This document shows positions 1-64,000 of a stretch of DNA of 64,000 nt, in pieces (positions within the stretch are counted from its first letter, which is position 1; each line of letters opens with the position of its first letter). Under the pieces are notes generated by a model that saw only the letters and a list, made by a program, of their open reading frames with translations, was not told the origin of the DNA and searched no databases. Origin of the DNA: an uncultured beta proteobacterium. Its GTDB lineage: Bacteria; Pseudomonadota; Gammaproteobacteria; Burkholderiales; Burkholderiaceae. Location of the stretch: assembly GCA_903889595.1 (NCBI GenBank), contig CAISYI010000089.1:1-64000 (forward strand), read 5' to 3'. The translations under genes were made by a program, and so were the position numbers.

Positions 1-141
1 AGCGAGGACATCGCTTGTTAGCCTGTGGAGAGTAGGGGCAGTCAGACCACTCTGTGAAGCAGGAACCCGCCGAAGTGACTCAAGCTCTAGCAGCCTGAGC
101 GCAGTAGGAATCCCCGTCCTTTAGGGCGGGGAGGATGTCAA
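1..141 (+). mobile_element. Right end of an IS200/IS605-type element, including the likely omegaRNA (reRNA) 3' scaffold
   Basis: gaatCCCCGTCCtttaGGGCGGGGaggatgtcaa: 8-bp hairpin (one G-U pair) overlapping the tnpB stop and ending in TCAA, the usual arrangement at IS605-family right ends. Confidence 0.7.
2..124 (+). CDS. tnpB: C-terminal fragment of IS200/IS605-family TnpB/OrfB (5' part lies outside the window)
   Basis: Frame 2 is open from the window edge to TAG at 122-124 and reads ...LCEAGTRRSDSSSSSLSAVGIPVL*, a C-terminus typical of TnpB/OrfB proteins; overlaps the right-end hairpin. Not in the supplied ORF track because it is truncated. Confidence 0.7.
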   Translation, partial: ARTSLVSLWRVGAVRPLCEAGTRRSDSSSSSLSAVGIPVL

Positions 142-169
142 TTGTTTTGAATAAAATCTAAAGACTGAA

Positions 170-1108
170 CTACTTTAGTTCAATTTTTTGAAATGCACTC
201 GCAAATGATTGGCCTAGAGTCGCTCCAAACCTTTTAGCTAAGCGTTCAGCAACATTTTCAGTTTGCGTGTAATCAACTACATCAGAATATTTAATGACAT
301 CTCTAGCGACCGATTCAACGGTTCCAAAATCATCGGCTAAACCTAGCTCAACAGCTTTCGAACCATTCCAAACCATGCCACTGAACATATCAGGCGTCTC
401 TTTTAAACGCGTACCACGACCATCTTTGACTGCCTTGATAAATTGCTGATGGATTTCATCCAACATAGCCTGAATAGATTGAGTTGTTTTTGGATTTTGT
501 TTCATAAAGGGGTCTAGCATTGCTTTATTTTCTCCGGCAGTTTGAACTCTACGCTCAACTCCAACCTTATCCATTAGGCCGGTAAATCCAAAACCTGCCA
601 TGATGACACCAATAGAACCAACCAAACTTGCTTTGTCCACATAAATCTTTTCACCAGCTGCAGCAATGTAGTATCCACCAGAGGCACAAATATCTTCAAT
701 GACTACGTATATGTGTTTCTCGGGATTAGCTTTACGTAAGCGCATCATCTCGTCATAAATCATTCCAGATTGCACAGGTGAACCGCCAGGACTATTAATA
801 CGTAAAATCACACCACCAACTTCTGGACTTTCAAACGCATTTTGCAAGGCAGCCATGATATCCGAGGCATTGGCTGAAGTTCCACCAGAAATTTCACCTT
901 CTAATTTAATCAAAGCAGTATGCTGGCTTAAAACAGAAGCACTCTTTTTAAAAGGCGCAAAAAAAGAATATATGAGAGCAACTATAACAATCAGTCCTAG
1001 TAAGCGCCAAAAAGTCCTCCACCGACGATTACTTTGACGCTCTTTTAAATTTTCTTTCAATAAATTCTCTAGGGCTGTTTTTTCCCAATTATCATCATTT
1101 GTAGTCAT
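170..1108 (-). CDS. sppA: Signal peptide peptidase SppA, S49 family
   Basis: N-terminal TM segment; INSPGGSPVQSG and DICASGGYYIAAA serine peptidase motifs. Confidence 0.93.
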   Translation of the reverse strand: MTTNDDNWEKTALENLLKENLKERQSNRRWRTFWRLLGLIVIVALIYSFFAPFKKSASVLSQHTALIKLEGEISGGTSANASDIMAALQNAFESPEVGGVILRINSPGGSPVQSGMIYDEMMRLRKANPEKHIYVVIEDICASGGYYIAAAGEKIYVDKASLVGSIGVIMAGFGFTGLMDKVGVERRVQTAGENKAMLDPFMKQNPKTTQSIQAMLDEIHQQFIKAVKDGRGTRLKETPDMFSGMVWNGSKAVELGLADDFGTVESVARDVIKYSDVVDYTQTENVAERLAKRFGATLGQSFASAFQKIELK

Positions 1109-1182
1109 GTTTTATCCCTAGTTAGTTTTTCTATTTTAAGTAATCTAGTTAATTTTGCACATTTAGAATTAATTTTCTATCT

Positions 1183-1842
1183 TTACTCAATTAAAAAACG
1201 GCGAAGATCTTCAACATTATCAAAGCAAGCCAGCGGCTCATGCGCCATCAACTCTTCAGCAGAATGAGCCCCATAAGTCATCCCAATAGCTTTCACCCCC
1301 GCACTTTTAGCCATTTTTAAATCATGGGTAGTATCACCAATCATGACAATTTTATGAGCAGGGATTGCCCATTTTTCCATTAATTCTAAAAGCATTTGTG
1401 GGTGTGGTTTTGAACGTGTTTCATCAGCAGTTCTGGAATCGTGGAAAACGTCATTCAACTGATGATTATCCAAGGATCGATTTAGTCCAACTCTAGGCTT
1501 ACCTGTAGCAACTGCCAATATATGACCATTTAGCTTTAAATCACTTAATAATTCTCGTATTCCTTCAAATAATATGAGTTCGTGATCTTTTCCAAGGTAG
1601 TAATGTCTGAAACGCTCTAAAACCAAAGGATAGTCTGATTCGGCAACTGTTGGCATCGCAATACGAATTGACTCAATAATACCAAGTCCGATGACATGAC
1701 TTGCCATTTTATCGGAGGGTATGGGCATCCCTAAATCACGACATGACTGCTGCATACATTCCACAATGGTGGGAGTGGAATTCATGATAGTGCCATCCCA
1801 ATCCCAAATCACCATTTCAAATTTTTTATTTTGTTGCGTCAT
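1183..1842 (-). CDS. HAD-superfamily hydrolase (phosphoglycolate phosphatase-like)
   Basis: WDWDGTIMNS, GKPR and MIGDTTHDLKMAKSAG motifs. Confidence 0.9.
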   Translation of the reverse strand: MTQQNKKFEMVIWDWDGTIMNSTPTIVECMQQSCRDLGMPIPSDKMASHVIGLGIIESIRIAMPTVAESDYPLVLERFRHYYLGKDHELILFEGIRELLSDLKLNGHILAVATGKPRVGLNRSLDNHQLNDVFHDSRTADETRSKPHPQMLLELMEKWAIPAHKIVMIGDTTHDLKMAKSAGVKAIGMTYGAHSAEELMAHEPLACFDNVEDLRRFLIE

Positions 1843-1875
1843 CTCTGACCCTTTACGATTAAGTACAAAATGCGA

Positions 1876-2823
1876 CTATTTGTCATTACGAATTTCAAAG
1901 CCTTCTGGTGCCGGTGCAGAAATAGTAAGTTTTTCTTTGGTAAGTGGATGGGTTATAACTAATTTATAGGCATGTAACATGAGTCTTTTTGCCTTTACTG
2001 CACGGTCCAACTCCAAAACACCATACTTATCATCACCTAAAATTGGATATCCATGATGTTGCAAATGGACTCGAATCTGATGTGTTCTTCCCGTCCTTAA
2101 TTGCGCCTCTCCGACAAAACATTTTCCTCCGTGAGCTTGGCTTAGGAATTTGATTACAGTGTGACTTGCTTGACCAAAATCTTCCACTCGAACACGTCTT
2201 TCGCCGTTGGCCAAAATATATTTATGGAGTGGATACTTTAATGGGATATGACCTAGCCCCTCGTTAAAAGATCCATGGGCAACAAAAATATAACGTTTAT
2301 CCATATTTCCGTTGCGAATATCCTCATGCAGAATCGTTAAAGCACTTCTTTTTTTAGCTAGCATCAAAATACCAGAGGTATCTCGATCCAAACGGTGAAC
2401 CAACTCTAAGAATTTCAACTGAGGTTTATCCATTCGCAAGGCTTCAATTAAACCGAGAGAAATTCCAGAACCCCCATGGACTGCAATACCTGAAGGTTTA
2501 TTTACTATCAATAAAGCATCATCTTCATAAAGAATTGGGAGGTTTTGAACCATTTTGTTGGCATTTTGAATACTTACCGCTGATAAGACAGCTGGACTTT
2601 CTGGGCTCGCTACCCGAATTGGAGGGATTCGGATGATGTCACCCGCCACAATTCGACTAGTAACATCGGCCCTTTTTTTATTTATTCTGATCTCACCAGA
2701 GCGGATAATTCGATAAATATGGCTTTTAGGAACCCCTTTGCCCCATTTCATCAAGAAATTATCCAATCTTTGCCCTTCCTCTTCGGGGGAAATGGTAATA
2801 AATTGGACAGAATTTTCAGACAT
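1876..2823 (-). CDS. rluC: 23S rRNA pseudouridine synthase RluC
   Basis: S4-like N-terminus; HRLDRDTSGILMLAKK and RTGRTHQIRVHLQHHGYPILGDDKYG motifs. Confidence 0.92.
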   Translation of the reverse strand: MSENSVQFITISPEEEGQRLDNFLMKWGKGVPKSHIYRIIRSGEIRINKKRADVTSRIVAGDIIRIPPIRVASPESPAVLSAVSIQNANKMVQNLPILYEDDALLIVNKPSGIAVHGGSGISLGLIEALRMDKPQLKFLELVHRLDRDTSGILMLAKKRSALTILHEDIRNGNMDKRYIFVAHGSFNEGLGHIPLKYPLHKYILANGERRVRVEDFGQASHTVIKFLSQAHGGKCFVGEAQLRTGRTHQIRVHLQHHGYPILGDDKYGVLELDRAVKAKRLMLHAYKLVITHPLTKEKLTISAPAPEGFEIRNDK

Positions 2824-2892
2824 GATTGAACTTTTTAAACAGATGTTAGTATGGTAAACGCAATTGATTTACTTTTCAGTGCAAATTTGACA

Positions 2893-3299
2893 TATAATCA
2901 GAAGGTTATTGTCAAGACAATGTATGCGATAGAGAACAAACAGGATCAATTAAATTTATGATCATTGTGTTCTTACTACATTAGACCAAAGAATAACATC
3001 ATAGCTAGGGAAGGCAAATAATTCCCCAAGGTAACTCCCCCCTTGTTGAAATGAGGAGAAGAAATGAAAGCTAGCGTGTTGCCAGCAAAGAGTTGTTAAC
3101 AGATTTTAATTGAACGCCATAAGTTACTCAAATTAAGCTAACTGGGCGAGCATCCTTTCGCTAATAGATTCAAGAATATTTATTAGCACATACAAGGCAA
3201 GAGATAAATACATCACTACCTTGTTAAATTTCGCAATCTGCGAAGATGTATCTGTTGAACATTCTTCTAGAAACATGCCCTTTCTATTAAGGAAAAGAT
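2893..3299 (+). promoter_or_regulatory. Putative long rne promoter/5' leader
   Basis: TATAAT at 2893-2898 in the rluC/rne divergent gap, then about 390 nt without a convincing ORF; includes the stem-loop TTCGCA-atc-TGCGAA (3230-3244). Confidence 0.45.
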
Positions 3300-5924
3300 A
3301 TGAAAAGAATGTTATTTAATGCGACTCAACAGGAAGAGTTACGCGTAGCGATTGTAGATGGTCAAAAATTAGTTGATTTAGATATTGAGTCAGCAGGCCG
3401 TGAACAACGCAAAGGAAATATTTATAAAGGTGTAATTACTCGGATTGAACCTTCCCTCGAAGCTTGTTTTGTAAATTACGGAGAGGAACGTCATGGTTTC
3501 TTGCCATTCAAGGAAGTTGCACGTAGTTATTTTGCTGAAGGTGTAGACCTTAAAAAAGTAACCATCAAGGAAGCTTTAAAAGAAGGTCAAGAAATTATTG
3601 TCCAAGTAGAAAAAGAAGAACGTGGCAACAAAGGGGCAGCCCTCACTAGTTTTATCTCTTTAGCAGGACGTTACTTAGTATTAATGCCAAACAATCCTAG
3701 AGGCGGTGGAGTTTCGCGTCGTATTGAAGGTGAAGATCGTCAAGAGTTACGGGAAGCAATGGCCCAACTAGAAATTCCGAATGGAATGAGTATTATTGCC
3801 AGAACTGCTGGTATTGGTCGTGATGCCCAAGAATTGCAGTGGGATTTAAGTTATTTGATGCAGTTGTGGACTGCCATTGATTCTGCAGCGCAATCCAATT
3901 CGGCTCCGTTACTTATTTATCTAGAGTCAAGCTTGGTAATTCGTGCAATTCGTGATTATTACCAACCAGATATCGGCGAAATTTTGATCGATACGGAAGA
4001 TATCTTTGAGCAAGCTCAGTCATTTATGTCTGTTGTGATGCCTGATAATATGAGCCGCGTCAAACGTTATCAGGAAGATGTTCCGCTATTTTCTCGTTTT
4101 CAAATAGAACATCAAATTGAAACAGCCTATTCCAGAACCGTTAATTTACCATCTGGTGGGGCAATTGTTATTGACCATACTGAGGCACTAGTTTCAGTTG
4201 ACGTTAACTCAGCCCGTGCGACACGTGGTTCAGATATCGAAGAAACGGCAACTAGAACCAATTTAGAAGCAGCGGACGAAATTGCTAGACAAATGCGATT
4301 GCGTGATTTGGGTGGTTTGATTGTGATTGACTTCATTGATATGGAGTCGCCAAAAAGTCAAAAAGACGTAGAGAATCGTATTAAGGACGCCCTCAAGCAT
4401 GACCGTGCAAGGGTTCAAACTGGAAAAATTTCTAAGTTTGGTTTAATGGAAATTTCTCGTCAACGCCTACGACCTGCTTTATCTGAGGGAACTCACGTTA
4501 CTTGTCCAAGATGTACTGGAACGGGTCACATTCGTGATACGGAGTCATCAGCACTTCAAGTACTGCGAATTATTCAAGAAGAAAGTATGAAAGAAAATAC
4601 GGCGGCTATTCATTGTCAAGTTCCCGTCGATGTTGCAGCTTTCTTGTTAAATGAAAAGCGTTCTGAAGTCATCAAGATTGAGTCTCGTTCGAAAGTAAAT
4701 GTCTTGTTAATCCCTAACAAGTACCTAGAAACTCCACACTATAAACTCGAGCGTTTAAAACATGACGATCCACGTTTAGATAATCTACAAGCAAGTTATG
4801 CGATTGCTGAAGAAGTTTCGAAAGCAATGGAAGAAGATACGATTGTTAGTCGTCGTGCACAAGATATCAAACCAAGTCCTGTAGCCGCTGTTAAAGGAAT
4901 TACTCCAAGTCAACCAGCTCCTGCATCAACCCCGAAAGTGAATGTTAAACCCGCTGACGCTGATACTTCTAGTATGGGCATTATCGGGTTTATCAAAAAA
5001 CTATTTGGTGGAAGTAAGCCTGTAACTCCAGTACCAGTAGTGGTTGTGGAAGCTCCTAAACCAAAATATCCAAATCCTAGAAGAGGAAAAGGCAAGGGAC
5101 GTAACTCAGGCAATCGCGCCAATAAAACCACTGATGACGAGGCTGTAACAGAAGCACCTACTTCAGATGCTTTATCCGAAAAACCTGAATCCAGTAAAGC
5201 ACCTGCACGTCGCAATGCAAATCCTCGTAATGAAGGTCGTAAAAACCAGCAGCGCGAAGTTGGAACTGATGAAACTAGCGCCGATGCAAGTGATACTGGA
5301 ACTGCTCAAACCACTGATTTATCTACCAATGAGGCGGGGGAAGAGAAACGTAAGAGCCGTAACCGTCGTAATAGAAACCGTGGACGCGATAAAGCAGATC
5401 GTACAAATCCTGAAACGAATACAGAATCGACCCAAGCTGCTTCATTAAGTGATGATGCCCCTGTGATTCAAGAAATTGTAGCCAAAGAGTCTGAGTCTGG
5501 GTTTACAAATCAATCAACTACGAGCTCTACAATTAGTGAGACTGCCGTAGCTGAAGAAGTTAAAGTAGTTAATACTGAAGCGTCTATAACCTCGACTGCA
5601 TCAGAGCCAATTAAAATCACGCCGCAAAGCCCAATAGTAATGAGTTCACCTAAAGCTGAGCCGGTAGCTTTGAAAGTTAGAGAATTACCACAAGTAGTAC
5701 CGACAGTATTAGATAGAACTGGATTAGATGAAGTATTAAACCAAGTTGGTCTCATTTGGGTTGATACAAACCCTGTCAAACATGAAGAAGTTCTGGCGCA
5801 AATTGCTGCTGAACCAAAACCAGTTCACGTTCCAAGAGTCATCAAACCCTCAGCAGAACTTCCCTTAGGGCCAATGATTTTGGTTGAAACTGGTGGGCAA
5901 GAACGCTCAATTGACTTACAGTAA
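3300..5924 (+). CDS. rne: Ribonuclease E
   Basis: S1 domain ([21 protein letters not shown]), CPRCTGTG Zn-link, RNase E/G catalytic core, Arg/Lys/Pro-rich C-terminal half. Confidence 0.97.
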
Positions 5925-5953
5925 TTTATTCAACTTAACCAGATTTTTTATCA

Positions 5954-7075
5954 ATGAGTAAAACTATTCCGATAACATCACTCGATGATTTAAAGAGTAG
6001 TTTTACTACCATACCCCAAATTCCTAAGGAACTCAAAGCTCCAGTGGGTTTATTGCAAGATGCCCATGGTCGGCTATTGCATGACTTGAGAATATCAGTC
6101 ACTGATCGATGCAATTTTCGTTGTTCCTATTGCATGCCTAAGGAAATTTTTACAAAACAATATAACTACTTAGGACAATCAGAGTTACTCAGCTTTGAGG
6201 AAATTACCCGTCTTGCGGGAATATTTATTAGTCATGGCGTTGAAAAGATTCGACTCACAGGTGGGGAGCCACTGTTAAGAAAAGGCATTGAAGATTTAGT
6301 TGGTATGCTCAGTGTTATGAAGACCTCTTCTGGCAAGCCGATTGATCTGACGCTAACGACTAATGGCAGTCTTTTGCAGAAAAAAGCAAAATCCTTATTC
6401 GACGCTGGCCTCAGCCGAATAACAGTTAGTTTAGACGGAATGAATGATACAGTTTTCCGTCAAATGAATGATGTTGATTTCCCCGTCAAAGATGTCTTAG
6501 ATAGTATTGAAGCTGCTACCTTGGTGGGCTTTAAAAATATTAAAGTCAATATGGTTGTCAAAAAAGGGATTAACGATCAAGAAATTATCCCAATGATTGA
6601 GCATTTTCGTAACACTGGCGTAATTTTACGTTTTATCGAATATATGGATGTAGGAAATACCAATGGTTGGCAAATGTCGGAAGTAGTTCCCTCCCAATCC
6701 GTTGTGGATTTAATTAACGAGAAATACCCAATCGTTCCAGTTGAGCAAGGGTACTCCGGGGAAGTTGCACAAAAATGGCAATTTGTGGACGGGGCTGGTG
6801 AAATTGGCGTTATTTCTAGTGTTACTCAGGCATTCTGCAGCACTTGTACCAGAGCACGCATATCCATGGAGGGTAAGTTATTTCTCTGTTTATTCGCCAA
6901 TACAGGTTTTAATTTAAAGCAGTTATTGAGAACCGATGTAAGTGATCTTGAAATTAGTAATGTGATTGCAAATATTTGGCAAGGAAGGCAAGATCGCTAT
7001 TCTGAGCTAAGAGGCAAAATTCATGCAGGAGAAATTTCTCATGCAAAAGTTGAAATGTCTTACATAGGTGGCTAG
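5954..7075 (+). CDS. moaA: GTP 3',8-cyclase MoaA
   Basis: Radical [13 protein letters not shown] motif; C-terminal [10 protein letters not shown]...LFLCLFA. Confidence 0.96.
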
Positions 7076-7683
7076 TGAAAAAAATTGATGTAACTGAGAT
7101 TACTGCATTGATCTTGTGTGGTGGTCAAGCTCAACGAATGGGCGGTCAAGACAAAGGGCTGATCTTACTTCAAAATAAAGCACTTGCAGCCTGGACAATT
7201 GATCGCTGTAAAGATCAAGTTGGCTCCATATTACTGAATGCGAACCGACATATTGACCAGTATCAAACTTTTGGTTGGCCAGTCATAAGTGATATTACTC
7301 TTGATTATTCTGGGCCACTTGCTGGGTTTCAGGTGGGGTTGATCCATGCTACAACCCCTTACGTTCTCATCATGCCATGTGATACGCCCTTATTTCCTCA
7401 TAATTTGGTTGCACGACTCTCTCAGGAAATGATGCATTCCCAAGTAGACTGTACTTATGCAGTAACTATTGAGAATGACCAAGAACAAGCTCATCCCGTC
7501 TTTTGTTTGTTGAAAAAAACGACCTTAGATAGCTTAAATCTTTTTTTACAAACAGGACAACGGAAAATTGATAGATGGTTTGCTTCCTTGTCCCATCAAA
7601 AAGTACTATTTGTTGATCCCCAGGCCTTTATAAATATCAATACTCCTGAAGAATTATTGCAAATTGAACAAGGCCTGAGATGA
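7075..7683 (+). CDS. mobA: Molybdenum cofactor guanylyltransferase MobA
   Basis: LCGGQAQRMGGQDKG nucleotidyltransferase motif; GTG start overlapping the moaA stop. Confidence 0.92.
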   Translation: MKKIDVTEITALILCGGQAQRMGGQDKGLILLQNKALAAWTIDRCKDQVGSILLNANRHIDQYQTFGWPVISDITLDYSGPLAGFQVGLIHATTPYVLIMPCDTPLFPHNLVARLSQEMMHSQVDCTYAVTIENDQEQAHPVFCLLKKTTLDSLNLFLQTGQRKIDRWFASLSHQKVLFVDPQAFININTPEELLQIEQGLR

Positions 7684-9002
7684 CAACTAGCAATCTTCCT
7701 TCATTAAATCACTTCCAAGACGAGTGGCAAAGTAAGCTGGGATCTGATTTGTTTAACCCTAAGTCATTGGGTCTTGATGCTGCTTTAGACTTTATGCGCT
7801 CTTATACAGAAACACGCTTAGGTCAGTTAAAAATCATAAGAATTCCTATCGAAGAAGCGTTTGGTCGAGTTTTAGCTGTCGACATCAAAGCTTTAATGAA
7901 TGTACCAGTAGCTAATAATTCCGCAATGGATGGATATGCTTTTCATAGTCAAGCGCTTCAGAGTGATTCGTCAGAAATTCAATTAAATGTAATTGGCAAA
8001 CAATTTGCCGGTGATATGTTGCAAGATTTTTCTAACTTTCAGCCAGCAAGCCAAGCCATTCAAATTACAACTGGCGCTCTCCTGCCTGGCGTCTGCGATA
8101 CAGTGATTCCTCAAGAATGGGTTCACCTAGAGGACACCGTTATTTCTTTTCCAATTCAGAAGATTCGCGCTAAAGAAAATTGTCGAATGATGGGTGAAGA
8201 CTTAAAGATTGGTGAAATCGTCTTATCCAAAGGTCGGCGACTGAAAGCTAGTGATTTAGGGATGCTAGCTTCCATGGGCTTAAGTCATATTGAAGTTTTT
8301 GAACGACTAAAAGTTGCAATTTTTTCCACTGGCAATGAAGTAACGCCAGTCGGTCAGACCTTATTACCCGGTCGAGTTTACGACAGTAATCGATTTACCT
8401 TAATTGGACTGTTAAATGATCTGAATATCCAATTACTAGATTTTGGTATTGTCAAAGATGATGCACAAGCCCTCAAAATTGCTTTCTCAAATGCAGCAGT
8501 TCAAGCCGATATTATTATCACTTCAGGAGGTGTTTCTGTCGGGGAAGCAGACTTCACCAAGAAAGTAATGCGAGAATTAGGCGATGTGGCTTTTTGGACT
8601 TTAGCTATAAAGCCTGGACGCCCAATGGCCTTTGGCAAAATAGTTCAAGCTCAAAGTGAGTCTGTTTTATTTGGATTACCAGGCAATCCAGTGGCTGTCA
8701 TGGTTACTTTTTTACAATTTGTGCGCCCAATAATCGAATTTCTAAGTGGCGCAATTGCAACTAAAAAGATTTCACTTGTAGCAAAATTAAAGGTCCCATT
8801 TAAAAAACGTGTTGGTCGAACTGAGTTTTTGAGGGCTAGGCTTTCAACTGATTTCTCTGGTCAACTATGGGTTGAGCCATATAAGAATCAAGGTTCAGGT
8901 GTTCTCAGCTCCATGAGTCAAGCGGATTGTTTGATTGTCTTATCAGCCCAGACATCATCGATAGAAGAAGGTGATTTAGTAAATATAGAAATGCTTTCTT
9001 AA
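7680..9002 (+). CDS. moeA: Molybdopterin molybdenumtransferase MoeA
   Basis: NSAMDGYAF, TSGGVSVGEADF and GLPGNPVAVMVTF motifs; ATGA overlap with mobA. Confidence 0.95.
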   Translation: MTTSNLPSLNHFQDEWQSKLGSDLFNPKSLGLDAALDFMRSYTETRLGQLKIIRIPIEEAFGRVLAVDIKALMNVPVANNSAMDGYAFHSQALQSDSSEIQLNVIGKQFAGDMLQDFSNFQPASQAIQITTGALLPGVCDTVIPQEWVHLEDTVISFPIQKIRAKENCRMMGEDLKIGEIVLSKGRRLKASDLGMLASMGLSHIEVFERLKVAIFSTGNEVTPVGQTLLPGRVYDSNRFTLIGLLNDLNIQLLDFGIVKDDAQALKIAFSNAAVQADIIITSGGVSVGEADFTKKVMRELGDVAFWTLAIKPGRPMAFGKIVQAQSESVLFGLPGNPVAVMVTFLQFVRPIIEFLSGAIATKKISLVAKLKVPFKKRVGRTEFLRARLSTDFSGQLWVEPYKNQGSGVLSSMSQADCLIVLSAQTSSIEEGDLVNIEMLS

Positions 9003-9071
9003 CATTTCCCCTATAATTCGATTAATAATAAATTTTATAATGCCAAAGTTACCACGGACCGGATTGTAGTT

Positions 9072-9386
9072 ATGAGCAGTAGTAAGAGAGAAATCATTTC
9101 AGTTGACCCAATTCATACGGCTAAAACCCTAGTTTTAGTTTATCTGTGTTTTTCATTACCCGTTATTGGCTTGTTCTTCTTTGACGCCTATTTTAGATAC
9201 GGCGAAATCCCCCTATTTGTAGTTCTTTATGGGGTATTTTTAAACGTTATTTTTGGTTTTTCTATTCTTTGGTTGGCTTGCAAAGTTTACAACTGGGTTG
9301 CAGCTAAATTTGGGGGAATTGAACTGGATTTAAAAGAAATTCCAGTTGAACAGTCGGTCCCCCAAAAAGAATCTAATCAAAATTAA
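9072..9386 (+). CDS. Small membrane protein of unknown function
   Basis: Two hydrophobic segments; consistent ORF between convergent genes. Confidence 0.6.
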   Translation: MSSSKREIISVDPIHTAKTLVLVYLCFSLPVIGLFFFDAYFRYGEIPLFVVLYGVFLNVIFGFSILWLACKVYNWVAAKFGGIELDLKEIPVEQSVPQKESNQN

Positions 9387-9389
9387 CGA

Positions 9390-10382
9390 TTATTTTCCCC
9401 AAATCTCTGGGTTAATCATCGTTTTTGGTTTCTCACCTGCAAGTCCTGCTAATAAATTATCAATCGCAAGATTCATCATCGAGTAACGGGTTTTTTCTGT
9501 TGCACTTCCAATATGAGGGGCTAAAACCACATTGGGTAAATCGAGTAATCCTGGGTGAAGTTTAGGCTCCCCTTCGTAAACATCAAGTCCAGCACCGAAA
9601 ATTTGATTTCGTTGAAGTGCCTCCACCAAGGCATTGTCATCTACAATCCCACCTCTTGCAATATTAACTAGGGTTGCCGTCGACTTCATCATTGCTAATT
9701 CTTTAGCGCCAATGAAATGATGACTATCGGCTGAATATGGCATTACCAACATGACATGATCCGCATTTTTTAATAAAGTTTCTTTATCCACATAGGTGGC
9801 TTGACAAGCTTGCTCTAGATCTTTCGATAAAGGCTTGCGATTGTAATAAATGACATTCATGCCAAAGGCTAAACCCCGCTTTGCTATGGCTTGTCCAATG
9901 CGTCCCATGCCCATAATTCCTAGGGTTGAGTGGTGAATATCGACACCCAACATACGCCCCATTTCCCAATGATGCCATTGTCCATCTCTGAGCCATCTCT
10001 CAGCTTCTGATAATCTTCTGGAAATAGCCATTAACAAGGCAAACCCCATATCAGCTGTTGTATCAGTCAGAACATCAGGCGTATTAGTGCCAATAATACC
10101 TTTTTGATTAAAGGCATCAACATCGAAATTATTAAACCCTACTGCGATATTTGAAATAATTTTTAATGCTTTAGCGTCCTTGAGTGTATCGGCATCAATT
10201 CGTTCACTACCCGTCACAAGCGCTCCGTCTTTATCCTTTAAACGTTCGGATAATTCAACCTTAGTCAAAGGCTCAATTTGATCAACATAATCAATATCGC
10301 AGATGGCTTCTAGTCTTTCAATCCCTTCAGGGAAAATCCTACGGGCAACTAGAATGTTAGGGCGGGTAATACTAGAGTTCAT
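9390..10382 (-). CDS. D-2-hydroxyacid dehydrogenase (glyoxylate/hydroxypyruvate reductase-like)
   Basis: GIMGMGRIGQAIAKRG Rossmann motif; VNIARGGIVDDNALVEAL; GLDVYEGEP; LPNVVLAPHIGSAT. Confidence 0.93.
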   Translation of the reverse strand: MNSSITRPNILVARRIFPEGIERLEAICDIDYVDQIEPLTKVELSERLKDKDGALVTGSERIDADTLKDAKALKIISNIAVGFNNFDVDAFNQKGIIGTNTPDVLTDTTADMGFALLMAISRRLSEAERWLRDGQWHHWEMGRMLGVDIHHSTLGIMGMGRIGQAIAKRGLAFGMNVIYYNRKPLSKDLEQACQATYVDKETLLKNADHVMLVMPYSADSHHFIGAKELAMMKSTATLVNIARGGIVDDNALVEALQRNQIFGAGLDVYEGEPKLHPGLLDLPNVVLAPHIGSATEKTRYSMMNLAIDNLLAGLAGEKPKTMINPEIWGK

Positions 10383-10538
10383 AAGTAGTCTTTCAACAGA
10401 AAAAATTTAATTTTAAAGGGTCTTTTTCTTGCAACGTAATATGTAAATCACAACAATGTATAACGATTTTCGATGTGTTTTTGCAGAAAAACAATATTCT
10501 CGGCTAGAATAATGTTTTTAACATACTTTATACATCAC

Positions 10539-10862
10539 ATGACTTACGTTGTCACCGAAGCTTGTATCAAATGTAAATATACCGACTGTGTCGATGTCTG
10601 TCCTGTCGACTGTTTCAGAGAAGGTCCCAATTTTTTAACAATCGATCCAGACGAGTGCATTGATTGTGCTGTTTGTGTTCCGGAATGTCCTGTTAATGCT
10701 ATTTACGCAGAAGATGATGTGCCTGGAGACCAACAAGCATTTATTCAACTCAATACTGAACTTTCTCGTAAGTGGAAATCGATTACAAAATCGAAGGCAT
10801 CACTCCCAGATGCTGATGAGTTTAAAGATGTGAAGAATAAACTTGAGTTACTCATTCGCTAA
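10539..10862 (+). CDS. fdxA: 7Fe ferredoxin FdxA; the internal ATG is the likely start rather than the ORF-track start at 10473
   Basis: [29 protein letters not shown]...[16 protein letters not shown] cluster motifs. Confidence 0.94.
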
Positions 10863-10974
10863 GATTTACTTATTTTAAGGTAACAGGTTTGTAAAGTAGT
10901 TTGATGCAAACCTTTACACAGCTTAAAACCATCGCGACTTGTAAAATCATATTTGTTTATTTAGGAAATTTTTC

Positions 10975-12048
10975 GTGGCAGAACTTAACACCCCCCAATT
11001 CAATCCAACTGAAATCATCGAAACCGAAGCAGTCATCGTAGGTGCTGGTCCTGTCGGTCTCTTTCAAGTTTTCGAGTTAGGCTTATTAGAAATAAAAGCT
11101 CATGTGATTGATTCCTTGCCAGTAGTGGGTGGTCAGTGCGTTGAGTTATACCCCGATAAACCCATTTACGATATACCTGCAGTTCCAGTTTGTACAGGTC
11201 AAGAACTGACTGATAATCTTCTGAAACAAATTGAACCATTTGGTCCCACATTTCACTTAAATCAAGAAGTCGTTGAAGTATCTCCCCAAGAGGATGGACG
11301 TTTTATTATAGTAACGTCACTTGGAACTCGCTTTTTGACTAAAACGATTTTTATTGCAGCTGGTGTTGGATCATTCCAACCTAGAACAATCAAAGTTGAT
11401 GGTATTGAACAGTTTGAAAACAAGCAACTTTTTTACCGCGTTAAAAACCCTGATCAGTTTATGGGTAAAAACTTAGTCATTGTTGGTGGTGGAGATTCAG
11501 CACTAGATTGGACTCTCAACTTCGTAGGCAAAGCTGAGAGCGTTATTTTAATTCACCGTCGCGATGGGTTTAAGGCTGCTCCAGCATCAGTTGCTAAAAT
11601 GAAAGAACTTTGCGAACAGTATGAAATGCAATTTGAGGTTGGTCAAATTACTGGTTTTGAACAAAATGGCGATTCTTTATCTCATTTAAAAATGACAGGA
11701 ACTGATGGTGTAACCCGTCGTATTCCTCTCGATATGTTATTAGTTTTCTTTGGCTTATCCCCTAAACTAGGTCCTATTGCAGAGTGGGGACTTGATATCG
11801 AACGTAAACAACTAGTCGTTGATACAGAAAAATTTGCTACCAATATTCCTGGAATCTTCGCAGTAGGTGATATCAATACCTATCCAGGTAAAAAGAAATT
11901 GATTCTTTCCGGATTTCATGAAGCCGCCCTTGCTGCTTTTGCTGCAAAAGAATATATGTATCCTGATAAGAAGGTTCATTTACAGTACACCACTACCTCA
12001 CCTAAACTCCACAAAGTTTTAGGTGTAGAAACCCCAACTTTCGATTGA
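10975..12048 (+). CDS. Ferredoxin--NADP reductase, thioredoxin-reductase-like
   Basis: [13 protein letters not shown] motif, [14 protein letters not shown] motif, [30 protein letters not shown] start. Confidence 0.92.
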
Positions 12049-12103
12049 TTGTAAAAATCGGTTAGATTATTAAATTCAACCGATTAATCAATTAGAATTA
12101 ATT

Positions 12104-12898
12104 ATGGACTCTTATTTACACATGATGCGCCATGTTTTAGAACATGGCACCAAGAAAACGGACCGCACTGGTACGGGAACTCTATCGGTCTTTGGACACC
12201 AAATGCGTTTTGATTTGTCTGCAGGCTTTCCGCTGGTTACCACCAAGAAGGTTCACTTAAAGTCAATCATTCAAGAACTTCTTTGGTTTTTGCAAGGCAG
12301 TACTAATAACAATTGGCTAAAAGAACGTGGTGTCTCCATTTGGAATGAATGGGCTAAAGAGGACGGTGAACTTGGTCCCATTTACGGTTATCAATGGCGT
12401 TCATGGCCTACTCCAAATGGTGGACATATTGACCAAATCACTCAATTAATTGACCAAATTAAAAAAACACCTGATTCAAGAAGATTGATTGTTTCTGCAT
12501 GGAATGTTGCAGATATTCCATCGATGGCACTTGCCCCTTGTCATGCCTTTTTTCAATTTTATGTAGCAGATGGCAAGTTATCCTGCCAACTCTATCAAAG
12601 AAGCGCGGATATCTTCTTAGGGGTGCCGTTTAATATTGCTAGTTACGCCCTATTAACGCACATGATTGCACAACAAACCAATCTAGACGTTGGCGACTTT
12701 GTTTGGACTGGTGGGGATTGTCATTTGTATCTTAATCATTTAGATCAAGTCGATTTACAACTTTCTAGAGAACCTTATCCTCTACCAAAGCTAGTCATTA
12801 AAAGGCATCCTGAGTCAATTTTTGACTATGAATTCGAAGACTTTGAGGTGATTAATTATTCTTGTCACCCTGCAATTAAAGCACCTGTAGCTATTTAG
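12104..12898 (+). CDS. thyA: Thymidylate synthase
   Basis: [14 protein letters not shown] active site, [31 protein letters not shown]. Confidence 0.98.
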
Positions 12899-12907
12899 GA
12901 AAATATT

Positions 12908-13417
12908 GTGGCTATTAGCATTATTGTGGCACGTTCAAAAACCGGTGTTATCGGCATCAATAATCAATTGCCATGGCATCTTTCTGCTGATTTAAAGCAC
13001 TTTAAAGCGCTTACTAGTGGACATCCCATAGTTATGGGTAGAAAAACATGGGACTCCCTAGGCAGGCCTTTACCGAACCGTAGAAATATAGTCATTAGTC
13101 GTCAAATCAATCTAGATATCCCTGGAGCAGAGTGCTTCCCTTCCCTAGCAACTGCGATTGCAGCGTGTGAGGATGCTAGCCAGATATTTATTATTGGAGG
13201 TGCTCAAATTTACGAGCAGGCGCTGACCCTCGTCGACCAATTAATCGTTACAGAGGTTGATATTGAAGTGGAAGGCGATGCCTTTTTCCCAGAAATTGAC
13301 TCAACTTGGAAGATAGTAGAACGAGAAGATTATCCGGTTCAAGACAATCCTCTAAAACAAGGTGAGTCTTTTCCGGCTTACTCGTTTATTACTTACCAGC
13401 GAAATCCAGACGCCTAA
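12908..13417 (+). CDS. folA: Dihydrofolate reductase
   Basis: GVIGINNQLPWHLSADLKHFK and MGRKTWDSLGRPLPNRRNIVIS; GTG start; follows thyA. Confidence 0.97.
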   Translation: MAISIIVARSKTGVIGINNQLPWHLSADLKHFKALTSGHPIVMGRKTWDSLGRPLPNRRNIVISRQINLDIPGAECFPSLATAIAACEDASQIFIIGGAQIYEQALTLVDQLIVTEVDIEVEGDAFFPEIDSTWKIVEREDYPVQDNPLKQGESFPAYSFITYQRNPDA

Positions 13418-14778
13418 CTTCCACCAATCATCATTTCATTGATGAGGATTGAGCCTGTTTCTTTTGTGCCACGTACTAAGGTATCACCGCCAATCGTCGC
13501 AATGTTCATGAACATCTCTTTGAGATTACCAGCAATAGTAATTTCTTCAACGGGATAACAAATTTGTCCGTTTTCGACCCAGTATCCAAAGGCACCTCTG
13601 GAGTAATCTCCCGTTACATAATTGACACCTTGGCCCATCACTTCTGTCACTAATAAACCAGTACCCATTTGCTGCAATAAATCATCTAAATTTTGATCCT
13701 CGGTGGTCAGCTTGCTTCGAAGTCGTAAATGATGAGAGCCGCCCGAATTACCAGTAGTTTGCATGCCTAGCTTTCTAGCTGAGTAGGTCGATAAAAAATA
13801 TCCCTGCAATATACCGTCATCCACTACGACTCTCTTATGGGTTTTAACACCTTCATCATCAAATGGGGTACTTCCAGTCTCACGGGGACGATGTGGATCT
13901 TCATCGACTTGAATATGTTTTGGGAAAACCTGTTTTCCAAGTGAATCTAGTAAGAAGCTTGATTTTCTATATAAAGAACCACCTGAAACAGCCTGTACAA
14001 AACTACCAAGGAGACCTGCGGCAAGAGGCGCCTCAAAAATCACAGGACATTTTTGGGTTTTGATAGTGCGGGTATTGAGTCGAGATAAAGCACGTTTGGC
14101 AGCATAGGCGCCAATTTCTTCTGGCTTCGCCAAGGATTGAGGCATTCTAGATGATGTATACCAATCATCTCGTTGCATGGCACTACCCTGTTTTTTACTT
14201 TTACTGGCAATGGGTGCACAAGAAATAAAGTGTCTTGAAAATGGATAGCCCGCTAAAAAGCCTTTCGTTGTTCCCATCTGAAAATGAGCTTGATTCGAAG
14301 CGACTGTCGCACCATCACTGTTCGTAATCAATTTACTAACTGCAAAACTAGCAGCCTCAGCCTTTCTTGCAATTTCTACGGCTTCTTCAACAGAGAGCTC
14401 CCATGGATGAAATAAATCTAAATCCTTTGGAGACATTTCCAAAAGCTCACCCTCAGCAAGTCCTGAAAATGTATCTTCTGCTGTGAATCTCGCAATATCA
14501 TAAGCGGCTTGCACCGTTCTTTTTAGTGACGCCTCAGAAAAATCACTAGTACTGGCATTGCCTTTTTTGTACCCAAGGTAGATACTGACACCCATGGATT
14601 TATCGACACTTTGTTCTATAGTTTCAATTTCTCCACAACGCGTGCTGACCGATAAACCATGCCCTTCAGAGATCTCCACTGCAGCGTCGGTTGCCCCTAA
14701 AGCTTTTGCATCAGCGAGTGTATCTTTTATAATTTGTTGAAATTGCTCTTTTGAGTAAGTAAATATTTTTTTTGTCAT
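13414..14778 (-). CDS. pmbA: Metalloprotease PmbA/TldE
   Basis: Full-length TldE/PmbA-like sequence (VEISEGHGLSVSTRCGEIETIE; GVNYVTGDYSRGAFGYWVENG). Confidence 0.94.
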   Translation of the reverse strand: MTKKIFTYSKEQFQQIIKDTLADAKALGATDAAVEISEGHGLSVSTRCGEIETIEQSVDKSMGVSIYLGYKKGNASTSDFSEASLKRTVQAAYDIARFTAEDTFSGLAEGELLEMSPKDLDLFHPWELSVEEAVEIARKAEAASFAVSKLITNSDGATVASNQAHFQMGTTKGFLAGYPFSRHFISCAPIASKSKKQGSAMQRDDWYTSSRMPQSLAKPEEIGAYAAKRALSRLNTRTIKTQKCPVIFEAPLAAGLLGSFVQAVSGGSLYRKSSFLLDSLGKQVFPKHIQVDEDPHRPRETGSTPFDDEGVKTHKRVVVDDGILQGYFLSTYSARKLGMQTTGNSGGSHHLRLRSKLTTEDQNLDDLLQQMGTGLLVTEVMGQGVNYVTGDYSRGAFGYWVENGQICYPVEEITIAGNLKEMFMNIATIGGDTLVRGTKETGSILINEMMIGGS

Positions 14779-14833
14779 TCGAATATCATAACGATAAATT
14801 TTGATTGGCCCTAAAGCAGAAAGAATTCACACC

Positions 14834-15460
14834 ATGTCAGACACTACAACAGATCAATTATTATCGCTTGAATCGGTCAAGATTGGCTTAATTTCTATTT
14901 CTGATAGAGCTAGTCTTGGCGTTTATCAGGACGAAGGTATACCAGCCTTGAAAACCTGGCTTGAAATCACCGTTCAAAACCCCATAATCTTCGAAACACG
15001 TTTAATCGCTGATGAAAGAGCTCTCATCGAAAAAGCCTTGAAGGAACTAATTGATATTCAGCATTGCAACTTAGTATTAACCACTGGAGGAACAGGCCCT
15101 AGTCGGCGCGACGTCACCCCTGAGTCAACTCTAGCAGTGGCAACTCGCGAAATGCCAGGCTTTGGCGAGCAAATGCGCCAAATAAGTTTAAATTTTGTAC
15201 CTACCGCCATTCTCTCAAGGCAAGTTGGAGCTCTCAGAGAAATAGAGAACCATGCGGCACTCATGATTAACTTACCTGGCCAACCTAAAGCCATTACTGA
15301 AACCTTAGAGGGTTTAAAGGACAAGGATGGCAAATCGAAGGTTTCTGGAATTTTTGCTGCTGTGCCCTATTGCATTGACTTAATTGGTGGTCCCTATATC
15401 GAGACAAACCCAGAAATTATCAAAGCATTTCGCCCCAAATCAGCTATTCGGACGAGGTAG
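14834..15460 (+). CDS. mog: Molybdopterin adenylyltransferase Mog
   Basis: IGLISISDRASLGVYQDEG and LTTGGTGPSRRDVTPE; likely start MSDTTTD inside ORF 14801..15460. Confidence 0.92.
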   Translation: MSDTTTDQLLSLESVKIGLISISDRASLGVYQDEGIPALKTWLEITVQNPIIFETRLIADERALIEKALKELIDIQHCNLVLTTGGTGPSRRDVTPESTLAVATREMPGFGEQMRQISLNFVPTAILSRQVGALREIENHAALMINLPGQPKAITETLEGLKDKDGKSKVSGIFAAVPYCIDLIGGPYIETNPEIIKAFRPKSAIRTR

Positions 15461-15484
15461 TATTTTCGCCCGATAAAAATGTAT

Positions 15485-16045
15485 TCAGCTTTCGGGTGAC
15501 CGGAAGAAGTTGGCGCGATAAAAACGTAACTCTTCAATTGACTCAACAATGTCAGCTAAAGCAGTGTGAGCTTGTTTTTTTGTAAATAATTTTGCTGTTT
15601 GGGGCTGCCAACGTTTACATAGTTCTTTTACTGTTGAAACGTCAATATTTCGATAATGAAAGTAAGCTTCTAGCTCAGGCATATATTTCGCCATAAATCG
15701 ACGATCTTGGTGAATCGTATTACCGCACATAGGAGATGTATTCGGCTTAATATGTTCCTTAAGGAAGTCCAAGCAAATCTTTTGACCTTGTTCATCCGAG
15801 ATCTGGGAAGCTTTCACTTTATCAATAAGTCCTGATTTACCATGGGTCCCTATGTTCCAAGCATCCATTGCGTCCAAAACTTCATCATTTTGATGAATGA
15901 CTAGGACCGGTCCCTCAGCCACAATCTCTAATTCACCATCAGTGATTAGAATAGCAATTTCTAGGATTTTTTCTTTATCAGGATCCAGGCCTGACATTTC
16001 CATATCCAACCAAACTAAACGGTCTTTTTTCAATTCTGTGTTCAA
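15485..16045 (-). CDS. orn: Oligoribonuclease
   Basis: [22 protein letters not shown] (DEDD), [17 protein letters not shown]. Confidence 0.97.
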
Positions 16046-16072
16046 TTTCTCTCTCGCTCTTATAATTACTAA

Positions 16073-17329
16073 ATGATATTTACCTATATTTTCCTTCTTT
16101 TTTTATTTCTCGGACTTTTTATCCAATTTATTTTGGCGAATCGTCAAATTAAATCTGTGATTAAGCATCGCCCATCAGTACCTAAAGGCTTCGAAGAAAA
16201 AATCACTTTAGAAAATCATCAAAAGGCAGCCGACTACACCGTTGCTAAATTACGTTTTGGAATGTTGGAAACCGCTTTATCTCAAGCGATGTTATTGGTT
16301 TTCACGATTTTTGGTCTTTTATATCTAGTTCATTTAGAGTTATTGAATTTTTTGTCAGCTGGAGTCTGGCAACAAATTAGTTTAATTTTAGGTATTATCA
16401 TCCTTTCTAGCGCAATTGATCTTCCTTTTTCTTGGTTTCGCCAGTTTCATTTAGAAGAGAATTTTGGTTTTAACCGGATGAGTAAAAAACTATTTTTTAT
16501 TGATTTTTTCAAAAACATCCTTTTAAGCCTTTGTATTGGAGTTCCCCTACTATGGGTTGTTTTAACCCTGATGGCTAAAGCTGGTGATTATTGGTGGATT
16601 TATGCCTGGATCACGATGGTGAGTTTTATTCTGATTGCTACATGGGTTTTTCCGATTTGGATTGCACCCTTTTTCAATAAATTCAAACCACTTGAAGATG
16701 GCTCTTTAAAAGATTCGATTCAATTACTATTAAATCGTTGTGGCTTTGTCAGCAATGGTTTATTTGTAATGGACGGTAGTAAACGAAGTGCACATGGAAA
16801 TGCCTACTTTACTGGCATTGGTAAAAGTAAGCGAATCGTATTTTTTGATACCCTTATCGAAAAATTATCACCTTCTGAAATAGAGGCTGTTTTGGCACAC
16901 GAACTAGGACACTTCAAGAAAAACCATATTCGTAAAAGAATGATTACAACGTTTATCACAACCTTATTAGGTCTTGCTTTGCTGGGTTGGCTCATGAATC
17001 AAGTATGGTTTTACGAAGGCCTTGGCGTTGAGCCGTCTCTAAGTGGTAACAATTCTGGACTGGCATTAGCCCTTTTCTTTTTAGTAACGCCGGTCTTTAC
17101 CTTCTTCATTACACCGCTCTCTAGCCTCTTATCCAGAAAACATGAATTTGAAGCTGATGCATTTGCCGCTGAAAAAACAGATGCAAATGAATTAATCAAA
17201 GCATTAATTAAGCTTTACCAAGATAATGCAGCTACCCTAACCCCAGATCGATGGTATTCAGCTTTTTATGACTCCCATCCTCCGGCACCGATTCGAATTG
17301 AGCACCTTTACCAATTGACACTCAGGTAA
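16073..17329 (+). CDS. M48 family metallopeptidase (Ste24/CAAX prenyl protease-like)
   Basis: [12 protein letters not shown] zinc motif, [12 protein letters not shown], multiple TM helices. Confidence 0.93.
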
Positions 17330-17340
17330 ATCACGAATTC

Positions 17341-18303
17341 ATGCCAAATGAGCTTATTGATTCTTTATTAATTGCATCTTTTGGTAGAAACTATATTGCT
17401 AGATCGATTCAGAAACTACCTTCTGGAGAAGATGAATATTGGGAAGTGAATAGTCGTGGAAAAAAGCACCTAGCCGCAGTTGGTGACCTTTTAAAGCTCT
17501 CGAAAACATCAAATGATCAAGCAGTTATTGAAAAAATCCAACCGAGAAAAAATTTACTCTTTCGCTCAGACGCCTTTCGCTCAAAGTCAATCGCTGCTAA
17601 TGTCGATCAAGTCATTTTGGTCCTTGCAACCCAGCCTGCTTTTTCACCTGACTTATTGGGAAGAGCTGCAATAGCCGCAGAACACGATGGCATCGAATTT
17701 AGAATTTTATTAAACAAAATTGATTTAAGTGATTCATTAGAAAAAGCCCGCGAACTTTTGGCTCCTTATCGTCAGTTAGGGATTCCTATTCACGAGATTT
17801 CTGCGAAGTCTTCTCCAGAAAGTTTATTTTCTTTAAGAGAACACTTAGCTGGAAAAGTATCTGTTTTAGTTGGTCAATCTGGCATGGGTAAATCTACACT
17901 TCTTAACCAATGGGTTCCCACTGCGCTGGCACAAACTCGTGAACATTCGACCAAACTCGATACTGGAAAACACACTACGACAGCATGTCGTTATTATGAT
18001 TTGCCAACTGAATGGGGTAACAAAGATGGCAAGTTAGGTGCTTTAATTGATTCTCCTGGGTTCCAAGAGTTTGGATTAGCGCATATTTCAGAAAGTGAAT
18101 TACAACACGCTTTTACAGAGTTTGGACCCCATCTTGGGCATTGCAAATATCATAACTGCACGCACTTACACGAACCAGAATGTGCTGTCTTAAAGGCAGT
18201 GGGACTGGGGAAGATATCTCCCCAACGTTTGAATTTGTTCCGCCAATTGGTTCACGAAACCAGAAATGCCACGACCCAGGTTTTAGAGCGCCCGAGCAAG
18301 TAA
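17341..18303 (+). CDS. rsgA: Small ribosomal subunit biogenesis GTPase RsgA
   Basis: LLNKIDL, GQSGMGKSTLLN and DSPGFQEFG permuted GTPase motifs; C-terminal zinc motif. Confidence 0.95.
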   Translation: MPNELIDSLLIASFGRNYIARSIQKLPSGEDEYWEVNSRGKKHLAAVGDLLKLSKTSNDQAVIEKIQPRKNLLFRSDAFRSKSIAANVDQVILVLATQPAFSPDLLGRAAIAAEHDGIEFRILLNKIDLSDSLEKARELLAPYRQLGIPIHEISAKSSPESLFSLREHLAGKVSVLVGQSGMGKSTLLNQWVPTALAQTREHSTKLDTGKHTTTACRYYDLPTEWGNKDGKLGALIDSPGFQEFGLAHISESELQHAFTEFGPHLGHCKYHNCTHLHEPECAVLKAVGLGKISPQRLNLFRQLVHETRNATTQVLERPSK

Positions 18304-18305
18304 AA

Positions 18306-19250
18306 TCAAATCCAAACTGCTACCGATAACATAGCTAGTAGAATCATCCACAAAATGACAGCTCTCCACACTAAGGATGCTCCAGAGGCGAGATGCTGAG
18401 GAACAGGTAACATTCCGAACTCTTGAACGGGCAAAATGCCCTCATCAGCCATTTGAATGGCCTCTAAACTACCAATTTGCGCCAAAGGCTCCCCAAGTTG
18501 AACCCCCAAAGCGCCGCCTCCTGTACCAATCAAAATTGCGGCGGACTGGTTATCCCATTTTTTTTGATGAAATCTCCAGGCATAAACAGCTTTTTCAAAA
18601 TTTCCAACAATCGTGAAACCAATTGCAGTAAGCCTGGTTGGGATCCAATCGATTAAATAACGCCATTTATTGATATGTTCTATCAAGACTGGGCTCGCAG
18701 TTCCAAATTTCCAATTTTCCTGAGCCATTAAACTTAAACGATACATGACAACACCGGCAGGACCAATCGGTACTAAAAACCAAAAGAACACACCAAATAC
18801 ATGTGAATGAACTGCCAAAATAGATCGCTCTAGGGTATGTCTAACCACCTCAGACTCTGACAATGTTTCAGTATTTATACTTGGACCTACCCATTCGCTT
18901 AACTCAGCTCTAGCTAATTCAATTTGACGATTATTGAGAAGTTCTTGAATTTTTGTGAAATGATGGCTAAATTGTCTGAATCCCATGAAAAGATAAACAA
19001 TCGTAATATTCCAAAGTAATGCAAGAAGTGGTTGATTGAAAATTAACCACACATGTATTGCCATAACAATTATTACGGGGGGAATCAAAAGAACTGCAAT
19101 TGCAATTTTTGCTGAGTCAGCTTCGCCAGTATCAAAATAATTAGGTACCTTCTTAACCCAATTACGACATATTTGGACGAACCAATGGTCTTTGCTGACA
19201 GGAAGGTATTGTTCAGCAAATAAAGCAAACAAAACTGAAAAAAAGGTCAT
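18306..19250 (-). CDS. CobD/CbiB-family membrane protein; likely start MTFFSVLF inside ORF 18306..19310
   Basis: CbiB-like membrane topology; 4-bp overlap with the upstream NUDIX gene when started at 19250. Confidence 0.7.
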
Positions 19251-19939
19251 TGTTGAGAAGCTCTTAAAAAGTGGTACAAATTTCTTAACATCCCTGCAGT
19301 AGCACCCCAAATAAAACGGTTTTCATAGGGCATCGCATAAAAAGTACGACTTCCATCCTCTGTTGTTCGTTGACGAATTTGATGGTTGGCTGGGTTCATT
19401 AAAAAAGCGAGGGGTACCATAAAAATCTCATCAACCTCGTTGGAGTCTGGTAGAAAATCATCCAATTGACTAACCATACCAACGACTGGGGTAACTTGAT
19501 ACCCTGTGATCGTATGATAGTCTGGCAATGATCCTAAAATCTCAACCTGCGATGGATGTAAGCCAATTTCTTCATTTGCTTCTCTCAATGCGGTTATTTG
19601 AATATTAGAATCAGAATCTTCTTTTCGCCCTCCAGGAAAACTAATCTGTCCCGCGTGATCATTCAAATGAGCAGCTCGTTTTGTTAAGAGAACATGAATT
19701 TGTTCATCGATATTTAAGAGCGGTACTAAGACACCCGCGATCCGTTTCTCATAGGTATCCAAATAACCAATGGATAAACGCGATTCATCGGTTAATTCAG
19801 GGACCCAATCAACATGATTGATAAAACGATCACGCAGTGCAGTCTCATTGAGAAATCTTTCTTCAATTGCAGGGGTGTCTAGAGAGGGCACCAAGATGGG
19901 CACCAATTGAGGATCATACTTAGGAACTCTACGTCGCAT
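19247..19939 (-). CDS. NUDIX hydrolase, CoA pyrophosphatase-like
   Basis: [14 protein letters not shown]...[16 protein letters not shown] box; likely start [10 protein letters not shown] inside ORF ..20008. Confidence 0.9.
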
Positions 19940-19984
19940 GCTTCGATTATAAAGAATCTTCGACAAGTTGACTATTTTACTAGT

Positions 19985-20015
19985 AAAAAAGCCCCGAGGA
20001 TGAACCAAGGGGCTT
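19985..20015 (-). terminator. Rho-independent terminator downstream of rplS
   Basis: AAGCCCC (19989-19995) / GGGGCTT (20009-20015) stem followed by a T-tract on the minus strand. Confidence 0.75.
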
Positions 20016-20060
20016 CTGACTGCTTTGGATTGATACGCTATTTTAGCGTCGATTCCGACC

Positions 20061-20462
20061 TTATTGAGCTGGAGTCTCTACAACCTTTGCAACCTTCGTA
20101 CGAGCAACTAACTTCTCTTTAATACGTGCTGATTTACCAGAACGCTCACGGAGGTAATAAAGTTTCGCACGGCGAACATCACCACGACGCTTAACTTCAA
20201 TACTTGCAATTAAAGGAGAGTAAGTTTGGAATGTTCTTTCAACACCCTCACCAGAAGAGATTTTACGAACGATGAAGCTAGAATTTAAGCCACGATTACG
20301 TTTCGCAATTACAACACCTTCGAACGCCTGTACACGCTTACGTGTACCTTCTACCACGCTTACGCTCACAATAAGTGTATCGCCAGGAGCGAATGGTGGA
20401 ATTACTTTATTGCTAGTTAGACGAGCAATTTCTTCTTGCTCAATTTTTTCAATCAAATTCAT
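20061..20462 (-). CDS. rplS: 50S ribosomal protein L19
   Basis: [46 protein letters not shown]. Confidence 0.98.
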
Positions 20463-20554
20463 ATTATTTCCTTAAGTATCATTACGACGTTTTATTCCCT
20501 TGTGAATCTAAAACAACGTTGATTCGGGACTCGTAAGAGGATACGATTAAACAG

Positions 20555-21334
20555 TTATTTGTTAAGCCCAGATTCCAAAGTTTCTAAATAATCTTGCAAA
20601 ACTTTTTCATCTTTTTTACTCAACAAGCCTTTTTTGCGAGCTACCAATATAAGATCTGGACGACTCTTTTGGGTTGCAATTAATGCTTCATTACGACGCC
20701 AATCTTCTATTCTACCGTGATGTCCACCTAAAAGCACCCCCGGCACTGAAAAATTTTCATAATTTTCTGGTCTTGTATAGTGAGGACAGTCCAAAAGTCC
20801 TTCACTAAAGCTATCTTGCTGAGCAGAATTCGCATCTCCAAGTACATTTGGCCTGAGTCGAATCAGACTATCCATCACTACTAAAGCGGGTAATTCCCCC
20901 CCTGAAACCACGTAGTCACCAATACTTAATTCAAAATCAACATTTCGCTCGATAAATCGTTGATCTACCGCCTCATATCTGCCACACACAAATGTAATCT
21001 GTTCTAACTGACTCAATTCCTTGGCTAAATCCTGATTGAATACTCTACCTTGGGGAGACATCAGAACGGTTGGTCCCTTAATCTTAGTGCTAGAACTAGC
21101 AATGTCTTTTTGCACTGCTTGAAGAGTGTCCTCCAAAGGGCCTACCATCATCACCATTCCGGGGCCACCACCATAAGCTCGATCATCAACTGTCTTGCGA
21201 GTGTCACTAGTAAAGTCTCTTGGATTCCAAGTCTTTAAATGCAGGATTCCTTTTGAAAAGGCACGACTAGTCACTCCATATTGAGTGATGGCCTCAAACA
21301 TTTCAGGAAAAATGGTCAATACATCAAATCTCAT
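20555..21334 (-). CDS. trmD: tRNA (guanine37-N1)-methyltransferase
   Basis: MRFDVLTIFPEMFEAI, VDDRAYGGGPGMVM, SIGDYVVSGGELPALVVMD. Confidence 0.98.
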   Translation of the reverse strand: MRFDVLTIFPEMFEAITQYGVTSRAFSKGILHLKTWNPRDFTSDTRKTVDDRAYGGGPGMVMMVGPLEDTLQAVQKDIASSSTKIKGPTVLMSPQGRVFNQDLAKELSQLEQITFVCGRYEAVDQRFIERNVDFELSIGDYVVSGGELPALVVMDSLIRLRPNVLGDANSAQQDSFSEGLLDCPHYTRPENYENFSVPGVLLGGHHGRIEDWRRNEALIATQKSRPDLILVARKKGLLSKKDEKVLQDYLETLESGLNK

Positions 21335-21426
21335 GTCGATGCTCTCTTGAAAATTAAAATCGTGTTGATTTTCAATGAATCTATATCAGGAATCTGCAGA
21401 TTAGATAAAGACTAAAATGTTTTCAA

Positions 21427-21975
21427 TCACCAGTCATTTTCCCAATCAACCACAATTTTCGGCTCTTCAGTTCCTCGTAAAAACACTTCCACAATGAATG
21501 GTGCCACAAAAGGGATTAAACGTTGTATTTTTACATCATCTTCTATGACCAAGACAGACTGAACGCCGTTATCCATTAATTCGGTAACATTGCCCAAGAT
21601 TTCTTGATGTTGATTAACAACAGACAAGCCAATCAAATCTGACCAATAGTATTCATCTTGACTAAGACTAGGAAAGGATTTGCGGGAAACCAAAATTTCT
21701 GCGGATTTTAGATTTAAAACCAACTCTCGATCAGTTAACCCGACAAGTTCCAGCAAAATCGTTCCACTATGATTTCTGGAAGAGTAAACCTGATAATTTT
21801 TTAAAGTAGTTAAGTCTCTGGGATGCCTAATCCAAACTTCTTTAGCCTTTAATAGAGCTACTGGATCATCTGAGAATGGACGAACTTTTAAAGCGCCCTT
21901 AATTCCGTATGCGTCAATGATCGTGCCGAGTTCAACCAAATCAGCTGGAAGGGTATCTTTCGACTCGAGACTCAA
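21427..21975 (-). CDS. rimM: Ribosome maturation factor RimM
   Basis: ELGTIIDAYGIKGALKVRPFSD, YYWSDLIGL; position between rpsP and trmD. Confidence 0.95.
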   Translation of the reverse strand: MSLESKDTLPADLVELGTIIDAYGIKGALKVRPFSDDPVALLKAKEVWIRHPRDLTTLKNYQVYSSRNHSGTILLELVGLTDRELVLNLKSAEILVSRKSFPSLSQDEYYWSDLIGLSVVNQHQEILGNVTELMDNGVQSVLVIEDDVKIQRLIPFVAPFIVEVFLRGTEEPKIVVDWENDW

Positions 21976-22102
21976 TTGAAGATGGATAAATTAGTTGTGA
22001 AAGATTTACCGTAGCAGGTCAATCGACAAGTATGTTCAATTGACATAGGTAAATCGAGAGGGCCTAGTAAAGGCCCCACATTTATGCGAACTAAAATAAG
22101 AT

Positions 22103-22351
22103 TTAAGCTACAGTTTTATGCTGCTTGATTAAACGCTTAACAGTAGGAGACATTTCAGCACCAACGCCAGTCCAATAAGTTAAACGATCTTGAGCAACAC
22201 GGAAACCTTGTTCAGTTGAAATAGCACGAGGGTTATAGTAGCCTAAACGCTCGACAAAATTAGAGTCACGACGATTACGCTTGTCCGTTACCACCACACT
22301 GTAAAAAGGACGCTTTTTAGAACCACCACGAGCAAGTCGAATAACGACCAT
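22103..22351 (-). CDS. rpsP: 30S ribosomal protein S16
   Basis: [41 protein letters not shown]. Confidence 0.98.
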
Positions 22352-22518
22352 AAGTATTTCCTTAAAATTAAATCAAAAAATTAATCGGGTACCAGAATAA
22401 GCTTAACAATACTGAATTAAACTAAAAATCTCAATTGGCATTCGCAATATTTCGGTTGCAAAAAGATTTCAGTAAAATTACTAATCCGGAAAACCTACTA
22501 TTTTAGCTCAAAACCAAT

Positions 22519-23037
22519 ATGACGACAAACACTTCTTCATCAAAAAAGCCTTTTTTAGGCATTTTATATCGATACATTGCCTTTTTAAGCATATTGCTAT
22601 TGGTTTCTTGCTCTTCTATCATGCCCGACTGTAATGTCTGTTCTTCCCCGCCTTTAAATGATTTAAATGGTCGTTGGACCTTAGTTCGTTGGAATCTTGC
22701 GCCACAAAATGGCCAAATCAAGCTTCGAGTGATTCCACAGGCAAGTAATTCTGAACAAATCTTTATTGAATTTGATGCGTCTAAAAGCATGCTTTCTGGA
22801 TTCACAGGATGTAATCATTTTTTCTCTAAATTGAAAGAAGATAGCAAAGGGGCTATTGAACTTGGCCCGATTGGTAGTACTCGTAAAATGTGTATGGAGA
22901 ACCAGCGAAATCAAATAGAACGAGATTTTTTAAATGTTTTAGAGGACTATCGTTCCTGGCAACAAAATCAAAACCAATTATTGTTATTTGGAAAAAGTGG
23001 TGATGTCTTAGTTTTTGCCCGTGAGAAAAAAAATTAA
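22519..23037 (+). CDS. META-domain (HslJ-like) lipoprotein
   Basis: Signal with LLLVSCSS lipobox; NGRWTLVRW; SGFTGCNHFFSKL; MCMENQRNQIERDFLNVL. Confidence 0.8.
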   Translation: MTTNTSSSKKPFLGILYRYIAFLSILLLVSCSSIMPDCNVCSSPPLNDLNGRWTLVRWNLAPQNGQIKLRVIPQASNSEQIFIEFDASKSMLSGFTGCNHFFSKLKEDSKGAIELGPIGSTRKMCMENQRNQIERDFLNVLEDYRSWQQNQNQLLLFGKSGDVLVFAREKKN

Positions 23038-23093
23038 TTTTCCACTGTCACAGTTGCAATACAAAAGATTTAGCTAAGCATTATCATGTTGAT

Positions 23094-23540
23094 ATGACTT
23101 ACTTCAAATCAAAATTATTAACCTGCTTTTTCAGCACGTTCTTACCAGGTACCGGCTTGCATTGGGCTTACTTATATGGATTCAAAAGCAAGTGGTTCTA
23201 CTTGCAAATCACCTGTTTATTACTGGGTTTTTGGGGTTGGCTAGAGTTAGCCCATACTGAAAAAGAATCCCTGCTCGGTTGGATTACCGTCATTTTAGGA
23301 GAAGCGTCCATTTTAGCGAGTTGGTTAGCTACATTTGCCTTTGGACTTAGACTAGATGAAAAGTTCGATGCTCAGTTTAATGCTGACACTCAAGTAAAAA
23401 ATCAATCAGGATGGTTAATTATTTTATGTGTAATTTTCGCCCTCATGATAGGGGCATTTTTCCTCATGTCAGGATTAGCGATTGCTTTTGAACAATATTT
23501 CAATATGCAAATTGAAGCAGCGAGAAAAATCTCACAATAA
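23094..23540 (+). CDS. Small multi-TM membrane protein of unknown function
   Basis: Several hydrophobic segments; consistent ORF. Confidence 0.6.
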   Translation: MTYFKSKLLTCFFSTFLPGTGLHWAYLYGFKSKWFYLQITCLLLGFWGWLELAHTEKESLLGWITVILGEASILASWLATFAFGLRLDEKFDAQFNADTQVKNQSGWLIILCVIFALMIGAFFLMSGLAIAFEQYFNMQIEAARKISQ

Positions 23541-23557
23541 AGGTTTTATTCAGCGCT

Positions 23558-25345
23558 TTAGAATTGCTCGGCGCTCATCGTATTGATATTTTTACCGCCT
23601 TGAGTCACTGCAATCGCTAGACCCGGTACTTGAGTTAACATTTGCTCAGCAAAGAAAATAGCAGTAGTAATTTTTGCTCCATGGAATTCTGGATCTTCCT
23701 TTTGTAGCTGCTGAGCAATCAATAATGCCCTAGCCATTTGCCACCCAGACAATGTCAGTCCGGCTAGTCTTAAATAGGTCACACTTCCACCAAATACCGC
23801 TTTAATGTCTTCTTTGGTATTTGTAACAACATAATCTACAACCTCTTCAAAAGAGCCTCTAGCAGCCTTTAAATGGGTCAACATTCTTAATGCAGCTTCT
23901 GAGGCATTAAGAGCCAACTGTTGCTCAGTCATTTCTATTTGTCTTGCGATATGCTTGGCAACCTTTCCGCCATCTCTGAGTGTCTTTCTTCCCACTAAAT
24001 CATTCGCTTGAATCGCGGTAGTTCCCTCGTAAATCGGTAATATTCTTGCATCCCGAAAATGTTGAGCTGCACCAGTTTCTTCAATATAGCCCATGCCACC
24101 ATGCACCTGTATACCAAGACTGGCAACTTCTACCGATATTTCAGTAGAAAACCCCTTAATAATGGGAACTAAAAACTCAAAAAAAGCTTGGGACCATTGT
24201 TTTTCTTCCTCGCTCTCAGCATAATGAGCGCAATCCTGCGCCGCAGCTCCAACGTAAGCTAAACTTCGAGTTGCCTGTGTATATGCTCTCATAGTTAGAA
24301 GCATACGTTTTACATCTGGATGATGAATAATCGCTACAGGACCAGCCGAACCAGCCAAATCTCTGCTTTGTAAGCGATCTTTTGCATACTGCACTGCCCT
24401 TTGATAAGCTCTCTCTGAAACTGAAACACCTTGCATTCCCACATTAAACCTAGCGGCGTTCATCATGACGAACATGTACTCAAGACCACGGTTTTCTTGA
24501 CCGACTAAGTATCCGATCGCACCGCCATTTTCACCGAATTTCAAGACAGCAGTTGGACTAGCTTTGATACCTAGCTTATGTTCAATGGAAACGCAGTGCA
24601 CATCATTACGCTGACCCAAAGTGCCATCTTCATTTACTAGAAATTTAGGTACAACAAATAAGGAAATCCCCTTAACACCCTCAGGTGCGTCAGGCGTTCG
24701 AGCTAAGACCAGATGAATAATATTTTCAGCAAGATCATGTTCACCGAAGGTGATATAAATTTTTGTGCCAAAAAGCTGATATGTTCCATCTACCTGGGAA
24801 ATTGCCTTGGTTCTGACTAAAGCGAGATCTGACCCAGCCTGGGGCTCGGTTAAATTCATCGTACCAGTCCACTTACCAGAAATCATATTTGGTAAAAATT
24901 GATTTTTAAGTGAATCACTCGCAGCAGTCATCAAGGCTTCAATCGCCCCATCCGTTAATAATGGACAGAGTGAAAATGATAAATTCGCAGAATTCATCAT
25001 TTCTGTACAAGCCGTTGCTACTAATTTCGGTAAGCCCTGTCCGCCATACTCTTGTGGATGAAAGACACCCTGCCAGCCGCCAGTTGTAAATAGCTGATAG
25101 GCTTCTTTAAAACCCTTAGCAGTAAAAACTTGATCACCACGAATTGAGCCAGGCTCACAATCAGCTGGCCAATTGAGTGGGTCTAATACTTCTTGTGCAA
25201 ATTTAGCGCTTTCCTCTAAGATGGCCTGCGTCATCTCGGAATCTAATTCACTCTCTTGATATGCTGGTAATTTGCAAACATCTGCTAGTCCTGCAAGTTG
25301 ATTCATTACAAATGCCATTTCCTTTAAAGGGGCTTGGTAAGACAT
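23558..25345 (-). CDS. Acyl-CoA dehydrogenase (long form with C-terminal extension)
   Basis: MNLTEPQAGSDL, QVHGGMGYIEETGAAQHFRDARILPIYEGTTAIQANDL. Confidence 0.95.
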   Translation of the reverse strand: MSYQAPLKEMAFVMNQLAGLADVCKLPAYQESELDSEMTQAILEESAKFAQEVLDPLNWPADCEPGSIRGDQVFTAKGFKEAYQLFTTGGWQGVFHPQEYGGQGLPKLVATACTEMMNSANLSFSLCPLLTDGAIEALMTAASDSLKNQFLPNMISGKWTGTMNLTEPQAGSDLALVRTKAISQVDGTYQLFGTKIYITFGEHDLAENIIHLVLARTPDAPEGVKGISLFVVPKFLVNEDGTLGQRNDVHCVSIEHKLGIKASPTAVLKFGENGGAIGYLVGQENRGLEYMFVMMNAARFNVGMQGVSVSERAYQRAVQYAKDRLQSRDLAGSAGPVAIIHHPDVKRMLLTMRAYTQATRSLAYVGAAAQDCAHYAESEEEKQWSQAFFEFLVPIIKGFSTEISVEVASLGIQVHGGMGYIEETGAAQHFRDARILPIYEGTTAIQANDLVGRKTLRDGGKVAKHIARQIEMTEQQLALNASEAALRMLTHLKAARGSFEEVVDYVVTNTKEDIKAVFGGSVTYLRLAGLTLSGWQMARALLIAQQLQKEDPEFHGAKITTAIFFAEQMLTQVPGLAIAVTQGGKNINTMSAEQF

Positions 25346-25407
25346 TTTTTCTCCTTAACGAATGAGTCAACTAACGAACTAACAACAAATACTTCTAAAA
25401 AGACAAC

Positions 25408-26340
25408 TTATCCGAGTTCTTGAAGCAACTCTGGCACAGCTGTAAAAAGATCGGCCACTAAACCATAATCAGCAACACTAAAGATAGGTGCGTCTGGATC
25501 TTTATTAATGGCAACGATTACTTTTGAATCTTTCATACCTGCAAGATGTTGAATCGCTCCAGAGATACCAACTGCAACGTAAAGCTGTGGGGCAACAATT
25601 TTACCAGTCTGACCTACTTGATAATCATTTGGAACATAACCTGCATCTACAGCAGCACGTGAGGCACCTAAAGCGGCGCTTAGCTTATCAGCCAAAGGTT
25701 CCATCACAGAGTGATAATTTTCAGCAGAGCCGAGACCACGTCCACCGGATACGATAATTTTGGCAGCAGTTAGTTCAGGGCGATCTGATTTAACTGTCTC
25801 ATTACTTGTGAATTTGGACAAATCAGGATTTGCAACTGCGGCGATGTCTTCTACAATCGCCTGACCATCTAGGGTGGATGGCTCAAATGAAGTTGCTCTA
25901 ACCGTTAGCACTTTAATAGAATCCGTGGATTGCACCGTTGAAATAGCATTACCCGCATAAATAGGTCTCTCGAAGGTGTCGCTAGAAACAATATGGGTCA
26001 CTTCAGAAATTTGAGCAACATCTAACAAAGCTGCAATTCTTGGCAAAATATTTTTACCAAAAGGGGTAGCATTTGTCAAAATATGTGAGTAATTTTGGGC
26101 AATTGAAACAACTTGAGCACTTAAAGGCTCAGCAAGTTGATTTGCAAAGTAATCTGCTTGAGCCAATAAAACCTTGCTCACGCCATGTATTTTGGCTGCA
26201 GCGACAGCTGCTTCTCCAGCTTGATTACCAACGACAAGAATATGAACTTCGCTCGATAACTGAGTAGCTGCAGTAACTACATTCAGAGTACCCGCTTGGA
26301 TAATATTATTTTGATGTTCTGCTATGACTAATGCGACCAT
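25408..26340 (-). CDS. etfA: Electron transfer flavoprotein alpha subunit
   Basis: SGGRGLGSAENY, VGQTGKIVAPQLYVAVGISGAIQHLAGMKDSKVIVAINKDPDAPIF. Confidence 0.97.
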   Translation of the reverse strand: MVALVIAEHQNNIIQAGTLNVVTAATQLSSEVHILVVGNQAGEAAVAAAKIHGVSKVLLAQADYFANQLAEPLSAQVVSIAQNYSHILTNATPFGKNILPRIAALLDVAQISEVTHIVSSDTFERPIYAGNAISTVQSTDSIKVLTVRATSFEPSTLDGQAIVEDIAAVANPDLSKFTSNETVKSDRPELTAAKIIVSGGRGLGSAENYHSVMEPLADKLSAALGASRAAVDAGYVPNDYQVGQTGKIVAPQLYVAVGISGAIQHLAGMKDSKVIVAINKDPDAPIFSVADYGLVADLFTAVPELLQELG

Positions 26341-27090
26341 TTAGATTACCTTTGCTTCATTTTTAAGTTTTTCGACCAAAGTTTTAATATCTGGAACCAT
26401 TACACCCGCAGATCTTGCTGCAGGCTCAACCACTTTAAGTGTTTTAAGGCGTGGAGTAATATCTACACCCAGATCTTCGGGCTTCATTACATCAAGCGGT
26501 TTTTTCTTTGCCTTCATGATATTGGGCAAAGTTACGTATCTTGGCTCATTAAGCCTAAGGTCAGTCGTTACTACAGCAGGTAATTTCAATGCAAGTGTTT
26601 CTAAACCACCGTCAATTTCACGTGTAACGGATAAGGCGCCATCTTGAACAACCACTTTAGATGCAAACGTTGCCTGGGCTACATTCATTAACGCTGCCAA
26701 CATTTGGCCGGTTTGATTACTATCATCATCAATAGCCTGTTTACCTAAAATGATGATTTGTGGTTGCTCTTTATCAGCAATTGCTTTAAGAATTTTAGCG
26801 ACGGCTAACGGCTGAACTTCTTCATTTGTATCAACCAAAATACCGCGATCAGCACCAATTGCCATCGCAGTTCTTAGGGTTTCTTGACAAGTTGTTGGTC
26901 CAATGGAAACAGCAATCACTTCAGTAGCAACCCCAGCCTCTTTTAAACGAACGGCTTCCTCTACAGCAATCTCGTCAAAAGGATTCATACTCATTTTGAC
27001 ATTGGCAGTTTCAACCCCTGATTGATCTGTCTTGACTCTAATTTTGACGTTGTAGTCAATAACGCGTTTTACAGCAACTAATATCTTCAT
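26341..27090 (-). CDS. etfB: Electron transfer flavoprotein beta subunit
   Basis: [54 protein letters not shown]. Confidence 0.97.
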
Positions 27091-27164
27091 GATGGACCTA
27101 AAAAATTAAATTAAATGCTTACTGCATTCTATTTTACAAAAAAGCAAAGCTAAAGTAATAACCA

Positions 27165-28826
27165 CTATACATTGATGGCTTTTAGCGAGCCGGCTCGTTT
27201 ACGCAATTCGAATTTTTGAATTTTCCCAGTTGAAGTTTTGGGTAGTTCACCAAAGACAACTGCTCTTGGCACTTTAAAGCCTGCTAAGTGTAATTTACAG
27301 TAATAAATAATCTCTTGCTCTGTCACATTAGAGTTTTGTTTAATCTCTATAAAAGCACATGGTGTTTCTCCCCACTTGGCATCCGGCTTTGCTACTACTG
27401 CAACAGCTAAGACTGCTGGATGACGATAAAGAATATCTTCGAGTTCAATGGATGAAATATTCTCTCCTCCAGAAATAATAATATCTTTACTACGGTCTTT
27501 TATTTTTATATAGCCGTCTGGATGAATCACCGCTAAATCGCCAGTATGAAACCACCCACCATAAAATGCTTCGGCAGTAGCAGTTGGGTTTTTTAAATAC
27601 CCTTTCATAGCAATATTTCCCTTAAAAACAATTTCTCCCATTGTTTGTCCATCTGCTGGCACTGGGATGAGCGTGTCCGGATCAATCACATTCATTTCTT
27701 GTTGCATGTGATAGCGAACTCCTTGACGGGCATTGAGTGCGGCGCGTTCACCAATCGGTAGACCACCCCAATCTTCATGTTTTACACAAACAGCCGCAGG
27801 TCCATATGTTTCGGTCAAGCCATAAACATGAGTGAGATCAAAGCCCATTTCTTCCATACCTTCGATCATTGAAGCAGGCGGCGCAGCTCCCGCCACCATT
27901 GCCTTCACGCCAGTTGGTAAGCCTTTTCTTAAATCTTCAGAAGCATTTACAAGTAAGCTGTGAACGATTGGGGCTGCACAATAATGAGTCACTCCCTGCG
28001 TTTTAATCGCATTAAAAATATTGATCGCATCGACTTTTCTCAAACAAACATTCACCCCAGCTCGGGCAGCGACTGTCCAGGGAAAACACCAACCATTGCA
28101 ATGAAACATGGGTAAGGTCCACAAATAGACAGGATGGCGCGGCATATCCCACTCTAGAATATTAGAGACTGCATTCGTTGCAGCTCCTCGGTGAGAATAT
28201 ACAACTCCCTTGGGATTGCCCGTTGTGCCAGAAGTGTAATTTAAGCAAATGGAATCCCACTCATCAGTAGGATATTGCCAAGCAAAATCAGCATCTCCAG
28301 AGGATATAAAAGCCTCGTAGGAAGATTTACCGATTGTCACAAATTGACCAGTATATAAATCATCTTCGACATCAATCACAATTAAATCTCGTACTTTAGA
28401 TGATGGCTCAAGAGCAGCAATTTCAATGGCTCGCGCCATAGTGTGACTAAATTCGGGATCAACAATAACAACTTTCGCCTCACCGTGGTTGAGCATGAAA
28501 GCAATAGACTCAGGGTCTAGTCGCGTATTCAAACAGTTCAAAATAGCTCCGGTCATGGGTATGCCAAAGTGAGCCTCAACCATGGGTGGTGTATTGGGCA
28601 ACATGACCGCAACCGTATCACCCTTTTTTACTCCAATGTGAGTAAGTGCACTGGCTAACTGCCTGCAACGTGTGTAAGTTGTTTGCCAATCCTGTTTAAG
28701 TGAACCATGAACAATAGCTGGGCGCTGAGGATAAATGCTTGCTGTGCGCTCAATAAAACTGAGTGGTGACATCGCTGTAAAGTTAGCCGGATTTTTGTCT
28801 AAATCCTTTTCAAAAATGGTATTCAC
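27165..28826 (-). CDS. AMP-dependent acyl-CoA synthetase; GTG start at 28826 preferred over the ORF-track start at 28931, which overlaps the next gene
   Basis: NYTSGTTGNPKGVVYSHRG, GLTETYGPA, GWFHTGDLAVIHPDGYIKIKDRSKDIIISGGENISS. Confidence 0.93.
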   Translation of the reverse strand: MNTIFEKDLDKNPANFTAMSPLSFIERTASIYPQRPAIVHGSLKQDWQTTYTRCRQLASALTHIGVKKGDTVAVMLPNTPPMVEAHFGIPMTGAILNCLNTRLDPESIAFMLNHGEAKVVIVDPEFSHTMARAIEIAALEPSSKVRDLIVIDVEDDLYTGQFVTIGKSSYEAFISSGDADFAWQYPTDEWDSICLNYTSGTTGNPKGVVYSHRGAATNAVSNILEWDMPRHPVYLWTLPMFHCNGWCFPWTVAARAGVNVCLRKVDAINIFNAIKTQGVTHYCAAPIVHSLLVNASEDLRKGLPTGVKAMVAGAAPPASMIEGMEEMGFDLTHVYGLTETYGPAAVCVKHEDWGGLPIGERAALNARQGVRYHMQQEMNVIDPDTLIPVPADGQTMGEIVFKGNIAMKGYLKNPTATAEAFYGGWFHTGDLAVIHPDGYIKIKDRSKDIIISGGENISSIELEDILYRHPAVLAVAVVAKPDAKWGETPCAFIEIKQNSNVTEQEIIYYCKLHLAGFKVPRAVVFGELPKTSTGKIQKFELRKRAGSLKAINV

Positions 28827-28863
28827 TATTTTTCTACCTTTCCACGAATGACGGGTTCTAAAA

Positions 28864-29787
28864 TCAAATTTCAGCGAGCTCTTTAATATGCGCCACCACA
28901 CTTCTAGATAATGCCGACAAGTTATATCCACCTTCTAAACAACTCACAATTCTGCCCTGAGCATATTCTTTTGCAATCTGGACGATTTGTTTGGTGAGCC
29001 AAGCATAGTCTGACTCTATTAAGCCCATTTGACCCAATTCATCTTCACGATGGGCATCAAAACCTGCTGATATAAAAATAAACTCTGGCTGAAATAACCT
29101 TAATCTTGGCAACCAAATATCCTCTACCAGCTTTCGAATTTCTGTTCCATTAGTAAATGCTGGAACAGGGATATTAACCATATTATCAGCCTGATTAAAT
29201 GTTCCAGAAAATGGGAATAGTGGGTGCTGAAAAAAACTACACATTAAAAAATGATCATTATTCATGAATGCACTTTCAGTACCATTACCATGATGGACGT
29301 CAAAATCAATAATTGCGACTCTTTGGATATCAAATTTTTCGACTGCGTACTGGGCAGCAATCGCTAAGTTGTTAAAAAAACAAAAACCCATGGCCTTATT
29401 CGGTTCAGCATGATGTCCAGGGGGTCTAATCGAACAAAATGCGTTTACTACTTCTTTATTCATAATAGCGTCTACAGCAACTAGTCCCGCCCCCGCGGCT
29501 CTAAGTGCAGCATTCCAAGTGTGGGGATTCATAACTGTATCGTTATCCACTTCTACATATCCACTTGCTGGACGAATACTTTTGACAAAATTAATATGTT
29601 CTTTAGAATGTACTAAGCTTAATTCTTCTTCTGTTGCGAGTGTTGCACTGAGCTTTACTAAATAATCATTGATCCGACTAAGTAGAAGTTGATCTTCTAT
29701 GGCACTAAGTCGCTCTGGGCATTCCGGATGATAATTTCCCATTTCGTGCTTAGTACAATCGGGATGTGAAATAAATCCGGTAGGCAT
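28864..29787 (-). CDS. Histone deacetylase/acetylpolyamine amidohydrolase family protein
   Basis: RPPGHHAEPNKAMGFCFFNNLAIAA, IDFDVHHGNGTE, SAGFDAHREDELG. Confidence 0.94.
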   Translation of the reverse strand: MPTGFISHPDCTKHEMGNYHPECPERLSAIEDQLLLSRINDYLVKLSATLATEEELSLVHSKEHINFVKSIRPASGYVEVDNDTVMNPHTWNAALRAAGAGLVAVDAIMNKEVVNAFCSIRPPGHHAEPNKAMGFCFFNNLAIAAQYAVEKFDIQRVAIIDFDVHHGNGTESAFMNNDHFLMCSFFQHPLFPFSGTFNQADNMVNIPVPAFTNGTEIRKLVEDIWLPRLRLFQPEFIFISAGFDAHREDELGQMGLIESDYAWLTKQIVQIAKEYAQGRIVSCLEGGYNLSALSRSVVAHIKELAEI

Positions 29788-29849
29788 AATGGAAATTTGT
29801 AGTAAAGGGTTATTTGATCGTTCTATTATTACTGAAACTTTAATTATTA

Positions 29850-31094
29850 ATGATAATTCAAAAAAAATTTAACATTATTTTGGTGGTTTTCTTGTTGATG
29901 TTTTCCCTTGCTGGAATTTTTAATAATTCTTATGCCCAAGGGTCTGAAGATTTAAAACAGAAAAACTCGAGTGAGCCTTTGGAGGCTTCAATCAAATTAT
30001 CCCAATCCCAAATGTTGGATATGTTTCTAATTGAAGTCAGTTTAAGAAAAAATTTATCGCTACAGAAGTTAAGAGAGGCCTTTGTAGATGTAACACCCCA
30101 ATTGACCGCCAAACAATACATTACGCCACCAGTTGGTTCTCGCGCGAAGAAAAACTGGCTTAAATATCGACAAAATGCACTCGATCCGATTCGTATTGAG
30201 GCAGGTCAAAAATTTTGGTTAGCCAACCAAGAAGAATTAATTCGCATAGAAAATACTACCGGTGTGCCAGCTGCATTAATTGTTGGTATTTTAGGTATTG
30301 AAACTAACTATGGCAAAAATATGGGACGATTCCCAGTGCGAGATGTTCTGGTCACTCTTGCATTTGATTACCCAGACACCCCTAACAGAATTGCACGTTC
30401 CCAAATGTTTAACGAACAACTCTCTGACTTGATCACTTTTTGTAGTCCCACGGGTCTAATCGACAACCCTATTCAATTTAAAACGTGCTTAACGCAACCT
30501 AGTTCGTTTGCTGGTGCAATTGGTATGCCACAGTTTATGCCAACTAGCTTACTAAAATTTGCTAAGGATGGCGACAAAGATGGTTTAATTGATCTGAGAA
30601 ATAGTGCCTCTGATGCGATGGCAAGTATTGCCAATTTTCTCTTGCAGCATGGTTGGATGGTTAATCAACCGATTTTAATTCCGGTTAAAACAGGCACTGA
30701 AACTCTTGATACGATTCGCCGGATTGCAGACGGTGATCCCAATCCAAAATGGACTCTTTCTCAATTAAAAACGATGAAAATCATCGATAAGATACCCAGC
30801 TCTAATCAGGCTGAGGATTTAGCACTCATTGTTGACCTTCCCATCATCGACACAAAGGGCATTGAATCTGTTACATACTGGGTTGGCTTAAAGAACTTTG
30901 AAGTCATTACGCAATATAACCGTAGTTTTTTTTATGCAATGGCTGTGACTGAATTTGGTTATACCGTTGCAAGCAATTTAAATCCAGAGCAAAAAAATCC
31001 AGTCAATAGAGAGACACTTAATTCAGTTAAACAGGAAAAACCCCAGTCGACAAATAACGATCACCCCGGTCACAAACGACAAAAACGACAGTAG
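29850..31094 (+). CDS. mltB: Lytic murein transglycosylase B
   Basis: VGILGIETNYGKNMGRFPVRDVLVTLAFDYP; FAGAIGMPQFMPTS; signal peptide. Confidence 0.93.
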   Translation: MIIQKKFNIILVVFLLMFSLAGIFNNSYAQGSEDLKQKNSSEPLEASIKLSQSQMLDMFLIEVSLRKNLSLQKLREAFVDVTPQLTAKQYITPPVGSRAKKNWLKYRQNALDPIRIEAGQKFWLANQEELIRIENTTGVPAALIVGILGIETNYGKNMGRFPVRDVLVTLAFDYPDTPNRIARSQMFNEQLSDLITFCSPTGLIDNPIQFKTCLTQPSSFAGAIGMPQFMPTSLLKFAKDGDKDGLIDLRNSASDAMASIANFLLQHGWMVNQPILIPVKTGTETLDTIRRIADGDPNPKWTLSQLKTMKIIDKIPSSNQAEDLALIVDLPIIDTKGIESVTYWVGLKNFEVITQYNRSFFYAMAVTEFGYTVASNLNPEQKNPVNRETLNSVKQEKPQSTNNDHPGHKRQKRQ

Positions 31095-31974
31095 CATTCT
31101 CGATTCGTTCAGCGACCCGAAGAGCTGCTACCAAAGTTCCAGCAGCTGAAATCCCACAGAAAATACCTTCTTCTCTAGCTAATCTTCGACACATTTCTTC
31201 AGCTTCCATTTGATTGACACACTCCAAACTATCAACCCGGTTAGCCTCAAAAATTTTAGGTAAATAATCTGGTGCCCATTTCCGAATACCCGGAATCTGA
31301 GAACCCTCTGTCGGTTGTACACCAATAATTTGAATATGTGGATTTTGGGCTTTTAAAAATGTTGATACGCCAGTAATAGTCCCTGTGGTACCCATTGAAG
31401 AAACAAAGTGCGTAATCGTCCCCTTAGTATCTTCCCAAATTTCAGGACCAGTACCTTCGATATGAGCCAAAGGATTGTCACGATTGGAAAATTGATCTAA
31501 AACAATTCCGCGACCTTCTTTTTGTAACTGTTTAGCATAGTCACGCGCATATTCCATACCCCCAGAGGATGGCGTCAAAATCAATTCAGCACCATAAGCT
31601 GTCATACTTTGACGACGCTCTAAACTTTGATTATCTGGCATCACTAAGACCATTTTGTAGCCTAAAATCGCTGCAACCATTGCTAATGCGATTCCAGTAT
31701 TGCCACTAGTAGCTTCAATGAGCGTATCTCCTGGAGCTATATCACCCCTCTCTTGAGCCTTTTTAATCATCGATAAGGCAGGACGGTCTTTTACGGATCC
31801 AGCGGGATTGTTTCCCTCTAGCTTACCTAAAATAATATTGTTTCTGATTTGATTGCCCTCACCCGGAATTCTTTGAAGACGAATCAGAGGCGTTTTACCG
31901 ACAATCTCAGCAATCGTTGGGTAATAAATTGGATCATTATCTGCAGCACTACTTTGAGAATTCAATTCGGTCAT
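31027..31974 (-). CDS. cysM: Cysteine synthase CysM
   Basis: GNNPAGSVKDRPALSMI PLP site, EATSGNTGIALAM, C-terminal DRGDRYLSTGVFP. Confidence 0.95.
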   Translation of the reverse strand: MTELNSQSSAADNDPIYYPTIAEIVGKTPLIRLQRIPGEGNQIRNNIILGKLEGNNPAGSVKDRPALSMIKKAQERGDIAPGDTLIEATSGNTGIALAMVAAILGYKMVLVMPDNQSLERRQSMTAYGAELILTPSSGGMEYARDYAKQLQKEGRGIVLDQFSNRDNPLAHIEGTGPEIWEDTKGTITHFVSSMGTTGTITGVSTFLKAQNPHIQIIGVQPTEGSQIPGIRKWAPDYLPKIFEANRVDSLECVNQMEAEEMCRRLAREEGIFCGISAAGTLVAALRVAERIENATVVFVVCDRGDRYLSTGVFPV

Positions 31975-32064
31975 GGCTTTAAGAACCTTCAGACATTTAG
32001 ATGAATCAATTTTAACCTTGATTTGAAATGATCTTATCCAAACGCCTGAATGGTTTAATTAAAT

Positions 32065-32478
32065 TTATTCTACTTTACGACTTCTACTGCGAATTTTCTT
32101 TTCAGAATTAGAAGTACCGGGTTCAGCTTCCTTAGTCACGCCAATTTGAGCCTCCTCAGTAAAGGTAATTCCAGCTTGACCCATCTTGTTCAAGGTTTTT
32201 TCACCTACCCCTTTGACTCGCTGCCTTAAGTCACTAGCACTTTGAAAATTACCGCCTTGCTGTCTTTCAGAAATAATTTTTTTTGCTTTACTAGCACCAA
32301 CCCCTTTAATGTTTTGTAATACTTCTTGGGAGACAGTATTAATGCTTTCAGCGAAAACCTGAGGCACTATTGCGATGGCTAAGGCCAAACCAATGCTAAT
32401 TAAAATGTTTTTAACACTTTGCTGACTATTAGCAATAAACAAATTTCGATTCGTAAATTTCATAACTACTCCTATCAA
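32065..32478 (-). CDS. ComEA-like helix-hairpin-helix protein
   Basis: Hydrophobic leader then INTVSQEVLQNIKGVGASKAKKII...LRQRVKGVGEKTLNKMG (HhH). Confidence 0.85.
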   Translation of the reverse strand: MIGVVMKFTNRNLFIANSQQSVKNILISIGLALAIAIVPQVFAESINTVSQEVLQNIKGVGASKAKKIISERQQGGNFQSASDLRQRVKGVGEKTLNKMGQAGITFTEEAQIGVTKEAEPGTSNSEKKIRSRSRKVE

Positions 32479-32567
32479 AAATTCATAGCAACATTACTAT
32501 GAACTTGACCGAACGCTATAGGTAGTTATAGGTTGACGTATAGAAAAAATTTACTTACAAAATTTTT

Positions 32568-33599
32568 TTATTGAGTGGGAGTAGATAAAAAGTTAGCGTT
32601 TTTAAATAACCATTGGATATATTTAGTAACACCCTGTTCCACCGTATGGAAATTCTCTGAGTATCCGACAGACCTTAATAAATCAAGATTTGCCTGTGTA
32701 AAGGATTGGTATTTTCCTTTTAGATCTTCTGGAAAATCAATGTACTCAATTCTTTTTTCTGCCACTAAATCAGTTAGATTTTTTTCTTTGTATGATGCTC
32801 CCAAAAGCTGGTAATCCATTTGATTCACAACAGAGCGTGCCACATCATTGAAAGGTTGTGCCCGACCTGAACCTAAATTAAAGATCCCGGTGAGTTGGGG
32901 ATGATCCAAGAAAAATAAGTTAACCTTAACAACATCATCAATATAAACAAAATCTCTAGACTGTTCCCCTGCGTTATAGCCATCATAAGGGCCAAATAAC
33001 TTAACGGTTTTACCATTTTGAAATTGATTAAAGTGATGAAAGGCAACAGAGGCCATTCTACCTTTATGTGATTCTCTAGGCCCGTACACATTAAAATATC
33101 GAAAGCCAACTACTTGTGAGGTCAGTTTTTTTTCCGCGATACGTTGCCTTAGAATCTGATCAAATAAAAATTTCGAATAGCCGTAAACATTGAGCGGTTT
33201 CTCGTATTGACGATCTTCAATAAAAACATCTGAACCACCATAAGTAGCAGCTGATGACGCATAAAGTAAGGCGATTTTTTGCTCAGTACAGATATCGAGC
33301 AAATCCAATGTATACCGATAATTATTTTCCATCATATAGTGGCCGTCAGACTCCATTGTGTCCGAGCAGGCACCCTCATGAAAAATCGCTTGAACTTTAC
33401 CTAATGAGCCAGATTTCAATCGGTCCAAAAAATCATAACGATCAAAATAATCAGAGATTTCTAAATCGGCAATATTACGATATTTATAGGCTTGCGATAA
33501 ATCATCCACCGCAATAATGTCTTTTACACCCCGAGCGTTTAGCCCTGCGATGATATTTGAGCCTACAAAACCAGCTGCTCCCGTGACAATAATTCTCAC
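32568..33599 (-). CDS. hldD: ADP-L-glycero-D-manno-heptose-6-epimerase; GTG start at 33599 preferred, preceded by GGAAGGAG
   Basis: [43 protein letters not shown]. Confidence 0.95.
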
Positions 33600-34561
33600 A
33601 TTAACTCCTTCCATGAAACAGTTGCTGTTCCTAATTTACCAACGACTATTCCACCGGCACGATTTGCTAATGCCATCGCCATTTCCCAACTCCAACCTGC
33701 CGCCAAAGCAACTGCGAGCGTACTGATGACTGTATCCCCTGCACCAGATACATCAAATACTTCTCTTGCCTGAGCGGAAACATCAATAATACTATTCTCT
33801 CTAAAAAGGGTCATCCCTTCTTCCGATCGGGTCAATAGAATTGCTTCTAGACCTAAATCACTTCTTAAATTTTCAGCTTTTTGGGCGAGTTCAGACTCAG
33901 TTTGCCAACGGCCTATTACCTGTTTTAATTCACTTCGATTAGGCGTAATAACTGTAACGCCCGTATATTTCTGATAGTCACTGCCCTTTGGGTCAACTAA
34001 AATAATTTTACCTGCTGCTTTAGCAAGTTGAATCATTTGCGGAATATGTTTGAGAGCACCCTTACCATAATCAGAAAAAATGACCGCTTGAACGTTAGGT
34101 AGTAATTCCTCAAAAATGGCTAACTTTGAAAGTAATACATCATTCGCAGGATCTTCTTCAAAATCAAGACGAATAAGTTGTTGCTGACGAGCGACTACCC
34201 GCAACTTTACAATTGTTGGAACAGTTTCATCAATTTGTAAATGGCTCTGAATAGATTGCTCTGAAAGCATCTTCTCTACTTGACGCCCCGCCTCATCTTG
34301 TCCAATGAGTCCTAAAATTTCAATCTTAGCCCCTAAAGAAGCACCATTTCTTGCAACGTTCGCAGCCCCACCTAAGCGCTCTTCAATTTTTTTAATTTGA
34401 ACAATTGGTACAGGAGCCTCAGGTGAAATTCGATCCGTATCACCAAACCAATAGCGATCCAGCATAACATCGCCGACTACTAACAAACGCGTTTTCTGAA
34501 ACCCTTCGACTCCATCAGCATCAATGGCGACATTTTGTGTAATGAAATTCCTATTGCGCAT
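33596..34561 (-). CDS. D-glycero-beta-D-manno-heptose-7-phosphate kinase (RfaE1/HldE-I)
   Basis: [51 protein letters not shown]. Confidence 0.94.
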
Positions 34562-34578
34562 CTTGTATCTTTATCTAG

Positions 34579-35943
34579 TTAGTTGTGACGACCGATACCC
34601 TGGTAATTAAAACCATGCTCTGATAAAACTGAGGGTTCAAATAAATTACGCCCATCAAAAATTATTGGCGTTTTCAATTGCTGCTTTAATAAATCAAAAT
34701 CTGGGCTTCTAAAGGCTTTCCACTCAGTCACAATAATTAAGGCATCTGCATCCGGTATCGCTAACATTGGTTTTTCTACCATTGTTATCCGATTTAATAA
34801 CTCTGGCTCATTCGCAAAATCAAGTCTTAATGCACGCATAGCTTCTTCACTGGCAACGGGATCATGCGCAACAATCATGGCACCTCTCCTTACTAACTCA
34901 CTAATAATGACTCGACTCGGTGCTTCACGCATATCATCTGTATTTGGTTTAAACGCTAAACCCCACATCGCAAAAGTTCTACCATTTAAATCTTCTCCAA
35001 ACTGTTTAATGATCTTATTTACTAAGATTCCTTTTTGGAGATTATTTACATCCTCTACCGCCCGCAAAATCCTCAAGTCTAGTTTATTCTCGTTTGCTGT
35101 GTTGGACAATGCTTGCACGTCCTTAGGAAAACAAGAACCACCATATCCAGTGCCCGCATATAAAAATCCATAACCAATTCTAGAATCAGATCCGATACCC
35201 TGACGAACTGCCTCAATATCTGCTCCAACGATATCCGCTAAATTTGCTAACTCGTTCATGAACGAAATCCGCGTAGCCAACATCGCATTAGCAGCATATT
35301 TTGTAAGTTCAGCACTTTTCACATCCATGTAATAAGTACGTTCATGGTGACGATTGAATGGAGCATATAATTTACGAACGAGTTCTTTTGCATACAAACC
35401 AGCTTCATCATTATCCGATCCAACAACAATACGATCGGGACGCATGAAATCTTCAACAGCAGCACCTTCTTTTAAAAACTCTGGATTAGAAATTACAGAG
35501 AAGTCTAGATCTACTAAACCCTTTACATCTAATTCTGAGCGAATTAGATGACTAACTCTTTGCGCTGTTCCAACAGGCACCGTAGATTTATCAATCACAA
35601 CTTTAAAACTTGTCATATATTTGGCAATATTTTTAGCAGCAGCCAAAACATATTTTAGATCTGCCGAGCCGTCTTCATCTGGAGGTGTACCAACTGCAAT
35701 GAACTGAACCTCACCATGTTCAACGCTAGCTTTGATATCGGTAGAAAATTGAATCCTGCCAGCTTCCACATTTCGAACGATCATCTCTTTTAAACCAGGT
35801 TCATAAATAGGAACTCCGCCACTATTTAAAATATCAATCTTCGCTTGATCTACATCCAAACAAAAAACATGATTACCCAATTCTGCTAAACAAGCTCCCG
35901 TTACCAACCCAACATAACCACTACCAATAATTGTGATGTTCAC
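34579..35943 (-). CDS. ugd: UDP-glucose 6-dehydrogenase
   Basis: [56 protein letters not shown]. Confidence 0.97.
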
Positions 35944-36023
35944 TTCTGTCCTCTAAAAATGGTTCTTTTAATACACACTGATTAATTTTTTTCCCAAATG
36001 ACTATTAACTTAAAAGCAAATTA

Positions 36024-37226
36024 TCAATTTGAAAAACTCATTCCTTCACCGCGTTTTGGGGAGTATACATCCCAGTGATTACAGCCAGGACACTGCCAAT
36101 AAAAGCGTTTGGCTCTAAATCCACAGTTACTACAAGTATAGCGAACTAAGGTACTAGTTCTCAGCTTTAATAAATCAAGGGAAGCCTTAATATCTTGTTC
36201 AAGTATTTGATTATTTGCTTCTTTTGCTAATAACCATTGGGATTCAAGCCGTTTAGTCATGGCGACTAAACTCGGCGTTGTTAGCATAATGTCTGACATT
36301 AATTGCTCAGCAACTTCAGTACCCTCAATTTTCAAACAATTTCGATAAACAATATCTAATAGTTCGCCGCCAGCTTGCTCTGATAATTGATCTTTTAAAT
36401 GCTGTAAGCCAATTTTTTCTTGACCAATTTCTGCATGGGCAGTCATCCATTTATCAGCAATTAAATGCATATATGAGGCATGATTTTTTTCGATTTCTGT
36501 CCACACCAAAATAGCTTCCTTGGGTCGACCGGCCAACATCTTCAACTCGCCTTTAAGAGTGATTGCTCGAATATGGTTTTCCACTGTACTTAAAGATTGT
36601 TGAACTGACTCTTCTGCATTATTGAAATCTTTTCTACGAATTGACTCCAGAGCTAGCTCACAGTAAAAATGAGCAATTTGATTTTGATAATTTTTACCTT
36701 CAATTGCCTGTAGTTCGTTAGCTGCAATAACTGCTTTTCGCCAGTCTTTCTCAATTTGGTACATTTCAAGCAGAGCAATTTTAGCGGGAATGTTGTAACC
36801 TCCATCGCTCACTTGATTCAAACTTGCCTCAGCACGGTCAAGCATACCGGCTCTCAAAAAGTCACGACCAAGTTCATAGGCCGCATGATTACGATCACGC
36901 ACTTTTAAATCACCACGCCCAACCAAATGTTGATGGATTCTGATTGCCCTTTCGGTTTCACCTCTTCTACGAAATAAACTACCTAAAGCAAAATGTAATT
37001 CTGTCGTTTCCGGATCAAGCTTAACCACCTCAACTAAAGCATCAATCGCTTTATCGGGTTGCTCATTTAATAATAAATTGAGACCTTTGAAGGTGGATTT
37101 TTGTTTCTTAATTTGCTCTTCGTTATCAACCTCGTCTTGGAGGCGACGTTCCCAATTGGATGCAAGCCATCCTACTCCAAATAGAATCGGCAGGATTACG
37201 AGCCAATAATTGGCAACTGAAATCAT
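36024..37226 (-). CDS. lapB: LPS assembly protein LapB (YciM), TPR and rubredoxin-like Zn domain
   Basis: TM anchor, TPR repeats, YTCSNCGFRAKRFYWQCPGCNHWD. Confidence 0.95.
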   Translation of the reverse strand: MISVANYWLVILPILFGVGWLASNWERRLQDEVDNEEQIKKQKSTFKGLNLLLNEQPDKAIDALVEVVKLDPETTELHFALGSLFRRRGETERAIRIHQHLVGRGDLKVRDRNHAAYELGRDFLRAGMLDRAEASLNQVSDGGYNIPAKIALLEMYQIEKDWRKAVIAANELQAIEGKNYQNQIAHFYCELALESIRRKDFNNAEESVQQSLSTVENHIRAITLKGELKMLAGRPKEAILVWTEIEKNHASYMHLIADKWMTAHAEIGQEKIGLQHLKDQLSEQAGGELLDIVYRNCLKIEGTEVAEQLMSDIMLTTPSLVAMTKRLESQWLLAKEANNQILEQDIKASLDLLKLRTSTLVRYTCSNCGFRAKRFYWQCPGCNHWDVYSPKRGEGMSFSN

Positions 37227-37456
37227 TTAGACCTCTTCCCATTTAATCGATAAAATGCAAGCCCAGCTAAGATCATACCCATTAAAAATGCACCTAAAAT
37301 AATAAACATTAAAGGGATTTTGACGGATTGGTTTACAAACCAATAAAAACTAACTTCTTGAGAATTCAATAAAGCCAAAAGGAAGAAGAATGCAAAGAAC
37401 AGCCATCTACTTCCAATAACTAATTTTTTCCAAAAGAATTTAATGAATACGGTCAT
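37223..37456 (-). CDS. lapA: LapA-domain inner-membrane protein
   Basis: Two TM segments ([14 protein letters not shown]...[16 protein letters not shown]); immediately upstream of lapB. Confidence 0.85.
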
Positions 37457-37821
37457 TCACTTGAAGTGGATGGGACAGTGGAAACGGCAGCCTTGTAATC
37501 TACCCTCTCACGAAGTTCTTTACCTGGCTTGAAATGAGGTATCTTTTTCTCTGGGATCATCACTTGTGCCCCAGATTTTGGATTACGGCCAATCCTAGAC
37601 GGTCGATGGTGCAAAACAAAACTACCGACGCCACGAAGTTCAATTCGCTTACCCTCAACAAGGGCATTGGTCAAAGCATCGAGTAAGGTTTTTACAACCA
37701 ACTCTACGTCTTTTGGTAATAATTGTGGAAATTTTGATGCTAATAATTCAATCAGCTCTGATCTAGTTATTGAGCTATCTAGGGTAACTTCTTCAGTATA
37801 AGTTTTATTTTGATTAGTCAT
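37453..37821 (-). CDS. ihfB: Integration host factor subunit beta
   Basis: [45 protein letters not shown]. Confidence 0.96.
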
Positions 37822-37848
37822 AGTTCCTATCTCCCAAATAATGAAAGT

Positions 37849-37874
37849 GATGCTACTGGTCGCCCAGTAGCATC
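37849..37874 (-). other. Perfect 11-bp hairpin with GNRA-type (GCGA) tetraloop between rpsA and ihfB
   Basis: Plus strand GATGCTACTGG-TCGC-CCAGTAGCATC; in the transcribed (minus) sense the loop is GCGA; no following U-tract. Confidence 0.75.
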
Positions 37875-37881
37875 TACATTA

Positions 37882-39555
37882 TCAGCCTTGATTATCTAAC
37901 TTAGCCTTTAATAAAGCTCCAAGGTTAGTCGTACCAGCGCTTGAATCATTTTGCAACTTGCTCATCGCTTTTTGTTGATCAGCATTATCTTTCGCTTTAA
38001 TCGAAAGATTGATACTACGTGATTTACGATCCACGTTAATAATCATTGCAGAAATGCTTTCGCCTTCTTTTAACAAGTTACGCGCATCTTCAACACGTTC
38101 TGTTGAAATTTCTGAGGCACGTAAATATGCTTCTACTTCGTCAGCTAAATGTACAACAGCACCTTTGGCATCAACTGTTTTAATGGTACCAGTTACTAAA
38201 GCACCCTTATCATTTGCAGAAGTATAGTTTGTAAATGGATCACCAGAAATCTGCTTAATACCTAAAGAAATACGCTCTTTCTCGACATCAATTGCAAGAA
38301 CAACGGTGTCAATTTCATCACCCTTCTTGAATTTTTTAACAGCTTCTTCGCCAGTTTCTTGCCATGAAATATCAGACAAGTGAACTAAACCATCAATGCC
38401 GCCATCTAATCCAATGAATACGCCAAAATCTGTAATTGATTTAATTGCGCCAGAAATCTTGTCACCTTTATTATGGTTACGTGAGAACTCTTCCCATGGA
38501 TTTGTTTTACATTGCTTCATACCTAAGCTAATACGACGCTTATCTTCATCAATGTCTAACACCATTACTTCTACATCTAAACCTAATTGAACCGCTTTTC
38601 CTGGTGCAATATTTTTGTTAGTCCAATCCATTTCAGAAACGTGTACTAAACCTTCAATACCAGTTTCAATTTCAACGAATGCACCGTAATCAGTAAGGTT
38701 AGTTACTTTACCGAACAAACGTGTGCTTGGTGGGTAACGTCTTGCAATACCAACCCATGGATCATCGCCTAATTGCTTGATACCGAGTGAAACACGGTTT
38801 TTGTCTTGATCGTAACGTAAGATTTTTGCAGTAACTTCTTGACCTACTGTTAATACTTCACTTGGGTGACGTACTCTTCTCCAGGCCAAATCGGTAATAT
38901 GGAGCAATCCATCAATACCACCTAAATCAACGAATGCACCGTAGTCAGTAATATTTTTAATAATACCTTGAACAACTGTACCTTCTTTGAGGTTGTCCAT
39001 TAACTTGAGACGCTCTTCACCTTGACTTGCTTCTACTACAGCACGACGTGATAGAACAACGTTATTTCTCTTACGGTCTAATTTAATGACCTTGAACTCC
39101 ATTGTTTTACCTTCAAATGGAGAAGTATCTTTAACTGGTCTTGTATCAAGTAATGATCCTGGTAAGAAAGCGCGGATACCGTTAACCATTACAGTTAAAC
39201 CACCTTTTACTTTACCAGTTACTGCACCAGTGACAATCTCACCTTGCTCGAGAGCTTTTTCTAAATTCATCCAAGAAGCGAGGCGTTTTGCTTTGTCACG
39301 GGATAAAATTGTATCTCCATAACCATTTTCTAAGGCATCGATCGCAACAGAAACGAAATCGCCTGGTTGCACATCAAGTTCACCTTGATCATTATGGAAT
39401 TCTTCAACAGGAATAAAGGCTTCAGACTTTAATCCAGCGTTTACAACAACGAAATTATGGTCAATTCTGACAACTTCGGCAGAAATAACTTGCCCAGTTT
39501 TCATATTTGAACGGGCTAATGATTCTTCAAATAGGGCTGCAAATGATTCAGACAT
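37882..39555 (-). CDS. rpsA: 30S ribosomal protein S1
   Basis: Tandem S1 domains ([25 protein letters not shown]...). Confidence 0.98.
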
Positions 39556-39694
39556 GGTTTTTACTCATCTAGTTGGCAGTGCCAACGGGGTTAGGTTTAT
39601 AAACCCTGATTGAGACGCTTTAATGAACCTTTCTATTTAAAAAAAGGCGCGCCGGGATTCAATAAGGGGCTACTCTTTACTACAAATTACAACT

Positions 39695-40396
39695 TCAAAT
39701 ACCAACTTCTTTACTTACTTTTTGGTACCAAAAGATTACTTTTTGTACCGCTTTTTCAACATCCATCTCACTAGTATCTAGTAGATGGGCATCCATTGCT
39801 TGAAGTAGTGGAGCATCTTTACGCTGAGTGTCGCGTTCATCACGAGCCAATAAGTCACTTAATAGAATGTCAATATTAGCAGATATTCCTTTGTTTTTCA
39901 ATTGTTTAAACCGTCTTTCTGCACGAATTTTGGCAGAAGCGGTTAAAAACACCTTTAAAACAGCATTTGGGAAGATCACTGTTGCCATATCTCTTCCATC
40001 AGCAACTAGGCCCGGAGCCCTTAAAAAACTCTTTTGCAAAGATAGTAAAGCAAGTCGAACCTCTGGCACAGCACCCACTGCTGAGGCACGCAAACCCATC
40101 TCTTCAGTTCGGATTAACTCTGTAATGTCCTGATTATCGAGATAGATATTATTTTCTTTAAACTCAATACGTAGTGACTTCGTCATTTCTGCAAGAGCTA
40201 AACCCTGATCTAAAGCTATTTTATTTTGTAAGCTAGCAAGACCCACAATACGGTACAAAGCACCACTATCTAAGTAATGAAAACCCAGATGATTTGCTAC
40301 TAATTGAGCAACGGTCCCCTTGCCTGATGCAGTGGGACCATCAATAGCGATGACAGGAAAAGTAGGATTAGAAACCATGAAAGATAATCCCTGCAA
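39695..40396 (-). CDS. cmk: Cytidylate kinase
   Basis: VIAIDGPTASGKGTVAQLVA, YLDSGALYR, DGRDMATVIFP. Confidence 0.96.
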   Translation of the reverse strand: MQGLSFMVSNPTFPVIAIDGPTASGKGTVAQLVANHLGFHYLDSGALYRIVGLASLQNKIALDQGLALAEMTKSLRIEFKENNIYLDNQDITELIRTEEMGLRASAVGAVPEVRLALLSLQKSFLRAPGLVADGRDMATVIFPNAVLKVFLTASAKIRAERRFKQLKNKGISANIDILLSDLLARDERDTQRKDAPLLQAMDAHLLDTSEMDVEKAVQKVIFWYQKVSKEVGI

Positions 40397-41734
40397 TTAT
40401 TTCGACTCTGTGATGACGGAACGTAACTCATCAAAATAATGGGGGAAAGTTTTACTGACACATTCTGGATCATTAATTTCTAAGGGTACTGGACCAAATG
40501 CTGCCAATGAAAAACACATCGCCATCCGGTGATCGTCGTAAGTATCAACCCCACCTTTTGGGATGGTCCATTTTTGCGGAGGGCTAACCTCAATAAAATT
40601 GTCACCCGAAGAAACTGACGCACCAAATTTCTTTAGTTCACATTCCATCGCTGCAATTCGGTCTGTTTCTTTAACTCGCCAGCTAGCTATCCCAGTTAAA
40701 CGAGTCGTACCTTTGGCAAATAGTCCCAAAACAGCCAAAGTCATAGCAGCATCAGGAATTGGCGTGCAATCGATATCAATTGCCTGTAGCCCAGCTTCGT
40801 CGACCCCTCTGACCTCTATCCAATTATGTCCTTGCGTAACATTTGCACCCATCATTGCCAGTGCATTGGCAAAGGCCACATCCCCTTGAATACTCTCTCT
40901 ACCAACTCCTTTAATCATCAGTGGTCCACCACCCAAAGCGCCTGCAGCTAAAAAATAAGAGGCTGAGGATGCATCTCCCTCAACCCAAAAGTCTCCAGGT
41001 GATGAGTAAATTGACTCTTTAGCATTTTCAAAAGCTGGTATTACAAAAGATTTCCAATCATTATTTACAACTTTGACACCAAATTTTTCCATTAGACGAA
41101 GTGTAATTTCAATATAAGGCTTTGAAATCAATTCACCAATCACCTCAATACAAATGTCCCTAGGATGGGCAGTTAAAGGCAAGGCCATTAACAAGGCTGT
41201 TAAAAATTGGCTTGAAACATCTCCTCGTACCTTTACCGGCTGATCTAATAGCAGATGACCAAAGCCAATTTGAATAGGTGGGTAATTAGCCTGCCCTAAA
41301 TAGTCAATTTTTGCACCAATTCCTCTGAGTCCATCAACCAAATCCCCAATCGGACGCTCATGCATTCTTGGTACACCATGAAGATGGTAATCCCCGCCAA
41401 GAATAGCAAGCGCGGCTGTTAATGGTCGTATAGCAGTTCCGGCATTACCCATAAATAAATCAGCACTACTATTGATAAACTTCCCTTTACAACCATGAAC
41501 AAGAAGTACTGATTCTTGATCTTGTTTATGGTTTTCTAATTGCACACCAAGAGCTTTCAAAGCGGATTGCATCACCTGCGTATCATCCGCATCTAATAAT
41601 CCATGTAAGGTTGTTATGCCACTAGCTAAGGCACTTAAAAGTAATACACGATTCGAAATACTTTTGGATCCCGGTAAAGTAATCTGGCCACGAGCGGATG
41701 CAATGGGCTCTAGATGCAGTGAAGAAATACTCAC
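40397..41734 (-). CDS. aroA: 3-phosphoshikimate 1-carboxyvinyltransferase
   Basis: [47 protein letters not shown]. Confidence 0.97.
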
Positions 41735-41737
41735 AAA

Positions 41738-42631
41738 TTAACCTTTCCAGTTATTTCTTGATTGACTGGCAATCATTAGTAGTTTTTCTAATTGTTCACT
41801 ATTTCCGTCTTGAATCAGCTTTTTAAAGTGTTGCAAGATGTTTATATACTCATCGAGTTGTGTGAGAATCGCATCTGAGTTGGCAAACGAAATATCCCGC
41901 CACATTTCTGGACTTGAACCAGCTATTCTTGTGAAGTCTCTAAAACCAGCTCCAGCGTGGGCAAATTTAGATTGGGCATCTTCTGAATTAGCCACTTGCA
42001 ACATGAGCGCATAAGAAAGAAGATGTGGCAAATGAGAAACTGCGGCAAAAATATGATCATGCATGAGAGCCGACATCTGAAATACGATAGCGCCTAACTG
42101 TTGCCACATTTGCTCAATCATCAAGATTGCTTGGGGCGGATTTTCTAGTAAAGGGCAAATAATTAATTGACGCTGTTCAAATAAATCAAACTTCGCTGCC
42201 GAGGCACCGTGTTGCGCTCCCCCAGCGATGGGATGACAAGGAATAAACTGAGCAACTTGTTCACCCAGAACCTCCTTAGCAATGGCAATTACATCCGATT
42301 TTGTACTACCTACGTCAATGATAATAGTTTCTTTTCGAAGATAAGGTTGTATTTGAGTTAACACCAATTTCGTCTGCGCAACAGGCACACATAGAATAAT
42401 TAAATCAGCTTGTTCACTAATCTCTTTTAGCGTAGAAATTTGGCTAATAGCACCAAGCTTCATGGCCTCTTCCATATTAGATTGTGATCTTCCGCACCCT
42501 AAGACACTACTAGAAATTTGTTGGTGCTTTAATGCTAGCCCTAGAGAGCCCCCAATCAAACCAACGCCTACAATACCAACCGTCGGGAATGAATTAGTCA
42601 CTGTATGAAGAGCTGGTGTAGTCAAAGGCAT
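41738..42631 (-). CDS. tyrA: Prephenate dehydrogenase; likely start MPLTTPALH at 42631
   Basis: VGIVGVGLIGGSLGLAL, IDVGSTKSDV, CHPIAGGAQHGASAA, AGAGFRDFTRIAGSSPEMW. Confidence 0.93.
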   Translation of the reverse strand: MPLTTPALHTVTNSFPTVGIVGVGLIGGSLGLALKHQQISSSVLGCGRSQSNMEEAMKLGAISQISTLKEISEQADLIILCVPVAQTKLVLTQIQPYLRKETIIIDVGSTKSDVIAIAKEVLGEQVAQFIPCHPIAGGAQHGASAAKFDLFEQRQLIICPLLENPPQAILMIEQMWQQLGAIVFQMSALMHDHIFAAVSHLPHLLSYALMLQVANSEDAQSKFAHAGAGFRDFTRIAGSSPEMWRDISFANSDAILTQLDEYINILQHFKKLIQDGNSEQLEKLLMIASQSRNNWKG

Positions 42632-42650
42632 GAATTCAAATCGTAGAAAA

Positions 42651-43778
42651 TTATTTACTGAGAATTTTTTTAAGGGCAGCAATAAAAGCCATATTTTCTT
42701 CTGGCAAACCAATCGAGATTCTTAGCCATTTCGGTAATCCATAGTTGCCAACTGGACGGACGATAATACCTGCTTTTAATAGTTCAAGATTGACTCTGCT
42801 ACCTGCCTGATCATCTTCACCAACTTGTACTAAAACGAAATTGCCAGCAGATGGTAAATAATGTAAACCCATTTGCTCAAAAGCTTGAGTAAGTTGTATA
42901 TATCCAGCCCGATTAATAGCTGCGCCCTGCGCTAAAAACGGTGCATCATTGAAGGCGGCAATCGCTGCGGCCATTGCTAATGAGTTCACATTAAATGGTT
43001 GACGGATACGGTTCAGTAGATCAGTTAATTCGGACTGTGCAACACTAAATCCCAGGCGTAAGCCAGCTAAACCATACGCCTTAGAAAAACTTCGAGATAC
43101 TAAAACATTCGGATATTGACGCACAAAGTCAATTGCATCATATTGTTGCTCAGGCAATAAGTATTCGTTATAAGCCTCATCAACTACCACTACGATATGG
43201 CTTGGAACTTTACTCAAAAATACTTCAATTTCTGCACCGGATAAAAAACTACCGGTAGGATTATTTGGATTGGCCACAAAAATTAATTTTGTATTTAGGT
43301 TGATTGCCGACAACATAGCATCGAGGTCATGGCCTAAATCAGCAGGTTTAGCATCTACTTCAATTGCCTTTGCACCCACGGCTTGAGTTGCTAAAGGATA
43401 AACAGCAAAAGCATGCTTTGAAAATATAATTTCATCACCACTTTGAGCTACTGATCGTGTAACCAATTCTAAAATATCATTACTACCGTTACCCAAAGTT
43501 AGCCAATGATCTGGTACTTGAAGTTTTTCAGAAATAACTTTCTTTAACTCATAGCCATTTGAATCAGGGTATCGACCCAAATCATTCATCACGGCTAACA
43601 TTGCATTTTTAGCAGACTCTGGTAACCCAAGTGGGTTTTCGTTTGAGGCCAGCTTAATAATCTTGTTTTCATCAAGACCATATTCTCTAGCAACTTCGCT
43701 AATGGGTCTTCCACCGATATAAGGTGCAATGGCACGGACTTGGGGAAGACCTGGAGTGACTTTAGTGTTTTCTGACAT
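42651..43778 (-). CDS. hisC: Histidinol-phosphate aminotransferase
   Basis: KLASNENPLG, SRSFSKAYGLAGLRLG PLP lysine motif. Confidence 0.95.
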   Translation of the reverse strand: MSENTKVTPGLPQVRAIAPYIGGRPISEVAREYGLDENKIIKLASNENPLGLPESAKNAMLAVMNDLGRYPDSNGYELKKVISEKLQVPDHWLTLGNGSNDILELVTRSVAQSGDEIIFSKHAFAVYPLATQAVGAKAIEVDAKPADLGHDLDAMLSAINLNTKLIFVANPNNPTGSFLSGAEIEVFLSKVPSHIVVVVDEAYNEYLLPEQQYDAIDFVRQYPNVLVSRSFSKAYGLAGLRLGFSVAQSELTDLLNRIRQPFNVNSLAMAAAIAAFNDAPFLAQGAAINRAGYIQLTQAFEQMGLHYLPSAGNFVLVQVGEDDQAGSRVNLELLKAGIIVRPVGNYGLPKWLRISIGLPEENMAFIAALKKILSK

Positions 43779-43850
43779 GAGTAACGACTATCAATGTTGA
43801 GTTAGTAAATATTGTATCTTTAATACTTAATTAGCAAATCATGCATGCCA

Positions 43851-44963
43851 TCATGTATTTTTTTGCGTAGGATTACTTTTTGGATAAGATCCAAGACATT
43901 TAAAAAAGGCGGTCGTATTTAAAAGTTCTTTCAGTGCCTCGGCCACTTTGGCATCATTTTGATGACCTTCAATATCCACATAGAAATGATATTCCCACGT
44001 ACCTTTTCTTGCAGGTCTAGACTCAAACCGAGTCATCGATACATCATGTTTAGCAAGTGGGGCCAACATTTGATAAACAGCACCGGGTTTGTTGGCTACC
44101 GATAAGATCAATGAAGTTTGATCTGAACCGCTGGGTAAACAAGCTTGCTTACCAACAACGATGAATCTTGTCCGATTATGCGCATCATCTTGAATCCCCT
44201 GCTGTATAACCTTTAAGCCATACTGACTGGCAGCAGAAGAACTGGCAATTGCTGCTTGCGCAGGATTTAAGGCAGCCTCCTTGGCGGCCTGAGCATTGCT
44301 ACTAACTGCTTGGCGCTGTAACTGTGGAGTGTTCACTGTCAACCACTGCTGACACTGGGCGAGCGCCTGTGCATGAGCACTGACTTGCGTCACCCCTTCA
44401 AGGGTACCTGAAAGACTCAGAAGTGAGTGCTTAATTGGGATAGCGATTTCACCACTAATAATTAAGTTTGATTCCAATAACAAATCTAATGTTCTTGAAA
44501 TGGCTCCTTCAGAGGAGTTTTCTATGGGTAAAACACCGTATTGGACCGTTTCATTTTCTACTTGTGCAAAAACTTCATCTAAAGAAGAGCAAGGCACTAA
44601 CTGAGTTGATTGGCCAAAAAATTGTAAGGTCGCTTCTTCCGAGAATGTACCAGCTGGCCCCAAATAGGCGACTGAGATAGAGCCTTCAATATCTCTGCAA
44701 GCCGACATTACCTCTTGCCAAATCGCTTGCAATCCTTTTGTTTTTAATGGGCCTGGGTTACGTAGAGCTAATTTTTCGAGAACCTGTTTTTCCCTTTCAG
44801 GGCGAAATACGGGTGAACCGTATTCATGCTTTACAGCACCAACGGCAAGCGCAATTTTGGCTCTATCTGATAAGAGTTTGATGATTTCTTGATCAACCGC
44901 ATCAATTTGCTGACGAAGTGGCAATAGCCGCTTTTCTTCTTGATCTTTTAACTCATCACTCAT
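43851..44963 (-). CDS. pheA: Bifunctional chorismate mutase/prephenate dehydratase
   Basis: Chorismate mutase N-terminus, VAYLGPAGTFSEEA, LPIENSSEGAI, NRTRFIVVG, ACT domain ESRPARKGTWEYHFYVD. Confidence 0.96.
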   Translation of the reverse strand: MSDELKDQEEKRLLPLRQQIDAVDQEIIKLLSDRAKIALAVGAVKHEYGSPVFRPEREKQVLEKLALRNPGPLKTKGLQAIWQEVMSACRDIEGSISVAYLGPAGTFSEEATLQFFGQSTQLVPCSSLDEVFAQVENETVQYGVLPIENSSEGAISRTLDLLLESNLIISGEIAIPIKHSLLSLSGTLEGVTQVSAHAQALAQCQQWLTVNTPQLQRQAVSSNAQAAKEAALNPAQAAIASSSAASQYGLKVIQQGIQDDAHNRTRFIVVGKQACLPSGSDQTSLILSVANKPGAVYQMLAPLAKHDVSMTRFESRPARKGTWEYHFYVDIEGHQNDAKVAEALKELLNTTAFFKCLGSYPKSNPTQKNT

Positions 44964-46060
44964 CAGGCTTTTCTCTCAAATTCAAGCATGTAATGGACTA
45001 ACTTCTCAACACCTGAAAGTGGCATTGCGTTATAAATACTAGCTCTTATACCACCAACGCTTTTATGGCCTTTTAAACCAATCATACCGTTATCTTCAGC
45101 ACCTTTTAGGAAAATATCCATTAATGATTCATCTTTTAAATAAAAAGTAACGTTCATCTTTGAACGATAAACAGGATCTATCCTTGCATCAAATAAGGAA
45201 CTCTTATCCAAGATTTGATAAAGTAATTCTGATTTTTTACGATTAATTGCTTCAATTGCACTCACTCCACCCTGTCGTTTTAGCCATTTAAAAACCTGGC
45301 CGGCAAGATATATTGCAAAGGTTGGAGGAGTATTAATCATGGAATCATTGGCAGCTTGAATTTTCCAATCCCAAACGGTTGGAGTAATCGGCATTGCATG
45401 GCCAATTAAATCTTTACGAACAATGACAATGGTCATACCAGCAGGTCCAATATTTTTCTGAATTCCACCAAATAGTACGCCATACTTTGATACGTCAATT
45501 ACTTTAGAAAGAATATTGCTAGAGATATCAGCGACCAAAGGAATGCCTTTAGTAATTGGGACGTAACCATATTCAAGTCCACCCACGGTCTCATTGTCAC
45601 AAATATGTAAGTAGGCTGAATCTTCGGAAATATCCCAAGTCGAATTGCTAGGAATTGTGTTAAAACCCTGTTCTTTGCTACTCGCTACAAGTCTAGCCAA
45701 GCCATATTTAGAAGCCTCGGAGATTGATTTTTGTGACCAAGTACCCGTGACCACAAAATCTGCTTGAGGACCATTTTTTCCAAGCGCCATCAAATTCATA
45801 GGAATAGCAGCATTTTCACCAATTCCACCGCCTTGGAGAAAAAGAATTTCATAATTATCTGGAATTTGCATCAAATCACGCAAATCAGTTATCGCTTCTT
45901 GATAGCAAGCCATAAAAGGCTTACCCCGATGACTTACTTCCATCACCCCGGTACCCAGTTGCTGCCAGTTTAGGATATCTTTTGAGGCAAGCTGCAACAC
46001 TTCTTCAGGAAGTGTTGCAGGACCAGGTGCAAAATTGTAAATACGTTGGTCAAAAAGCAT
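44963..46060 (-). CDS. serC: Phosphoserine aminotransferase
   Basis: YNFAPGPATLPEEVL, GGIQKNIGPAGMTIVIVRKDL. Confidence 0.97.
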   Translation of the reverse strand: MLFDQRIYNFAPGPATLPEEVLQLASKDILNWQQLGTGVMEVSHRGKPFMACYQEAITDLRDLMQIPDNYEILFLQGGGIGENAAIPMNLMALGKNGPQADFVVTGTWSQKSISEASKYGLARLVASSKEQGFNTIPSNSTWDISEDSAYLHICDNETVGGLEYGYVPITKGIPLVADISSNILSKVIDVSKYGVLFGGIQKNIGPAGMTIVIVRKDLIGHAMPITPTVWDWKIQAANDSMINTPPTFAIYLAGQVFKWLKRQGGVSAIEAINRKKSELLYQILDKSSLFDARIDPVYRSKMNVTFYLKDESLMDIFLKGAEDNGMIGLKGHKSVGGIRASIYNAMPLSGVEKLVHYMLEFERKA

Positions 46061-46086
46061 AGAGTTTAACTAGATTGGAAAGCAGC

Positions 46087-48798
46087 TTATTCGGTAGGAT
46101 TCTCATCATTTGTATCTGACGGAGGAGTATTTTCATCATTCACTTCAGACTCTCCAACAATGGTATCGTCATCAGAATTTAAGTCATCCTCATCCATACT
46201 TTCAGAGATTCTTTGCAAACCAGAAAGTACAGTACCCTCGTCCACATTGATTAACTTCACGCCCTGAGTTGATCTACCCATTTCACGTATTTCTGAAACT
46301 CGGGTTCTCACTAAAATACCACCCGTAGTAATCAACATGATCTGGTCTTCTGTAGATACTAATGAAGCGGCAACTAATTTACCGTTGCGATCCGATGTTT
46401 GGATCGCAATCATACCCTTCGTATTTCTACCATGTCTTGTATATTCAGCTATTGGTGTTCTTTTACCAAAACCGTTTTCAGTTGCCGTTAAAACGCTAGA
46501 TGGAACTTTCATGGATGTTTCAGATTGTGTATCTTCAGTTTCACTTGCAGACACAAGCATTGCAATCACCAAGTGACCACCATCTAAATTCATACCTTTA
46601 ACACCACGAGCAGTTCGTCCCATAGGGCGCACATCATTCTCATCAAAACGTACGGCTTTACCTGCATCAGAGAACAACATCACATCATGTTTGCCATCAG
46701 TAATGGCAGCTCCAACCAAAACATCACCATCATCTAAATCAACTGCAATAATTCCACCTTTTCTAGGGTTAGAAAAATCACTTAAAGCTGTTTTCTTGAC
46801 AATACCATTCTTGGTTGCCATAAATACATATTGATTATCAACATAACCCTTAATCGGCAAAATTGTAGTAATTTTTTCACCCTCAATTAAGGGGAACATG
46901 TTAACGATTGGCTTACCTCTGGAGTTACTACTTCCTTGCGGAACTTCCCACACTTTTAACCAATAAAGTCGTCCTCTGTCAGAAAAACAAAGGATTGTGT
47001 CATGTGTATTCGCGACAAATAGGGTTTGAATCCAATCTTCGTCTTTAGTAGTAGTCGCTTTTTTACCTCTACCACCTCTTTTTTGAGCACGGTACTCTGA
47101 TAGTGGCTGACTCTTAAAATAACCGGTATAAGAAAGCGTAACAACTAAGTCTTGTGGAGTAATTAAATCCTCAGTAAACAACTCTGTAGCATTCATTTCA
47201 ATTACAGAGCGACGACCATTATCACTACCCTCTTGACCAAATTCAGCCTTTGACTCGAGCAATTCTTGGTGAATTACAGTAGTAACGCGATCTGGTTTAG
47301 CTAATAGATCAAGGAGATCGGTAATTTGATCCATGACAACTTTATATTCTTGAACAATCTTATCTTGCTCTAACCCAGTTAAACGTTGCAATCGCATTTG
47401 CAAAATTTCTTGCGCTTGATCATCAGATAAGCGATACAAACCGTCTGGTTGTAAACCAAGTGTTGGCGGTAGACGGTCTGGACGATACGCTCCAATTCCA
47501 CCTTGAACATTTTCTCCAGCTCTTACTAACATTTCACGTACCACTTCAGAGTCCCAAACACGTGCAAGTAACTCACGTTTTGCATCTGGTGGAGAAGCTG
47601 CAGCCTTAATCAGAGCAATAAACTCATCAATATTTGCAAGAGCAACAGCTAGACCTTCTAGGACATGACCACGGTCACGAGCCTTACGAAGTTCAAAAAT
47701 AGTTCTACGCGTAACAACTTCCCTACGATGCCTTAAGAAGCATTCGAGTAATTGCTTCAAATTCAATAGTCTTGGCTGGTTGTCTACTAGAGCAACCATA
47801 TTCATACCAAAATTATCTTGTAATTGGGTGTTCTTGTAGAGGTTATTTAGAACCACTTCGGGCACTTCGCCACGTTTTAGCTCAATCACTACTCTCATAC
47901 CAGACTTATCAGACTCATCCCGAATATCAGAAATTCCCTCTATCTTCTTTTCTGTTACTAATTCAGCGATTCTTTCCAACAAATTCTTTTTATTTACTTG
48001 GTATGGCAATTCATCAACAATAATCGATTGTCTCTGACCCTTTTCCATATCTTCAAAGTGGGTCTTAGCCCGCATAATAACTCTGCCGCGACCAGTTCGA
48101 TAACCATCCCTGACACCTTGAATACCATAAATAATACCTGCCGTTGGGAAATCTGGAGCAGGAATAAAGTCAATTAGCTCATCAATCGTACATTCAGGAT
48201 TTGATAATAAGTGCAAAGCACCATTAATTACTTCATCAATGTTATGAGGAGGTATATTGGTGGCCATACCTACAGCAATACCTGAAGATCCGTTAATTAA
48301 TAGATTAGGAATCTTAGCCGGTAAAATTAGTGGTTCATGTTCACTACCGTCATAGTTTGGACCGTAGTTAACAGTGTCTTTATCAATATCTGCTAATAAC
48401 TCATGAGCTATTTTTGATAGACGAATTTCTGTATAACGCATTGCCGCGGCACTATCACCATCGACAGAACCGAAGTTTCCCTGACCATCCACAAGCATGT
48501 AGCGTAAGGAGAAGTTTTGAGCCATACGCACAATTGTGTCGTAAACAGCTGAATCTCCGTGAGGATGATATTTACCGATAACGTCACCGACGATACGGGC
48601 AGATTTTTTGTACGCACGATTCCAATCATTGTTGAGCTCGTGCATTGCAAAAAGAACCCTGCGGTGAACTGGCTTCAAACCATCACGTGCATCGGGCAGC
48701 GCTCGTCCTACGATTACGCTCATTGCGTAGTCCAAATAGGACCGCCGCATTTCGTCTTCTAGTGATACGGGTAGTGTTTCTTTAGCGGCATATTCCAT
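46087..48798 (-). CDS. gyrA: DNA gyrase subunit A
   Basis: [51 protein letters not shown] GyrA box. Confidence 0.98.
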
Positions 48799-48968
48799 TA
48801 AATTATTTTACCATGCGAAATAACAACACTTCAGAAATTTTGTTGTTAAATGTTTGATTTGTAATAAAGCCACAAACTACAATAAACATGTTGTTATAAT
48901 TTAGAAGTAATTTTAATCAAAAGTTAACCAAAATACTTAATTCAATGAATTTAAGAGGAAGATAAAAT

Positions 48969-49613
48969 ATGAACCAAACTACTCGCACAGTTAGATTAGC
49001 TACAATTACAGCTGCATTATTGGCTGTCTCAGGCTTCGCGCAAGCTCAAAACATCGATAACTGGGCGTCCGGCTCAGGCACAACAAACGCTCGTTCTGGT
49101 GGTGATTCATCACTTTGCTGGAGAGACAGTTTCTGGACTCCTGCAACTGCTGCTGTAGATTGTGACGGCGCAATCAAGCCAGCTCCAAAAGCTGCACCTG
49201 CAGCACCTGCTGCTGCTGCACCAGCTCCTGCACCGGCTCCAGCTCCTGTAGTTTCAAGCACTAAAGTTACATTATTAGCTGATGCATTATTTGACTTTGA
49301 TAAGTCTGTTATCAAGCCTGAAGGTGCTGCTAAATTAAACGATTTATCATCTAAGTTAAAAGCTGTTACTGTTGAAGTGATTATCGTAATCGGTCACACT
49401 GACAATATCGGTAGCCTTGCATACAACAAGAAATTATCTCTCAAGCGTGCTGAAGCTGTTAAAGCATATTTGGTTAAAAATGGCGTAGAAGCTAGCCGTG
49501 TTTACACTGAAGGTAAAGCTTTCTCAGAGCCAGTTGCTGACAACAAAACTGCTGCTGGCCGTGCATTAAACCGCCGCGCTATCGTAGAAGTTGTAGGTAC
49601 AAAAAAGAACTAA
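48969..49613 (+). CDS. ompA: OmpA-family outer membrane protein with Ala/Pro-rich linker
   Basis: Signal peptide, APAAPAAAAPAPAPAPAPVV linker, LFDFDKSVIKPEG and GHTDNIGSLAYNKKLSLKRAEAV. Confidence 0.94.
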   Translation: MNQTTRTVRLATITAALLAVSGFAQAQNIDNWASGSGTTNARSGGDSSLCWRDSFWTPATAAVDCDGAIKPAPKAAPAAPAAAAPAPAPAPAPVVSSTKVTLLADALFDFDKSVIKPEGAAKLNDLSSKLKAVTVEVIIVIGHTDNIGSLAYNKKLSLKRAEAVKAYLVKNGVEASRVYTEGKAFSEPVADNKTAAGRALNRRAIVEVVGTKKN

Positions 49614-49632
49614 TCTAATTAGCTCTTTCCAT

Positions 49633-49660
49633 AAAGCCCGGTTATCCGGGCTTTTTTTTA
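49633..49660 (+). terminator. Rho-independent terminator of ompA
   Basis: AAGCCCGG-ttat-CCGGGCTT followed by T8. Confidence 0.92.
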
Positions 49661-49742
49661 CTCCAACTATTTGCAACAGAATAAAAAGATTATTTCAATA
49701 TGTTGGATAATCGTTCTTACTGAACAATATAATCCTTTAAAA

Positions 49743-50447
49743 ATGAATACCGAAAACAAAGATCAAGCAGAGTTAGATAAATTTAGTGAACTCGCCAGTC
49801 GTTGGTGGGACGAAACAAGTGAATTTAAGCCACTTCACGCAATCAATCCGCTTCGCTTAGATTGGATTCAGAGCAAAACAGTAGTTTCAAAGATGAAGAT
49901 CATTGATATTGGTTGTGGCGGCGGGATTTTATCTGAGTCCTTAGCCAAGTGTGGTGCAGATACAACTGGTATTGATTTATCCAGTAAAGCCTTAAAAGTA
50001 GCCAAATTGCATGCCTTAGAAACACAAACATCAGTTCAATATGAATTGATCAGTGCAGAAGAAATGGCTGCAAAAAATCCAGAAGCATTTGATATCGTAA
50101 CGTGTATGGAAATGCTTGAACATGTGCCAGATCCAAAATCTATTGTTCTAGCAGCGGCTAAAATGGCTAAACCAGGTGGTACTTTATTTTTTAGCACCTT
50201 AAATCGTAATTTAAAGTCCTATTTAATGGCGATTATCGGTGCAGAATATATTCTGAACCTTTTGCCCAAGGGAACCCATGATTATGCAAAATTCATCAAA
50301 CCTTCGGAGTTAACTTCCTTTACTAGAGATGCTGGCTTAGAGCCACTAGATATGACAGGCCTTCACTTCAACCCTATTACAGATCATTATTACCTGGGTC
50401 CAGGCGTGGATGTCAACTACATGATTGCCGTCAGAAAACCTCTTTAA
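49743..50447 (+). CDS. ubiG: Ubiquinone biosynthesis O-methyltransferase UbiG; likely start MNTENKDQ
   Basis: RWWDETSEFKPLHAINPLRLDWI, IDIGCGGGILSESLAKCGADTTGID, TLNRNLKSY. Confidence 0.95.
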   Translation: MNTENKDQAELDKFSELASRWWDETSEFKPLHAINPLRLDWIQSKTVVSKMKIIDIGCGGGILSESLAKCGADTTGIDLSSKALKVAKLHALETQTSVQYELISAEEMAAKNPEAFDIVTCMEMLEHVPDPKSIVLAAAKMAKPGGTLFFSTLNRNLKSYLMAIIGAEYILNLLPKGTHDYAKFIKPSELTSFTRDAGLEPLDMTGLHFNPITDHYYLGPGVDVNYMIAVRKPL

Positions 50448-50485
50448 TTTTTCTTCAAATACTGACCCAAACAGAAGGTAAACCT

Positions 50486-51172
50486 TTGACTACTCCTTTG
50501 AAATCTGTTCGAGCCCCCACCTATGAAAGTGTTTTGTTTGATTTAGATGGCACCCTAGCAGATACGGCCCCCGATCTTGCGGCTGCAGCAAATCAGTTAT
50601 TAATATCCAGAGGGTTAAGTCCAAAACCTTTGGAGTTATTGAGACCGATGGCATCCATGGGGGCAAGAGGTTTAATCAAAGTCGCTTTAGGAATTGAGGC
50701 AGATGATCCTAGTTTTTTGTCAATTCGTGATGAGTTTTTAAATAATTATGAACAAGCAATCCATGTTCATACAGAGCTTTTTCAAGGGATTGAAGCCCTA
50801 CTCGATCAATTAGACCATCACCGTATCCCTTGGGGGATCGTAACAAATAAACAAGAACGCTTTACGCATCCATTGGTTAAAAGTATGCGACTTGATCAAA
50901 GAACTCCAGCTATTGTGAGTGGCGATACGACCGCATACCCCAAACCCCACCCAGCCCCCATCCTTTTATGTGCCCAAATGCTAAAGATTGATCCAAGTAA
51001 ATCGATCTATGTTGGCGATGATTTAAGGGATATTCAGGCAGGTCACGCTGCTGGAATGCATACTATTGCTGCTGCTTACGGCTATTGTGGTGAAGAATCA
51101 CCAGCGCATAGCTGGGGTGCAACCTACCTCGTTCAAAACCCTTCTGAAATTGAGGATATCCTTTTTAAGTAA
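50486..51172 (+). CDS. gph: Phosphoglycolate phosphatase
   Basis: LFDLDGTLADTAPDLAAAAN, VTNKQE, YVGDDLRDIQAGHAAGM; follows ubiG. Confidence 0.93.
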   Translation: MTTPLKSVRAPTYESVLFDLDGTLADTAPDLAAAANQLLISRGLSPKPLELLRPMASMGARGLIKVALGIEADDPSFLSIRDEFLNNYEQAIHVHTELFQGIEALLDQLDHHRIPWGIVTNKQERFTHPLVKSMRLDQRTPAIVSGDTTAYPKPHPAPILLCAQMLKIDPSKSIYVGDDLRDIQAGHAAGMHTIAAAYGYCGEESPAHSWGATYLVQNPSEIEDILFK

Positions 51173-51222
51173 AAAGGACTAGAATAATCATCTATTCTGT
51201 GAAAGCATGAAAGAGCATCATT

Positions 51223-51582
51223 GGGACCGACTTGGTTTCGACGTGGATTGCGAAGCACGGAGGGCATACCGAGGACCCGTTATCTCGTAAATCAATGGGA
51301 ATTGTAATAACTGCTAACGACGAACGTTACGCACTAGCAGCCTAAGGGCTGTGGCCCTCGTACCAGTTTGCCGATAGGTTGGGGTAGAAATACCATTCGA
51401 GGTCATTTATATCGGATCGTGCCATTAAAGGTCACTGTTAATGGAGCTAGAACTAAAGGGAATCGTTCCTGTAAAGCGTGTTAATCCGCGTTGCATGAAT
51501 TAAATCAAATGATATAACTAAGTATGTAGAACTCTTTGTAGAGGATTTGCGGACGCGGGTTCGATTCCCGCCGGTTCCACCA
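51223..51582 (+). ncRNA. ssrA: Transfer-messenger RNA (tmRNA)
   Basis: 5' GGGACCGACTTGGTTTCGACG, tag ORF gctAACGACGAACGTTACGCACTAGCAGCCTAA ((A)NDERYALAA), 3' GGGTTCGATTCCCGCCGGTTCCACCA; ends pair. Confidence 0.97.
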
Positions 51583-51591
51583 AAACCTTAA

Positions 51592-51622
51592 AAGCCAACC
51601 CTAACCCGGTTGGCTTTTTTTT
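51592..51622 (+). terminator. Rho-independent terminator of ssrA
   Basis: AAGCCAACC / GGTTGGCTT stem plus T8. Confidence 0.9.
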
Positions 51623-51748
51623 ATCAATCTCTAGAAACCAATTCCATTTTAGTATGGCAACCTTCCGTAATTCCGTTGGATTTTGAAAACCGCCACATCC
51701 TAATAATCGGCTCTAACCTAGAACGAATCGTCTGAGTAATGTAGCAAA

Positions 51749-52513
51749 TTAATTTTTATTTTGCTGGTTTAAATGCATTAATTTGATGTATTTGTAATAC
51801 GAAGCTTGCCCATTTGAAATCGCAAGTGCAAAACCGTATTTGCCATCCAAAAATCCAAGACGCAAAATAAATGTCCGAAAGAATGCCCAAAATCCGTGGA
51901 CAAGCGCAGAAAATAAAGAAGAAGATTTCCCCTTTTGAAAAGCTTGCTCAGCACCTAAAGTTGAGTAGCGATTTACCTTTTGAATGACTTGTTCAAAATT
52001 ACGATAACTGTAATGTATTAAATGATTTTTAAGTTTTTTTGTTTTACCATTCGGTATTAAGCGTTCATGCACTAAATGGTCTGAGAACTGTGCATGACCT
52101 CTTTTAAACAAACGGTCCACATAATCTGGATACCATCCACTATGATGGATAAACGTACCGCAATATTGACTCAGTCTTGGTATAGAAAAACAAATAATAT
52201 CTTGTGAATCAGATAAGGCAGATTTCATCTCATAAATTAATTCAGGAGTTAATCTTTCATCAGCATCGATTGATAAAACCCATTCGTGGGTTACATGACC
52301 GAGAGCGACATTTTTTTGAGGGCCAAATCCAGGCCATGAAGTAGTTTGAATAACTTTTGCTTGAAATTGTTCTGCTATCTTAACAGTGCCATCTGTACTT
52401 TCATTGTCGACTACAATAATTTCATCTACGAAATCAGATAGAGAGTTGAGACATTCTGCAATGTTTAGAATTTCATTTTTGGTGATGATAATTGCAGAAA
52501 TTTTAGGAGTCAT
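51749..52513 (-). CDS. Glycosyltransferase family 2 (LPS core-type)
   Basis: SAIIITKNEILNIAECLNSL, VDNESTDGTVKIAE, VLSIDADERLTPEL. Confidence 0.9.
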   Translation of the reverse strand: MTPKISAIIITKNEILNIAECLNSLSDFVDEIIVVDNESTDGTVKIAEQFQAKVIQTTSWPGFGPQKNVALGHVTHEWVLSIDADERLTPELIYEMKSALSDSQDIICFSIPRLSQYCGTFIHHSGWYPDYVDRLFKRGHAQFSDHLVHERLIPNGKTKKLKNHLIHYSYRNFEQVIQKVNRYSTLGAEQAFQKGKSSSLFSALVHGFWAFFRTFILRLGFLDGKYGFALAISNGQASYYKYIKLMHLNQQNKN

Positions 52514-52682
52514 TTAATAAAAAGTTAAAAAAGCGATGAAAAAACATAGTGTCATTAAAATCTGATTAATTGGCCAATATACAGGATAACAATTATCATC
52601 GTCTCCTATCAATATAGTCACTTAGCTGCCTTCTGCATGGAGTCTATCCTCACACCAAGTAAATCCCCACACAGACATTTCT

Positions 52683-52738
52683 GGTTCGCCGGTTCAACCA
52701 AAGCCTTAAAAACTAACCTCACCCGGTTGGCTTTTTTT
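52683..52738 (+). repeat. Decayed partial copy of the ssrA 3' end plus its terminator (copy B)
   Basis: ggttcgccggttcaaccaaagccttaaaaactaacctcacccggttggcttttttt aligns with ...cgccggttccaccaaaaccttaaaagccaaccctaacccggttggcttttttt at 51569-51621. Confidence 0.85.
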
Positions 52739-52892
52739 GACAACTACCGGGTAATTTCGGACTGCGTAGAGAGTCATTTATTCCAACAAATATAAAGAAA
52801 GCCTTGGTTTAGAGCCTCTTTAATTCAATGAAATACTTTCAGCTTTAACTTACCTAAATTATTAAATCAGCCTTTAGATAGATGTTAATTTT

Positions 52893-54200
52893 TTAAGTAT
52901 TAACAACCTTTACGTCTTGCCCAGCTCTAAATAAGCCATGAGGCATTCGATGAAGTGATTCGAAACCATTTTTCGTAACTCTTACCAGTTCACCAAATTG
53001 CACACCAGCTTTTTGATCAGGAGTAATGACATTAGGTTGAACAACCATACACATATTTTCTTTTAATTCCATATCTACAGGATGTCCAGAGGGACGACTT
53101 TTGGAACCTAAAATTGGTGCAAAATATCCACCACCATAGCCATGAACCAAATCGTCATTAGTTGTAAAGCCATTACGTTCGATTATTCCCGAGGCTTCTA
53201 TTAATTCTTTGGTATTTACCCCTGGGCGAATCACTTTCGTAATACTGTTAAAGGCGCTGTATGCAGTTTGATGCAAATCCTTGTAAAGAGAAGTTGGCTC
53301 AGCATCCACCGAAAACCCTCTTAAAACTTGACCAGAATAATCCCAAAATGAGGCGGATAGTTCACAAAAAACAAAATCTCCTTTTTGGATTTTTCTTCTG
53401 GAGGTGAATTGTCTTGGTACACATACATCTGGTGATTTCATCGGTGTTGAACCAATGTAATGAATCCAGTTATTTCCACCAAGACCAATATAAGTTCTTT
53501 CAATGAGATCAGCAAGTTCGTGTTCAGTCATGCCAGGGCGAGTTCCTTTAATTAGGGCGGTCATTCCTAAATCACTCATTGCCGCACCAATTCTTAGCCA
53601 AGAAATTTCTTCTTCTGATTTAATCATTCTTAACTTGATATATTCGTTATCTAGACTCACCACTTGATGTTTAGATTCCAGAATTTTCCAACGTGGTCCA
53701 ACTAAGGGGCCAATGACACCAATTTTTTTAGCGTTTTGTTTTGCCAAAAACTCCATCAAAGGAGCCATTCCCTTATCTCCTCCCCAAATGACTTCAGTAT
53801 CTCTAGCAAGCATCTTTGCTTGAGCTACGTGATTATGGTATTCCACGAACATTGTAGAGTTTTGATTGGGCCTAAAGACAGTAAGAGCTTGTTGAGTTCC
53901 AGGCCAATTGGTAAGCCATCGTGTGGCATTACCGAGTCCTCCAGCAGTCACCACAAGGACCGTATCGATTTCTTGTGCGTTCATTACATCCACAAGAGCT
54001 TGTTTTCTTCTCGAGTATTCTTGTTCCGTAAATTGGGGATAAGGTTGATCGAAGATAGATCGGAAATTAGATGGCAGTTTTAAGTAATCTGCAGGATTCA
54101 TTCCCTCAAATGATTTAGCATGAGATGAACTGTTAGTGAGAAGTAAGCCTGCACCTACGCCGCCACTCACAAGAAGTTTTTCAAAGGATCTTCTATCCAT
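52893..54200 (-). CDS. M24 (pita-bread) family protein with twin-Arg-like leader; metal-ligand positions appear degenerate
   Basis: MDRRSFEKLLVSGGVGAGLLL leader; creatinase-like N-domain; KGDFVFCELSASFWDYSGQVLRGF, VHGYGGGYF, MCMVVQPNVITP. Confidence 0.75.
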   Translation of the reverse strand: MDRRSFEKLLVSGGVGAGLLLTNSSSHAKSFEGMNPADYLKLPSNFRSIFDQPYPQFTEQEYSRRKQALVDVMNAQEIDTVLVVTAGGLGNATRWLTNWPGTQQALTVFRPNQNSTMFVEYHNHVAQAKMLARDTEVIWGGDKGMAPLMEFLAKQNAKKIGVIGPLVGPRWKILESKHQVVSLDNEYIKLRMIKSEEEISWLRIGAAMSDLGMTALIKGTRPGMTEHELADLIERTYIGLGGNNWIHYIGSTPMKSPDVCVPRQFTSRRKIQKGDFVFCELSASFWDYSGQVLRGFSVDAEPTSLYKDLHQTAYSAFNSITKVIRPGVNTKELIEASGIIERNGFTTNDDLVHGYGGGYFAPILGSKSRPSGHPVDMELKENMCMVVQPNVITPDQKAGVQFGELVRVTKNGFESLHRMPHGLFRAGQDVKVVNT

Positions 54201-54499
54201 GATGTGTCTCCATTTAGAATTTTATTATTTGTATTCTATATCTAAAGGCTTGAAATAACAAAAACCATTCAATTATTGAGCTTACTGCACAGTCAGCAGA
54301 TTCGTACTGTTGCGATAGCTTTTTCACAACTAGCTCTTGAGATTTACACCTGAAATTTAAGGCGTTTTTTTATAAGTGATGACTTATTTAACCTATAGGT
54401 ATATCGCCTACTTTAATTTATCTCCTATTAGGGTTAGAGTTTGGAGAGAAAATAAGGAGATTTCATGCAGAATATAATCAAATTTACGGAACAGAAAAT

Positions 54500-54883
54500 A
54501 TGATTCAATTATTAAAACCTAAAACAATTTCAGCACCTAACGGAACCTATTCTCACGGTGTTCTAGTTTCTGAAGCATCCAAATTCCTAGTTATCTCTGG
54601 TCAAGTTGCAATCAAATCTGACGGTACAGTTCCAGACTCATTGATTGACCAATGTGAGGTAGTATGGGGGAATATACTCGCCATACTTGAAGAGTCTGAC
54701 ATGTCAGTAAACAACCTAATTAAAATTAATTCTTATTTAACAAGTCCTCAACAAATCAAAGATTTTGTAGAAATCAGAGCAAAATATCTTCAAGGTCATT
54801 GTCCAGCTTCAACGCTAGTTGTAGTTTCAGCTTTAGCTGATCCAAGATTTTTAGTTGAAATTGAGGGCTATGCCTCTATTTAA
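54500..54883 (+). CDS. RidA/YjgF family protein
   Basis: LVISGQVAIKSDGTVP, NLIKINSYLTSPQQIKDFVEIRAKYL, PASTLVVVSALADPRFLVEIEG. Confidence 0.92.
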   Translation: MIQLLKPKTISAPNGTYSHGVLVSEASKFLVISGQVAIKSDGTVPDSLIDQCEVVWGNILAILEESDMSVNNLIKINSYLTSPQQIKDFVEIRAKYLQGHCPASTLVVVSALADPRFLVEIEGYASI

Positions 54884-54971
54884 CTCCGGTCATATCTAAA
54901 ACAGTTCATATATCCGTTGGCTAGCCTTAGGAATTAATTCCGAAGAATCTATTCGTGGGGTTTTGACTTCT

Positions 54972-55036
54972 CTAAGTAGTTAGAGTTTTATGTAGAAGAT
55001 TTGCCATCGTGGGTTTGATTCCCGCGGGTTTCACCA
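54972..55036 (+). repeat. Decayed copy of the ssrA 3' tRNA-like domain (copy C)
   Basis: ctaagtagttagagttttatgtagaagatttgccatcgtgggtttgattcccgcgggtttcacca aligns without gaps to 51518-51582; 51 of 65 identical by hand count. Confidence 0.88.
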
Positions 55037-55053
55037 ATAGGTAAGTTAGTTAT

Positions 55054-55072
55054 GGGCTTTAGGCCCTTTTTG
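55054..55072 (+). terminator. Short hairpin plus T-tract terminator-like element after copy C
   Basis: gggctttaggccctttttg. Confidence 0.5.
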
Positions 55073-55078
55073 TTTGAC

Positions 55079-55585
55079 CTATAGTCCCTGCAATTCAATT
55101 AGGTATTGATCAAGCTTAGCAAAAGTACCGTCAAAACCTATTTGCATACCTGCACGAGCTGCGTCAAAAGTTGCAATACCCACTTCATCACTTTCATGTG
55201 GCTCCCACGAAATGGTGTAAATCGTACCGCCACTTGAACTATCTTGAAAAGTAGAAGTTACACACATATATGCTGGCCAGGTAGGCGCCATCGGATGATG
55301 ACTTAATCCTCCATCTTTATTGGAAAAACTTTGTAAGTGAACTAATTTGAGCTCGGGATCGATTTCTTTATATTCTTGCAAGCCCCACATTTGCATTCCA
55401 TGTGGCCCTTCAATGCCGTAAAAATAACGACCACCCACCCTAAAGTCAATCTCTACATGAATAGTATGAAACCCCTGAGGACTAAGCCAATTTTTAAGGT
55501 GCTCGGCTTGCGTTTGAACAGCCCAAAGTAAAGTTCTTGGCGCCTGAAATTCTCGGGTGATCTGAAATGGTGTGATGGAGTTCAT
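55079..55585 (-). CDS. SRPBCC/AHSA1-domain protein
   Basis: ITREFQAPRTLLWAVQTQAEHLKNWLSPQGF; GVRYFYGIEGP-like region; W and Gly-rich cyclase-fold pattern. Confidence 0.88.
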   Translation of the reverse strand: MNSITPFQITREFQAPRTLLWAVQTQAEHLKNWLSPQGFHTIHVEIDFRVGGRYFYGIEGPHGMQMWGLQEYKEIDPELKLVHLQSFSNKDGGLSHHPMAPTWPAYMCVTSTFQDSSSGGTIYTISWEPHESDEVGIATFDAARAGMQIGFDGTFAKLDQYLIELQGL

Positions 55586-55753
55586 GATATTTTCCAATAG
55601 TTATTTGATTTTATTCTTAGATAGCCATTTAGTTATCGATTCCTATGAAAAACTAAGAGAAACTCATTTAAAGCAGAGCTCGACTAAACTTTTCTGCAAA
55701 TAATTTAACTTATCATAAGACTCAAATATTACCAACGAATCGATTCACAAGCC

Positions 55754-55768
55754 CCCCGCGTTCCACCA
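55754..55768 (+). repeat. Possible third, very short remnant of the ssrA 3' end (copy D)
   Basis: ccccgcgttccacca, preceded by tcgattc at 55740-55746; compare tcgattcccgccggttccacca. Confidence 0.4.
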
Positions 55769-55861
55769 GTTAAATGCTTTGCCTATTTTTTTAACTATCG
55801 TATTTCTTCGCACTATTTAATAACAAAGAAAAAATTAATAAGTCATTAAATCCATTTAATA

Positions 55862-55982
55862 GGACATAATTAGATAATTTCACTTAATATGATTACTATA
55901 ACGGACATTATGAAAATATATTTAAATATCTCATTAAGTATGCTATATTGGACATTATGAAAATAATGGAGCTAATATGTCC
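55862..55982 (+). promoter_or_regulatory. Operator-like repeat array upstream of hipBA
   Basis: ggacattatgaaaata repeated exactly at 55903-55918 and 55950-55965; additional ggacat at 55862 and inverted atgtcc at 55977-55982 over the start codon. Confidence 0.65.
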
Positions 55983-56318
55983 GCTATCGGTGACTTTTTA
56001 ACAGACTTTGAAAATATGAGTGAGTTTGGTGCTAGGTTGCGCTCCAGAAGGCTTGAACGCAATATAACAACTGAAGCTCTCGCAGAGAAAACTGGGCTTA
56101 ATCGTAAAACGATTATGGAGTTAGAGGCGGGTCGAGACGTGAGGTTAACCTCAGTGATCAAAGTATTACGAGCCCTCCAACTGTTGGGAGTTTTAAATAC
56201 CGCACTTCCAGATACACTTCCTGGAGGAGAGGCGCTATCAACTCGCGGGCAACCAAGAGTTCGCGCCTACCGATCAACTTCTCCCAAAAAACCTCCTCTA
56301 ATCAATGTCGGACACTAA
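55977..56318 (+). CDS. hipB: HipB-like XRE-family antitoxin
   Basis: FGARLRSRRLERNITTEALAEKTGLNRKTIMELEAGRDVRLTSVIKVLRAL HTH; overlaps hipA. Confidence 0.88.
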   Translation: MSAIGDFLTDFENMSEFGARLRSRRLERNITTEALAEKTGLNRKTIMELEAGRDVRLTSVIKVLRALQLLGVLNTALPDTLPGGEALSTRGQPRVRAYRSTSPKKPPLINVGH

Positions 56319-57636
56319 AAAATCTTATTCACCTTCGCCAAAACCACGAACACGTAAAACTGGCCTTAAGGTTCTTGTAAAAGCCAATATTCGCTTGTGG
56401 GACGAAATGGTCGGAACAGTGATGGAGTTTGAGAACGGTCGCATTGGCTTTTCCTATGATAGCGAATACATCCAAAATGGAGGCTTAGCCATTTCCCCCA
56501 AGTTTTTACCAATTGAGTCTCGTACCTTCGAGTTTCCAGACTTACAACGTCAAGAAGCGTTTATGGGCCTACCTGGGGTACTGGCTGACTCTTTGCCAGA
56601 TACTTTCGGCAACTTAATAATTAAAAAATATTTTGAAGAGCGCGGAGAGCTTGAGAAGTCAATGAGTCCCGTACAGTGTTTACTGTATGTTGGTAACCGA
56701 GCAATGGGAGCGCTTGAGTATGCACCACACCTTCAGCGTAAAAGCCTGGAAGAAGAACAAGCACTAGAAATTCAAATCTTAGTGGAATCTGCTAGGCGCT
56801 TAATTGAGGGGGAAACTGGAGAGGCAGTTCACGAAATTATGCGTGTCGGTGGATCGGCTGGCGGGGCAAGACCTAAAGCACTGATTTTGTGGGATCGTGA
56901 AAAAAATAAGGTTCGATCAGGTTTTGCAAAATACCGTTCTGGCGAAGAACATTGGATGATTAAATTTGATGGCGTTAATTCTGCTAGTGAGCGTGACAAC
57001 AAAGCAAAACCATTCAACCGTATTGAATATACCTATGCATTGTTAGCAAAGCAACTCGGCCTCGACATGGAGGAAGTAAGCTATTTGGAAGATGGTGAGC
57101 TATTTCACTTTATGACGAGACGTTTTGACCGTCAACAAATGACTAAGCACCACATGCATAGCCTAGCAGGTATGACCCATGTAGACTATAACTTGCCAGG
57201 AGCATATAGCTATGAGGCATGGCTGAGGCAAATCCAAGAATTACTTCTAGGATACCCCACAATGGAGCAGGCTTATCGAAGAATGATCTTCAATGTAGTT
57301 GGTCGTAATCAAGATGACCATGTGAAAAATATTTCTTTCTTAATGAAAAATAAAACTTCTGGTTGGGAGTTAGCGCCAGCCTATGACTTAACCTACTCAG
57401 CAGGAACAGGATATACAAGACAGCATCAAATGACAGTAGCTAGTCGAGGAGATGATTTCACGCGAGATGAGTTAATAACAGTAGGCAAAAAGTTTGACAT
57501 TCATCATCCAGCAATCATCATCGATGCGACCGTTGAGGCCTTCTCTAAATGGTCAATACTTGGTCAGCAATGGGGAGTTCAACTTGAGGATCGAAAGCGG
57601 GTTGCAGCAGGACAGCGTCTTTACTTAGCTGGGTAA
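56305..57636 (+). CDS. hipA: HipA-family Ser/Thr kinase toxin, motifs intact
   Basis: FMGLPGVLADSLPDTFGN, VGGSAGGARPKALI, VVGRNQDDHVKNISFLM, LAPAYDLTYS. Confidence 0.95.
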   Translation: MSDTKKSYSPSPKPRTRKTGLKVLVKANIRLWDEMVGTVMEFENGRIGFSYDSEYIQNGGLAISPKFLPIESRTFEFPDLQRQEAFMGLPGVLADSLPDTFGNLIIKKYFEERGELEKSMSPVQCLLYVGNRAMGALEYAPHLQRKSLEEEQALEIQILVESARRLIEGETGEAVHEIMRVGGSAGGARPKALILWDREKNKVRSGFAKYRSGEEHWMIKFDGVNSASERDNKAKPFNRIEYTYALLAKQLGLDMEEVSYLEDGELFHFMTRRFDRQQMTKHHMHSLAGMTHVDYNLPGAYSYEAWLRQIQELLLGYPTMEQAYRRMIFNVVGRNQDDHVKNISFLMKNKTSGWELAPAYDLTYSAGTGYTRQHQMTVASRGDDFTRDELITVGKKFDIHHPAIIIDATVEAFSKWSILGQQWGVQLEDRKRVAAGQRLYLAG

Positions 57637-57944
57637 TTCTGAGTAACTTTACTTGGAATTAATATAAAAATCTAGATGGACTGAAAGTTACTTGCAAAGC
57701 CAAAGCTTTTTAAGAACACGATATTGATGAATAAAGCCATCCATTCTGATTTAAAAAAATGAAACTAACCTTATAGAGCTTGCTCGAAACTTAAGAGCTG
57801 TAGATCCTTATTTTTTAAGTTATTTAACCAGATATATCAAGAAATTCTTCATATCTTGACCTATGTCAATTACTAAAAATCTAACCGTGATTTAATCAAA
57901 AAAAGTAAAGCAACTTTTAGATTTATTACCGAGAAAGATTTTTA

Positions 57945-58376
57945 ATGAGAAGCAATCACATCCCTCAGAAAATACTCGCCCTATTCGTTTTATTAGGCCA
58001 AGGGATAGTTGGTTGTGCGTCCATGACCCAGGGTACCTCCCAAATAATTACCTTCGACATCACACCACCAAGCTCACAATGTTTGGTGATAGGAAAAGGA
58101 GGAATAAATCTTGGCAAGGTTACACCATTTGAGAATCTGTTGACAGTTCCAAAAGGGAAATCAAATTTAACTGCTACCTGTAGTGCAGAGCACTATCAGA
58201 GCGATGACATTTTAATAAAGTCCTCAGCGCAACCGATTGCTATGGCCAGTATTCTACTGGACTTCGGAATTACTGACATGTTGACTGGAGCGATGTGGTC
58301 TTATCCAAACAAAGTAGAAATCGTTCTTAACCCCAACAAATCCATCATTCAAGAAACACAACCACAACCACCTTAA
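57945..58376 (+). CDS. Predicted lipoprotein of unknown function
   Basis: Signal with GIVGCAS lipobox; SMTQGTSQIITFDITPPSSQC. Confidence 0.7.
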   Translation: MRSNHIPQKILALFVLLGQGIVGCASMTQGTSQIITFDITPPSSQCLVIGKGGINLGKVTPFENLLTVPKGKSNLTATCSAEHYQSDDILIKSSAQPIAMASILLDFGITDMLTGAMWSYPNKVEIVLNPNKSIIQETQPQPP

Positions 58377-58391
58377 AGTTAAGGGAATCGT

Positions 58392-58985
58392 ATGAAAAAG
58401 CTCATTTTTATTCTGACATCATTGGTTTTATCGAGCTGCAGCACAATTTCCTACCAGGTTGAGGATTGGCCAGAGTTAACCATCACAGTGCACGACAAAA
58501 GCATAGCGGAACTGAATGCGACCTGTTGGTCATCCCTGCCCGTAGTCAAAAAAATGTTAGGTGCAGTTGTTTTTGGATGTGCCATGTACGATCTAGATAA
58601 AAAAACTTGTGACATTTACATCATGCCGAATTCACCAAGGTTCATTCTTGATCACGAAATTGAACATTGTATGGGCGGTGATCATGCCGATGGTAGCGAA
58701 GAAAAAGTCCTGAGTAATTGGTTAGATCTTCATGACAAGACACGGAAAAATTTCAATAAGGATTCTCCCCCAAAAATGATAGAAGAACCAAAAGGTCATT
58801 TTTATTGGGATCACTCTTCTAAATTTGGTTTCATTCCCGAAGAGTTGGTATCGGATTCAAAGACCATTTGTCAAAAATTAGATACAAGTGAACGATCTTA
58901 CAAAGCAATCGGTTATCATCCGACGGCTCAAGATTTAAAAGGTAAAACGTTTGTTTCAGGTGGGTACTTTTGCGTCCCTAATTGA
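58392..58985 (+). CDS. Predicted lipoprotein with metzincin-type zinc motif
   Basis: MKKLIFILTSLVLSSCS lipobox; HEIEHCMGGDH (bases 58653-58685) fits HExxHxxGxxH exactly. Confidence 0.75.
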   Translation: MKKLIFILTSLVLSSCSTISYQVEDWPELTITVHDKSIAELNATCWSSLPVVKKMLGAVVFGCAMYDLDKKTCDIYIMPNSPRFILDHEIEHCMGGDHADGSEEKVLSNWLDLHDKTRKNFNKDSPPKMIEEPKGHFYWDHSSKFGFIPEELVSDSKTICQKLDTSERSYKAIGYHPTAQDLKGKTFVSGGYFCVPN

Positions 58986-58994
58986 TGTTTTATA

Positions 58995-59216
58995 GTGATG
59001 AATCTCGTTGAAAACGAAGCTACCGGCTATGCTTTACTAAAGGCTTTGGGTATTAAATGTGCTAACGCTAAAATCATTAGTTCAAGTGAAGTAGATTTAC
59101 CTGAACTTGGACACTTTCCTCGCATCCTTGCAGTTCAACGTTTTGATCGAGGAGAAAATGGTAAGCTAATTAATTCCGGCAACTTCTCTTCAATTACACG
59201 TATTATCAGCCGTTAA
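58995..59216 (+). pseudogene. HipA-like fragment, truncated at both ends
   Basis: NLVENEATGYALLKALGIKCANAKIISSSEV...FPRILAVQRFDRGENG resembles the HipA core segment (NE...A.ALG...A......ERFDR); lacks the P-loop and catalytic motif. Confidence 0.7.
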
Positions 59217-59364
59217 GTCATTATTCTTAATGAGGTTTTTACTTCAGACTATGCTATTCCTAGAAGTAAAATAAACCTAAACCAACAAAATTAAAGCGAT
59301 TAAAATAGATCATCTAGCTATAATTCTAACTAATCTAGTCAGATTTTTTTCAGGAGGTTAATCC

Positions 59365-59616
59365 ATGGGAACATGGCAAATGCAAGAAGCTAAAGCAAAA
59401 CTTTCTGAACTAGTAAAAAGTGCTCAAAGTGAAGGGCCACAAAAAATTACACTGCATGGCCATTCTGTTGCTGTTGTTATTTCGCAGTCGATGTATGAAC
59501 GTTTGACCAATAATCAACTGACCTTAACTGCATTTATGCAGAGCTCTCCATTCTTTGGAATTGAAGAAACTATATTCGAACGTGAACAAACATTGACTAG
59601 AGACTTTGAACTTTGA
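59365..59616 (+). CDS. Phd/YefM-family antitoxin
   Basis: WQMQEAKAKLSELVKSAQSEGPQKITLHGHSVAVVISQSMYERL; AGGAGG RBS; overlaps toxin. Confidence 0.9.
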   Translation: MGTWQMQEAKAKLSELVKSAQSEGPQKITLHGHSVAVVISQSMYERLTNNQLTLTAFMQSSPFFGIEETIFEREQTLTRDFEL

Positions 59617-60094
59617 GTTATCTTTTGGACACTAATGCTCTATCGGAATTATTTAAAAAAAATCCTAATCCTGGATTGGTGGAGTGGCTTTCTCAAAGAC
59701 CAGTTGAATCTTTGTATATTAGTGTTCTAACCTTAGGAGAGCTGCACAAGGGCTACAAGGAATTAAAGATAATGTGCATAGAACAAAGCTTCTTGATTGG
59801 CTTGAAACAGATCTTCCCATATTTTTTTCAGGGAGAACTTTGACGATTGATCATTTTGCAGCTGACCGCTGGGGGAAGTTAATGTTCACTGTAGGAAGAC
59901 CGTTGCCGACTATAGACAGTCTTTTAGCCGCAACGGCGCTTCATTATGGACTTGATTTAGTAACACGTAATACTAAGGATTTTGATTACCTTAACTTGGA
60001 TGTACTCAACCCTTGGTCATCGCCTAAAATACAATTGTTATTAGAACCATGTATCCGACTATTTATCTCATTCTTAAATTTAAAACTTTCCTAA
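59613..60094 (+). pseudogene. VapC-like PIN-domain toxin interrupted by a frameshift near 59763-59775
   Basis: Frame A LLDTNALSELFKKNPNPGLVEWL...LGELHKGYKELK continues in frame B NVHRTKLLDWLETDLPIFFSGRTLTIDHFAADRWG...PTIDSLLAATALHYGLDLVTRNTKDFDYL. Confidence 0.85.
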
Positions 60095-60660
60095 TATCTG
60101 TTTTGTATATTGTTTTAACAATGGCTTTTGTGCCAAGTTTTGCAATGGAGCTTTCTACAGATACTAGATGTTTTGAAGACTTGGAGCCAAAGTGTCAAAA
60201 GATGATTATTGCCGTTGGAGTGATTACCAAAGATACGCCAAAGCAATTTACTGAATATTCCCAAAACTTCCCTGCTGGAACTTATGTTTTATTCTCTAGT
60301 AAAGGAGGAATGCTGGATAGTGGACTAATGATTGGTAAACGAATTCGAGAAGCAAAGTTCAATACAATTATTGGTAATACTGAGTTTAGTTCGGCAGATT
60401 GTTTATCCTCATGTGCTTACGCTTTTTTTGGCGGAGTAAAAAGGAAAATTCCTACAACAGGACACTTGGGACTGCACCATTACTATAGTAAAACGCAAAT
60501 AATCGATGTAGAGCAGCAACAAAGAATCAATCAAAGCTTATCTAGATATTTAGAAAGTATGGGAATAGATCCGAGGCTCTTAGAATATGCAAATAGTGCT
60601 AAATCAACGAACATGACTTACATTACTGAACGTCAAGCTAAAGAATATAAGATAGAGTAA
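60049..60660 (+). CDS. Predicted secreted protein, possible ClpP/crotonase-fold (COG3904-like)
   Basis: Signal peptide; YVLFSSKGGMLDSGLMIGKRIREAKFNTII; SADCLSSCAYAFFGGVKRKI; GHLGLHHYY. Confidence 0.65.
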   Translation: MYPTIYLILKFKTFLISVLYIVLTMAFVPSFAMELSTDTRCFEDLEPKCQKMIIAVGVITKDTPKQFTEYSQNFPAGTYVLFSSKGGMLDSGLMIGKRIREAKFNTIIGNTEFSSADCLSSCAYAFFGGVKRKIPTTGHLGLHHYYSKTQIIDVEQQQRINQSLSRYLESMGIDPRLLEYANSAKSTNMTYITERQAKEYKIE

Positions 60661-60699
60661 AACCTAATACGCAATACTCTTATTCTGAAAATAGAATGA

Positions 60700-61227
60700 T
60701 TAATTCATTTTTACTTTGAATTGCATAAACACTACTCCAGCGTCCATAATCTGATTCAATCTCGGAATGATAGTGATATTGGCTGCAACTGCATCGGTAC
60801 CAAGACTGATGATGGGTAATGGGGCAACAAAAGGTGTGCCACCGTTATAACTTGGACTATTGAAAAATGCTAACTGAATACCCGTTTGGACATACCAATA
60901 ATTTTTCCTGTAGAGATCATAAAGCCCTGCACCACCGGCATAGAATGCGTTCGTATTAAATGAATCATGAAACTGTCCAAGATTTACCATCCAACGCAGT
61001 GAATCAGAAGCTTTGTGAGGAAATTGATATTCAATACCTAATCCCCAGTTTTTTTCGTTCAAGGGAGCATTGTCGTATTTCGAATCCACATTAAAGTGTT
61101 TAGAAACTCCGTTTAATACTAAATACAGTTTTTGAGGATTTTCTATTTCACTCGATTGTGACCAGCCATTACCCGAATAAATGAGACATACTAATGCTAA
61201 ATATTTAAGGAATACTTTCAATTTCAT
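60700..61227 (-). CDS. Predicted secreted/outer-membrane protein of unknown function
   Basis: Signal peptide, Gly/aromatic-rich alternating segments, C-terminal FMQFKVKMN. Confidence 0.6.
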   Translation of the reverse strand: MKLKVFLKYLALVCLIYSGNGWSQSSEIENPQKLYLVLNGVSKHFNVDSKYDNAPLNEKNWGLGIEYQFPHKASDSLRWMVNLGQFHDSFNTNAFYAGGAGLYDLYRKNYWYVQTGIQLAFFNSPSYNGGTPFVAPLPIISLGTDAVAANITIIPRLNQIMDAGVVFMQFKVKMN

Positions 61228-61409
61228 TTTTCTTTTTTTCTTGAGGGAGTAACAACATCTACTGCTGTTTCGACAGTTTTAGCCACTACTTTGACACCAG
61301 TGGCAACAACAGTTACTGCTGCATCGGCCACTGCTACAACTGCACACCCAGTACAAGTGGTAATTAAAGTCAGGATTAAAAAAAAATTGACGATTTTGCT
61401 ACATCTCAT
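61224..61409 (-). CDS. Short Ala/Val-rich lipoprotein
   Basis: LITTCTGC lipobox then AVVAVADAAVTVVATGVKVVAKTVETAVDVV. Confidence 0.7.
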   Translation of the reverse strand: MRCSKIVNFFLILTLITTCTGCAVVAVADAAVTVVATGVKVVAKTVETAVDVVTPSRKKEK

Positions 61410-61416
61410 GATTTAT

Positions 61417-62487
61417 CTAAGACTTTGAAACATTTATAAACAAGCGATCGATAGTTTCAGTAGTCACTTGATCTAAACTGTAACGCCATTGGGGTTGATT
61501 ATCCTTGTCAATGATTAAAGAACGGACGCCTTCCATAAAATCTCCGAGTAACATCCACTCCCCAAGTAACGCAAACTCCATTTGGAAACATTCTTGCATA
61601 GATTTATGACGCCCCTGTTGCAAAAGACGTTGGGTAGTAACCATAGAAAGTGGGGATTGCTTTTTCATTTTGCCAACTGTCTTTTCTACCCACTCTGACA
61701 ATTTTGGATCATCCTCCGAGTTCAAAGAATCAAAAATTTCCTTAATATTTAGATGTCCAAAATGTTTTTCAATCATACCTTCGGTTTTTTCTAAATGAGA
61801 TTGCATACTTATTTTTCGTGCATTCAAATGCTGTAAATACTCGATAAGGGTTTTTTGGGCTGTAGCTGTATCAACGTTGTCTGAAGTTTGAAACAAGGTC
61901 TCTAGGCCTAAAACAAAGTCGGCCACCTTCTCATCTTCTAGAACCCAATCGGCCAAATTAGCATAAACAGCATCTTCGCCAGAAGCAATCACGCCAGTTA
62001 TCCCAAGGTAAAGCCCAATTGCATTGGGACAACGCGATAAAAAGTAACTTCCACCTACATCAGGAAAGTATCCAATACCCACCTCAGGCATTGAAATTTT
62101 CGATTTAGGAGTTACAACACGGAACGAGGCCCCTTGAGAAATCCCCATGCCACCGCCCATGACATATCCTGTCATGAGGGCAATATAAGGTTTAGGGTAT
62201 TGATAAATGTATTGATTGAGCTCAAATTCTTCGGTAAAAAAAGTAATGTGATCACTTCGACCGTCTTTCAAACTTTCATAAACAGTACGAATATCACCAC
62301 CAGCACAGAAAGCCTTCTCACCCGCCCCTTTGACTAAGACCGCTTTGATCGTATCATCGTTTTCCCACGTTTTTAATGTGGTAAACATGGTACGAACCAT
62401 CTCTAAATTGATGGCATTGAGTGCTTGAGGTCTATTGAGAGTAATCAATCCTAGCCCATTGCGCTTTTCTATCAATATATCCGACAT
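61417..62487 (-). CDS. Enoyl-CoA hydratase/isomerase family, 3-hydroxyisobutyryl-CoA hydrolase-like
   Basis: KAFCAGGDIRTVYE, YVMGGGMGISQGASFRV, MPEVGIGYFPDVGGSYFLSR. Confidence 0.92.
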   Translation of the reverse strand: MSDILIEKRNGLGLITLNRPQALNAINLEMVRTMFTTLKTWENDDTIKAVLVKGAGEKAFCAGGDIRTVYESLKDGRSDHITFFTEEFELNQYIYQYPKPYIALMTGYVMGGGMGISQGASFRVVTPKSKISMPEVGIGYFPDVGGSYFLSRCPNAIGLYLGITGVIASGEDAVYANLADWVLEDEKVADFVLGLETLFQTSDNVDTATAQKTLIEYLQHLNARKISMQSHLEKTEGMIEKHFGHLNIKEIFDSLNSEDDPKLSEWVEKTVGKMKKQSPLSMVTTQRLLQQGRHKSMQECFQMEFALLGEWMLLGDFMEGVRSLIIDKDNQPQWRYSLDQVTTETIDRLFINVSKS

Positions 62488-62528
62488 CTGTTACATCCTT
62501 TTAAGCTTTTAGAAATTTACTTAACTAT

Positions 62529-63308
62529 TTATTTATTCTTAAATACAGGCTTACGTTTTTCAACGAATGCAGTCATTCCTTCAATTTGATCTTCGGTGCC
62601 AAAAGTTGAATGGAACATTCTTCTCTCGTAATGCATCCCCTCAGCTAAGGAAACTTCATAAGCACGATTGACCGATTCCTTGGCCATCATCACCATTGGT
62701 AATGAAAAAGAAGCTATCTTCTCAGCAATTTTAATAGCCTCAGCAATTAAATCTGCAACTGGCACAATCCGACTCACTAACCCTGAGCGCTCTGCCTCTA
62801 CAGCATCCATCATGCGACCAGTTAAAACCATTTCCATTGCCTTCGATTTGCCAATAAAACGTGTCAAGCGTTGCGTGCCACCAGCGCCTGGGATTGTACC
62901 AATCGTTATTTCAGGCTGACCAAATTTTGCATTATCTGCCGCCAAAATCATGTCACACATCATAGCTAGTTCACAACCGCCACCTAAGGCATAGCCAGCA
63001 ACTGCTGCGATGGTAGGCTTTCTAAAGTGCGCAACATTTTCCCAAGTCTTAGTGATAAAGTCAGCCTTAAAGACATCCATATAAGTCCAGTCTTTCATCG
63101 CCTTAATATCTGCCCCAGCCGCAAATGCTTTTTCGCTACCAGTTAAAACCACCACAGCTACTTCATCATCATTTTCTAATTGCTCTAAAGCATGGCCTAA
63201 TTCCACCGTTAATTCGGGGGATAAGGCATTGAGTGCTTGCGGACGGTTCAGTGTTATCAACGCAACCTTATTGATCCGTTTTTCAACAATAATATTTTGA
63301 TATTCCAT
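62529..63308 (-). CDS. Enoyl-CoA hydratase
   Basis: [52 protein letters not shown]. Confidence 0.94.
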
Positions 63309-63604
63309 GTTTTTTCTCCAGGTGAATTGTTTTATTGTAGTGACTAGTTTTTGAACATCTTATTATGACAATTTTCTGGGATTACTTTAAAGAATAATTA
63401 GCCTATTGAAATTTGTTTGAACAAAATACTGTCATCTGATCAAGAAAGAGAATATCGACTTTTCATTATTGTTAATGGTTTTAACCGCTGCCTCCTGAAA
63501 GCAATCAACTTTTAATCTACAAGCTAATGTTTTAGACATCAATCATTATTAAACTTTTAGTTAAACTTTGACCAACTTCACATTCATTATTTTTTACCAA
63601 AAAA

Positions 63605-63644
63605 GAGTATAATAATACTCATTATATTAATTTTGAGTATTATA
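63605..63644 (+). promoter_or_regulatory. Operator-like palindromes upstream of the second hipBA
   Basis: GAGTAT-aata-ATACTC perfect inverted repeat (63605-63620) and a second GAGTAT half-site (63635-63640). Confidence 0.6.
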
Positions 63645-63956
63645 ATGATCAATTTGGTACAACAGTTGGTATTAGCACGTGAAGCAAAAAAATTTACCCA
63701 AACAACTCTTTCCCAAGAGTCTGGACTGAGTAGAATGACTATTGTGCGAACCGAACTTGAACAAATTGACCCACGACTTTCCACCATCTTACTCATGGCT
63801 CGCTCACTCGGCCTTGATTTAGTTCTTGTTCCCAAGGAACTGAAACAGTCCCTTGAACAATTCATTCAATCAGGTGGTAAATACGTTGGACAAGCACCCG
63901 GCATAGATGCCCCCCTCTCAATTGTGGATACTCTTTTGGCTAAAGATCGGAAATGA
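63645..63956 (+). CDS. XRE-family HipB-like antitoxin; ATG at 63645 preferred over the upstream TTG
   Basis: REAKKFTQTTLSQESGLSRMTIVRTELEQIDPRLSTILLMARSLGLDLVLVP HTH. Confidence 0.85.
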   Translation: MINLVQQLVLAREAKKFTQTTLSQESGLSRMTIVRTELEQIDPRLSTILLMARSLGLDLVLVPKELKQSLEQFIQSGGKYVGQAPGIDAPLSIVDTLLAKDRK

Positions 63957-64000
63957 GCATGTCTGTTCGCTTATTACGCATTTATTTGCATAGTCCTGAA
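63953..64000 (+). CDS. N-terminus of a probable HipA toxin (truncated by the window edge)
   Basis: ATGA overlap with the antitoxin; MSMSVRLLRIYLHSPE... Confidence 0.6.
   Translation, partial: MSMSVRLLRIYLHSPE

Follow-up and report, generated by a model that had tools for sequence, protein, structure and literature searches.

The window analysed here, a stretch of 64,000 nucleotides, corresponds to G000:C89:1-64000, in other words to a stretch of contig C89 that starts at the contig's own first base; the contig belongs to a fragmented draft genome of the genus Polynucleobacter (G000; 2.65 Mb, 291 contigs, 86% complete). At this edge lies the right end (RE) of a mobile element, which includes the 3' end of a tnpB gene and a probable omegaRNA scaffold, followed after the interval 142–169 by the host gene sppA (Table 1). 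Since the contig edge falls inside the element, the 5' side of the latter has been cut off by the assembly, just as the initial annotation had supposed; its placement of a guide just downstream of the sppA stop likewise agrees with the position of the interval between the element and sppA.

Table 1. Features at the start of the window, with the basis of each assignment
Feature	Position	Strand	Basis
Right end (RE) of an apparently tnpB-only, IS200/IS605-type element	1..141	+	same terminal base in copies of the genome and the genus; absent from the orthologous locus of G042/G161
tnpB 3' end, frame 3, ...RGHRLLACGE then TAG	3..35	+	longer copies end at a TGA equivalent to 96-98
Core omegaRNA scaffold with covarying helices (probable)	22..141	+	RNAalifold, subthreshold Rfam matches
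GAAT, right guide (G_R), IS608-type	108..111	+	sequence; IS608 G_R in PMC5934647
Subterminal right-end hairpin CCCCGTCC-TTTA-GGGCGGGG	112..131	+	sequence; covariation
TCAA, right cleavage site (C_R), final element bases	138..141	+	IS608 C_R in PMC5934647; conserved in relatives
Predicted 16-nt guide TTGTTTTGAATAAAAT, host flank	142..157	+	position predicted from ISDra2 reRNA (PMC8612924); homologous to the uninterrupted G042/G161 flank
sppA (S49 signal peptide peptidase), host gene; 3' end borders the insertion, outside the element	170..1108	-	matched in 175/186 genus genomes

Bases 1–141 are repeated at three further places in the same genome (C262, C87 and C183) with 98–100% identity, and all four copies read ...GGGGAGGATGTCAA before they diverge. 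As the base that follows GTCAA is T in the four copies of this genome and C, A or G in those of other genomes, base 142 has to be assigned to the flank and the right end to base 141. The initial annotation had let the element finish with GTCAA at this very base and had described a right-end hairpin (CCCCGTCC/GGGCGGGG); the divergence of the three sister copies directly after GTCAA confirms the former, and the latter is found at 112–119/124–131. Similar DNA is present in 1,644 plasmid records, many of which carry a TnpB or transposase annotation, and the similarity is thus beyond chance. Window 1–141 is a multi-copy element end and an ordinary member of the IS200/IS605 family, of a well-described kind and with no new mechanism.

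In two relatives of about 85% identity (G042 and G161), the 3' end of sppA directly adjoins a terminator-like hairpin and then a methyltransferase gene, and the element is absent. Homology of these loci to the window starts at 143–145, and the absence of 1–141 from this site in both genomes defines the right end, with the junction at 141|142. In G000, the corresponding methyltransferase gene sits at the end of contig C4, beside a left end of the element, which argues that C4, the element and the window contig represent one insertion. As read from these two contigs, the insertion site is GCTTGATTTAT|TTGTTTTGAATAAAATC, between the methyltransferase gene and sppA.

The left flank ends in TTTAT in all four left ends of the genome (C4, C96, C99 and C284). 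For the copy that spans C99 and C87, G042 keeps the uninterrupted site ...AACATTTAT|TGTGCAGATAAATAATCTTTTAACCAGTAATGGGAAATAA, in which TTTAT|TGTGCAGATAAATAATC... matches the predicted guide flank of this copy in 40/40 bases. This intact empty site, together with the left flanks, gives TTTAT as the target-adjacent motif (TAM) and indicates that the target was not duplicated; C96 and C262 join in the same way, with none of the target bases duplicated. The initial annotation had proposed that the guide comes from the flank and corresponds to the unoccupied site; at the level of sequence, this is borne out for this sister copy. The flank of the window copy also has its homologue in G042 and G161, but in both the sequence has diverged near the junction, where TTTAT is no longer found. 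A genus-wide search with the TAM and guide of the window, allowing up to two mismatches, returned 31 AT-rich matches at scattered places, where a backwards control gave 20; none of the 31 was perfect and none was identified as the orthologous site. C183 and C284 had also been considered as the two sides of one insertion, which found no support, as the flank of C284 differs from the C183 locus in G021 and G042.

The remainder of the element can be followed on the sister contigs. Upstream of the right end, C262 encodes a TnpB C-terminus of 114 aa with a TNB zinc-finger domain (9.8e-23) and the RuvC-III Asp, while C4, C96, C99 and C284 break off shortly after a left end that begins CCAAT(A/C)GTGCGGAAAACCTCGCC, with the start of tnpB following within about 115 bases and, in the C96 fragment, an HTH_OrfB_IS605 domain (5.1e-14). 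The tnpB gene that the initial annotation expected upstream is thus present in sister copies. All these contigs break inside the element, which is what a collapsed repeat would be expected to produce; TnpB residues ~88–292 are on no contig of this genome, and two of the three RuvC acids fall in the unassembled part. The fragments score just below the cut-off of the guided_TnpB model (NF040570), and full-length relatives score far above it. In a collection scan seeded with an alignment of the TnpB C-terminus, the closest near-complete relative was that of a betaproteobacterial MAG (L115), which shares the TTTAT left end and whose TnpB contains each of the three RuvC acids (GIDVG, IEDL, HADLVG); all three are also found in a relative from the genus (G136, P0003). 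Between the element ends, read on separate contigs from left end to tnpB and from tnpB to right end, no tnpA was seen, nor was a tnpA with matching ends identified in the binned assembly. The two IS200-type tnpA genes found in this genome, on C82 and C177, each adjoin another tnpB gene; C125 gives a third, weaker Y1 match. With subterminal hairpins at both the left and the right end, as in members of IS200/IS605, the element would be a tnpB-only, IS1341-like representative, with its left end, tnpB and right end read on separate contigs.

One point of the initial annotation has to be revised. It took frame 2 for the TnpB C-terminus; this 40-aa reading has no Pfam match and was rejected, as TnpB is encoded in frame 3 (RGHRLLACGE*) and stops at the TAG at 33–35. 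The VGIPVL ending of frame 2 is an in-frame tail in other TnpB subfamilies of the genus (L102, L103 and L107), which probably misled the earlier assignment.

For the RNA, an alignment of right ends from 52 relatives was folded with RNAalifold. The consensus has 36 pairs, 20 of them with compensatory changes on both sides, and its energy is -77.5 compared with -48.4 +/- 4.2 for column-shuffled alignments. Standard pairs fill 97.4% of the cells, compared with 90.1% after shuffling (maximum 91.0% in 500), although the comparisons with shuffled alignments do not amount to a strict probability, because the relatives are not independent of one another and part of the region also encodes the TnpB tail. 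The scaffold structure is thus conserved and covarying in the relatives, with a further conserved stem-loop at 1–21, and this RNA structure extends over both the 3' end of tnpB and the right end, as it does in an omegaRNA (reRNA). HgcC and sot0042 RNAs are probably linked to TnpB. Rfam gave no match above the gathering threshold in 1–141; at a relaxed threshold, HgcC (56–154), sot0042 (82–132) and RAGATH-18 (22–65) were matched with 25.5, 19.6 and 29.2 bits, below their gathering thresholds of 50, 88 and 44.9, respectively. RAGATH-18 RNAs are reported to be guides of IS607 TnpBs (PMC11061315), and the three subthreshold matches point the same way, towards an omegaRNA. The sole above-threshold Rfam match in the window is a tmRNA gene at 51223–51582 (RF00023, 210.6 bits).

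The ends of the element follow a known code. In IS608, the right guide G_R GAAT pairs with the right cleavage site C_R TCAA, and the left guide G_L AAAG with C_L TTAC (PMC5934647). In a left-end search in which the middle two guide bases were fixed as AA, the target was left unconstrained and targets were read by eye at the element edge, G_L, the tetranucleotide 5' of the left hairpin, fits the target in 18/18 left ends from G000 and relatives, one row (L113) having been discarded as it was not at an element edge. The pairs are AAAA with TTTAT, AAAG with TTAC, CAAA with TTGAT, and CAAG with TTGAC. This covariation of guide and target supports TTTAT as the insertion motif and a mobilisation of the TnpA type, presumably in trans. 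The four target motifs occur among closely related TnpB elements (L115, L092, L134, L147, L176, L130, L158, L172, L182 and others). It was further observed that the last 41 bases of the right end (101–141) are common to different TnpB subfamilies of the genus (G124, G144, G146; L102, L103, L104 and L107). Since they are 98–100% identical between these subfamilies, the latter may be moved by one shared TnpA.

Among known systems, ISDra2 of Deinococcus radiodurans (IS200/IS605) is similar in its TnpB with RuvC and TNB (phmmer of a genus relative to 8h1j, 3.9e-47), and in an RNA, predicted on the side of the window, that derives from the tnpB 3' end and the right end, takes its guide from the 3' flank and overlaps a dispensable protein tail. 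It differs in its TAM, TTGAT instead of TTTAT, and in that the window element apparently lacks tnpA and would have a predicted activity. IS608 of Helicobacter pylori (IS200/IS605) shares the identical G_R and C_R and the same left guide/target code, but uses TTAC with AAAG where the window element has TTTAT with AAAA and is apparently tnpB only. The tnpB elements of Janthinobacterium, Massilia, Tatumella and Legionella have a TnpB C-terminal region of ~65–84% identity and the same right-end architecture; some of them, however, carry a divergent tnpA beside tnpB (annotated in Tatumella, L047), whereas in the window element the left end is followed by tnpB within ~115 bases. RAGATH-18 RNAs, also TnpB guide RNAs, show a weak structural resemblance below the family threshold, and the window ends are of the IS200/IS605 (Y1) and not of the IS607 type.

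From our point of view, the window thus begins, with a probability of about 0.95, with the right end of an IS200/IS605 element of the tnpB-only, IS1341-like kind, which entered the chromosome 3' of TTTAT and encodes an omegaRNA with a flank-derived guide. The comparisons above show its ends, TAM, empty sites, conserved RNA structure and protein family. In ISDra2, the 3' part of tnpB together with the right end gives rise to an RNA that uses ~16 nt of the flank as guide, and TnpB cuts the re-joined donor site after excision, whereupon repair restores the element (PMC8612924). The sequence features that such a mechanism requires appear to be present here. By analogy with ISDra2 and IS608, from which we infer RNA processing, cleavage, the role in retention and mobilisation in trans, the element would have inserted 3' of TTTAT between the methyltransferase gene and sppA, and a TnpA acting in trans would move it as single-stranded DNA, recognising the end hairpins, with G_L AAAA pairing with TTTAT and G_R GAAT with TCAA. 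Processing of the tnpB transcript would release the omegaRNA from its 3' part (scaffold ~22–141, guide 142–157). Once excision has re-joined the donor site to TTTAT|TTGTTTTGAATAAAAT, TnpB loaded with this RNA would cut it, and the element could be restored by repair from the sister chromosome.

Two other explanations have to be weighed. The hairpin at 112–131 could be no more than an intrinsic sppA terminator or a repeat of the host, with no mobile element involved, and a G+C-rich stem close to a gene end as well as a terminator-like hairpin near the uninterrupted locus of G042 would fit such a reading. The native terminator-like hairpin, however, lies on C4, across the insertion from sppA, and 1–141 is missing from the orthologous locus of G042/G161 and is attached to tnpB elsewhere, which makes the terminator reading hardly credible, and it was rejected.

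A more serious doubt is whether the window copy is a dead remnant with a decayed tnpB, from which a functional omegaRNA is not made. The TAG at 33–35 shortens TnpB by 20 residues, since C262 has TTG there and continues to the later TGA; decayed copies with deleted tnpB interiors occur in G042, and beyond the contig edge the window copy is known in part only, from the C4 side. Against this, the TAG form recurs in separate insertions, namely in the window copy (C89), in C87, in one of the two copies of G161 (C172, L097) and in G042 (L092), and the TTG form is present in C262 and in the other G161 copy (C48, L096). A TAG/TTG polymorphism common to several species and found in several insertions points to an old polymorphism of a spreading element, of which both the full-tail form and the form lacking the final 20 residues seem to have spread. 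In ISDra2, cleavage does not require the disordered TnpB tail that starts at residue 376 (PMC10097598), so that, by analogy, the TAG need not inactivate the window TnpB. As moreover the right end is 99–100% identical to its sister copies and the omegaRNA helices are intact, we consider a dead remnant unlikely, albeit not negligibly so.

The case illustrates how the edge of a contig can reveal a TnpB guide and its TAM, which relatives without the insertion then serve to verify. The TTTAT of the window family and the TTGAT, TTAC and TTGAC of close relatives further form a compact natural series for the joint change of the TnpA target choice and the TnpB TAM.

Two mini-elements of 185 bases were also observed, one in G000 (C99:51640-51824, reverse strand, L005) and one in G134 (C40:28802-28986, L099). 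The two share 85% identity and are the sole full-length matches in 186 genus genomes; in each, the left-end hairpin is fused straight to a complete omegaRNA-like right end, without tnpB and with TTGAT flanks. One might speculate, as an improbable scenario, that these are mobile guide-only genes borrowing TnpB in trans, such that one TnpB would protect numerous insertions at different places, among them copies whose own TnpB is shortened like that of the window. A shorter trace in the same genome (C281:6996-7028, L006) consists of the right-end hairpin and GATGTCAA, with no omegaRNA or tnpB sequence upstream.
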